In this document: positions 1 to 51,976 of the stretch, one piece after another
Layout of the letters: each line of letters begins with the position of its first letter
Numbering within the stretch: position 1 is the stretch's first letter
NCBI GenBank assembly: GCA_003833135.1
Contig: QZLH01000489.1
Span: forward strand, 1-51,976
Direction: 5' to 3'
Length of the DNA stretch: 51,976 nucleotides
Origin: Oehlia diaphana
Taxonomy: Eukaryota; Glomeromycota; Glomeromycetes; Glomerales; Glomeraceae
Made by a program: the position numbers and the translations under genes
Notes under the pieces: generated by a model
What the model was told of the DNA's origin: nothing
Database searches by the model: none
What the model saw: the letters and a program-made list of their open reading frames with translations, nothing else

Positions 1-270
1 TGTTACACAAAATTTTTTTATAGATAATTGTGTCCCACAAAATTTCGTATTGTGTTACACAATGTTTGTAATTCCGGCCGGAGTTATAAATTGGCCAGAT
101 TTATGCCGATCACATTTAATTCTGGCCAAAATTATCAAATATAAACCAGATGCGCAAATCGGTTATTCGGTTTCAACCGGGTTTTGCGAAACCGGTTTGA
201 AACGGGTTGAACCAGTTGCACCCGTTTTAAATTCGGTTTTCGAAAATAGAACTGGTTCCAAACTCTAGTC
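1..270. repeat. Degenerate palindromic repeat, likely transposon remnant
   Basis: The motif TGTTACACAA occurs at the first bases and again near 52-61, where it forms the palindrome TTGTGTTACACAA. It is followed by stretches rich in GGCCGG, CTGGCC and AACCGGTTT variants. A 72-codon open frame crosses this region but looks like repeat sequence. The GC content is higher than the surroundings, as in other element ends in this window. The element class and its left boundary lie outside what can be seen. Confidence 0.4.
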
Positions 271-993
271 CGGAGCGTAGTGGAGGACATTTTGCTTTTT
301 ACGAATTAGTGTAAAAAATTGAATGTCCCACCGTGCCGCATGAAAATAGATATCAAAACAAGTAAATGTTAACAAATGACGTACATATTATATATTTATG
401 CGTCTTTTGTAATTTCAATAAGTCTTTATATAATTGCCGTTTCGAAAAATAAATCAAGTGAATTATTATACACGCACAATGTATGAAAGTATCGAACGAT
501 TTTTTGTTTTTTGATCGAAATCATACGAGATGAAACATCCATTTATTATTGATAGAATGAAATAGAATAAAATGGAATCTAAGAAAAAAAATCTTACTAA
601 TTTATTCTTTGGAAAATGTACAAAGAAGTACTTTCGACATGAATGATAAAATTTGATGAAACTCCATATAACTCTTCGGATTAAATGTTTCGAACTATTC
701 AGAAATTACCCATAAAACGTTAGGATAAAGATTATATAATCTTTGTAATTAAAAATATAAGTCATGGATGTTTCTTAAAATATAAAATAAACGCAAATAA
801 AATATTAATTAAATTGATAAGAATTATTTTAATTGTGATTTTGATTTATTATTTTATTAAAACATTTTTTCATTTAAAAACACAAATAAAATGGATCTCA
901 TTTTCTCAAATAAAATATTTAAAAGAAATAGCAGAGACAATTTTGGTATTATATACCAAGCTATTTGGGAGAAGATAAGCCGGTTGCTATAAA

Positions 994-1287
994 TAGTGCT
1001 TCTTTCCGGATGAAATCCGTCATCCGGATTGAATAACAATTTAATCCGGATGAAAACTGTTATTAAACGAAAATCCGGATAAAAAAAATTATTTCAAAAA
1101 ATCCAGTCGTACCATTAAATGCACAACGTCAAGCACTATCAAACACGCCTTAAATTGTCAAATTCTGATCATTGGTTTCAGAAGTATTTTAAGTTATCCG
1201 AAAACTGGCAATCCGGATAGATCCGACGAAATCCGGTTCAAACCGCGGATTTCATCCGGATCAATCCGGATCAATCCGTAAGCACTA
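994..1287. mobile_element. hAT-like miniature element with 8-bp target duplication
   Basis: The ends are TAGTGCTT and AAGCACTA, followed inwards by inverted CCGGATGAAATCCG-like sequence. The 8-bp direct repeat GCTATAAA flanks it at 986-993 and 1288-1295. The interior (294 bp) is full of ATCCGGAT motifs and has no coding capacity. The 8-bp duplication fits hAT transposases, so this is probably a non-autonomous copy. Removing it rejoins the kinase codons for VAIKKF. Confidence 0.85.
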
Positions 1288-1787
1288 GCTATAAAGAAAT
1301 TCTCGAACCCAAAATATTTTTAAAAAAAATTTTTGAATGAAGTATGTACTGCCGATGCAATTTTTTTTTCTCTTTTTTTTTTTAGTATTCTTGAGAATTT
1401 ATAATAATTATTAAAATTATTAGTTAAGATCACATTGTAAGTGCTGTGGCTACGGATGTATTAATAGGTGCTACGGTATTACTATGGACCCTAAAACCAA
1501 CGAATTTATGTTAGTACTACAATATGCAAAAGGAGAAAATTTACATGAATATTTACAGACTAATTTTGTTAATATTACATGGAAAGAAAAGATTGAAATC
1601 TTTTATCAAATATCAATGGGGTAAATATATGCATTAAAAATAAACCAGTTTGTTAACCTAGACAATCATTAAACATAATTTGAGCCAGTACAACTTTAAT
1701 TCTTTCAGCAAGAATTAAGTTTTTTTTTATTTTCAAATTTAATACTCTCTGGCCAAATATTTAATCCTGGACTAAACTAGGACCCCG

Positions 1788-2443
1788 AACAATACTAATA
1801 TAGGTAGGAGCTGAAGATGCGTCGCCATCTTAGTAGCTATCAATATGTTAGAATTTGGGAATGCGTACAATCATCAAAAAAATTTGATAAGGTTAGAATT
1901 TGATTTTGCGTAAATTTGATTGGATTTTAGGATGGTAAAATGTTGGATATGCTTATTTTTGGTACATTTTTGGAAATAAGATTCCTTTTTTTGTAATAAT
2001 TTAACATTTTAATTTTATTTAACAATCATCTTAAATTTTTTTTTTTTTCAAAAAAAATCTTTTTGTATTGCATACATAATGTTTCATTGGAAATATGATA
2101 AAGAATAATTGGCTAAACATAAATACGTTACTCATATTATTAATGCAAAAAAAGTAGTACGTATATGTGAGAAAGAAATCAAATTAAACCGCAGATACTG
2201 TATGATTATTTAATTAGACATGTAGCATGTTCAGGATGTAAAGCGGATGAAGACGGAGAACAATTTGATACAACTAATAAAGAGCCAATTAAAATTTTAC
2301 AAATTGACTTGAAGTTAAAGGATTAGAATGCGTATTTTGTAATAATTTCAGGGGTTAGGAGCGCGTACTGATCATAGTCAAAAGTGCTGCGTACAGCTAA
2401 TAGTAAAATTTTTTTTCTGGACCTTACCTACATCAGTATTGTT
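1788..2443. mobile_element. 656-bp element in kinase intron
   Basis: The left end AACAATACTAATATAGGTA and the inverted right end TACCTACATCAGTATTGTT match with two substitutions. The right end abuts the TTTAG 3' splice site of the pseudogene intron (1621-2446). No clean target duplication is seen. An internal decayed frame near 2218-2325 reads HVACSGCKADEDGEQF and has no recognised homologue. The superfamily is unknown. Confidence 0.6.
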
Positions 2444-2640
2444 TAGAGTTAAAAGAATTCACGACGTAAATTTTACACATCGAGATTTACATAGTGGAAA
2501 TATACTGCATCTTAAACCGAATCTTAAAAAAAGGTTTCAAATTGCAGATTTAGGATTGTGTTGTATCAGTTCTTTACGCTTAAAAATATTAAGCAATTTA
2601 TATAGTTAGGTAGCAGAAGGTTGATTAGTGTAATTAAACA

Positions 2641-3308
2641 ATATATTAAACAATGTATCAAAATTATCCGATCAGACGTGTTGTATAGCGCTGTACGTCG
2701 GCATATACTTCCAAACACGAATAAAGGATTTCACTTGATAAAAACTATCACTTTATAACTTAAAATGAAAACTTTATTTATTCCCCAACATTACAACAAG
2801 AAAATTGACCTATATTTATAATAAATTATACATATAAGAAGAAATCTAATATATTTACTATGTATAATATGACTAACATGTTCAATACGTTGATCATAAC
2901 CAATATGTTGATTAGGTTCGACATGTTAATCATGTTCGGCATATTAATTATGTCCGGCATGTTAATCATGTTAAATATTTGCAACATCGATCAATTTCAT
3001 AATTTCGGAGTGGCACATGACGATCACATGACAATAAAATGATCGTCAGAGCTAATATGAATAAAGGATAAACTACACCATTATAAAAAAGGAGGTAATA
3101 AAAAAAATATGAATCTGTCTATTGAAGAAAAGTTTAAAATTACAAGAGTTGGTAATATTTAATTAAATACGAATCTGTCCAATATATAAAAAAAAAAATC
3201 GCCACTTTAGGCAATAATCAGTAATTTTAAAATGCAAGAAGCTGCAGGTTGGCGTATTTGAAATTAATTATAAATATTCTCACACTTCCGTATTTAAAAT
3301 AAACAAAA
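2641..3308. other. Intergenic, with short degenerate tandem repeat
   Basis: No gene is seen. At 2860-2980 an 11-to-15-bp motif around ATGTTAATCATGTT recurs several times, giving a 60-codon frame rich in Met, Ile and Leu that is unlikely to be coding. The last 100 bp before 3309 form the A/T-rich leader of the BTB-TLDc gene. Confidence 0.5.
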
Positions 3309-4797
3309 ATGACTACTCAATTTTTTTCAAAATTAAGTCAAAATTACATTGAATTATTAAAAGATGATGAATATTATGATATTACAATTGAAGTTGGAGA
3401 AGATCCTAACGTAAAAATATTTCGTGCTCACATGAATATTTTGTGTTACCGTTCTCCGTATTTACGACGAATTTTAGCTTCTAATAAAAAGAACGATAAC
3501 GTAGTATTAACTCATATTAAATTACCAAATATTTCACCGGAAATATTTCAAATTATTTTAGAGTAAGTAAATAATTAAATTTAATATGAATTATGGTATT
3601 CTAGTATTTATTAAATTTTTGTAATATAGGTATATTTATGGCGGTATTCTTCCATTAAATGTGAATGATACTTCAGAATTTCTTAAAATTTTGGTTGCCG
3701 CAGATACCCTTCATCTTCAAGAACTAATTAATTATTTACAAAAATATTTAATTGAGAATAAGCCAGAGTGGATAGTACAAAATTTTGGATTTACTCAACA
3801 AATTAGTTCAGAATCTGATAATTTATTAGAACTTCAAGAATTTTGTACAAATTTAATGGTCCAATTTCCCGAAAAAATCCTTTTATCATTTAACTTCACC
3901 TCACTTTCTGAAAAATCTTTAATTTCACTTATTAAAAGGGATGATTTACAAATGAAAGAGGTTGAAGTATGGGAACATGTATTAAAATGGGGACTTGCGA
4001 AGAATTCAACCCTAATTCCAGATCCAAAAACTTGGGCTGATGATGATTTCAGAAAAATGGGAAATACTTTAGAATATTGTTTACCTTTAATTAGATTTTT
4101 TAGTTTATCACCTAAAGAATTCTCACAAAAAGTTCGTCCGTACCAAAAACTTTTTAATCGGCAATTTTATGAAGACTTAGTAGACTCGTTCATGGATCCT
4201 GATAGTAAACCGAATGAAAATATTTTACTTCCTAGAAATATTAAAACTGAGAAAATCATTGATTCAAAAATCGTCAATAATTTGAGTATTGTAAAAACTA
4301 TTTCCAGACAAATTGATAAAATGGATATCAGAAATAATTTTGCGCATTTAAAAGAATCGTACAAATTTAAATTATTATTAAGAGGGAGTCGGGACGGATT
4401 TACACCTAAAAAATTTCATCAATTATGTGATAATAAATCTAATACCGTTACTTTTATTAAAATAAAGGGAAAAGAGGAAATTATTGGCGGATACAATCCG
4501 TTAATATGGAAATCTTCTAGTTCTTGGGGTGAAACTAGAGAAAGTTTTATTTTTTCTTTTAAAAATAATGATGTTAAGGATTCTATTATTAGTAGTGTAC
4601 AAAATACAAATCGTGCAGTATTTTATAGTCCTGAATATGGGCCACAATTTGGCTGTGATATTTATATGTATTCTTCCACTGAATCTACTGATTATAGTAC
4701 AATTAGTGTCAATAAGAAATATTATGAAAAAAAGGTAAGAGATACTAAAGATGATTTTTCTATGGAAGATTATGAAGTATTTCAAATTTTGAGGTAA
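3309..4797 (+). CDS. BTB-BACK-TLDc domain protein (copy A)
   Basis: The model is join(3309..3562, 3630..4797), 473 aa. The intron runs from GTAAGT to ATATAG and restores the conserved EYIYGG junction. The start is the first ATG, giving MTTQFFSKLSQNYIELL, shared by all paralogues here. Residues 1 to about 110 form the BTB domain (YYDITIEVGEDPNVKIFRAH). Next is a BACK-like helical region with LQMKEVEVWEHVLKWG. The TLDc domain starts near residue 355 with LLLRGSRDGFTPKKFHQLCD and continues through EEIIGGYNPLIWKSS and SFIFSFKNND. BTB domains mediate dimerisation and often cullin-3 binding. TLDc has been tied to oxidative-stress response and V-ATPase binding in other eukaryotes, so any role here is inference. 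This is the only plus-strand copy; its 5' half is closest to the copy at 26.4-27.9 kb. Confidence 0.92.
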
Positions 4798-5105
4798 ATG
4801 TTCTAAATTAAATAGATGATGTTTCTAGGTTTAAAATTTCTTCATTGTTTATTTTATACAAGTTTTATAGCAAAGATATGAAATTGCTATTTCATGAAAT
4901 AATTTTTTATTTTAACCGTTCATTGTATTTAATTTGAAATATCATACTGGCAAAGTTGTCCCCTTTATGTCAGAGGTGATTTTAAGATAATATGTAATAA
5001 ATTCAAAATTATTTGATAGATGATCGCTTGTCAAGAAATGAGTTGAATTGCGAAATTCACGTAAAATAAGAATGAAAATCCATTATTAATTTATAAAATC
5101 GATAG

Positions 5106-5520
5106 TCTCAATTTATTTCTCGCCATCTTAATAATCCCGTAACTCTTTAACTATTTCTATGTAGGATTTTGTGCAAGACCCAATTTTAGTAAATGTTCCC
5201 AAATCTCGATCTTTTTTTTTTGTAAATCATCCCTTTTGATAAATTGAACTAAAGCCTTTTCAGAAATTGAAGTAAGTCAAGTGAACTAAATATTTTTTTT
5301 TTTTGGAGATTTTACCATTAAATTCGTACAAAATTGTTGAAGTTCTATTAAAGAATTAAATTGAAAACTTGTTCGATAAATAAGTTCAAAATGTTGTTCC
5401 ATCCATTCGGATTTATTTCCAATCAAATATTTTTGCAAATAATTAATTAATTCTTGAAGTAGTAATTCATCTGCAGCTAGTAAAATTTTTTGCAAGTATA
5501 AAACTAGTAGTATTAAAATT
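5106..5520 (-). pseudogene. BTB-TLDc pseudogene fragment (BACK region)
   Basis: Reading leftwards from about 5510 gives LAADELLLQELINYLQKYLI and then NKSEWMEQHFELIYRTSFQF, typical of the BACK region of the intact paralogues. It breaks at SPKK in a poly-T run near 5290. Degenerate sequence for the WEHLLKLGLAQ-like segment continues to about 5106. There is no BTB exon and no TLDc. It sits directly downstream of another decayed copy in the same orientation, so the two arose as tandem copies or as an internal rearrangement. Confidence 0.8.
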
Positions 5521-5574
5521 GAACCATGAAATTTTATCTTTTTTTTTTTAAAAAAAATATAAAACTTTAAGTTT

Positions 5575-6763
5575 GATCCCAATCATCAGAAGATTTCCAT
5601 ATTGAAGGATTATGGCCACTATGCCCACCTAATATTTTGCACAATTTTTGTATCAATGATTCCATCAATTTTCAAATTTCTAGGGAGCATAATATTATTA
5701 TCATGTGGTTTAACATCGGGATCCATATACGAGTTCAACAAATTTTCATAAAGTTGTTTAAAAAGTTTTTCATATGGACGAACTTTGTGTGAAATTTCTT
5801 TGGATGATAAATTATAAATTCTAATAAAAGTAAATAAATATGTAAAGTATTTTCTATCATTCTAAAATCATCATCGTCCAAATATCAGGATTTGGAATGA
5901 GAGTTTGATTTTTTGTAAGACCCCATTTTAGCACATGCCCCCAAATTTCAATTTCCTTCTTTTAAAAATCATCTCTTATAATATAAAGTGAAATTAAAAA
6001 TTTTTCAGAAGACGAAGTAAAATCAAGTGATTTAAATATTTTCAGGTGATTTAGCCATAAAATTTATATAAAGTTATTGAATTTCCGACAAATTATTATA
6101 TTAAAAGCTATTCGATGTACAAGTTCAAAATGTTGCTCCATTCACTCAATTTTGTTTTCAATGAAATAGCTTTGTAAATAATCAACTAATTCTTGAAGAA
6201 GAAGCTCATGCATCAGCAGCAATTAAAATTTTAAAAATATCTAAAGTGTCACGCTCGTTTAACGAAAAGATGCCACCATAAAGATACCTATATTGAATAA
6301 AAGATTATTATAAATATTATACTGTGACTTAAATTTATTACGTATATTACTTTTACCTTATAATAATTTGAAAGATTTTCGATGAGCTAAGACGTTATTA
6401 TTTCTTTAGAAGCCAAAGAACGTCGTAAAAACGTAAGGTAGTCATATGAGCACTGTAAGGGCTGAATTTACATAGTGAAACTATTAATTATTAGTTTCCT
6501 ATAAATATATTGTGTGAAATATGGCACAATGTTAGATTTGAAATTATTTTCTTCTTGAAATTTTCGTTAAATTAATTATTTATTTAAGGAACTTGGGTTT
6601 GTTATAATTTTCATCAAATATAGTAATAAAATTTATTATTGTAGCTTGATGTAGCAAACGTGTTTATGACGGGTCAAGTTCTACAGCACGAAATATTTTT
6701 GCGTTCGGGAAACATCATAATATTCATCATCTTCCAATATTTTGAAAAAAAAATTGAAGACAT
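5575..6763 (-). pseudogene. BTB-TLDc pseudogene with inserted element and TLDc deletion
   Basis: The relic start is an ATG at 6763-6761 with a shortened N-terminus, then DDEYYDV. The BTB exon is interrupted at 6454-6685 by a small element and resumes through a frame-shifted segment to a GTAAAA donor near 6360. The second exon (YLYGG-like start near 6285, AADELLLQELVDYLQ-like, then DPDVKPHDNIMLPRNLK) reaches about 5640, then jumps to GGHSGHNPSIWKSSDDW. This implies an internal deletion of most of the middle TLDc sequence. Multiple stops and shifts are present. Confidence 0.8.
6454..6685. mobile_element. 232-bp insertion with 4-bp target duplication
   Basis: The uninterrupted paralogues carry GAGCACGAAATAT (reverse complement of the FRAH codons). 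Here GAGCAC is followed by the insertion, and GCACGAAATATTT resumes at 6686, leaving the direct repeat GCAC. The ends are TGTAAGGGCTTGA-like: TGTAAGGGCTG against inverted TGTAGAACTTG, an imperfect match. It has no coding capacity. The insertion and its boundaries are seen directly; the superfamily is unassigned. Confidence 0.7.
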
Positions 6764-8494
6764 CTTTAAATTGCGAAAATCCAAAATTCACATGATATTG
6801 ATATAAATTTTATAAATTATTGCGATCTCGTATAAATTGATAGATATGTTTATAATAAAGTTCTGAGTTAAAAAAAATTATAATTTATTTATTTATAAGT
6901 ATTTTTTTTTTTAACTCTTTAACAGTCGCCAATAAGTTAGAGAAATTAAAAGCAGCATTTGAATTTTAGATTGATTTAATCTTTTGTAATATAATAGTTA
7001 AACGTTCCTGTCATTTGTAACATAATAATAAATTGCAAACTATCACTACTAGAACTATGAATCCTTCATAAAATATATTATCCAAGTTAAGAGCACTCAA
7101 GATATTGATATAGATTGATTTATAAAGATATAAAAGGAATTCAAAAAAAATCATATAGCAAAAATTATAATTATAATAGTAAAATGAGCTAGTTTTAATT
7201 TACGAAATATTTTCATTTACAGCATATTGCAAATACAGAAATACAATACTAAAAACCCTTTAACAAACAATAGTGACAGCTCATTCCAATCGGATGTACC
7301 TCACTGAGTCAAATTGACCGTCTTTATATATAAAGAAATAACACAATAAAACTCATTCATATGATTCGAACCATTGAGTGCATGACTGCATGGAAGAAAA
7401 TAATGACATTATTTACTCTTGAAAGAGACAAATGTATGTTTATTCAATTATTTTTAATGGCCCAAACCAGTATAGATATTTTTTCATTTTATATTTGAGA
7501 GAGATTTTATCGTACAGTATTCTAAAAGTTTAAGTTACTTTACCTGTGGTCAGTGATAATCACTGCAGCCCAAATTTTTATTTAAAAGTATTCTATTTAT
7601 TTGATATAAATGTAGGTATAATTCAAAAGCAATAAAAATTTGAAAATATTAATTCACCATTATTGCTTCAAATGAGCAAAATTAAATCTCCCTGCCAAGA
7701 TTGTAATGTAAGGATAAAATACTGATCCTATTTGTATCTCGTCTTTATTATTGTGACTCATTTTCTTTATTTTCAAGTTTATAAAAAAGGAATATTGTCT
7801 TTATTTAAAAAAATTATTTATAGGAAGTTAATTATTTAATTCTATTATTAATAATTACGTACATTTATTCTAGCTAATTTTTTTCATACTTAATTTGGTG
7901 TGGAATGTCAGTTAAATACCTATATTATTAAAAAAAATAATTTAACTGAATAATTGAAAAAAAATTAATTGGTTTTCTGTTTGGTACAGTTTAGTTCAAA
8001 ACAGGTACGTAGAAAATTAAGTTGAATCATTCAGGTGAATCTTCTTAACAACTGTCTGACAGCTTACTAAAAGTACTGCATGGAAGTATATTGTCACCCC
8101 ACATCTCCATATCCACATTATTTCCAGTTTGTTATACTATTAAGCATAAATACTCTTTAATTTATATATTTTCCATAGATAATTCTATGGAGACTATTTA
8201 ATAAAAAAAGATGTAAATGCTTAAAATAGGGGTGGGTGATTAATTCAGCTTATATGGAGCTAGAGGCAGAGTAAATAAACAATTTGAGTCAAATCATTTA
8301 AAACAGTTCATGAAAGGAAATTCTACACAAAATTTAAATCATTTGTCTCATAAAAAATATACCAGAAATATAAATTCTGCTCATAAAAATTATGGCAAAA
8401 GATTACATTTTGATACGAACTTTAGCATCCAATTTAATCTCTTTTATTTATAATACTAAATCTTAAATATACAAACAAAAAAAATATACATTTA
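6764..8494. other. A/T-rich intergenic; 3' part shared with 17.2-17.7 kb
   Basis: No gene is recognised. From about 8040 to 8495 the sequence resembles 17190-17660, with shared ACTAAAAATACTGCATGGAA-like text. It is therefore the duplicated 3' flank of the BTB-TLDc copies at 8.5-10.0 and 17.7-19.2 kb. The remainder shows only low-complexity A/T runs. Confidence 0.5.
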
Positions 8495-10008
8495 TCACTT
8501 TGATATTTGAAATATCTCATATTCTTCCATAATAAATTCACCATCAGTATCTCTTGTTCTTTTTTCATAATGACATTTTTTATAAACCATATCGGTATAA
8601 TCTGTGGATTCATTGGGAGCCCGCAAAATAATATCGCCAAAATAAAGTCCATTATGAGAACAAAAAAATAATTCATTTTTAGTTTCTCTTATGTTACTAA
8701 TAATTGCGTTTTTAATACTATTATTTTTAAAAGAAAAGATAAAACATTCATAACCACCAAATAAATTTTCCCATTTTAAAGGTTATATCCACCAATAATT
8801 TCTTCTTCTCCTTTTACTTTAATAGTATTAGGTTTATCATAACATAATTCCTGAAATTTTTTTGGAGTAAATCCATCTCGACTTCCTCTTAATAATAATT
8901 GAAATTTGTATGGTAAATATAATTCTCTTAATTGATCAAATTTACTATTTTAATTAATAATATATGTTTTATCAATCCATTTTGAAATCATAGCCAAAAT
9001 AATATTTAAATTAACGATTTCCGAATCAATAATACTTTTAAACTTAATATTTCTAGGAGGCAAAATATTATTGGTTGGTTCATTATTGGGATCTAAATGA
9101 GAATTTAACAAACTTACATAAACTTGGCGTTTTAAGAGCGAGCTTCTTATAAGGATGAACTTTTTGTAAAAATTCTTTGGATGATAAACTAAAAAATCTA
9201 ATCCAAGGTAAACAATATTGTATTTTCCATTGTTTTAAAATCATCATCTGACCAGTAATTAGGATCTGGAAGAAGTGTAGAATTTTGTGCGTGACCCAAT
9301 TTTAATACATGTTCCAAAACCTCAATTTCTTTCATTTGTAAATCATCTCTTTTAATGAGTTGGACTAAAGATTTTTTAGGGAGTGAAGTTAAATCAAGTG
9401 ATCTAAATACTTTCTCTGGAGAATTTGCCACAAAATCTGTACAGAATTGTTGAATTTCCAATAAAGAGTTATATTGAATACTTGTTCGAAGAATGAATTC
9501 AAAATGTTGTTCCATCCATTCAGATTTATTTTCAATCAAATATTATTGTAAATAATCAACTAATTCCTGAAAAAATAGTTCATCTGCTGCCAATAAAATT
9601 TGAAAAATTTCTAAAGGATCTTGCAAGTACACCATCATAAATATACCTGTATTGCAAAATTAATTATTCAATAAATATTAGAGATCATTATAAATTTATA
9701 CGCATTATATTCATATTATATTTATCCTATTGTATTTAGTCATAAATTTACCTTAAAATAATTTGGAAAACCTCTGGTGATATATTCGGAAACTTTATAT
9801 TAGTTAAAACATTGTCATTATTCTGGTTGTTACTAGAGGTCAAAGTACGACGTAAGTATGGAGAACGGTAACACAAGATACTCTTATGTGAACGAAATAT
9901 TTTCACATTGGGATCTTTTCCAACTTCAATTGTAACATCGTAATATTCATTATCGTCCAATAATTCAAGATAGTTTTAACTTAGTTTTGAAAGGAATTGT
10001 GTTGACAT
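8495..10008 (-). pseudogene. Full-length BTB-TLDc pseudogene
   Basis: All parts of the two-exon gene are present. The ATG is at 10008-10006, exon 1 runs to 9752, the intron is 9751-9647, and exon 2 runs to a TGA at 8497-8495. Codon 11 (CAA in the paralogues) is TAA at 9978-9976. Exon 2 is out of frame soon after its start, has TAA in place of AAA near 9541, and shifts again near 9210 after SDDDFKTMENT. A stop interrupts the segment before TLDc near 8950. BTB text DDNEYYDVTIEVGKDPNV and C-terminal EYEIFQISK remain readable. The closest intact relative is the copy at 17.7-19.2 kb, with which it also shares 3' flanking sequence. Confidence 0.9.
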
Positions 10009-10382
10009 ATTATAAAAAAAAACCGAGATTAATATGATAAAAAAAAAAAAATTGTGTAAATTTATAAAGTTGCAATTTGGTTAAATTAAGTGTCTAACGT
10101 AAATAAAATTACTACGCAATTGGAAACAATATTATCACATGACCTAAGATCGACACAAGTCACACAACACCGTAAAGTTCAAGAGCCGATTGTCACAAAA
10201 AATCAAAAATGATTGGCTTCGGTTAAATTTATACCGAGCCTATTTGATTTGCAACGATTGACTCAATTTTAATTCGTTCACACAAATGCATAACATGACG
10301 ATCTCTGCACAATGGCATAAATGCAGCCAGTTAATAAGGAAGTTGAGTTTTTATTTTTGCAAACGTTGAAAATTTTTTTATA
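10009..10382. other. Divergent intergenic region
   Basis: This is the spacer between the minus-strand BTB-TLDc pseudogene start and the plus-strand kinase module 1. It would have held both promoters. No specific element is recognised. Confidence 0.4.
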
Positions 10383-10749
10383 ATGCCATATGAATATAAA
10401 TGTGAAAGATGCGGAAAATATAGTTTTCAACAGATATGGTGCAAATCATGTCAAATAAATGATCTGAGAAAAAATTTCACAAATTGGACCAGTGGAAATG
10501 AACAAATCGATAGTTTAATTCAGGAGAAATTAATAGTTATTATGACACTATAATCGAATGGATATCGTATGATCAGTTCGATGATATTAAAGAGTTAGAA
10601 AAAGATGAATTTTCTATAATATATTCAGCAATATGGATGGATGGTCCATTAAAATATGACATACGTGAATATCCAAGAAAACAAAGTACGGAAGTCAATT
10701 TAAAATTATACTATAACTCACAAAATATTACTAATGAATTTTTAAATGA
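10383..10749 (+). pseudogene. Kinase 5' module, tandem copy 1 (broken)
   Basis: This is the only module with its own ATG (10383). It encodes the finger CERCGKYSFQQIWCKSCQ, then NFTNWTSGNEQIDSLIQE. A 1-nt shift in the next codons leads to a stop at MTL*. In the other frame EWISYDQFDDIKELEKDEFS and NITNEFLNE|GTATGA follow. The glycine loop reads EKDEFSIIYS instead of GKGGFAKVYS. The following intron has lost its AG acceptor: TATAATACG stands where the next module has TTATTAGG. It is a decayed copy of the same exon as 11.36-11.79 kb. Confidence 0.85.
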
Positions 10750-10829
10750 GGTATGAATCTCTTTATTTAACTTATTATTTTACGTATAATAACAAATTTT
10801 TTTATTATAATACGCTAAGTTATATTTTG

Positions 10830-11263
10830 AAAGATGGAATATCTCAAAATCCTTATACAAAAAATTATATTATATTATTACCGGATGGATTTTATTGTAA
10901 TAAATGCGGTAAAGAATTTACAATTGAATATATTGAATGGTGTAAACCATGTCAAATAAATGATTTTTAAAAAAAATTCACAAATTGGACCAGTGGAAAT
11001 GAAAAAATCGATAGTTTAATTCAGGAAAAGCAATTAGAAATCAATGAAGAATATGATATTATAGTTGAATGGATACCATATGATAAGTTCGATGATATTA
11101 AAGAGTTAGGAAAAGATGAATTTTCTACAATATATTCAGCAATATGGATGGATGGTCCATTACAATATGACAGAAATAAACGTGAATATTCAAGAAAACA
11201 GAGTACAAAGTCAATTTAAAATTATATAATTCACAGTATATTACTAATGAATTTTTAAACGAG
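10830..11263 (+). pseudogene. Kinase 5' module, tandem copy 2 (broken)
   Basis: It opens with hinge-type text GISQNPYTKNYIILLPDGF that runs straight into a finger CNKCGKEFTIEYIEWCKPC, so a truncated kinase N-lobe is joined to the start of the next module. A stop follows NDF. After a shift, NWTSGNEKIDSLIQEKQLEI and DDIKELGKDEFSTIYSA are read, ending KSI*. The donor GAG|GTATGA is at 11262. The glycine loop shares the KDEFS change with copy 1. The offset from copy 1 to copy 2, and from copy 2 to copy 3, is about 515 bp. Confidence 0.85.
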
Positions 11264-11344
11264 GTATGAATCTCTTTATTTAACTTAATTATTTAAAATA
11301 AAATAACAAATTTCCTTTATTTTATTAGGTTAATAATGAACTTA

Positions 11345-12864
11345 AAATATATGGAATATCTCAAAATCCTTATACAAAAAATTATATTATAACATTTCCG
11401 GATGGATTTTATTGTAATAAATGCGTTAAATTTCTAGATAATGAATATAAATGGTGCAAAACGTGTTAAATTAATGATTTATTGGAAAATAATTTTACAA
11501 ACTGGACTAGCGAAAATGAAAAAATTGTCAATTTAATCCAGGAAATGCGATCAAAAATTAATTCTTATAATGATATAATATTTGAATGGATACCATATAA
11601 CAAGTTTGTTAATATCAAAGAGATAGGCAAAGGTGGCTTTGCTAAAGTATATTCAGCAAAATGGGTTGATGGTCCATTATTGTATTATAGTTATCCACAA
11701 AAATATACAAGAAATCAGTATAAAAAAGTTGCATTAAAATGTTTATATAACTCGCAAAATATCACAAGTGATTTTCTCAATGAGGGTATGTAACTTTTCT
11801 GTAAATACAATAGTAATTATATATTTTAATATAATAATATTCTTTTTTTAATAGGCTAAATTATATTCAATTAAAAATCATGAAAATTATTATTATGAAA
11901 ATAAAATACTTAAAATATATGGAATATCCCAGAATCCAGATACAAAGGAATACATTATAGTTCTTGATTATGCGAAAGGTGGAAATTTTAATTATTGGAT
12001 GAGCAAAAATTATAACAATTTTGAATGGTCAAAAAAATTGCATATACTTTTTAATATTAGTAATGGTCTTAAAGGAATTCATCAAAGGAAGATGGTCCAC
12101 CGTGATTTTCATACAGGAAATATATTATTAAGCACAATCGAATTAAGTGTAGATGATAGCATTATACATATTTCAGATATGGGATTATGTGGAGATGTTA
12201 GTAATATCAATCAAAGTAATATTTATGGAGTTATACCTTATGTAGCTCCTGAAGTGTTAAAAGGGAAACCTTATACTCAAGAAGCGGATGTATATAGTTT
12301 TGGTATGATTATGTATTTTGTAGCAACTGGAAAACAACCATTTTCTGATTGTGCACATGATGAGTTTTTAGTATTAATTATTTGTAATGGAAATAGACTT
12401 GAAGTTAATATGCCAGAAGCACCAAAATGTTATATTGATTTGATGAAGCAGTGTTGGAATTCTAATCCAGATAATAGACCAAAAGCAACCGAAATTTTTG
12501 AATCAATTAAATTATTTATCGGCTGCTATAAAAAAGATGAAGCTGGTTTTGAAGATTATGTAGGAATTAAAAAGGAACAACAACATTATGAGATGGAAAA
12601 ACAATTTAAAGAAGCAGAAGAATACAGAAAATCACATCTCACATCATTTGATGAAAATAAACGATCAGTTCCTCATCCACAAGCTATTTATGCATCACGA
12701 TTACTTAATCCATTTACAAAAAATATCCCAAAATATGATAATATTGACAATAACACAGTAGAAATTATTGATTTTACAAAGTAAGTTTTATAAATTTATA
12801 TATTTTATAAATTTTTATAATTTTGTTTTATTTAATCTAAAACAATTTTTTATACAGATTATAA
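11345..12864 (+). CDS. Finger-WTSGN protein kinase, possibly newly disabled
   Basis: This third module is followed by the only C-lobe. The finger reads CNKCVKFLDNEYKWCKTC and is followed at once by an in-frame TAA. NWTSENEKIVNL and glycine loop GKGGFAKVYSAKW follow, then VALKCLYNSQNIT with the VAIK Lys. The first ATG in this frame is at 11545. Exon 1 should end at GAG (11784), but GAGGGTATGT carries one extra G. Using the GT at 11786 with the AG at 11854 gives GAGGGCTAA, a stop. Exon 2 (11855-12780) is fully open: KIYGISQNPDTKEYIIVLDY, MVHRDFHTGNIL, SDMGLC, YVAPEVLKGKPY. A last intron 12781-12857 (GTAAGT...ACAG) is plausible and leaves KL* or a near-identical end. Family: Ser/Thr or Tyr-kinase-like, substrate unknown. 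Confidence 0.65.
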
Positions 12865-15117
12865 ATCAAAGATGATACGACGGAACGAATAAACTTTATT
12901 TTTAGCATGATAAGTTAGCTAGATTGAAAATAACCTATAGTAATATATTATTTATTCTTATTTTATATATTTGTTCAACACTTGATTATAGAGTACATGT
13001 AAAATTTATTTTTACAAAAATAAAATCGGTTTGTAATTGAGCAAATAGCTTCAAATTTTTATATATATATATTTAAATTCTTGACTTACAATGATAAACT
13101 ATTATCTTGATCAAAACTATAAAAATAATAACATTTTAGACTATAATGTTGTAGACTATAATGCTTATAAATAAAAAATTTTTTTCTTTCTATTATACCA
13201 ACATCTAAGATTTTTGAAATATCCTAACGAATATCTATTACGTATTAGCAAAATTTATCAAAGAATACTTTATTTATTGCATTAAAATATATTCCTTTTA
13301 GATTACATATTAATGAAGAAATTTGAAAAACTGAAATTACTTTTATAATTTACAATACCTTTACTAAATTAATATAAATTGCAATAGGTATATATAAGAT
13401 CGATATTTATTTAGTACTAGTAGATGATAAATGTGGCGGTTTTTATTTATGAAAGTTAATTCGCGCACAGTATTTGTAATTAAGCGATCAAAGATTGTAT
13501 TTTTGAAGGAGCTTTTTAATAAATCATTTATTTTATTAATCATGTTGTGATTTAATATTTATGAGTAACAATATAATAAAATGATTTATTAAATCTCTAA
13601 AATGTACAAATTAAAATTTTTTTACTTTCTAATTATTTTTTATAAAAATAAGAATAAAATACATGTATAAAAATAAATAAATAAATAAATTGATAAACAT
13701 GGATAACTTTTTTTCAATGTTCTCTTTGAAACGAATAAAAAAATCATTTTTTTTTATTCCAAATTTGTGTGATTTGGATATGTTAAATGCTTTTTTATTT
13801 TGTTCGAAAAAAAAAATTAATTTGTCCAATAAACCGTTCACCAGATGATTATTAAAATGCTGTTACCGAAAGGAAGAATTTCTTCAGTTGTTTCGTAAAC
13901 GTTGAAAAATTCAAAAAATGACAAATTTAAGAGATACATGGATGAATTTCAATAGTTAATTTGGGAATGATTATCTAATTGTTGTATTTGTTCATATCTA
14001 TAGATGACGATCGTGGAATAATTTTTCTTTATAATTATAAATAATTATGAAATATTGTATAAAATGATAAATTTATTAGCCTGTATCATAATGAAAACAT
14101 TTTTATAAATTTTGTAAAAAAGATTAATGAATAATTTTATTATATGATAGAGTCCATTAATTAGTCATTAATAAAGCATAAATACAGCATATGCCATCTT
14201 CAGTTTAAATCAGAAAGAAATTATTGGTCTGAAAGCCATATGATTTAGACTCGATCTGCGCCAGGAACTGGTCACAAATCAGGTGGGTTGATCGGCTAAA
14301 TATCGAATAACGGAATAAGTATACAAAATATTATTTTTTTTACCAACAATATAAAAAAACTTTTCATTAGGTAAGATAATATTTTTTTTCTATTTAACAA
14401 CAATAGAGTAGTTTAATACTGACTCTTATACGGTATGTTTTTAATTAATATTCAAACAAAGATCTAATGTAGTTGTAGAATCATTATTTACCTAATAAAA
14501 GAAAAATAAACTTATTTTATTCTATATAGCACATCATATTATTACAGGAACCATTAAAGCATCTGAAGCATTATAATCACATTGCAAATTTGTGAATTTT
14601 AATTGCAATTAAAATAATTATATAATCATGTACTTACCTACTGGTTCATCATGTTCACTAATGGTTATAGGATGGTCCTTATGTTAAAGATCTTTCTCAC
14701 AAGACTAGTTTCACCAAGTTTTGGAGTCCTTCTCTGGTTAAACTCCTTAAAATACAACATCAGTACTCTAGATAAATAATATATAAAATAAACGTAAAGA
14801 AGAAAATAATCACATTATCCTATAAATTGATCAAATGTAATTTATTGATTTATTTTATTTCTAGTGTATTCTTATTTCTTAATTAAATAATATTTGGAGA
14901 TACTGAATTCCAAATAAAGTTCAAATTTTAACTCTTTCAAGGTGACTAACTAATTTGATAATCAAATATTAACACGAATTAAGTAACCCATCTTTTATCG
15001 CAAATTTATCTGTGTTAATGTAACTTAAGAATTAGTATAGAAATTTTTGAGTTAATTCTTGATCTACTCAAATGTGGAGATATTAAATTTCAATTGGAAT
15101 TTATATTAGAAAACTTA
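12865..15117. other. A/T-rich intergenic, nothing recognised
   Basis: Two kilobases of A/T-rich sequence without a supported gene. One 70-codon minus frame at 13629-13841 is mostly Phe, Ile, Asn and Lys and is not convincing. Near 14540-14565 the text CAGGAACCATTAAAGCATCT resembles 35848-35867 (CAGGAACCGTTAGAGCGTCC), which may be a dispersed repeat. Confidence 0.4.
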
Positions 15118-15352
15118 ACACACTTTTGATATATTAAGAGGAAGTCGAGATAGATTTACACCAAAAAATTTCATTATGTGATGGTTGGCATAATACTGTT
15201 ACTTTCATTAAAGTAAAAGGAACATAAAAATTTGAGCACTTATTAAAACCAATAATAAAACAGATTTTTTAATTGAATAGTCCAAATACTATATATCAAT
15301 CATTAAGTGAATAACTAAATCTATTCGTTAGCAATTTGTAATGGAGATGGAA
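15118..15352 (+). pseudogene. TLDc fragment with possible kinase scrap
   Basis: Frame-shifted plus-strand text corresponds to LLRGSRDRFTPKNF, then CDGWHNTVTFIKVKGT, the signature start of the TLDc domain. There is no flanking BTB or BACK sequence. About 90 bp later LAICNGDGI resembles the kinase C-lobe ICNG segment, though this part is weak. Confidence 0.65.
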
Positions 15353-15584
15353 TTTAAAAATAATAGTGTCCTGATATCTACTCAAAGTAGTAAAGCTATT
15401 AAGTATTAAAATACCAAATTATAATGTAAAATATAAATCTTTCTTGAATCATCATAAATATAATTATTCAATTTATTAATATATTAGATCCTCATTTGTG
15501 AAATAACAGAATATATTTCTAACCAACCAGATTTTGTGTAACCCAGAGAAATTTTGCCATAATGTAGCATTATTATTCTTGAAA

Positions 15585-16077
15585 GTAGGGATTGGAATCG
15601 ATTTTACAATAATCGAATTTATCAAAAATCGATAAGAATCGATTTTAAATCGATTATTGAATAAAAATCAAATTTACTTATTGTGGCGCAGTAGCATTAA
15701 CAAGATTTTCCTCAAGTTTTAGTTTTATTTCGGTTGACAAAAACCTATTTGTCACTCATTATTTGTCACATAGTTAATTTCTTAATTTCTTAATGCCGGC
15801 CGTTTTGTGACATTTTTGTAGGGTAACGCTAGGTAGTCCGTTAAGAAGTTAGGTCATCATCACGTGACATTACAAAAGTCCAAAAAAGGAAATTTTGTTG
15901 TCCAATGAAATTCAAGTTATGTTGCACAAATTTCCCAAGAAGGAAATTTTTATGTAGATTATAATGAATTTCTAATAGTCACGTGACTGACAGTAGTATA
16001 ATTTTGATTAACGATTAATCAACGATTAATCGATTCTAAAATCGATTCTAATAATAATAATCAATTCCAATCCCTAC
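15585..16077. mobile_element. 493-bp element with ATCGAT-rich ends
   Basis: The terminal inverted repeats GTAGGGATTGGAATCGATT and GTAGGGATTGGAATTGATT differ by one base. The direct repeat TTGAAA flanks it (15579-15584, 16078-16083). Subterminal AATCGATT motifs recur at both ends. There is no coding capacity. Similar GGGATTGG plus ATCGAT ends occur in hAT-type elements, but the visible duplication is 6 bp rather than 8, so the class is uncertain. Confidence 0.85.
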
Positions 16078-16116
16078 TTGAAAGAAAAAATAAAACTATC
16101 ATTAGTCTTACTATAA

Positions 16117-16354
16117 GGCCGGGCAAAAAAAAAATTTAGATTCTCGTGACCCGGCCGGGTCAGCTTTTCGAAAAATGGAAATTTTTTTTTTATAGTAAAA
16201 ATTTTCATTACGTGATTTTAAGTTATTGGCCAATGTGGCATAAAAAAATTTTACATATGGAAAAAATTTTACAAATATAAAAAAAATTGCCAGCCGGCTG
16301 GGTCATTTTTAAAATTTTATGTCACGAGAATCTAAAAATTTTTTTTGCCCGGCC
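16117..16354. mobile_element. 238-bp PIF/Harbinger-like MITE
   Basis: The inverted repeats are about 34 bp long, starting GGCCGGGCAAAAAAAA and containing TTTAGATTCTCGTGAC. The target duplication is TAA (16114-16116, 16355-16357). Internal CCCGGCCGGGTCA and CAGCCGGCTGGGTCA also pair. A 3-bp TAA duplication with GGCC-type ends fits PIF/Harbinger. Confidence 0.85.
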
Positions 16355-16430
16355 TAACTATTAGAAGATTCCCATTTTAACAAATTATATCCCCAAGAAT
16401 TTCATCATAAATTTTCAATATTTCAATATT

Positions 16431-17661
16431 TTCTCATTTTTTATTCTGATGATATATCATGTTAAATGTGTAATTTTTAACAAGTAATAAGAGTTGATAT
16501 TATTAAATCGTATAATATTTTTAAAATAATTTGCTTAATGATAAAAATCTTTACAGAAATGTAGCGGTTATATAACCTACTGAGAACCATTTTAATCTTT
16601 TTTAGCTAGCTTACAAGATTACATCTAGTAATGTTATTATTATAAAAATTTGTTCATGAAAGGTAATGTACTAAATAAAAAAAAAAACTAAATAATTAGT
16701 TTTCATTTATCTATTCGTAGTACACATTTCCCTATAATTCATAATATTCCGAGAAACATTATTCAATATTGGTAATTTTTATTATGCCACTTATTTATTA
16801 AGTTAAAAGTGTTGTGGAGAGAATCTATTTCCCTATTTGTAACATGTTGGTAATTAAAATTGTTATTTGATAATTGATATTTTTCTCTGATTTTTTTTTC
16901 TAAATTAAAAAATTAAATCTCTTTCCCATCTTTTTTAAGCCAAGCGGGTTTGCAAATATGTGGTTTTAGTAAGATAACAATTAAAACATAGTATAACATA
17001 ACTTGTTCAGTTGCATGATCATGTCGTACCTCTTTTTAAAAGACTTTTATTTTTTTGTATAGTATCAGCGCAAGCATCCGGATTGTGGGCAAAATAAATC
17101 TCTCTTTTTTATTTAGGTACTTTTGAAGTTTATTTAATCCTTCACAGAAAAAATAACATTTTTTTATGATTTATAGTCCGAATTCTCTTAACAACTTACC
17201 AGTTCTATTATAGGATCGTAGCAAAAGCTGGTACCAACAGTTAACTAAAAATACTGCATGGAAACATACTTACTGTTCCTTTGCACCCTCGCCACCATAT
17301 CATTACCTTTAATTTATAATATTATTAAATATAAAATATTATTTGATTCATATATCTATTTCTATGAAGATCATTTTAATTTTAATAGAAAAAAAGAATA
17401 AATACTTAAATTCGAGTCAATTGTTGGATATATTTGTTAGATAAAATCGTTCATGGAAAGAAATTCATACAAAATTTAAAATCATTCATAGTTTCATAAA
17501 AAGTATACCAATAATTTGAAAAATTTCGCAAAGTTCTGATCAAGAAAATCATGAAAAAGTTAATCTTTTTTGATGCGAGTTTTAAGGAAATTTATAGTAA
17601 TTTCAATTTCTTTTATTTATAATACTAAAATATAAATAACATAAACATGAAAATACAACAA
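16431..17661. other. Duplicated 3' flanks, gene missing between them
   Basis: The stretch 16440-16720 resembles 26080-26400 and 21761-21962, including ATGTAACGGTTATATAACCT and the text just before the stop codons of the minus-strand BTB-TLDc genes. No BTB-TLDc reading follows it here; the homology stops near 16720. From about 17190 the sequence matches the flank at 8040-8495. So two different 3' flanks lie side by side, which suggests loss of a gene copy between them. Confidence 0.55.
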
Positions 17662-19193
17662 TTATCTCTTTAAGATTTGAAATACTTCATAATCATCCAT
17701 AGTAAAATTACCTTCAGTTTCTCTTATACTTTTTTCATGATGACGCTTTTTACAGACCAAACTGGTATAATCTGTAGATTCATTACGAGCCCACAAAATA
17801 ATATCGGCAAAATCAGGTCCATTTTGAGATCCACAATAAAGTGCTTCATTCGTTTTTTCTATATTACTAATAATTGCATTTTTAATATCATTATTTTTAA
17901 AAGAAAAAATAAAACTATCTTTAGTTACAACCCAACCACCAGAAGATTCCCACTTTGAAGGGTTATATCCACCAATAATTTCTTCTGCTCCTTTTATTTT
18001 AATAATAGTAACAGTATAAGGTTTACCATCACATAATTCATGAAATTTTTTAGGAGTAAATCCATCCCGGCTTCCTCTTAATAATAATTGAAATTTGTAT
18101 GGTAAATACAATTCTCTTAAATAAGAAAAGTTGCAATTAACATCAACTTTATTGATCCATCTTGAGATAATCGAAGCCATATTCAAATCAATAATTTTTG
18201 AATCAATAATTCCATCAAATCTAATATTTCTAGGAAGTAAAATATTATCAATTGGTTTAATATCAGGATCTAAGTGAGAATTTAATAAATTTTCATAAAT
18301 TTGGCGTCTTAAGAGCTTTTTATAAGGATGAACTTTTTGTAAAAATTCTTTGGATGATAAACTAAAAAATCTAATCCAAGGTAAACAATGTTGTAAAGTA
18401 TTTTCTATTGTTTTAAAATCATCATCTGACCAGTCATTAGGATCTGATTTATTATCAAGTGTAGAATTTTTTGCAAGGCCCCATTTTAATACATGTTCCC
18501 AAACTTCTATTTCTTTCATTTGTAAATCATCTCTTTTAATGAGTTGAACTAAAGATTTTTCAGGAAGTGAAGTGAAATCAAGTGATTTAAATACTTTCTC
18601 TGGAGATTTTGCCATAAAATCTGTACAGTATCGTTGAATTTCCAATAAAGAATTGTATTGAAAACTTGTTCGATGAATAAATTCAAAATGTTGTTCCATC
18701 CATTCAGATTTATTTTCAATCAAATATTTTTGTAAATAATCAATTAATTCTTGAAGAAATAGTTCATCTGCTGCCAATAAAATTTGAAAAATTTTTGAAG
18801 CATCTTGTCCACTCAACGAGAGAATACCACCATAAATATACCTGTATCATAAAAATTAATTATTTCAATAAATATTAAATATCATTATACGTATTATGTT
18901 ATATTTAGTCATTATTGTACTATATAGTTACAAACTTACCTTAAAATAATTTGGAAAACCTCAGGTGAAATATTTGGTAATTTAATATGAGTTAATACGC
19001 TATCGTTATTCTTTTTATTGGAAATTAAAATTCGTCGTAAGCATGGAGAACGGTAACACAAAATAATCTTGTGTGAACGAAATATTTTCACATTAGGATC
19101 TTTACCAACTTCAATTGTAATATCATAATATTCACTATCATCCAATAATTCAATATAGTTTTGACTTAATTTCGAAAAAAATTGGGTAGACAT
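17662..19193 (-). CDS. BTB-BACK-TLDc domain protein (copy E)
   Basis: The model is complement(join(17662..18841, 18940..19193)), 477 aa. The intron GTAAGTTTG...ATACAG joins IILR to YIYGGILSLSGQD. The N-terminus MSTQFFSKLSQNYIELLDD and BTB motif YYDITIEVGKDPNVKIFRSH are intact. BACK-like text LQMKEIEVWEHVLKWG follows, then TLDc LLLRGSRDGFTPKKFHELCD and EEIIGGYNPSKWESSGGW. It ends DDYEVFQILKR. All frames are open. Two codon triplets in the loop NSTLDNKSDPNDW differ in length from the paralogues. The pseudogene at 8.5-10.0 kb is its closest relative. Molecular role: likely adaptor or scaffold, partner unknown. Confidence 0.93.
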
Positions 19194-19663
19194 ATTAATT
19201 TATAAGAATTTGATATGTTATAAAAAAAAAAAATTGTGCAAATTTATAGTTTTTTTTCATTCAAATTTAGTTAAATTAAAGATCAACATAAAATTCTTTC
19301 CAAATAAAACATTACGTCATCAGAAAATAATTTTTTAATCCTTTTCATTTATTTTCGCATAGAACGCTGTTCAAAATCATTTAGTATCCAAAGAACTGGA
19401 TCTATTCTCGGTGTGTATTACCTCGGAGCTCATGGTTCTGAATAATTTTTTAGTAATAAATACAATTAATATCTATAAGATAGTGATGGCGACTATAACA
19501 GTATTATAATAAAGCAAAAAAAAAGTCAAAATAGTTTTAATTTGTTAAAATGAATCTATTGTAGCGATAGCAAGTCTGAATATGAACTTGATGACTAACT
19601 GGAAGCTATAAATTAAAAATTACTCGTACTAGTCATGTAATATATAGGTTTTCATACAACCAC
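19194..19663. other. 5' flank of copy E
   Basis: A/T-rich leader. Around 19388-19420 the text CCAAAGAACTGGATCTATTC also appears, slightly changed, at about 28773-28795 beyond copy G, so the BTB-TLDc upstream flanks share ancestry. No specific promoter element is recognised. Confidence 0.4.
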
Positions 19664-20620
19664 CCTAGCGTCGCCTCCAGAAAATGGTAGCCGGATTCAT
19701 TATTCCGGGTTACATATAATACTATGGATATGACAATTATTGTAACTGAAATTGAAATTTAACTGAATTTAAAATTCAGATATAGGAATTTCTGGAAAAG
19801 CTAACTGAATTTTAAATTCAGACATTGGAATTTTATCTAAAATTAAAATTCAGATATCTTAAATTCAGATAATCCCGTAACTGAAATTCCAATTTTATCT
19901 AAATTGAAATTCAGACATTCTAATTTCAGATAACCTCATATCTGAAATTCCAATTTTATCTGAATATGAAATTCAGACATTTTAATTTCAGTTAATCATA
20001 TCTGAAATTCCAATTTTATCTGATTTGAAATTCAGATATTTTAATTTCAGATAACTTCGTATCTGAAATTCCAATTTTATCTGAATTTAAATTTCAATCA
20101 GCATTCCCAGAAATTCCCATATCTGAATTTTAAATTCAGTCAAATTTCAATCACAATTAATGAGCAATATAAACTATGGGGAATGGGAATATTAGGGTTT
20201 TTTCCAAAAGGGAGAAAAATCATAGTATTCCGCCCCCATGAAATTACTAAGTTATACCCAGGAGCGTGTGATTTATGATCACTTTAACTTTGTAATAATA
20301 TAAAAGTAGAAGTCATTAATGTAATATTATATATAATAAAGAACAGGTAATTGAATTTTATATAATAAAGTTTATTATCATGAAAAACAGTCTAAAAATA
20401 TCTCGGGAAAAAATTTTACATATATCATTAGGGAAATTACGATGCTCTATATCATAAGTCACACTTAGTGCGACAGGGTATAATTAGAGTTTTTTACATA
20501 TAAAAAAATTTGAAGTCCACAGAATAATAACAACTAGGATGTGACTAATTCTAGTCCTAACCTTAATTCTAAGAACCGACAAAATGAATCCGGTTACCAT
20601 TTTTTGGAGGCGGCGCTAGG
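19664..20620. mobile_element. 957-bp inverted-repeat element carrying a 60-bp satellite
   Basis: The ends start CCTAGCGTCGCCTCCAGAAA and, inverted from the right, CCTAGCGCCGCCTCCAAAAA. Similarity continues through ATGGTARCCGGATTCATT, about 33 bp in total. No coding sequence and no obvious target duplication are seen. The interior holds an A/T-rich tandem array (about 19770-20130). The superfamily is unassigned; long inverted ends without coding fit a non-autonomous DNA transposon. Confidence 0.8.
19770..20130. repeat. 60-bp tandem satellite, each unit self-complementary
   Basis: The start AATTTTATCT recurs near 19891, 19952, 20012 and 20073, a period of 60-61 bp, with more degenerate copies before and after. 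Each unit contains CTGAAATTCCAATT and the inverse GAAATTCAGA, so each can fold as a hairpin, and neighbours can pair with one another. It lies wholly inside the inverted-repeat element. Confidence 0.85.
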
Positions 20621-20659
20621 TTCTTCATTGTCATACTGAGTATATAATACAAATATGTC

Positions 20660-21300
20660 TCCAATATCTTTAGTTTTTATTTTTTATTAGGTCTCTTTGT
20701 GCTTTTCTTTTTAGTCTTCTTTTGATCTTCTTTTCTTTCTAGGTCTTTTCTTTACTTCGGTCTTCACTTTTTTTTCTGACTGCATTCTCCAATTATTATA
20801 AATCAATTGTTTTTATTATTTCTCCTCTCTTTTCTTTAGGTCTTCTCTTTACTAGGTCTTCTTTTCAGTTCCTTTTTTACTAGGTCTTCTTTGGTTCCCT
20901 GTTTTACAATCTTCTTTTAGATACTTAGGTTGGGAGTGTGTAAGGATAGGTGGCGTGTGTGTGGATTTATTATGTATTCCCTAATTCTCTCGCTCTTTCC
21001 CTTTTCCTTTTCTTATTTATTCACTTTTTTCACTTCCCTTCTCGTTCCCTTTCCTCTCATGTCCTCTTATTCTTTCCTTTCCCTTCCCTTATTCTTTCGC
21101 TCATTTTCCTTTTCCTCTCTTATTCCATTCTTTCCTTTTCCTTCCCTTTCACCTCTTTCACTTTTCTCTTTACCTTTCCCTTCCCTTCCTTCCCTTCCCT
21201 ATCCCTATCCCTTTCACTTCCCCTCTCTCATTCGATTCCTTCTTCCCTTTCCTTACTCTTTCCCTTTCCCTCTCTCACCTTTCCTTCTCTCTCCTCCTGA
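20660..21300 (+). repeat. Polypyrimidine tract, about 640 bp
   Basis: From about 20,670 the plus strand is mostly C and T. It begins as TCTTCTTTT with AGGTCTTC repeats and becomes CCCTTTCCC-type from 20,990 to 21,295. Overlapping open frames of 116-153 codons rich in Ser, Phe, Leu and Pro are a by-product of composition. The tract ends at TGATCAATCTCAGCGTGG. Such tracts can form triplex DNA; that is general knowledge, not shown here. Confidence 0.85.
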
Positions 21301-21963
21301 TCAATCTCAGCGTGGTGATCAGGTAACAACAAGTTTTTTAAAAGACTTGGCTAAGTCAGCAACAAAATTTTTTAACTATAAATTAAACTAAAATTTTTAT
21401 TTAATTTCACATTTACATGATTATTCAACTTTAATTTTTGCAAATGTATTAATAAGATGGTCCAAAGATTATTAAATAGTAAATCTAAAATTTATTGACA
21501 TTTCCTTTGATTAAATTCAAATGAGACAAATGCGTATTATATAAAAAAAATTAATTTTAACTTTAATTAAACATGGGTCATTAAACTTTATTATATATAC
21601 AATTGTAACTACTAGCTAAAATTAATAATAAATGTTAAAACAATTTTAATCAGTTATGTCGGCATTACTACTATAAGTGAATAATCACATTAAAAAACCC
21701 TTGCCTACAAACATCTTTTTTTGGATTCAGAGAATCGTTGAGCAAATTTAAGAAAACATTTCGTAGAAATGTAATGGTTGTACTAGTATTTTAATCTTTT
21801 TTTGATAAGCTTACATTATTAGCAATCAAGTCTTAACATTATTATTGTAAAAATTCATTCATCAAAAAGATCATACAAAAAATAAATAAATAAAACAAAT
21901 GAAATAAAATAAAATAAAATAATTTGCTCGTTTATCTATTTGTCTAACATAAAAAATACCGTA
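21301..21963. other. 3' flank of copy F
   Basis: No gene is seen. The stretch 21761-21962 is homologous to 26210-26402 and 16558-16720, the shared downstream flank of the BTB-TLDc copies. It contains the short repeat AAAATAAAATAAAATAA near 21905. Confidence 0.5.
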
Positions 21964-23478
21964 CTATTTCTTTATAACCTGAAATACTTCATAATCTTCT
22001 ATTTGAAATTTACTTTCAGCTCTTATCATTTTTTCATAATGCACACATCCACAGTAACTTGTATCATAATTTGTTGATTCATTAGAAGCACGTATGATAA
22101 TATCTCTGCCAAAAAATGGACCATCGGCTCGACAATAACAAACTGCAAATTCTGCTGTGTCTCGTATGTTACTAAAAATTGCATCTTTAATATTTTTATT
22201 TTTAAAAGAAAATATAAAACTATCTTTAGTTTTACCCTTATTATCAGAAGTTTCCCAAGTTATAGGGTTGTATCCACCAATAATCTCTTCTGATCCTTTT
22301 ACTTTGATAAAAGTAACAGTATTAGGTTTACCATTACATAATTGATGAAATTTTTTAGGAGTAAATCCATCTCGACTTCCTCTTAATAATAATTGAAATT
22401 TGTATGGTAAATATAATTCTCTTAAATGATCAAATTTTCCATTAATAATGATAACTGTTTTATCAATCCATCTTGAAACAGCTGAAACAAGAACTAGATT
22501 AACAATTTCTGAATCAATAATTCTCTCAATTTTAATACTTCTAGGAAGTAAAATATTGTCAGCTGGTTCAGTATCAGGATCCACATGAGAATTTAATAAA
22601 TTTTCATAAACTTGGTGGTTTAAGAGCCCTTTATAAGGATGAACATTTTGTAAAAATTCTTTGGATGATAAACTAAAAAATCTAATCCAAGGTAAACAAT
22701 GTTGTAAAGTATTTTTCATTGTTTTAAAATCATCATCTGATAAGTCATTAAGATCTAACGTAGGATTTTGTGCAAGACCCCATTTCAATACATGTTCCCA
22801 GACCTCAATCTCTTTCATTTGCAAATCATCTCTTTTAATGAGTTGCACTAAAGATTTTTCAGGAAGTGAAGTGAAATCAAGTGATTTAAATACTTTCTCT
22901 GGAGATTTTGCCATAAGATCTGTACAGAATTGTTGAATTTCTGATAAAGAATTGTATTGCAAACTTGTTCGATGAATGAATTCAAAGTGTTGCTCCATCC
23001 ATTCGGATTCATTTTCAATCAAATATTTTTGTAAATAATCAATTAATTCTTGAAGAAATAGTTCATCTGCTGCCAATAAAATTTGAAAAATTTGGGAAGC
23101 ATTTTGTTTATTCAATGAAAGAATACCACCATAAATATACCTATATTAAAATATTAATTATCTCAATATATAATAAGTAATACACGTTGAAATTACTACC
23201 TCTAATATTTATTAAGTTTACCTTAAAATAATTTGAAAAACTTTTGGTGATATATTCGGTAACTTGATATTGGTTAAAACATTGTCTTTATTCTGCTTCT
23301 TATTAGAATCCAAAACTCGTTGTAAGTATGGAGAACGAGAAAACAAAATACTCTTGTGTGAACGAAATATTTTCACATTAGAATCTTTGCCAACTTCAAC
23401 TGTAATGTCGTAATATTCATTATTATCCAATAATTCAATAAAATTTTGACTTAGTTTTGAAAAAAAATGTGTCGACAT
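21964..23478 (-). CDS. BTB-BACK-TLDc domain protein (copy F)
   Basis: The model is complement(join(21964..23140, 23222..23478)), 477 aa. The intron runs GTAAACTTAATAA...AATATAG. BTB: MSTHFFSKLSQNFIELLDNN, then YYDITVEVGKDSNVKIFRSH. BACK-like: MKEIEVWEHVLKWGLAQNP. TLDc: LLLRGSRDGFTPKKFHQLCN, SEEIIGGYNPITWETSDN, SFIFSFKNKNIKDAIFSNI. It ends DYEVFQVIKK. It is fully open. From about VLVSAVSRW to the SNI segment it is nearly identical to copy G, while its first half is closer to copy E. Cys-rich text CYCRADGPFFGRD replaces the CGSQNGPDFADI segment of copy E. Confidence 0.93.
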
Positions 23479-24600
23479 ATTATAAAAAAACCGAAATTAA
23501 TATGGTAAAAAAAAAAAAAAATTAGTAAATTTATAAAGTTTTTCTCTTACTTTTTTAGTAATGCAATCAATTCATATTTGGTTAAATTAAAGATCAATGT
23601 AAATTCTTTCCAAATAAAAATTGTTACGTCATCAGAAAAATCAAATGCAACTTTATCACGTGAATATTTGCAACTTTTTTTACTTTTTCGTTTTTTTATA
23701 ATTTAGATAGTTTTATTATTTCTTTTTCCAGCTAATCTACGATATAGTCTAGACATTAGGTCCTTTAATTTTTAATAACAGCTAGGACAACTCCGTTAGG
23801 GGGTTGGATGTTACCTTTGGTATAGTTTATTTCACTATTTGTAATGGTGCTAACTTACAGGGATTTCCTTGTTATCACCCCAGTCTACGTCTATATTGAA
23901 TAAAATTAAACTAAAAAAATTTGTCTGACATCTCCGCATAAATAATTATAATTGTGTAACTTGAAATCCAATTAAAACCCGTGACATCCTCATTTATGGT
24001 CCAAAACTATTCGATCCTCCAATAGACTAATCCAATTTCGGTTAAAATATGTTTTTTCTCGTTTTTTTCCCGTTTACGTTTAATTTTTTTTCCAAACTGA
24101 ATTTTTTATTAAATAATCCTATTGTTTCGGTTTTTTAAGACCGATTCTTTTATATTATTTTTTTTTTTTTCGATCTTTTTTAGACCGTATTGTTATTTTT
24201 TTTTTTCACTTTTTTTTGAACCAAATTATTGTCTTTTTTTTCTTCAGAATTTTTTTTCGGTACTTATTTTTTTTTCGGATTCCTTTTTTTTCGGAAATTT
24301 CCCTTTTTTAAACCGATTTCTTTCTTTATTTTTCTTTCTCCCCAAATTTTTTTTGAATTTTTTTTTCTTCCAAATTTTTTTATTATTAACGTTAAATAAA
24401 GAAATAAATAATATAATAAATATATAAATATTTACAAATTATTATTTTTTTAAAAAATCAATGTAACGTATGAAAATTGACCGACGCTGATAAAAAGATG
24501 ATTAAGATTTTTTCAATTAAATTGAACGCTGGATAAATAGTTTGATTTTCAAATTCATAAAAATCAAAAAAAAAAAATTGGTATTTTTACAATATTTTAT
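23479..24600. other. Intergenic with T-rich stretch
   Basis: Leader of copy F, then A/T-rich sequence. At 24120-24400 the plus strand is T-rich with TTTTTTTTCGG-like units, and the 101-codon frame there is almost only Phe, Leu and Ser and is rejected as a gene. Nothing else is recognised. Confidence 0.5.
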
Positions 24601-24608
24601 AATTAATT

Positions 24609-25355
24609 CGTGATCCGTCTCCAAACCAGTGAAATCTACTAATACATTTTGGGAATTATTTTGCAAATTAATTTAGTGGGAAATTCAGATAAGAGCAATA
24701 GATATAGCAATCAGGAAATGTGAAATGAACTTACAAATTAGTAGAGAAAGTAGTTTAGAAGAACTGGCATTCCAAAAGTATCAACTATTCAAAATTACTA
24801 GATACACCGCTCAATATAAGCAAAATATAGTACGATAAAGTTAGACAACCTGTGTTTAATAGAAATAAATATTTTTGTTTTTTCTTGTTTATAACCTTTA
24901 AATAAATTATTTACCAGCATATAAATAATATTTTAATAAAAAAATATCAATTTATGGCATTTTTATAGGCCGGAATCCAGCGTTGCTAAAGAAAAAATTT
25001 TTTAACTAATCGTTCAATGTAAAAATTTTTGATGGTCCCTAGGTTTTAAGCAATTGGTTACACTATTTTTCAGCCGAGTTGCAATACAAATTTGGCTGGT
25101 TACTATTTAGGCAATATCGCCAATTTGTATAACAACGTAACCTTAAATGGCAAGTATATGTTGATCAAACTTGTGATATCAATATTTGACGATGCAAATT
25201 TATTATTCAATATACTCAGAACATTATTATATAACACTTAAATGGCTTTTGAGCTGATTTGCCCCGAATTTATTTTTTTTTAAGTGATAATTAATTTGTA
25301 AGACCAGTTCCCCGAAATTTATTAGTAGTTTTCACTGGTTCGGAGACGGAACACG
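24609..25355. mobile_element. 747-bp inverted-repeat element
   Basis: The left end CGTGATCCGTCTCCAAACCA and the inverted right end CGTGTTCCGTCTCCGAACCA match. Similarity extends inward through GTGAAA and CTACTAATA, about 45 bp including the flanking A/T. AATTAATT lies outside both ends (24601-24608, 25356-25363), an 8-bp direct repeat that is also palindromic, so it cannot be told apart from terminal sequence. There is no transposase frame. It may be a hAT-like non-autonomous copy. Confidence 0.8.
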
Positions 25356-25363
25356 AATTAATT

Positions 25364-25590
25364 AATTGAAGAAATTGTTGATTTAGTAATAGATTATTAT
25401 AACCAAATCCATATCCGAAATTCTTTAAATAATCACCAGATTTTTGAATAAAGATTTTAAATTCAAATGGTTTAGTTAAATTAATAATTTATCGAGTAAA
25501 ATGAATATCAAAAGAATAATAATGAATAAAATGAACAGATTCTCTAATACATTTAATTGTTCAAATATTTTTTCTAGGTTGATTAGAAGT
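25364..25590 (-). pseudogene. Unidentified decayed coding fragment
   Basis: The reverse strand reads ESVHFIHYYSFDIHFTR, a stop, LTKPFEFKIFIQKSGDYLKN and FGYGFGYNNLLLNQQFL in near-continuous frame, ending next to the 747-bp element. The composition looks protein-coding rather than random, but the family is not recognised. The element may have inserted in or next to it. Confidence 0.4.
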
Positions 25591-25980
25591 TTAAGATTGA
25601 CGTAATATGAATAATAAGAAATAATTTTAAAATTTATAATTAATTTAAAAATATTTGTAATATATTCATAATATTAAAGTTTTTTCGAAAATATTTCAAA
25701 AAAAAAACAATCAATTTTATTTATAATTATTTTTTCACAATTCCTTAATTAATCCGAATTTCATCATTCTATACAAACTTCAAATCATTAGTATAAATAG
25801 CTACATTATTGTAAATATAATTTATATTATTCTAATATTATAAATATAATTTAATACATATTGTTTTATTATTTTCTGTTAACTCCTAATTATAAACAAA
25901 AAACTACTGTAACCATCTTTAATTTACTTAATATTACATTATGATACTAAAAATTTTTCTATTTAAACAAACTCATTGGT

Positions 25981-26010
25981 CCCGATGCGAAGCAACGGGC
26001 TACTGCTAGT
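25981..26010 (+). mobile_element. Helitron-type 3' terminus
   Basis: CCCGATGCGAAGCAACGGG folds into a short hairpin (CCCG/CGGG and TGC/GCA around one mismatch). TACTG follows a few bases later and then CTAGT. A hairpin a few bases before a CTRR-T end is the Helitron 3' hallmark. The 5' end (TC) and the extent to the left cannot be fixed. Confidence 0.65.
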
Positions 26011-26405
26011 TCTTTCTGAGTTTATTATTAAAGTCGCCTAAACTTTTCTTTTCAAATAGAGAACTGATCAAAATCAGTCATTATCCTGAAAACAATGTTA
26101 TGTTAAATACGTAATTTTTTAGCAATTAATATCTACAAGAATTGATAATAATTTTACGAGATTTGTAAAAAACAACGAACAATTTTTCGTAGTTGAGCAA
26201 GTTTGGAGAAATGTAACGGTTATATAACCTACAGAATTTTCAGTATATTTTTAATTTTTTTCTAAATAAACTTACGAAATTAGAGAAATTATTTTTCGCA
26301 ATTTAATAACTAGTAAAATTTATTTATGAAAAGGTGATGCACCAAATAAAAAACAATTCAATAATTTGCTCATTTATCTTATTATCTAAAATAAAAATAC
26401 CGTAT
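26011..26405. other. 3' flank of copy G
   Basis: This is the homologue of the flanks at 16440-16720 and 21761-21962, with ATGTAACGGTTATATAACCT at about 26213. No gene is seen. Confidence 0.5.
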
Positions 26406-27917
26406 TCATCTTTCTACAATCTGAAATACTTCATAATCTTCTATATTAAAGTTATCTTCAGTATCTCTTATCATTTTTTCATAATAATTCTTTCTATAGC
26501 AAATCGTATTATAGTTTGTAGATTCATTAGAGGAACACATGATTAGATCTCTGCCAAAACATGGTTCGTCAGCTTGACAATAACAAAATGCAAAATTTGC
26601 TGTGTCTTGTATGTTACTAAAAATTGCATCTTTAATATTTTTATTTTTAAAAGAAAAAATAAAACTATCTTTAGTTTTACCCTTATTATCAGAAGTTTCC
26701 CAAGTTATAGGGTTGTATCCACCAATAATCTCTTCTGATCCTTTTACTTTGATAAAAGTAACAGTATTAAGTTTACCATTACATAATTGATGAAATTTTT
26801 TAGGAGTAAATCCATCTCGACTTCCTCTTAATAATAATTCAAATTTGTATGGTAAATATAATTCTCTTAATTGATCAAATTTTCCATTAATAATAATAAT
26901 CGTTCTATTAATCCATCTTGAAACAGCAGAAACAAGAACTAAATCAACAAATTTTGAATCAATAATTCTCTCAACTTTAATATTTCTAGGAGGTAAAATA
27001 TTATCAGTTGGTTCAATATCAGGGTCCATATGAGAATTTAATACATCTTCATAGAGTTGATTACTTAAAAGCTTTTCATATGGACGAACTTTTAAGAATT
27101 CTTTAGATGATAAACTAAAAAATCTAATTAAAGGTAAACAATGTTGTAAAGTATTTTTCATATTTTTGAGATCGTCATCTGACCAAATTTTGGGATCTGC
27201 AATTAGGGTTGAATTTTTTGCAAGTCCCCATTCTAATAAATGTTCCCAAACCTCGATTTCTTTCATTTGTAAATCATCTCTTTTAATAAGTGATATTAAA
27301 GATTTTTCAGAAAGTGAAGTAAAATTAAATGATTTAAGTATTTTTTCGGGAGTTTGAGCCATTAATTTTGTACAAAATTCTTGAAGATCTAATAAATTAT
27401 TAGATGTTGAAATAATTTGTTGAGTAAATCCAAAATTTTGCATTATCCACTCTGACTTATTTTCAATTAAAAATTTTTGTAAATAATTAACTAATTCTTG
27501 AAGATGAAGTTCATCTGCGGCGGCCAAAATTTTAAGAAAATCTGGAGTGTCATGTTCATTCAAAGAAAGAATACCACCATAAATATATCTAATATAACAA
27601 AAATTTAATAAATATTAGAAAAATAACATATTATCAACCATAATTCATATTAAATTTACTTACTCTAAAATATTTTGAAATATTTCTGATGAAATATTTG
27701 GTAATTTAATATGAGTTAATATATTATCGTTGTTCTTTTTATTTGAAGCTGAAATTCGTCGTAAATATGGAGAACGGTAACACAAAATATTCATATGAGC
27801 ACGAAATATTTTTACGTTAGGATCCTCACCAACTTCAATTGTAATATCATAATATTCATCATCTTTTAATAATTCAATATAATTTTGACTTAATTTCGAA
27901 AAAAATTGAGTAGTCAT
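26406..27917 (-). CDS. BTB-BACK-TLDc domain protein (copy G, mosaic)
   Basis: The model is complement(join(26406..27588, 27664..27917)), 478 aa. I start at MTTQFFSKLSQNYIELLKDD, as in copy A, rather than at an upstream in-frame ATG that adds Phe/Lys-rich residues. The intron GTAAGTAAATTT...TATTAG restores EYIYGG. BTB: YYDITIEVGEDPNVKIFRAH. BACK: IMQNFGFTQQIISTSNNL, LQMKEIEVWEHLLEWG. TLDc: LLLRGSRDGFTPKKFHQLCN. Residues 1 to about 255 follow copy A, while the remainder (from VLVSAVSRW) follows copy F almost exactly. The switch is near 26,950-27,000. It ends EDYEVFQIVER. Frames are intact, so it is probably expressed. Confidence 0.93.
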
Positions 27918-28389
27918 TTTTTTATTTTTAAAGAAAAAAGAATAAAGTTTAACAAAATCCATAATTGTTTAATTTAAATATTAACGTGCATTGCGTCACC
28001 TACAACTTGTTTTAACGTTTCACTAATTACTAAATAAATACTGATCTATTTTTTTTAATTATTTATTACTAAAAAGATTTTCTTGATTTAATATAAAGAT
28101 TAGATAAGGGGAATAGTTTAGAAATTTTTGGGCTATGATAATGAAATGAAAGGATTAAACATTCAAACTAATTAAAAATAATAGAATATTTAATAATCAG
28201 AAAATTTTCAAATTTTTAAAATGATAACCAATCATGCAAACAAAATTTTGCGCAAAACATTGTCGAATACCGCAAATTATCACGTCATTAAACTTAGATT
28301 CGGTACACAATCAATTCTAATTTCTTTTTATTTGTAATGAAATACTGTTCGCAATTAAACTATCATAAAAGTATAAGAATTTTATTAAT
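27918..28389. other. 5' flank of copy G
   Basis: A/T-rich leader and spacer. No recognised element. Confidence 0.4.
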
Positions 28390-28700
28390 TCTCATTTAAC
28401 AGAACAACTTTTTTATAAAGAATATTACAATAATCTGTAGAATCACTAGAAGCAATACCATGTTGACGAATATAATTCAATGCACAATCAACTTTTTCTA
28501 TATTAAACATAATTGTATCTTTAGTATTCTTATTTTAAAAAAAAAATATAACTGTTCATGAAGATTCTCATATTAGCATGTATCCACCAAGAATTTCTTC
28601 CATTCCTTTTACTTTATACAAAGCGAATAGTATTACATAATTCATTAAATTAATTGTAATCGTTTATATTTGAAATTTCTTTACGATTACATAATGTGGT
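28390..28700 (-). pseudogene. TLDc pseudogene fragment
   Basis: Leftward reading with shifts gives ELCNTIRFV, VKGMEEILGGYM, then FKNKNTKDTIMFNIEKVDCA and SSDSTDYCNILYKK. This matches the second half of TLDc in the intact copies. There is no BTB or BACK part. A poly-A run and stops show decay. Confidence 0.75.
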
Positions 28701-30994
28701 CACGGCAGTTACTGCGCATTGAGCCATCGCTAAGATCTTGAAGTTTCTGTAAAGTTAGTTCTAATAGTAAAATATTCCAAAGAATTGAATCTATTCCCGG
28801 TGATGTATTGACTCGAAGTATAAATCCTGTAACTCATTAACCTAAAAATAACGTTATCGTGAAATTTGTAGGTGTTATACGATAATTTAACAATTTACAT
28901 CTATGTGATTCAGGTATAAGTTTTATGGGCAAGGAGTGTTATTTTACTTAACTAATTTTTTTTATTGTTAGGAATATTTTAGAAACGCATCAGAACTTTA
29001 CTTAAGGACATTTGTTCTTGGATTTTATACATGAATTTTATGGTTGGGAGTAGTTTATTTTTTATTAAGAATACTTCAGAAATTTTAAGTTTTTTTTGAG
29101 ACGTTTGAATGAAAATATAAAGATAAACAAAGTAAGAAATGAGACGAAATCAAAATAAATAAAAAATTAAGGTTCGATTACGAATAAAAAAAATTAAAAA
29201 TTACATCTGTTGAAATGCCAACTGAATTCAATAATTTGAACGTAGTTTATAATAAAAGTAAGAAATGAAAATGGGAATGGAGATGAAATTAAAATAAAAA
29301 AAAATGAAAGTATAAAAACTCACCCGATCATGAATAAAAATATAATCTAAAATAAAGGCAAGTAACCGTAAATGAAAATTAAATAAAGTACATATTTTTA
29401 TCATTATCAGATTATTTGAATGAAAAAATAATATAAATCATTATAAAAATATAAAATATATATATATAATAAATAACACAATAATTTAAACACAATCTGC
29501 ATCTTAGATTCATAATAAAAGAAGGGAAAAAAATAACGCCTAAAAAAAATAAATTTAGTAATATGTAGAGACCAAAATAATATTAAAGCCAACAAATAAA
29601 GTTTAAAGAGAGTTGTAAATACAAAAATATATTATTAACTAGTGGAAATAATCAAATATTATTTATTACACAATTATTTACTTCTTTTATTAGTAAAAAT
29701 TCAATTTATTTACATTTTACGCAAAAATGTATCGTCTTGAGGTTAGAAAAACTTTTCCTCTCGTAAAATTGCATATATCTCCAGTGTCAACCCACTACTT
29801 TTGTACCTACTTTTAAAATGCTTTAAAAAGCTAACATAAAATAATGGTATTCATTAGTAATTCTTATCATTCTGACTGATTGAAAACGTATAGTATATTG
29901 TCAGGTATGTTAATATGAATTCTTTATAAGACATTAAAAACAATAACTTTTAAACATAGATTATGCATTGTTTTTTTAAAAAAAAAATAAAATAAAATTT
30001 ATTATAAATAATTTTAAATTTCATATTATTTTCATAATTATTTTATTAAAAGTAAGAAAGAAAGAGAAGTAAAAGAGTTAGTAAAACTATAAATGTATGA
30101 CGTAATTTATTTCAATGTACCAAATGTACTAAATGTGTGCATATATTGTGAGTTTTCTTTATTATATCAATCAATTATAAAATGACTAATAAGTAACTCG
30201 TAATATATAGTTAATTACCAACGCATCATTCTATTGTATGAACACTAGGGACCTCACTATCAATATCCCCAAAAATATCCCAAATCTTCGATGATGAGTA
30301 TAATAATTTGAACAAATTAAATAGATTTCCCACAAAGAGGATACAATAAAAGTACAAATTTTATTAATACCAATACAATTCAATAGAATAACATCAAAGA
30401 ATTTTTGCTTGCAATGAATTAACTTACTCTAATACTGTAATGCATAGCCAATTTCTTAACATACCATAACCTGGCTTACTTTAGCCTCATATCTTAACTA
30501 TTCTCTAGTATGATTGAATTTTGTTATATATTTTCGTTTACTTCAACTAGAACAAATTGAATCAATGTAGAATTAAGGATAACTTGGTTGAGGTTATCTT
30601 AAGGTATTTGATTTTGTGAGTAATAATAATAGTTTCTCTGTGTACATAGTTATACCATGAGTACTAAGAGACAAGTCTATTTAGTTTAGAATAATCAATT
30701 ATAGGGACGAAAGAGATGGGTTTTTAAAAATTTATTGAAATGTTTACTCGCTTAATGATCCTTTATTGAAACCTTTTGATAAACAAAACAAAAAAAATAT
30801 AAAAATACTGTATAGTTATAATTTAATAAAAAATCTCAAAATTCCTAGAACTATGCTATAACAGATAATGTTCAATAAATTTTAGAATGTATATTCAGTT
30901 CATATATTTTGTTAAATACAATACTTATTTTCACTTCAATGATGAATCAATAGCTATTTATGAACTGTACTATAATCCATCAATATGGTTAAAT
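28701..30994. other. A/T-rich intergenic, nothing recognised
   Basis: About 2.3 kb without a supported gene. A 62-codon minus frame at 29407-29595 is hydrophobic and unsupported. The 200 bp before 30995 would be the 3' untranslated region of the coiled-coil gene. Confidence 0.4.
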
Positions 30995-33900
30995 CTAAAC
31001 TGTTGCTAAATTTTTTAATTCTTTTTTTTCTTGGTCTAATTCTAATTTCAATTCATTCAAATTTTTTCTTAATGAATTTATATCTTCTGTCATTATATTA
31101 GAATTTAATCGAATTCTGATTCCTTCCTGAGAATTAGTAGCAAATTTAAAAATTTTGTATTTATCAAGATTAAAAGAATTCAACTTAAAAATATCCTCAA
31201 TCATAAGGCTAATTTCCAACTCTTTATTTTCCTGAACAATTTTCTTTAAGGAATAATAATTTGTGTTCAACTCTAATAATCCATTATTATATTTTATAAG
31301 AATACTTTGAAATTCTCTAGTATATTTGTCAATCAATTTAGAAATTTTCATATCTCTGATAGAACCTATAGTATATTTTTCCTTATTAATAGAACTTTCT
31401 AGATGATTACAGCAATTTTGTAGTTTTTTAATAGCTTCATCTCGCAAAGTTAGGAAATCACCCTTAACTTTCAGAAAATCATTGACTTGATTGAGAACCT
31501 GGTTTTTTCTATTGGCATTATAAGAAGCTGATGTTCTTGATAATTCTTGTTGGAGTTCATTCATCTCCTTTTGTTTAGCTTCTTTTTCTTTATGGATTTC
31601 CTTAGTATTTTTTCCTCTAGTTAATTTATTTAATAATTCCTTTTCAATTTCACTCAATTCTTTTCTTTTATCTTGTAGCTTTTTAATACGCTCTTGATCA
31701 AGGTTAATCAGTCTTTGTTCTAATTCATTTATTTTATCTTTTTTAATCTGTAAAGCTTGAGTTAATTGCATTTTGATTTGTTCTTCAATGATTAAATTTT
31801 GTTCCAATTGAGCAATTTCTTTTTCTAACTTGGCTTTCAATTCAGTAGTAAGCTTTTGATCCTGTAAAAAATCACTCACCATATTTTGCAACCTGATTCT
31901 TCCTTGTTCTATTTGTTCATAATTAACTTGAAACTGATTTAAACTATTTTCTAATTGCTCTTTTTGCTCAATTAAACTTTCTTTGTAAGATTTTGATTCT
32001 TGAATATTAGCTTTTATTTGAGCTAATTTTTCTTGCAATTTAGTTTCATCTTGCTTTAACTGGCTAATTTGACCTTGAACTTGCTGGTTAATTAGTTTAT
32101 TTTGTTCTAACTGTTCAGTTAAATTGATTAAATTGCCAGCTAAACTTTGCTTTTCATTTTGCATGTCAATAATTTGGGTTTGTAAAATATTTTCTTTTTC
32201 TGCAAATTTTTTAATCTGTTTAGCTAAATTAAGCCTCAGATTTTGATTATTATTTTGTTCAAATTTAAAATTCCTTTGTTGTAAATCAAATAAATTATTC
32301 TTTAACTTAATGTTTTCTTCTTCTGTTTGAATTAATTGATTTTTAAATTGAGAATTTCTTTGTTGTAAATTAACTAACTCATTTTGAGAACTTTGATAAT
32401 AAGTTTCAGCAATCTTTTCTAATTTAAGATTTTCTTCTTCTGTTTGAATTAATTGATATTTAAATTGAGAATTTCTTTGTTGTAAATTAACTAACTCATT
32501 TTGAGAACTTTGATAATAAGTTTCAGCAATCTTTTCTAATTTAAGATTTTCTTCTTCTGTTTGAATTAATTGATTTTTATATTTAGAACTTCTTTGTTGT
32601 AAATTAACTAACTCATTTTGAGAACTTTGATAATAAGCTTCAGCAATCTTTTCTAATTTAAAATTTTCTTCTTCTAATTGAATTAATTGATTTTTAAATT
32701 GATTTTGCTGAGATTTTAATTCTTGAATAATGGTTTCTGTTTGGACTAATTTATCTTGCAAATTATTTTTTTCTTGATTTAACTGACTGATTTGTTTTAA
32801 CTGTTCAGTCAGCTTACCATCTAAAGCTTGCTTTTCATTTTGCAGGTTTGCAATTTGGGTATTTTGTAAAGTTGAATTTTGTTGTAAATTAACTAATTCC
32901 ATTTGAATATTTTGTAATTCGATTTTAGAACTTTTATATTTTTGATTTAATTTAAGGAATCCTTGTAAACCTTCTAGAATTCCATTTAATTCTTCACTAG
33001 TAAAATCAAGTAAATGACTTGTATAGCATGCTTTTGGATGAGATTTCACAATATAGTTATTATGCTCAATTGGTGCATTTATAAATTCCATAATATTGCT
33101 TTTTAATTCTTCATTAATATCTTTAATTTTCTTATTTGAAGGACAAAAAATCCAATCTGTAATAATATTTAAAACTTCTTTAGAAGATGGCCTTTTTAAC
33201 GGATCTTCATCCCAGCATTTTTTCATTAGATCTACATAACATAGTGGAGTATTTTCAATAATTTCAGGACGTTCACCTTTATAAATACTTAAAGCAAGTT
33301 GAAGATCATGTGCTTTATCATTAAATGGGTGAATTTCAGATGTAAATTCCCACATAATTATAGAAAAACTATATATATCACTAGCTTGAGTGTAAGGTTG
33401 ACCTCTTAAAATTTCAGGTGCTATAAATGGTAAAACTCCATAGATATTATTTTCTTTAAAAAAGATTTTGCAAGTCGATATAATCCTAAATAATCACTAA
33501 TAAAAATTCCATATATATTTTCATTATATTTGTTACATAAAATATTACCATTATGTAAGTTATAATGAATAAGATCTTTTTCATGAATATCATTAAGACC
33601 GTTAATAATTTGATACAAATAAAATAATTTTTGTTTCCAATTTTTTGTTATTTCTTTTAAACATCTTTTTAAACTACCCTTATTAGTATACTCCATTATT
33701 AATACATAATTCAAAGTATATGGATCTTTTGTAAATCCGTATAATTTAATAATATTATTTGAATAAACAATTTTCCACTATAAAAAATAATATTTATTAG
33801 TAAGATAGTATTATAAATTATAATATTAAAAAAAATTAATATTTAATCATACTTCATTTAAAAATTCATTTAAACTTTCATCTGAATTATTAAGATAATC

Positions 33901-35595
33901 AAAATATTTAAGAATTACTTCAATATTTTTATATGTAGCTTTATATAAAGTACCAAATCCTCCTTTATCAAAATTTTCAATATTTTTAAATTCATAATAA
34001 GGAAACCATTTTAACTTGTTTTTAGAAATAAATTGATTCACGATTTTACTTCCACTAGTACCAAATCTTTGAATATAAAAATGAAATATATAAATATTAA
34101 AATTTAAATAAATAATATTTAAACAATATTAATTATACTTACTCTAAATAAAATTATAAGATTTTAATATAATAAATAATTAATTAATTAAATTATAAAT
34201 AAATAGTACATAATTACTTATGACTTACCAACTAAAAGTTTTTTTATTATGAGTAAATATTATATAATTATGATAAACTAAACATAAAAATATAGGATTA
34301 TTATAATTAAAAAATGCAATACTTACAGGCTAAAATATTTTGGGTGATTTTTTTAAATAATGTAATTAGTTTAAATTATATGTAAATATTATATAAATTT
34401 AATAAATTACTTACTTTCTAAAACATTTGAATAATTTTTTAAATAAAGAATTTAGTTAGTTTAAATTATATGTAAATATTATATAAATATAATAAATTAC
34501 TTGCATTCTAAAATATTTGAATAATTGTTAAATAAAGAATTTAGTTATTTTAAATTATATGTAAATATTATATAAATATAATAAATTACTTACGATCTAA
34601 ATTATTTGAATAATTTTTTAAATAAAGAACTTAGTTGGTTTAAATTATATGTAAATATTATATAAATATAATAAATTACTTACATTCTAAAATATTTGAA
34701 TAATTTTTTAAATAAAGAATTTAGTTAGTTTAAATTATATGTAAATATCATAAATATAAATATAATTGAATAGCATACCCCCTATATTATTAAATAAATA
34801 ATGTTTTAAATAAAGAATTTAGTTAGTTTAAATTATATATAAATATCATATAAATATAAATATAATTGAATTAAATAGCATACCCCCTATATTATTAAAT
34901 AAATAATTTTTTAAATAAAGAATTTAGTTAGTTTAAATTATTTATAAATATTATATAATTATAATAAATTACTTACGATCTAAAATATTTGAATAATTTT
35001 TTAAATAAAGAATTTAGTTTGTTTAAATTATATGTAAATATTGTATAAATATAATAGATTAAACAAATAACTTACACCCTGTAGCATTATTAATTAATAA
35101 ATAAATATAAAGTAAAGTGATTATAATCAATTAGATAAACTATTATAATTGTATATAAAAATTAAGTGTATACAGTAACTTACAATCTATTTAAATAAAT
35201 AATATTATTAGTAAATTATAAATACTTCTAAATTAATATAAAATTAAATACTTACTTTCTATAATATTAGTAATCATTAAACAATTATGTCAATAGAAAA
35301 TTTAGTTATTTAATATCATGTAAAATACAATAAAAAAAATAGCTATTGACTTACCTACTATAATAATAAAATAAATTATTTGGTTATATAAAATTATAGA
35401 AATAAGTAATTTAATTATCATTCCGATTATAAGATAACCTATTACTTACGAGCTAATATACGAGCTAATATAGTCAAATAATTTTTAGAAATAGTTTAAA
35501 AAATTTTAAGTTATATGTTTATAATTTACAAGCTGTTAAATAATTTTCTTACCTTCATCTTCTTTATCTTTCTCAATTTTTGAAACTAGTTCCAT
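30995..35595 (-). CDS. Pseudokinase plus long coiled coil, with intron-ladder 5' region
   Basis: Proposed exons: 35595-35553 (MELVSKIEKDKEDE), a series of 3-nt exons, 34066-33853, then 33777-30995. The 34066 exon holds TSGSKIVNQFISKNKLKW and glycine loop FDKGGFGTLYKATY, but no in-frame ATG, so an upstream start exon is required. The last exon reads IIKLYGFTKDPYTLNYVLIM, LIHYNLHNGNIL in place of HRDxxxxN, and SDYLGL in place of DFG. The catalytic Asp is Asn, so a pseudokinase is likely. After SDYLGLYRLAKSF a 6-A run (33458-33463 on plus) is one base short, shifting the frame. FIAPEILRGQPYTQ and MWEFTSEIHPFNDKAHDL then continue the C-lobe. From about 32990 onward, some 650 residues are heptad-rich coiled coil (Gln, Glu, Leu, Lys), ending KKELKNLATV. 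Function unknown; a scaffold is plausible. The frameshift may be real or a sequencing error. Confidence 0.7.
32315..32705 (-). repeat. 117-bp coding tandem repeat in coiled coil
   Basis: The start TTCTGTTTGA recurs at 32321, 32438 and 32555, and as TTCTAATTGA at 32672, exactly 117 bp apart. Each unit encodes 39 residues around TEEENLKLEKIAETYYQSS and QNELVNLQQRNSQF. Neighbouring units are nearly identical, which indicates recent expansion. The multiple of three keeps the frame, but 39 residues is not a whole number of heptads. Confidence 0.92.
34067..35552 (-). repeat. Ladder of ~15 short introns separated by 3-nt exons
   Basis: On the minus strand a 3' splice site and a 5' splice site lie exactly 3 nt apart again and again (AG|NNN|GTAAGT). 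Triplets in transcript order: CTC 35450-52, TAG 35355-57, AAA 35256-58, ATT 35184-86, GGT 35076-78, ATC 34977-79, GGG 34884-86, GGG 34779-81, AAT 34684-86, ATC 34594-96, AAT 34505-07 (GC donor), AAA 34415-17, CCT 34327-29, TTG 34229-31. A single A at 34143 follows. Spacing is 72-107 bp, a normal intron length here. Units from about 34415 to 34980 are near-identical (period 89-106 bp) with TTTAAACTAAC-type branch sites; outer units are diverged yet keep the spacing. Confidence 0.75.
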
Positions 35596-37529
35596 TATAT
35601 TGCAAATTTGGTTTGAAAAAAATTTTAGAGCAATTTCCATTTGTATTAGATATCAATATTCATGTTATATGCTTTTACTTTTATCCTTACTTTGAGAATT
35701 TCCGAAAAAGAAAGTCCAGGACATACTTTTACAAACAAGTACAAGAGAAGTTAAAATTTAATTGGAATTCTTTTTTATTCGAGTATATATAGTTGTTTGT
35801 GTAATATTATCTATGCACAAATTTTCAGCCAGATATATTTAATTGGGCAACAGGAACCGTTAGAGCGTCCGAATGTTGATGGTATCACAATACAACTTTC
35901 TTGTTGATCATTAGCTATAAGAGTCAAGTTAAAACTAATACTTGTCTTTTTTTCACTTTTACATTTCTTTTAAGAGTATCAAGCGCCAGTACAATAGTGC
36001 TCTTTGCAAAATGCAAATTTTTTTATGAAGAGGGTGGGCATATGAAAAAAAGGCTGATAATTTTCGAACTTTGAAGGCGACTGCGGGCGGAGGCGTGGCT
36101 ACGTGGCATAAGATACGATTATGGTGACACTTGTGACACCAAATGGGTGGGTGTGACAAATAGATTTTCCACTACACCTACTTGCAGATCCTGAGATCTA
36201 ATGGAAAAGAGTTTTTATCGTAAGTTGCAACCACGAGACTTTTCCGGAAGGATGGGCTATATTATTTATAGTTTTTAGTTTCTGTAATTTTTTTATTTTT
36301 TTTTTTTATAGTTATTAGTTTTTTTTTTGTTTTTTATCGATACAGGCATATAATTATAGTTTAGTCTAACATCATATCTATTCGTACCGACCTTATTAAA
36401 ATTTAATTATGTTGTTTTAAAGGTCAATTTAGCATATACTAATTACGTTATCATAATATAATAATGTCTTTATACAGTTCGTAGTATTTTCTTATTACTT
36501 GTTACAGAAAAAGAGCAAAGCATTTAAAATGAGGAAGCTTGGTTTGTCCAAAAAAATTTAACGATAACCTGAATTATTTAGGAAAACAAAAAGAGAATTT
36601 AAAATATACTTTTTAAATGATTGATATTTTCTTTCAATAATTACGTTTATTAAAACATCATACTACCTATTCCATTATTGTGAGACGTTTGTAAAAAATC
36701 AGAAATGTCCTTCAAAGTAAGTTAGAATTTTTTTATTTTGCTTCTTTGATTTTCCTATAATAAGGTGCTTATTTTCTTATTTTAAGTAGATAATTGATAA
36801 AACAAAATTATTTTTTAATGTTAAATTCTTTTATTAATAGTAAAGATAATGGGATACGGTACTTCAAAATAGCACTAAAAAAAAAGTCTTTAAAATGAAT
36901 TTTTTTCATTGATAAAAACTTATCTATATTGAGTTATAATATTCCTTATTACTATATCATAAATATAAAACCTAAAGCACTATCTTAAATATAAATATAA
37001 TCTTAAATATTAAATAGGCATAACTAATTATAAAATAGAAATAGAATATTATTATAAATAATAACAACGAAAGTGTATACAGTATATCGATTGTATCGTC
37101 TATAAAAATTCTAGACTTCTTTTTATAGTCTCTTTTATGTTTTTTTGTTCAATTTCTTGTATTTATTATAAAATCAACCGCTCCTCTTTAAAAATGGTTT
37201 GTGAAATTTTCTGGTAAATAAATCTTCGTCGGTGAAGTTTCAACTTTCGACTTATTCATTATGTACATTATTAGCTGAAGAAACGAATCTTAGATTGAGA
37301 AATATTTTTTCACTTAATTATTTAATTGATTTCTTGCAATATAAATTTTAATAGATGTTACCTTGAGGAGTAACTGGACAAGTAGTTTCATTAGAAAATT
37401 GGAGAGGGAAATAAAGTTATCCATTGGAAGCAGCCTATTTAAATAGATGAACTTAAAAAGTAAGACCGGTCAAATAAAATTTAGAACTTTGTAACATAAA
37501 ATTTTTTTAAAAAAATGTAGAGACCGGCT
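35596..37529. other. Intergenic region upstream of the coiled-coil gene
   Basis: No gene is supported. A 66-codon minus frame at 35959-36159 covers the most GC-rich patch (AGGCGTGGCTACGTGGCATA) and may be a transposon remnant. CAGGAACCGTTAGAGCGTCC at 35848 resembles text near 14545. The rest is A/T-rich. Confidence 0.4.
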
Positions 37530-37741
37530 TTTATTTTATTTCGTAAAGAATTTGGGAACTCTTTATTAAAATAAAAAATAATTCTGTTTACAAGAAAAAA
37601 AAATTTTTTGTTGTACAATTAATTTTATTCAAAAATATATAATTATTAATAATAAATAAAATTAAATGAAAAAAAGAAAAAATGGATTAATTAGATTGAT
37701 TGTAATTCGTGTCATTCGTGTGATTCGCAGGATCAATTCTC

Positions 37742-38296
37742 CTAAATGTTTTCTTTATTTCGTGGCTAAAATATTTATCAGAGAAGATGAAAAATATTTA
37801 AAGAAAATTATCAAATAAAATATTAACAAATTCATATATTTTTGAAATATCTTACCTGTCGTGTTTTGGTCGTTTGCGGCATTTTTCTTTTGAACCTTTT
37901 CCTTTTTTCCTTCTGATCGTTATCTTTATGATTTCTAGGTGTTGCGTGTTGATGATTATCATTATCTGAAATTCTACTATCGTTTTTCTCTTTTTCTATA
38001 TCTTTTTTTCGATTTCTTATTTCAATATCTTCTAATAACTTGTCTATTTGACATATTGCTTTATTGATTCTCTCCTCAGTCGAAATATTTTCATCTCTAT
38101 CTTCATTATCTTTATTATTTATTTTAATTTCAATTTGTCGAGGACTTATTTTTGTATTAATATAAATGTGTGTACCAGTCCCTTTCTCAATGGGTTTTAG
38201 GTAACGTCCATTACGACCAATTAATTTACCAATTTCAACATGGTCAGAAATTTCAATAATAGTCAAAACAGTTAAGAATCTAATGGAATTTTGCAT
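37742..38296 (-). CDS. KH-domain protein (left arm copy)
   Basis: The model is complement(join(37742..37765, 37856..38296)), 154 aa. Exon 1 is phase 0, ending TKTRQ at CAG|GTAAGA; the acceptor TTTTAG joins PRNKENI*. The KH core VEIGKLIGRNGRYLKPIEKG carries the GxxG loop GRNG at residues 27-30, then THIYINTK and IEIKI. After about residue 75 the protein is charged and probably disordered, ending in a basic KEKRKRFKRKMP stretch that may bind nucleic acid or act as a nuclear signal. KH domains bind single-stranded RNA or DNA. The right-arm copy starts four codons earlier; here that ATG is ATT. It differs from the right copy at 13 of 147 aligned residues. An in-frame TAG shortens its tail. Confidence 0.85.
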
Positions 38297-38855
38297 TTTT
38301 GTTTCAATTTTTATGAAGAATTTAAAGATGATATATTGTTGTATTTTTTTTTTATTATTAAAAATAAAGGAGGAAAAAAATATGTATGATTTTTTTTTCT
38401 GATGAATTTTTTGAAAAATGCGAACTCAAAAAGGGGAAGTATTTATATAATTTAGCAGTTATGCAAAATTATAAACAAAAACACATCGTAAAAAACATTT
38501 TATTAATATAAAACCAACAAAATTTTATATTGTCATTATTTTTAACAAAACCATTTTTTTTTAATTAACAAAGACAATCCATGAAAAAAAAAAATCTATT
38601 TTTAAATCATCTTTTATTATAAAAGGTAATTGTACTCTTTTAAGAATGAAAAGAAAAAAAATCAACATTATAAGGATTTTCGCGTTTAATTATATAACTG
38701 ATAGTCACAAAAAAGTGATAGCTTGTCTGGATCACCGGTCTTGCCACAAATTGTGTTCACAAGATGACGCTCACATCAACATTGGTGCATTTGGTGGTAA
38801 CAACTCTCAGATAGGTAAAAAAACTATTAAATTCGTACAACTTTCATACATTTAG

Positions 38856-39854
38856 TAATGAAAGAATTTTGTAGTATTTATTATTATTTTTATTTTTATT
38901 ATATAGATACAGTATAAGGAATGATGATATGATACACTTATGATATATACAGTACCTAATTTTATTTATCGAAATTAATTAGAACATATATTGTGTATTT
39001 CCTATTAAAAATTTACAGTAGTTTTTATAATATTAAAAATCTATTAAGTATAATAAGTATATGTCTTTGTTGTCTAATTATTATGAAGAGCGTCAATAAA
39101 AATATAAAATTATTTAGAAATAGTAACTATTATAACTAAAAATCCAGAATTAGAAATAATAAATTCCTTTTTTTAAAAAAAATTACTAAGGGCCATTGCC
39201 GAGATAGAGAACTGTAATAAAATCAATATGAGATTGAACTTGCAAGATAATTTTAATTTAAATAAAATTAATAAAAGATAGATAATTTTATGATATTTAT
39301 GGAAGAAAAGAAAAAAAAAAAAGATATGAATAAATGTCTTTTTGAAAGTAACGAAAATAAATTACATGACTAATTAATTCTTGTAAACAAATATTTATAA
39401 TAATTGACACTTTAATTATTAATTTTTTATAGTAGTCGATATTACCGTATATCGCGGGCCATAGTACCCCCCCTATGCATAGTACCCCCCTTGAAAAATT
39501 TCATAGAATTGTATAGTACCCGGGGGGGATATTTTACAATTATCTCGTGATCCAGTGATCAGATTTGAGCGATCGTTTTTTTGTTTGGTAGCACTCATTG
39601 AGCTCTTCAAAATAAAAAAAAGATCGTTCAAATTGGACCGGTAGATCGTGAGATATTCGCAAAAAACGGAATTTTTAGGCTTTGTTTAGTACCCGGGGGT
39701 ACAGGGTCAAACCCCCGATTTTTGCAAGATACCCGGGGTACTGTGGCCCGCTATATACGGTAATAATGCAGTATTATTAATTTTTTATAGAATAGTCGAT
39801 AGTTAATAACGTAGTACGAGATAGGGATTGATAATCGATAACAAAAGCATTTGT
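38856..39854. other. Spacer between the inverted-repeat arms
   Basis: No gene is seen. It contains a 322-bp element (39442-39763) flanked by a direct repeat of about 28 bp, ATTATTAATTTTTTATAG plus TAGTCGATA, at 39414-39441 and 39773-39801. A 69-codon plus frame at 38646-38855 falls mainly in the inner arm; its counterpart in the other arm is not open, so it is unlikely to be a gene. Confidence 0.5.
39442..39763. mobile_element. 322-bp element with 29-bp inverted ends and TA duplication
   Basis: The ends are TTACCGTATATCGCGGGCCA and, inverted, TTACCGTATATAGCGGGCCA, continuing to TAGTACCCC with two mismatches in about 29 bp. The flanks TA (39440-41, 39764-65) suggest a TA target duplication, as in Tc1/mariner. 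The interior repeats GTACCC and CCGGGGG motifs and a GATCGTTCAAA / TTTGAGCGATC pair. GC content is far above the flanks. No transposase. Confidence 0.85.
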
Positions 39855-40350
39855 AATTGTCATGGCGCAAGACCTGATGATCCGAACAAAAGTATCCAGC
39901 TATCCCTTTTTTGTGATAGTCTTGACCATCAAGTTATATTATCGCACGAAAATCTTTATAACAATGACGATTTTTTCATGTTTAAAAGAGAATAATTTAC
40001 CTTTTATAATAAAAACATGATAAACATGTTTTAAAAATAGTTATTGGGAAAATCGTTTTTTCATGTTTCGTCATCAAAAACCATTGTCTTTGTTAATTAA
40101 AAAAAAATGGTTTTGTTAAAGATAATAATAATATAAAAACTTTTGTTAGTTTTATGTTAATGGAACGTGTTTTTGTTGCAATTTGCGATATAATAATTGC
40201 TAAATTATAAATACTCTCTATTTTTTTTAGTTCTCATTTTTCAAAAAAAAAAAAGAAAAAAAAATTAAAAAAATCATATATTTCTCTTCCCCCCCCCTTT
40301 TTTTTTTAAAAAAAAAAAATACATAAATCATCTTTAAATTCTTCATAAAA

Positions 40351-40951
40351 ATGGAAAAGCAAATGCAAGATTCCATCAGATACTCAACTGTTTTGACCAC
40401 TATTGAAATTTTTGACCATGTTGAAATTGGTAAATTAATTGGTCGTAATGGACGTAACCTAAAACCCATTGAGAAAGGGACTGGTACCCACATTTACATT
40501 AATACAAAAATAAGTCCTCAACAAATTGAAATTAAAATTAATCATAAAGATAATGAAGATAGAGATGAAAATATTTCGACTGAGGAGAGAATCAATAAAG
40601 CAATATTTCAAATAGACAAGTTATTAGAAGATATTGAAATAAGAAATCGAAAAAAAGATATAGAAAAAGAGAAAAACGATAGTAGAATTTCAGATAATGA
40701 TAATCATAAACACGCAACACGAAGAAATCATAAAGATAACGATCAGAAGGAAAAAAGAAAAAGGTCCAAAAGAAAAATGCCGAACACGACCAAAACACGA
40801 CAAGTAAGATATTTCAAAAATATATATATATTATTTGATAATTTTTTTTTTCTAATATAAATCTTCTCCAATAAATATTTAGTCACAAAATAAGGAAAAT
40901 GTTAAAAGAAATTATCCTGTAAACCGCATTAATTACAATCAATCCAATTAA
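40351..40951 (+). CDS. KH-domain protein (right arm copy)
   Basis: The model is join(40351..40803, 40883..40951), 173 aa. Start MEKQMQDSIRYSTVLTTIEI. KH core VEIGKLIGRNGRNLKPIEKG with GRNG at residues 31-34. The tail is rich in Asp, Glu, Lys and Asn, with KEKRKRSKRKMPNTTKTRQ before the CAA|GTAAGA donor. The intron ends ATATTTAG, and exon 2 adds SQNKENVKRNYPVNRINY and NQSN. Without splicing the frame would end in Phe-rich text encoded by the intron, so splicing is preferred. It is likely the better-preserved member of the pair because its longer tail is open. It is the only KH domain in the protein; RNA target unknown. Confidence 0.85.
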
Positions 40952-41145
40952 TCATATTTTTCCTTTTGTTTTTAATTTATTATCAATTATGTATTTTTTC
41001 ATTCATATTATTATCACTCAATTATGATAGATTATACATTTTTTTTTTTGATTATAGGAAATAAAATTTATTATTATATAAACAATAAAGTTTTTTTTTT
41101 TAAAAAAAAAAAAGATTTCCCAATTCTTTCACAATACATAAAGTC

Positions 41146-44100
41146 TATATTCTTTCTTAATCAAAATAAAATAATATTTAAAAAATCCAAAATCAAGTAG
41201 TCACTCCATTTTTTCGTTTCGTAAGTCTAAATATTTTTTGCATTAAAAAGTTATCTAATACTGTATAGTAATACGCATATTTGGATATATACAAAATTAT
41301 TGACTGAAACCATTATTTAAGTAAATGGGAGCAAATAAAATTATTTTTTTAAAAAAAAAAAGTTTTTTGTATAAAATAAATGAACAGATGGTTTTGCCGA
41401 ATCTGATACAAATTCATGCATACATACGTAAGGGATTTGTGTTGTCTATTGTCTATTATTCTCACTATAGACTTTTTAATGTTACAAAGTTAAGATGCAT
41501 TTTTCACGACTGGAACAAATGATTTTTTGTTTTACGGAAGAAAGAAAAATTTAAACTTTTAATTTAAATTAATTGTCCTTCGCTACGCTCAGGACACTAT
41601 AGTACTATGCAAAGTACAACCGCACAATACACCAATTATTATTACTCGTTATATTCACGTTTTCAGTCATCTTAGTTTGATATAATATATATAAATTATT
41701 TATTTATTATAACTGATAATATTGGCGTTTTGAATTTGAGTTTGTAATTAAATGTAGCTTTCCACATAACCACGTATATAGATTTGCTTGTCTCTAATAA
41801 GTTCATCTATGTCCGGGAAAATCCATTTTTTAAGGTAATAATATATATTATATAGAAAATGATGACGGAACAATAAGGAAAAATGTATTAATAAAAAATA
41901 GTATTTATAATAAGTTAAAAAAACAAATTTCTTGTCAAAATTATTTATATACAATAAATTGTTAGTAAATTCATGTCGTCTTCTATTAAAATCATGACGC
42001 AAAATCTCCATCAAATCTTATTCAAATAAAATCAACCATCAATACATTAATTATTTCCAATCATCTAGATCATATAGCTTTAGCAAAGAGAAAAAAAGGA
42101 TATTATTCACTATAATTCCTGTCAATAAGTTGATTTCTTTAAAAAAAATTATAATCATAAAATACAATTTAAATATTTCACCAGCCCAATCTTAATTTAA
42201 TTGCGTGTTTGGCCCAGTGTAAATAACTGAGAATCAGTAGATCCAATGGAAAAACTTACACCAATAAAAATACTTACTTTTTTTGATCTAGCTCCCTTGC
42301 TTTCTTTATTTTTCGTTTTGAATTTGACTTTTATAAAATTTCACTTAGGTGCCTGTAAAAGGTACGACGACCAATATACTTTTGATAATGTTCGATGCTA
42401 TTTAATGCCCACCCGTCAAAGTCAACGAGGGACCAATACTTTGACTTTCATTCGAAATATTTAAGTTATTTTTCATTATTCATAATGTTTTAAATTGAGA
42501 AAAAGAGTGCGAAAAGGTGGGGTATTGTATATTATAAATCTCAATTATATTCAAACCATTTTACGCACTGAAATTAATATATAATAGTAAAATAATTTAC
42601 TAGCGAGAATTTTTTATGATCCGATGATTAATCACCGTGTCAAACACTGCATCTTTGGTAAGCTCTTCCAATATTTCTATTTTTTCCAGTTTTATTTTTT
42701 CCCTATTAATAAAGTTATTAAAATTCTTTACTTTTTCTTGATGAAATTATCCAAACTCCATCAGATCCTTCCTTTTTTTATTGAATCCGCAATCGCCTTA
42801 CTCAAACCTTTCTCGTCTCTAAATTATCCATCTTACCCTTTATATATGTAAGTTTCGAGAAGAAAAAATCAAACAACCATATTTTTTCATCAATCCCATT
42901 TCTATCAGTTTCTTGTCAACATCAGGTACTTATTTATAAACGACCCATTTGTATCACTCTCGAATTTTTGCCGATATAATACGTTTTACTGTCTACCTTC
43001 AAATTTAAATTGAACAGTTCATGTCCACTTCTTCTCTATATTACATTTCTTTAAATGCATAGTCGCTTTGACTGATTTATATTTGTGTTGTTTTTAATTC
43101 AATAAATCAAAATGTTTCAAACCGAGTGCAATTTTCTCGACTGGCCATCTTGCTGGAAAATCATAGAATAATATTTCCAACAGATTTTTCCGTGTTGATA
43201 TGAAATTTGTCATCATTCTCATGCAGTTTTGGAGTTTGTTGCGCCTCCCGCAGCCAGTGACGAAGGTTGAATTTGCTTTCTCATTCTTTCTATATCGTTT
43301 TCTATACTCTATACATAGTCTCCTTATAATTATCTACATAAACTTTTTACTTGAACCTAGTGTACTACATATATCTTCACATACTGAGTTATATTTGTCG
43401 TATAGTAAAAACTTTTATCCATATTATTAGTCAAGTTGCGTGGAGACATTCTCTCGACATTTTTAAATTTTTATTTATAAAGTACTTAAACATTTCTTAG
43501 CGCTCTTTCCTCAAACTCTTCTTATCGTAGATAGATAGGACATGTAATTGTTGATGATCAAGCCCCATTGGGTACACCAAAAATTAATTTTAGGCGCAGT
43601 ATTTGACGACGAAATTATTGCAAATATAATTTTTGTGTTGATTTAATTTCTATGCTTAATACTAATAAATAAGTAGTATTTCACAATTTATTTGATTTTT
43701 AATACATTGAATAATATTTAAATTTTAAACTTTCGAATGCGTTTAATTTTGTTGATCTATTAATGATACCAAATTTGTCAGATGGGAATAATATCATTTA
43801 TTTTTTAATGAACTTAATTAGAATATCGAGACTAGTTTCGCCCAAAACACTAATTTCAAGAATTTTTTTATTTAATATGATTAAATTAATATACATAATT
43901 TTACACCAAAATTGGTTATATTTATTTATAATGGTCAATTTAATTCTATCTAAGTAAAGGTATTGGCGATGATGATGGTGAAGCTGGTGATGGTGAAGTT
44001 TCGCATGAATTTGGTACTACAAACCTTCTCCCGCGAGCAAAATTTGTCTCCACAAATTCTTCCTTTAACTTCTTTCTGTGACGGATCAGTAATTTGTAAT

Positions 44101-45194
44101 ATAAAAAAATACAATATAAAAAATCAATCGTGCTAATGAAATCTTTCACATGAGAAATCATTTTTTTTTTAGGAATCGGACATTTTTAAAAAAAAATTTT
44201 GGATTTCTTACACGACAAAAAAAAATCCTTTTTTTTTTAAAAAAAAAATCAAAAATATTTTTTTTTTCTTTAAAAATAAAATATGCCTTTTCTTTATAAA
44301 AAAAACATACTTTTTCTTTAAAAAGAAAATTTTTAGCGCTTTAATTTTTAATTTCTAATTCCTGCACAGCTCTCAACAATTCTTAATATTTCGGAAAATA
44401 GGGAGGCGAATTCTTCATAGGAATAGTCACTGAATATACAAGACTTGAAGTTCCACTCAATTGAAATATTTAATATTATAGTGTTTTACCCTCTTGATGA
44501 AGGAAAAACCATGATATGTATTAAAATTGGAATAAGGACAATTCTTTATCTATTGAAAATTCAAAATTTGGCATTGGACCTGTTGATAATCGAATTGATG
44601 TAAGAAATAAATTTTTTAAATACATTTATTTGTTTTAAAATTAAATTTCACATTATATTTATATTACATGTAGACCCAGTTAATTTTAACCTTTGCCACC
44701 ATTTTACCTAATCAAACCTGAAGATTTACTAACCCATCATATAAACGTTGTAGCCTGTTAGGTAAGCTTTGGTATCAGATTCAGTATTTTTTACAAATCT
44801 TTGTACACAATTTGAAAGTATCATCTCAGACTATATGGCTAAAGATAAACCGAGATTCCAATCACATTATTCCATTCAAATGGAAGCTGCTTAAAATCAG
44901 ACTACAATGTTAAAACGTGGAACTTCCATTTTTTTTTCAGATGCTTTAACATCAATTGAAGGAAAGTTTTATTATTTAGAATTACATAATTTTAATTTTA
45001 TTTGTATTAACAATCAAATTTTATATCAAAATCTACCAAGGAAATGCCCTGGTCTTCTACATCATCATCATCATCACAACATGAGTCAAAAAATCTGCAA
45101 TCCGTAAAAAATTCAACAGCTACAAAAAAAATTTCAGCCAACTAAATTAACAAAGTTATCAGATATTGCATCAAATGCACTCATGGTTAGCAGA
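41146..45194. other. Gene-poor A/T-rich region
   Basis: No gene is confidently supported. A perfect GTCCT/AGGAC stem with loop TCGCTACGCTC is at 41575-41595. A minus frame at 43946-44161 reads KLKEEFVETNFARGRRFVVP, then SPSPASPSSSP, which could be a real exon or a relic. The stretch 44163-44340 is poly-A/poly-T low complexity. Text SIENSKFGIGPVDNRID followed by GTAAGA near 44555-44600 looks like an old exon of an unknown gene. A (CAT)n run at 45059-45077 encodes His. Confidence 0.35.
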
Positions 45195-45223
45195 CTCGCG
45201 TGAAACGCGGGCATCAGGCTAGT
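45195..45223 (+). mobile_element. Helitron-type 3' terminus
   Basis: CTCGCGTGAAACGCGGG forms a 7-bp stem with one G-T pair around GAA, followed by CATCAGG and CTAGT. This is the same architecture as the terminus at 25981-26010 but a different sequence, so it is a separate family. The 5' end is not identified; the preceding several hundred bases may belong to a non-autonomous copy. Confidence 0.65.
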
Positions 45224-46864
45224 TAATAATAAGTGAATTACATTAATAAATTTATATTCTCAAAATTTTATATCTCAGAGCATAGCGATCATTGTTTCGA
45301 CAAATTGGACGACATAATCGCAACACTGCCAACACATTTATGCTTGTTCACGATATTGATCATGTGGACGATTCTCACAAAGTTATGAACGTAAACGATA
45401 AATTCTCATTGTCTCAAATATATTTTGATCAAAGTCTGAAACAGATAAATTAGCTACTAGGGTCAAGTGGGATACGCCCCTAGACCCTTTCTAGCAAAGA
45501 ATTACCTGAATTGAGCAAACCATTAATCATGGCTTAAGCCAGCTTCACTAAAGTAGTCCTATTTACGAAAAATGAATTTGTTCATACTGTATATTAGAAA
45601 GACAAATTGGGGAGAGCTTTTGCTCGTGAGCTACACGTGTTCATGAACGGATAAAATTTTACGAGGAATAGTATTCATTTCCGAATCAGAGGAATTATCC
45701 ATGTTATAATTGTGGAGATTCAGTGGATCATGAAACCAGAAATAATTTACATGTGCACGGACTCATTTGTTCGTATACTTCAAATTTTAAACTCAAGAAT
45801 GATGCAGTTATAAATTTTCAAATGATAATTTTTCCTTGGATAATAGACGGGCTGAACATTAATGGAGAAACTCGAACAACATTGTATAGCTTATATGTTA
45901 AATAAACATATTTATTATTTTTTACATACACATGTTCTAGTGAAACTGGCTAAAGCCACTTGATAGGCCTCGTCTATATTGTTACATGACAAAAAAAAAC
46001 CTAATTTTTTCCTATAATAATTACGAAACATCCCTAATTACTGAAGTAAGTAAATTAAAGACATATCTATGGCACAATGCTAATAATCAGAATCAACCTC
46101 AGATCATACAAGCACGAAATTTTCATTTTAAATGGATAAGTGTAGATAATATTTAATAGTATGTAATAGTATTGATGTATTGTATCATGCCATCTTAAAA
46201 AGACAACGCAAGTAGTCCTTCGTTATTACTTTGATCTTGGGGAAGCATTAAACGAAATGGTATGAATTTGAAAAGCTACATCAGCAACTAGAGATTGAGC
46301 TGCCAAATCCCATATTTCAATGCTATATAAAGATGTTTCGGGAGCAGTTCCTCGAAAAAGAATCGAAAGAACTCGAAAGGTTCAGCAATAAGGGTAGGAC
46401 TATGCTAGGACGAGTTAAAACTTTTTTACTATCGTCATACGGGTTGTTTAAAGGTGATATTAGATATATAATTGCTAAAATGTTTCGTAAATAATTATTT
46501 TTCGCTGTGTCTTCATTCATTCTCGAGCACCGAAGATTCTAAAGTCATTGATCGTGGTATCGAATGATGAATTAAATAAGTAGTTGGAAGCGATAAAGAA
46601 ATAGTGGCTTCAAGGCACTCAAAAGTTGGTAATGGATACTATATTCATTCACTCATACACATCCAGATTTGCCAAATGCAGTTTACGCGTAATAAGTTTA
46701 TATACAAAGAATATAAGCGCTTGCTAAATTTTTCAAATATGTACATAATAATAATATCTAATTAAAATTAAAATTCTCCAAAGTTATTTATTAAGCTTGA
46801 ATTATGATTAATTTATAGGTATTACAAAAATTATTAAGTATTAAGCTCTTCGTTCATTATTCGC
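45224..46864. other. Intergenic with decayed coding text
   Basis: Around 45640-45905 the plus strand reads YPCYNCGDSVDHETRNNLHV followed by LKNDAVINFQMIIFPW, in a 60-codon frame. The CxxC...H pattern recalls a zinc knuckle, but the spacing is off by one and the last Cys is absent. It is likely a transposon or gene relic. The last 100 bp form the 3' end of the TSC1 gene. Confidence 0.35.
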
Positions 46865-49800
46865 TTACTTTTCGTTTACTTTTTCACTCACTTCTCCACT
46901 CGCTTCTCCACTCACTTCATCCACTTTTTCACTCGCTTCACCACTCACTTCATCCACTTTTTTACTCGATTCAACACTCACTTCATCCACTTTTTCGCTC
47001 GCTTCTTCACTCGCTTTTCCACTCGCTTCTTCATCCACTTTTTCACTCGCTTCTCCACTCACTTCTCCACTCACTTTTTCGCTCACTTCTTCGCTAACTT
47101 CTTCATTCACTTTTTCACTCGCTTCCTCGCTAACTTCTTCACTCACTTTTTCGATCATTTCTTCGTTAACTTTTTCACTCACTTTTTCGCTCACTTCTTC
47201 GCTAATTTCTTCGCTAACTTCTTCGCTCACTTTTTCACTTAATTCTTCGCTAACTTCTCCACTCACTTTTTCGTTCACTTTTTTGTTCACTTCTTCGCTC
47301 ACTTCTTCGTTAACCTCTTTACTCACTTTTCCGCTCAATTCTTCGCTTATTTTATTTTCGATCTTAGGTATCTTAGGTGGAGTGAGTGATTCAATTTTAG
47401 CCAGTAATCCTATAATACGTGACTAATAAAAAAAATAAAAAAATACGAATATTTATGTTTAGTAAAATATGTATGAAAAAATCACATACACTAAATATAT
47501 ACCTGTAATTCTTCGTTATGCTTTTTAACTTCATCAAATTGAGTTTCCAACTTTTTGAATTCTTTATCCCTCTTATCTCTTTCAAATGACCATATCATCA
47601 TCTAAAATTATTATCCGATTAATAGAATTAATTATGAATTAAAGAATATTTCATATTTGAAAGGAAAATCATTATACTTGTTTTTCCAACGCTTTTTCAG
47701 GTCTTTCTATGTTTTTTGTAGAATTCTCCAATTGAATTTTTAGATCATCAATAATAAGAGATTGCGAACTAATAAATAAGACAAACAATTAATATATACA
47801 ACTATTTACGGAGACCAACACTAACTTATTCCATCAATAAATTGGTAACTTGTAAGAAAGGATATGATGAAATTAAGTTTCGTCTTGAGGATGCATCTGC
47901 TTGCATCATCAGTGGACCAGGTGCAATATCAACCTAACTTGTGTGTCTCCACTGCTTCTCTATTTTATCAACTGGTAGAAATTCATGAAAAAAATTCCTT
48001 ACCTAATGGTGAATCTTAATTGTTGAATCTCATATTCGCCAGATTTCAACATCATTTCCATTTTATGCCAATTCCCTACTAAAGTTTCCATTAATCTTTT
48101 TTGTTCTTGAAATTTTATCGTATCAGCTTCCCTGTAATAAAAAAAAATAAATGAATAAATATGTTATTTCTAATTATTTTAGATCGTTAATATTGTTAAT
48201 TAAAAAAAAAAATTAAAATATTATGAATAATCCCTTCTTTATTTACCATAACATAAGTTGTTTTGTCAATTGATCAATGGTGTGTTCGTATTCTGTTAAT
48301 TTTTGAAGTTGGGGCTCATGTAATTTGATTTGATTCTCAAGTGAGAAACATCTAAAAATAAAGTATTATATAGTTATCATATAATTTTTGTTGTCATTAC
48401 ATTAAATACAATACATTATTTACTTACTTCGCACTAAACACCTCGATTTGTTTATTTTGCGCGTCTATTACAAGCTTAAAAAAAAAGATGAAATAGTAAA
48501 AAATCATTAATTTAAATAATCCACAAACCCATAAATATATTTACAAATACGTTAAAGATTCTTCTTACCCTAGATTCGCTTAATTCTTGTTCTAATTTAT
48601 CTAAAATACTCTTCCATTCTTTTTTCTCATTTTTATATTGTTTCAATTTATTATTTAATTCATTCTCCCATTGAACGTGTTTCTTTTTTGTATTAGTAGT
48701 TTCAGTTTTTTGTCTGTCAAACGCGGCTTGAGTTTGTGATAATTGTGATTTTAATATTTTACATGTATTATATAAATTTTGTCTTTCAGCTTCAACTGTA
48801 CTATCTAATATATGATCACGATGTAATCTACCAATATGTTGAAGATGTTGTTGTTTAAGATAAAGTTCAAAATTTAATTCATTCCTCAAAAGCATTATTT
48901 CACGTTGTAAATATGCCACACTAGCTTGCGTGTTTGTAGTGCTTGTAATTGGTGGTGATTCATTTTCAGGTGGCGGAGTAGGATGATTAACAGTTAGAAA
49001 ATTTGAATATGATATTATCCTTGATGCCTAAAATTAAATTTTTTTTAAAAAAAATTTTTTTTAATAATTTTTGTAAATAATTAAATAATTTTAATTTTAA
49101 GATATAGACTTAAGTAAACTTAAGTAAAATGCACTTACCCAAGGATCATCCCCTACAACAATATCAGCACCACTTTTAAGAGCCTGATGAACATCCATAA
49201 TTTCATGTATAGAAATTGCTTGTGAAGGACGTCTTGCTTTTTGAGTTTTCTTTTCAGTTATTTTAGTATCAGCTTCTTCCAATACTATTTTAGTTAGATT
49301 TTCCAATTCGTTTGAATTATTTGAATTAGAAGAAGCATTCTCCATATCATAACTAACGCATTCGGCAACTACATCAGCAGGTTCAAGTTTCATCCATCTT
49401 GATGTATCTGAAAGTTCTTTCTCTGAATCGCTCATTATAAGATTTGGGTGAAGTGTGTGAATTCGTAATAATGACTAAAATAAATTATTTTTAAATAAAA
49501 AATAAAATAAAATGGAAAAAAGTAAAATTTAAGTCTTTAATTTATTACCATACTTCTCGCTCTTATAATATCATCATCAAATTTTTCAATTAAAGGAACT
49601 TTATTCATCTCTTTAATCCAGCCAGAAGGATCTTTTAAAAACTTTACAGTATTACATGGAAACATTCCATACAAAAATGTAAAAAGTTGCTTACAACTTG
49701 GTGGACTTGATGGTGCATTATCAAAAGTCGAATCTGTAAAAAAAAAAAAAAAATTTTAAAAAGATGTTTAATAGAAAACAAATATGTATATTTAAATTAA

Positions 49801-51015
49801 AGTTTACCACACTGATTCCAATCTACAACATTCAACTTTTCTGAAGTTTTTTGATCATCATCATCATCGTCGTCATCACTTTCCACAATCTCATCAGGAA
49901 AATCGACGGGTCTTGAAATATGTTTATCCCAACATATAATCCTGCTAAATATAATATACAGTCCAGGAAGATAAGTAGTAACAGATATACATATATGAGG
50001 TAATAACATAATTAATGTAGTTAGTGAAAGGGAAATCAAAGTTGTGGATGTATCCCGCTATAATTTTTAAATATACAAATAAAAATTATTAAAAATCAAC
50101 ACAAAAAAAAAAAAAAAACATTAAAAATTCAAAAGAACGGTACCTGAAGTGAGGTTAATAAAGAATCAAGAAGTGGAGTCTCTAATATTTGATGAATATG
50201 TAAATTCTGGAAAAAATAAAAAATAAAGAATTAAAATATAAAAATAATAAAAAATAGAATAAAATAAAATAAAATATAAACCTGTTTTCTTATAAATTCA
50301 CCAAATAATGTTAAGATTTGTAGCCTATAAGTACTTTGAACAAAATATGAATTTAATAAAATAAAAAATTCCTAACATAAAAAAAAAATATATATATATA
50401 TATATGATTTAATAAAAATTAATCGAAATAAATATTATATAATTTTTTAAATTTATTCTATATTACCTTTGTTTCAACAGCACCAAATTCTCTCAATAAA
50501 CTATCTAAATTACGACACCAAAATGCATGAGTCTGTTCTCCTACTGTTCCATAATCTCCTCCAGCAGCTATCCCCACCATACTAGATTCTTTTAAATATA
50601 ATTCAAGTATTTCCTTTCTAAATTCCTTAACCTTATCGGTTTCACATGTTAATACATCTTTAACTAAACATTTAACTTGTTCTACAATATCCTTTGGTTG
50701 TAAAGGTGAATGTAATACATGAATTAATACACTATTCCACCAATCAGATATTATAATATCAGGTCCTAGTATGGGTAATAAAGCTCTTAAACATTTTAGA
50801 AAACTACAAAATTTATTTGGAAAGTCTTTTATAGTATTATATAATTGAAGTAATTCTGAAGAAATTTTTTTAATTTTATCAGCTTTTTGTTGTTCAACGT
50901 TAGATTCTTGTGTCGTTATAAAATTTTCAATCGAATCTATTATAGGTTGAACGTTTGCATTTGGTGAGTTAACTACGGTCGAAATATTTTTTAAAATGTC
51001 TTTTAACGTTGCCAT
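46865..51015 (-). CDS. TSC1: Hamartin (TSC1) homologue
   Basis: Thirteen exons (plus coordinates): 51015-50467, 50371-50282, 50206-50144, 50057-49808, 49733-49549, 49474-49139, 49027-48569, 48474-48428, 48351-48247, 48131-48003, 47768-47678, 47601-47503, 47422-46865. All junctions keep frame and give 986 aa. Hamartin scaffolds and stabilises the TSC2 GAP that turns off Rheb and TORC1. Family signals: STYRLQILTLFGEFIRKQ, then ETPLLDSLLTSLQRDTSTTL, FLYGMFPCNTVKFLKD, IRIHTLHPNLI-type text, SRWMKLEPADVVAECVSYD. Coiled coil from about residue 528 (YLQREIMLLRNELNFELYLK) to about 800. An Asp8 run lies in ESDDDDDDDDQK. From about residue 830 to the end, tetrapeptide repeats of SEEV/SEKV type follow, not known to me from other hamartins. 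The intron before exon 11 is the longest (234 bp). A CACGTG E-box lies near 51186, upstream. Confidence 0.92.
46868..47340 (-). repeat. 12-bp coding repeat array, TSC1 tail
   Basis: About 39 units of a 12-bp repeat (plus strand CACTTCTTCGCT and variants) encode SEEV, SEKV, NEEV, SGEA and DEVS tetrapeptides. The strict four-residue step places charged and aliphatic residues at fixed spacing, compatible with a helix. Variation between units is mostly by substitution, plus a few register slips near the C-terminus. Confidence 0.9.
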
Positions 51016-51839
51016 TTTAAAATAAATACAAAGAATAAAATAATTAATATCAATATTTTTAATTTCTATAAAAAATATTACAAAATTTATAAAGTAAGAA
51101 AATGAAGAAAAATGAGGAAAATTTTTTCTTTTATTGCATTTTGGAGATTGATGATCGTATACTGAACTGGTAAATGATGTAATACCACGTGATCGGGACC
51201 GAATCCAGTAAAACGTAATCTAATAGTTACAATTCAGGAAAGATCATCCGATTAAAAACTTTAGGGAGGGATTTTTTTTATAGGATGAAATTCTAAAATA
51301 GCTAGGATCGAATACTATTCAATAATTTCGGTTCAAATTTCTACTCGCGACTTTTGAATAATTTCGGTTCATACAAAAAAATTCTGTACTGTAATTCAAA
51401 TACAAAAATGCATCCAATAATAGCAATTAATAATACTGATGAATTTATTGATAAATTTAGTAACATCAAAGGGTTATTCATTTCAATTATTTAAATGTAC
51501 CTTATTATTTATCAGATCTGACCTTTTTTTAATATATCCGATCAGATAAACTCATAAGTTCTTCCAGAACATTCTTTACAATAATGGAAATAATGAAATA
51601 AAATAATTTTCACAAAAAAAAAAAAATTTAGCTTTTGGAGCATGCTTTGTATACTTTTTTTATACACGATTAATAATTCTTTTTTTTTTTTCCTTTTTTT
51701 TAATAATAAATAATATTATTATCATAAATTGTATAGTTTGTATATATATAATTTTTTTTTTAAAAAATAATTAAAATAAAAAAAAAAAAAAAAAAAAAAA
51801 AAATAAATCAAATTTTTAAAAAAAAATATAATAATTTTT

Positions 51840-51879
<40 letters not shown>
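51016..51879. other. TSC1 upstream region and A/T low complexity
   Basis: This is the promoter side of TSC1. CCACGTGATC at about 51185 contains CACGTG. From 51,600 onward, runs of poly-A and poly-T dominate, including A runs of roughly 20-30 bases at 51779-51803 and 51850-51879. No gene is seen. Confidence 0.5.
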
Positions 51880-51880
<1 letters not shown>

Positions 51881-51976
51881 ATTAAAAATTCAAAAGAACG
51901 GTACCTGAAGTGAGGTTAATAAAGAATCAAGAAGTGGAGTCTCTAATATTTGATGAATATGTAAATTCTGGAAAAA
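51880..51976 (-). repeat. Exact 97-bp copy of TSC1 exon 3 and flanks
   Basis: Every base from 51880 to the window end equals 50119-50215, offset 1761, in the same orientation. It covers the whole of exon 3 (encoding NLHIHQILETPLLDSLLTSL), its donor and its acceptor. In both places the match begins right after a poly-A run. Either a partial tandem duplication or an assembly slip through the homopolymer would explain it. Confidence 0.95.

Follow-up and report, generated by a model that had tools for sequence, protein, structure and literature searches.

The stretch of DNA analysed here (the window; 51,976 nucleotides from Oehlia diaphana, contig QZLH01000489.1, 25% G+C) carries a kinase-like gene on its minus strand. 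At 34229..35452, between two coding exons of this gene, 14 successive triplets each stand between an AG and a 5′ splice-site sequence, an arrangement already described in the first-pass annotation. We refer to the array as a ladder and to each unit as a rung. The donor is GTAAGT in 11 of the 14 rungs, GTATGC in two and GCAAGT in one, and the 3-nt spacing is kept at every rung. A tandem repeat of period 90 and 76% match occupies 34320-35061, in keeping with the earlier description of recent copies in the centre flanked by diverged ones. Beyond the ladder, the window reading frame 30995-33493 has a Pfam kinase match (PF07714/PF00069) above the cut-off, as does the joined product of L021, the largest array found in the genome. 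No Rfam family reaches its gathering score in 33700-35800. The features of the predicted gene are collected in Table 1.

Table 1. Predicted exons and other features of the kinase-like gene in the window, in the order of transcription.
Feature	Position	Strand	Basis
Predicted exon 0: start codon and first 15 codons plus 1 nt (MSWTFFFGNSQSKDK), then GTAAAAG	35679..35724	-	Sequence, read by eye; unmatched by the exon 0/exon 1 search pattern
Predicted exon 1, 33 nt; ends GATGAAG/GTAAG, leaving 1 nt (G) for the ladder	35553..35585	-	Sequence
Microexon 1, CTC; partial second copy AGCTCGTA just upstream	35450..35452	-	Sequence
Microexon 2, TAG; 13 other ladder starts mostly have TTG	35355..35357	-	Sequence and ladder-start comparison
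Microexon 3, AAA	35256..35258	-	Sequence
Microexon 4, ATT	35184..35186	-	Sequence
Microexon 5, GGT	35076..35078	-	Sequence
Microexon 6, ATC	34977..34979	-	Sequence
Microexon 7, GGG, donor GTATGC	34884..34886	-	Sequence
Microexon 8, GGG, donor GTATGC	34779..34781	-	Sequence
Microexon 9, AAT	34684..34686	-	Sequence
Microexon 10, ATC	34594..34596	-	Sequence
Microexon 11, AAT, GC donor GCAAGT	34505..34507	-	Sequence
Microexon 12, AAA; with the preceding AAT gives an in-frame stop (T/AA)	34415..34417	-	Sequence and stop test
Microexon 13, CCT	34327..34329	-	Sequence
Microexon 14, TTG	34229..34231	-	Sequence
1-nt microexon A (AG-A-GTAAGT), predicted to put the ladder in frame with the kinase	34143..34143	-	Sequence and same unit in paralogs
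First kinase exon (1 nt + FGTSGSKIVNQF...NEFLNE), then 75-nt intron	33853..34066	-	Sequence and protein matches to 150 scored places in the same genome
Remaining kinase domain and coiled-coil-like tail; two overlapping frames, 33421-33777 and 30995-33493	30995..33777	-	Open reading frames, Pfam

A chance origin of the 3-nt spacing is ruled out. When 22 array segments were scanned for splice sites, with weight matrices trained on the strict 3-nt units of these same arrays, 469 sites had a 3-nt spacer and 14 a 1-nt spacer, against 0-3 sites at each other spacer from 0 to 15 nt; the controls gave 0-2 sites per spacer in Markov-shuffled sequence and 0-3 per spacer on the antisense strand. The 16 further arrays that lay outside the training yielded 167 sites at 3 nt, 6 at 1 nt, 2 at 6 nt and 4 at other sizes up to 30. 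The genome as a whole (108.8 Mb, 1672 contigs) was searched with a pattern of three consecutive GTAAGT donors, 70-100 bases apart, with AG-N3 before the second and the third. With overlapping matches counted, this pattern occurs 434+514 = 948 times, compared to 10 times when read backwards and to none when N3 is replaced by N4; the phenomenon is far larger than could be seen from the window. A satellite or random AT-rich repeat was rejected as an explanation, since the arrays lie between coding exons, in one orientation and with one spacer length.

With one ladder stretch as the query, 616 matches were found in the same genome. Twenty of these places were fetched by intron similarity, and 20/20 carry strand-specific AG-N3-GTAAGT arrays, with up to 41 strict units per locus. 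The family was also approached through its protein: among 150 scored matches to the first kinase exon, the best 30 were chosen by protein similarity and not by ladder sequence, and 30/30 have a ladder upstream (14 of them overlap the earlier ladder loci, one being the window, and 16 are new). Three lower-ranked loci were also looked at. L059, the closest of them, has the ladder TTA, ATG, ACT, TTG, A; at L060 and L061, which are more distant kinase genes, the retrieved 501 bases contain no ladder. Within these kinases, the ladder thus seems to be the hallmark of a subfamily.

Taken together, the 22 arrays (window included) and the 16 further ones yielded 659 triplets and 31 single-base units. 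The detected arrays hold 6-50 triplets each, some of them ending at contig ends or at N, and the largest, L021, was assigned 50 triplets and one 1-nt unit by the weight matrices. The ladder introns have a median length of 93 nt and range from 67 to 141 (n=599, for units of less than 150 bases), and GTAAGT accounts for 391 of the 492 donors in the 22 arrays. Inserted DNA is tolerated within ladder introns. Among 13 ladder starts compared, 5 read exactly CTC TTG AAA ATT GGT and the rest are close to that or have missed units, while many ladders close with CCT or CTT, TTG, A and then the kinase exon; the middle rungs are mostly ATC-, TTG- and GGA-like. The spacing is preserved in diverged family members, in line with the earlier suggestion that the arrangement predates the last duplications and may be maintained. 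In L056 and L057, a 6-nt rung, ATTCTT, stands where L048 has separate ATT and CTT. This rung looks like the product of the exact loss of one intron, which is expected if spliced RNA joins these triplets.

Judging from the sequence, we consider it highly probable that the ladder is a run of one-codon exons joined in series and closed by a 1-nt exon that restores the kinase frame. Coding exons of 3 nt are favoured because of the units themselves, their spacing, the matched phases of the flanking exons, the small number of in-frame stops and the recurrence of the arrangement across the family.

The flanking exons set the frame as follows. A search pattern for exons 0 and 1 matched 11 of the 22 sense arrays, and in 11/11 exactly 1 nt is left over after exon 1; in these paralogs exon 1 is 24, 27, 51 or 96 nt long, always a multiple of three. 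At the other end of the ladder, the start of the kinase exon, which gives one base to a split codon, was matched at 23 of the 30 loci. A 1-nt unit (A in 21 cases, G in one) lies 74-99 bases upstream of the kinase exon at 22 of these 23 loci, the window included, and none is visible upstream of the matched kinase exon of L049. When the kinase exon is joined to one leftover base, either by direct splicing or through triplets without the 1-nt unit, a stop arises inside the kinase exon in 23/23, a result that assumes that exon 1 leaves one base. Hence, the frame requires the 1-nt exon. With the 1-nt unit, 22/23 kinase exons are open over 60 codons, although this is partly by construction, an open frame having been required for the exon-start match, and the kinase frame itself was set by protein similarity. 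The predicted structure accommodates any number of triplets, provided that the 1-nt exon is kept. The first-pass annotation had proposed that any subset of triplets preserves the frame, which holds in this qualified form and fails, at every matched kinase exon, once the single base is left out. The last rung of the window ladder, AG-A-GTAAGT at 34143, had not been singled out in that annotation.

In the phase given by exon 1 (phase 1), each codon is made of the last base of one triplet and the first two of the next, and a stop requires a triplet with T as its last base to be followed by one that begins with AA, AG or GA. Over both array sets, one such stop occurs among 568 adjacent pairs, compared to about 21 expected. 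In the first set the count is 1 in 421 adjacent pairs, the one being in the window copy, versus 14.5 when units were shuffled within arrays, and 0/5000 shuffles gave a number that low; in the 16 further arrays it is 0/147 versus 6.1 expected (p 0.0004). When the first five and the last three detected rungs are removed, the interior rungs show 0/269 stops versus 6.7 expected (p 0.0004). The test covered neighbours spaced less than 150 bases apart; 51 pairs at least 150 bases apart, between which a unit may have been missed, were set aside, and two of them (in L016 and L051) would form stops if nothing lay between. The next phase has no stop deficit (63 and 19 stops in the two sets), and the same neighbours in reversed order give 25 and 7 stops, 9 of the 25 being the conserved AAA-ATT pair. 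When distinct pair types are counted instead, forward versus reversed stops number 1 versus 15 of 194 in the first set and 0 versus 7 of 122 in the second. The segment predicted in this phase often opens with ALENW (with ALSDW in L027), and its final residue is F, before EFG; the L021 segment would run for about 50 residues free of stops. Among 85 scored genome candidates, none is a contiguous, intronless copy of the ladder peptide.

The sole stop among the tested pairs, AAT/AAA in the window copy, lies beside the GC donor, and the kinase domain of this copy has a frameshift near 33470. The window gene is probably in decay, or else carries sequence errors; because of the in-frame stop and the frameshifted kinase domain, it may make no ladder protein.

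The frame and stop data bear directly on the possibility that the array is a minisatellite within one long intron, of which the outermost donor and acceptor alone matter, the inner sites being either passengers or aids to a stepwise removal that leaves no trace. Such an origin would be in line with the ~90 bp tandem repeats of the central copies and with the tolerance of ladder introns for inserted DNA. Nevertheless, the triplets avoid stops in the frame of exon 1, the direct joining of the kinase exon to the leftover base of exon 1 creates a stop at all 23 loci, and the N3 spacer is kept genome-wide with no N4 counterpart; we therefore regard a minisatellite as very improbable. The related suggestion of the first-pass annotation, that a single 1.5-kb intron is removed in steps, runs into the same stop avoidance and the same 23/23 stops if the ladder is left out, and the triplets look kept.

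A second alternative retains the coding triplets but shifts their reading to phase 0 and substitutes a 5-nt last exon (AGTAA or GGTAA) for the single base. This phase is close to open as well, since stop triplets are scarce there too (3/659 versus about 22 by column shuffling). This scarcity is, however, not specific to stops, given that TAT and TAC are also absent among the 659 triplets and that just one of them starts with TA. TA starts may be scarce because an AG-TAN rung would make a competing GTANGT donor over the junction. Amino-acid composition is best in phase 0, with scores of -4.00 and -4.25 in the two sets versus -4.55 and -4.36 in phase 1.

Protein models of relatives also speak for phase 0 in part. 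The window kinase frame was compared with 120 relatives, found among the 7996 candidates sharing most words; the best are from R. irregularis, at 79% and 70% identity, and no listed relative exceeds 83% identity, a value reached over 46% of the query. In P0003 and P0069 (R. irregularis) and P0015 and P0065 (R. diaphanus), the N-termini, immediately ahead of the kinase exon, abound in G, L, I, M and E and close with LSK or LGK directly before FGKS or SGKS, an ending that, going by the protein, fits AGT AA/A or GGT AA/A. Taken on the protein alone, these N-termini would be ladder triplets read in phase 0, with AGTAA or GGTAA replacing the 1-nt exon. This suggests that the ladder is present in other species and mis-framed by gene finders, or else that phase 0 is correct. 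The composition of the P0003 peptide, when compared with the ladder phases, favours phase 0 over phase 1, though not decisively.

Several observations weigh on the other side. Phase 0 is out of frame with exons 0 and 1 in 11/11 matched arrays, and the 5-nt version of the last exon would end in a stop in L016 (the same gene as L045) and would need a GC donor in L011. The changes from TTG to TAG in the window (C/TT to C/TA) and from TTG to TCG in L018 are synonymous in phase 1 and not in phase 0. Synonymous codon choice, scored as mean log2 against the long reading frames of the genome, is 0.07 in phase 1, -0.38 in phase 0 and -0.06 in phase 2 for the first set, and 0.30, 0.01 and -0.37, respectively, for the second; phase 1 is thus best in both sets. 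Unit shuffling leaves this score unchanged, so it reflects which triplets occur and not their order. Furthermore, the start of some models, namely P0015 and probably also P0002 and P0017, seems to be an ATG triplet, which looks like an artefact of gene finding. We conclude that a phase 0 reading is improbable, and continue with one-codon exons in phase 1. Models with this first kinase exon make up 42 of the 135 proteins retrieved, and 21 of the 42 start inside the exon.

The triplets differ from each other far more than the introns that separate them. Among 31 intron pairs that are less than 1.5% different (mean 0.9%), the flanking triplets differ at 32% of sites upstream and 34% downstream, and 77% of the triplets differ. 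For nearest-neighbour intron pairs (n=225, 3.5% divergence), the differences at the first, second and third triplet position are 32, 36 and 50%, and in the 24 cases where both flanking introns are close, the introns differ by 1.8% and 3.6% versus 36% for the triplets. As a baseline, triplets paired at random show 68% of sites different, and introns paired at random a median of 12%, to which 18 gapped sites are added. Per site, the triplets are therefore roughly 10 to 37 times more different than the near-identical introns between them; the pairs are not independent, and no significance is attached to this ratio. The rates leave aside a position-wise comparison of the conserved end units, in which missed units displace the register and one filter was circular. 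From these comparisons, the ladder segment looks strongly diversified. Plain tandem duplication without selection on the triplets was rejected as the whole story, given introns at 0.9% versus triplets at 32-34% and the same disparity where both introns are close. The excess in the triplets could come from diversifying selection, from homogenisation of the introns coupled with selection against the loss of codon differences, or from targeted mutation. At the middle base, where a C/T change never alters the residue in phase 1, such changes are rare, whereas A/G changes, mostly synonymous as well, are not; the synonymous pattern thus does not decide the cause.

The occurrence of near-identical introns between differing triplets could also be taken as a sign of an introner-like origin, in which an element inserts beside itself with a 3-bp target-site duplication and each time adds a codon and an intron. 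The first-pass annotation had raised such multiplication, and introners with target-site duplications of 3-9 bp are known (PMC9860276). Identical adjacent triplets are nevertheless as frequent as in shuffled arrays (39/269 versus 38.8, and 9/121 versus 8.7). Because target-site duplications would make neighbours alike, this result counts against an introner origin, at least one with 3-bp duplications, to which the test applies. All 20 of the loci fetched by intron similarity from the 616 matches are ladders, and no unrelated gene was seen in the flanks inspected, several of which end at contig ends or at N. We therefore hold an introner-like origin to be unlikely. The ladders share with introners a family of near-identical introns, but, at the loci examined, these introns are found in one gene family only and show none of the neighbour identity expected of target-site duplication. 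Instead, the rungs probably arise by duplication of an intron together with its triplet, followed by strong diversification of the triplets.

As for how a ladder of one-codon exons might be spliced, the two splice sites of a 3-nt exon lie too close to be occupied together, so the ~90-nt introns would probably be recognised by intron definition and removed one by one. Each splicing step would add three bases to the growing upstream exon and expose the next donor, a process resembling recursive splicing except that one codon is kept, and the dominant GTAAGT would compensate for the missing exon side of the donor. Since nearly every rung but the last is 3 nt, the gain, loss or skipping of a rung would alter the protein by one residue and leave the frame intact. 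The predicted product has a variable segment, of about 50 residues in the largest case, between a conserved start (often ALENW) and an equally conserved end, FEFG (usually after P, S or T), and this segment would sit before a kinase or pseudokinase domain.

In recursive splicing with 0-nt exons and in stwintrons, an acceptor is directly followed by a donor and consecutive introns are removed stepwise. Across the 22 arrays an acceptor abuts a donor at one site, compared to 469 sites with a 3-nt spacer, so the rungs are not recursive splice sites in that sense; nothing is retained in recursive splicing, whereas the fungal ladder is predicted to keep three bases per step. The stwintron-like process considered in the first-pass annotation does not suit the data either: in a stwintron one intron is split by another, while ladder introns lie side by side, each complete with its own separate donor and acceptor, and none is split.

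Isolated exons of comparable size are on record. Exons of 1 nt are described in APC11 and VPS55, the VPS55 exon being flanked by a strong GTRAGT donor (PMC8831610, PMC4674806), and a 3-nt exon in Drosophila homothorax (PMC7392893); for the 1-nt exon of Arabidopsis APC11, Guo and Liu proposed intron definition and recursive splicing, with the splicing being sequential (PMC4674806). These plant and insect microexons are single exons, in contrast to the fungal ladders, which are long serial arrays in dozens of genes. Microexons have been little studied in fungi (PMC11121469). Among the open-access papers listed in our searches, judged by title and the beginning of the abstract, none reports serial 3-nt exons, or microexon ladders in arbuscular mycorrhizal fungi or Rhizophagus.

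The nearest known kind is the micro-exon gene (MEG) of flatworms. Such genes of schistosomes and tapeworms contain serial, very short coding exons whose lengths are mostly divisible by three; the frame is kept under exon skipping, and the exons are hard for gene finders (PMC7653826, PMC10526429). PMC7653826 asks for at least 7 exons, at least half of them micro-exons (<70 nt and divisible by three), and a run of four; the predicted structure, with 14 triplets in the window and 6-50 per array, has this composition. The S. mansoni genes of PMC10526429 have 10-20 short exons of 6-81 bp (3-81 in the abstract), mostly 15, introns of 0.1-5 kb and secreted products; the ladders, with rungs of 3 nt and introns of 67-141 nt (median 93), depart from these sizes. 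The likeness therefore consists in serial, short, frame-preserving coding exons, which are predicted for the ladder genes too. The differences are that the rungs, of which as many as 50 stand in succession, nearly all measure exactly 3 nt and end with one of 1 nt, that the introns are confined to the lengths just given, that the host is a fungus and that the product has a kinase domain. In its predicted structure, this fungal, almost purely one-codon form of the micro-exon gene is, as far as the open-access papers searched go, new.

Should splicing follow the predicted course, a single genome would contain dozens of genes that use the smallest frame-preserving exons, tens in a row, along with 1-nt exons. 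They would then be a natural test of the limits of intron definition and serial splicing, and a clear case of protein segments built by intron-borne codon duplication. As a tentative possibility, about which we remain rather doubtful, the ladders may form a diversity-generating system in which DNA turnover and splicing of interchangeable one-codon exons give the receptor-like kinases or pseudokinases a near-unlimited range of recognition peptides. The contribution at the DNA level would be homogenised introns with hypervariable codons, and that of splicing would be the freedom to combine rungs in any subset without loss of frame, provided that the 1-nt exon is included. Conceivably, such peptides could serve self/non-self or partner recognition in arbuscular mycorrhizal fungi. 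The greater change in codons than in introns is unusual in itself and points to strong diversifying selection or to a targeted mutation process. Serial splicing of the predicted kind would, finally, explain why half of the family models examined start inside the kinase exon and why a few seem to misread the ladder.

Among the 659 triplets, which are predicted one-codon exons, called in the 38 ladder arrays, those starting with TA are almost missing (1/659), and this scarcity covers both TAT and TAC. It is as if GTANGT spanning the acceptor-exon junction were being avoided. In L023 and L055, two further ladder-bearing loci of this genome, single-base units (T, C) lie partway along the ladder, not in the closing position.

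At L014, L021 and L027, ladder gaps reach about 210-275 bases, and ladder introns of these genes carry an inserted MITE-like element, which is short, richer in GC and has ends resembling inverted repeats (CACCGGGGGTGAT...). Other ladder introns hold longer, unrelated inserts.

In the window copy, the kinase domain is split between two overlapping frames, consistent with either a frameshift or an error in sequencing. Its catalytic-loop motif, like that of L021 and L014, reads HYNLHNGN or HYNFHNGN (HYNFHDGN being the L014 form), whereas L027 has HCDFHDDN at the matching place. The aspartate after H-x is replaced in the window/L021/L014 branch, whose members may therefore be pseudokinases.

Two tandem repeats were also seen in the window, one within the open frame of the kinase gene's coiled-coil-like tail and the other a long array that is possibly coding.

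Coordinates of kinase-domain frames and tandem repeats in the window
Feature	Position	Strand	Details
Kinase domain, frame with catalytic loop	33421-33777	minus	break near 33470
Kinase domain, overlapping frame	30995-33493	minus	break near 33470
Tandem repeat in tail	32313-32702		117-bp unit, 3.3 copies, 95% match
Long tandem array	46878-47344		12-bp period, unit ACTTCTTCACTC, about 40 copies
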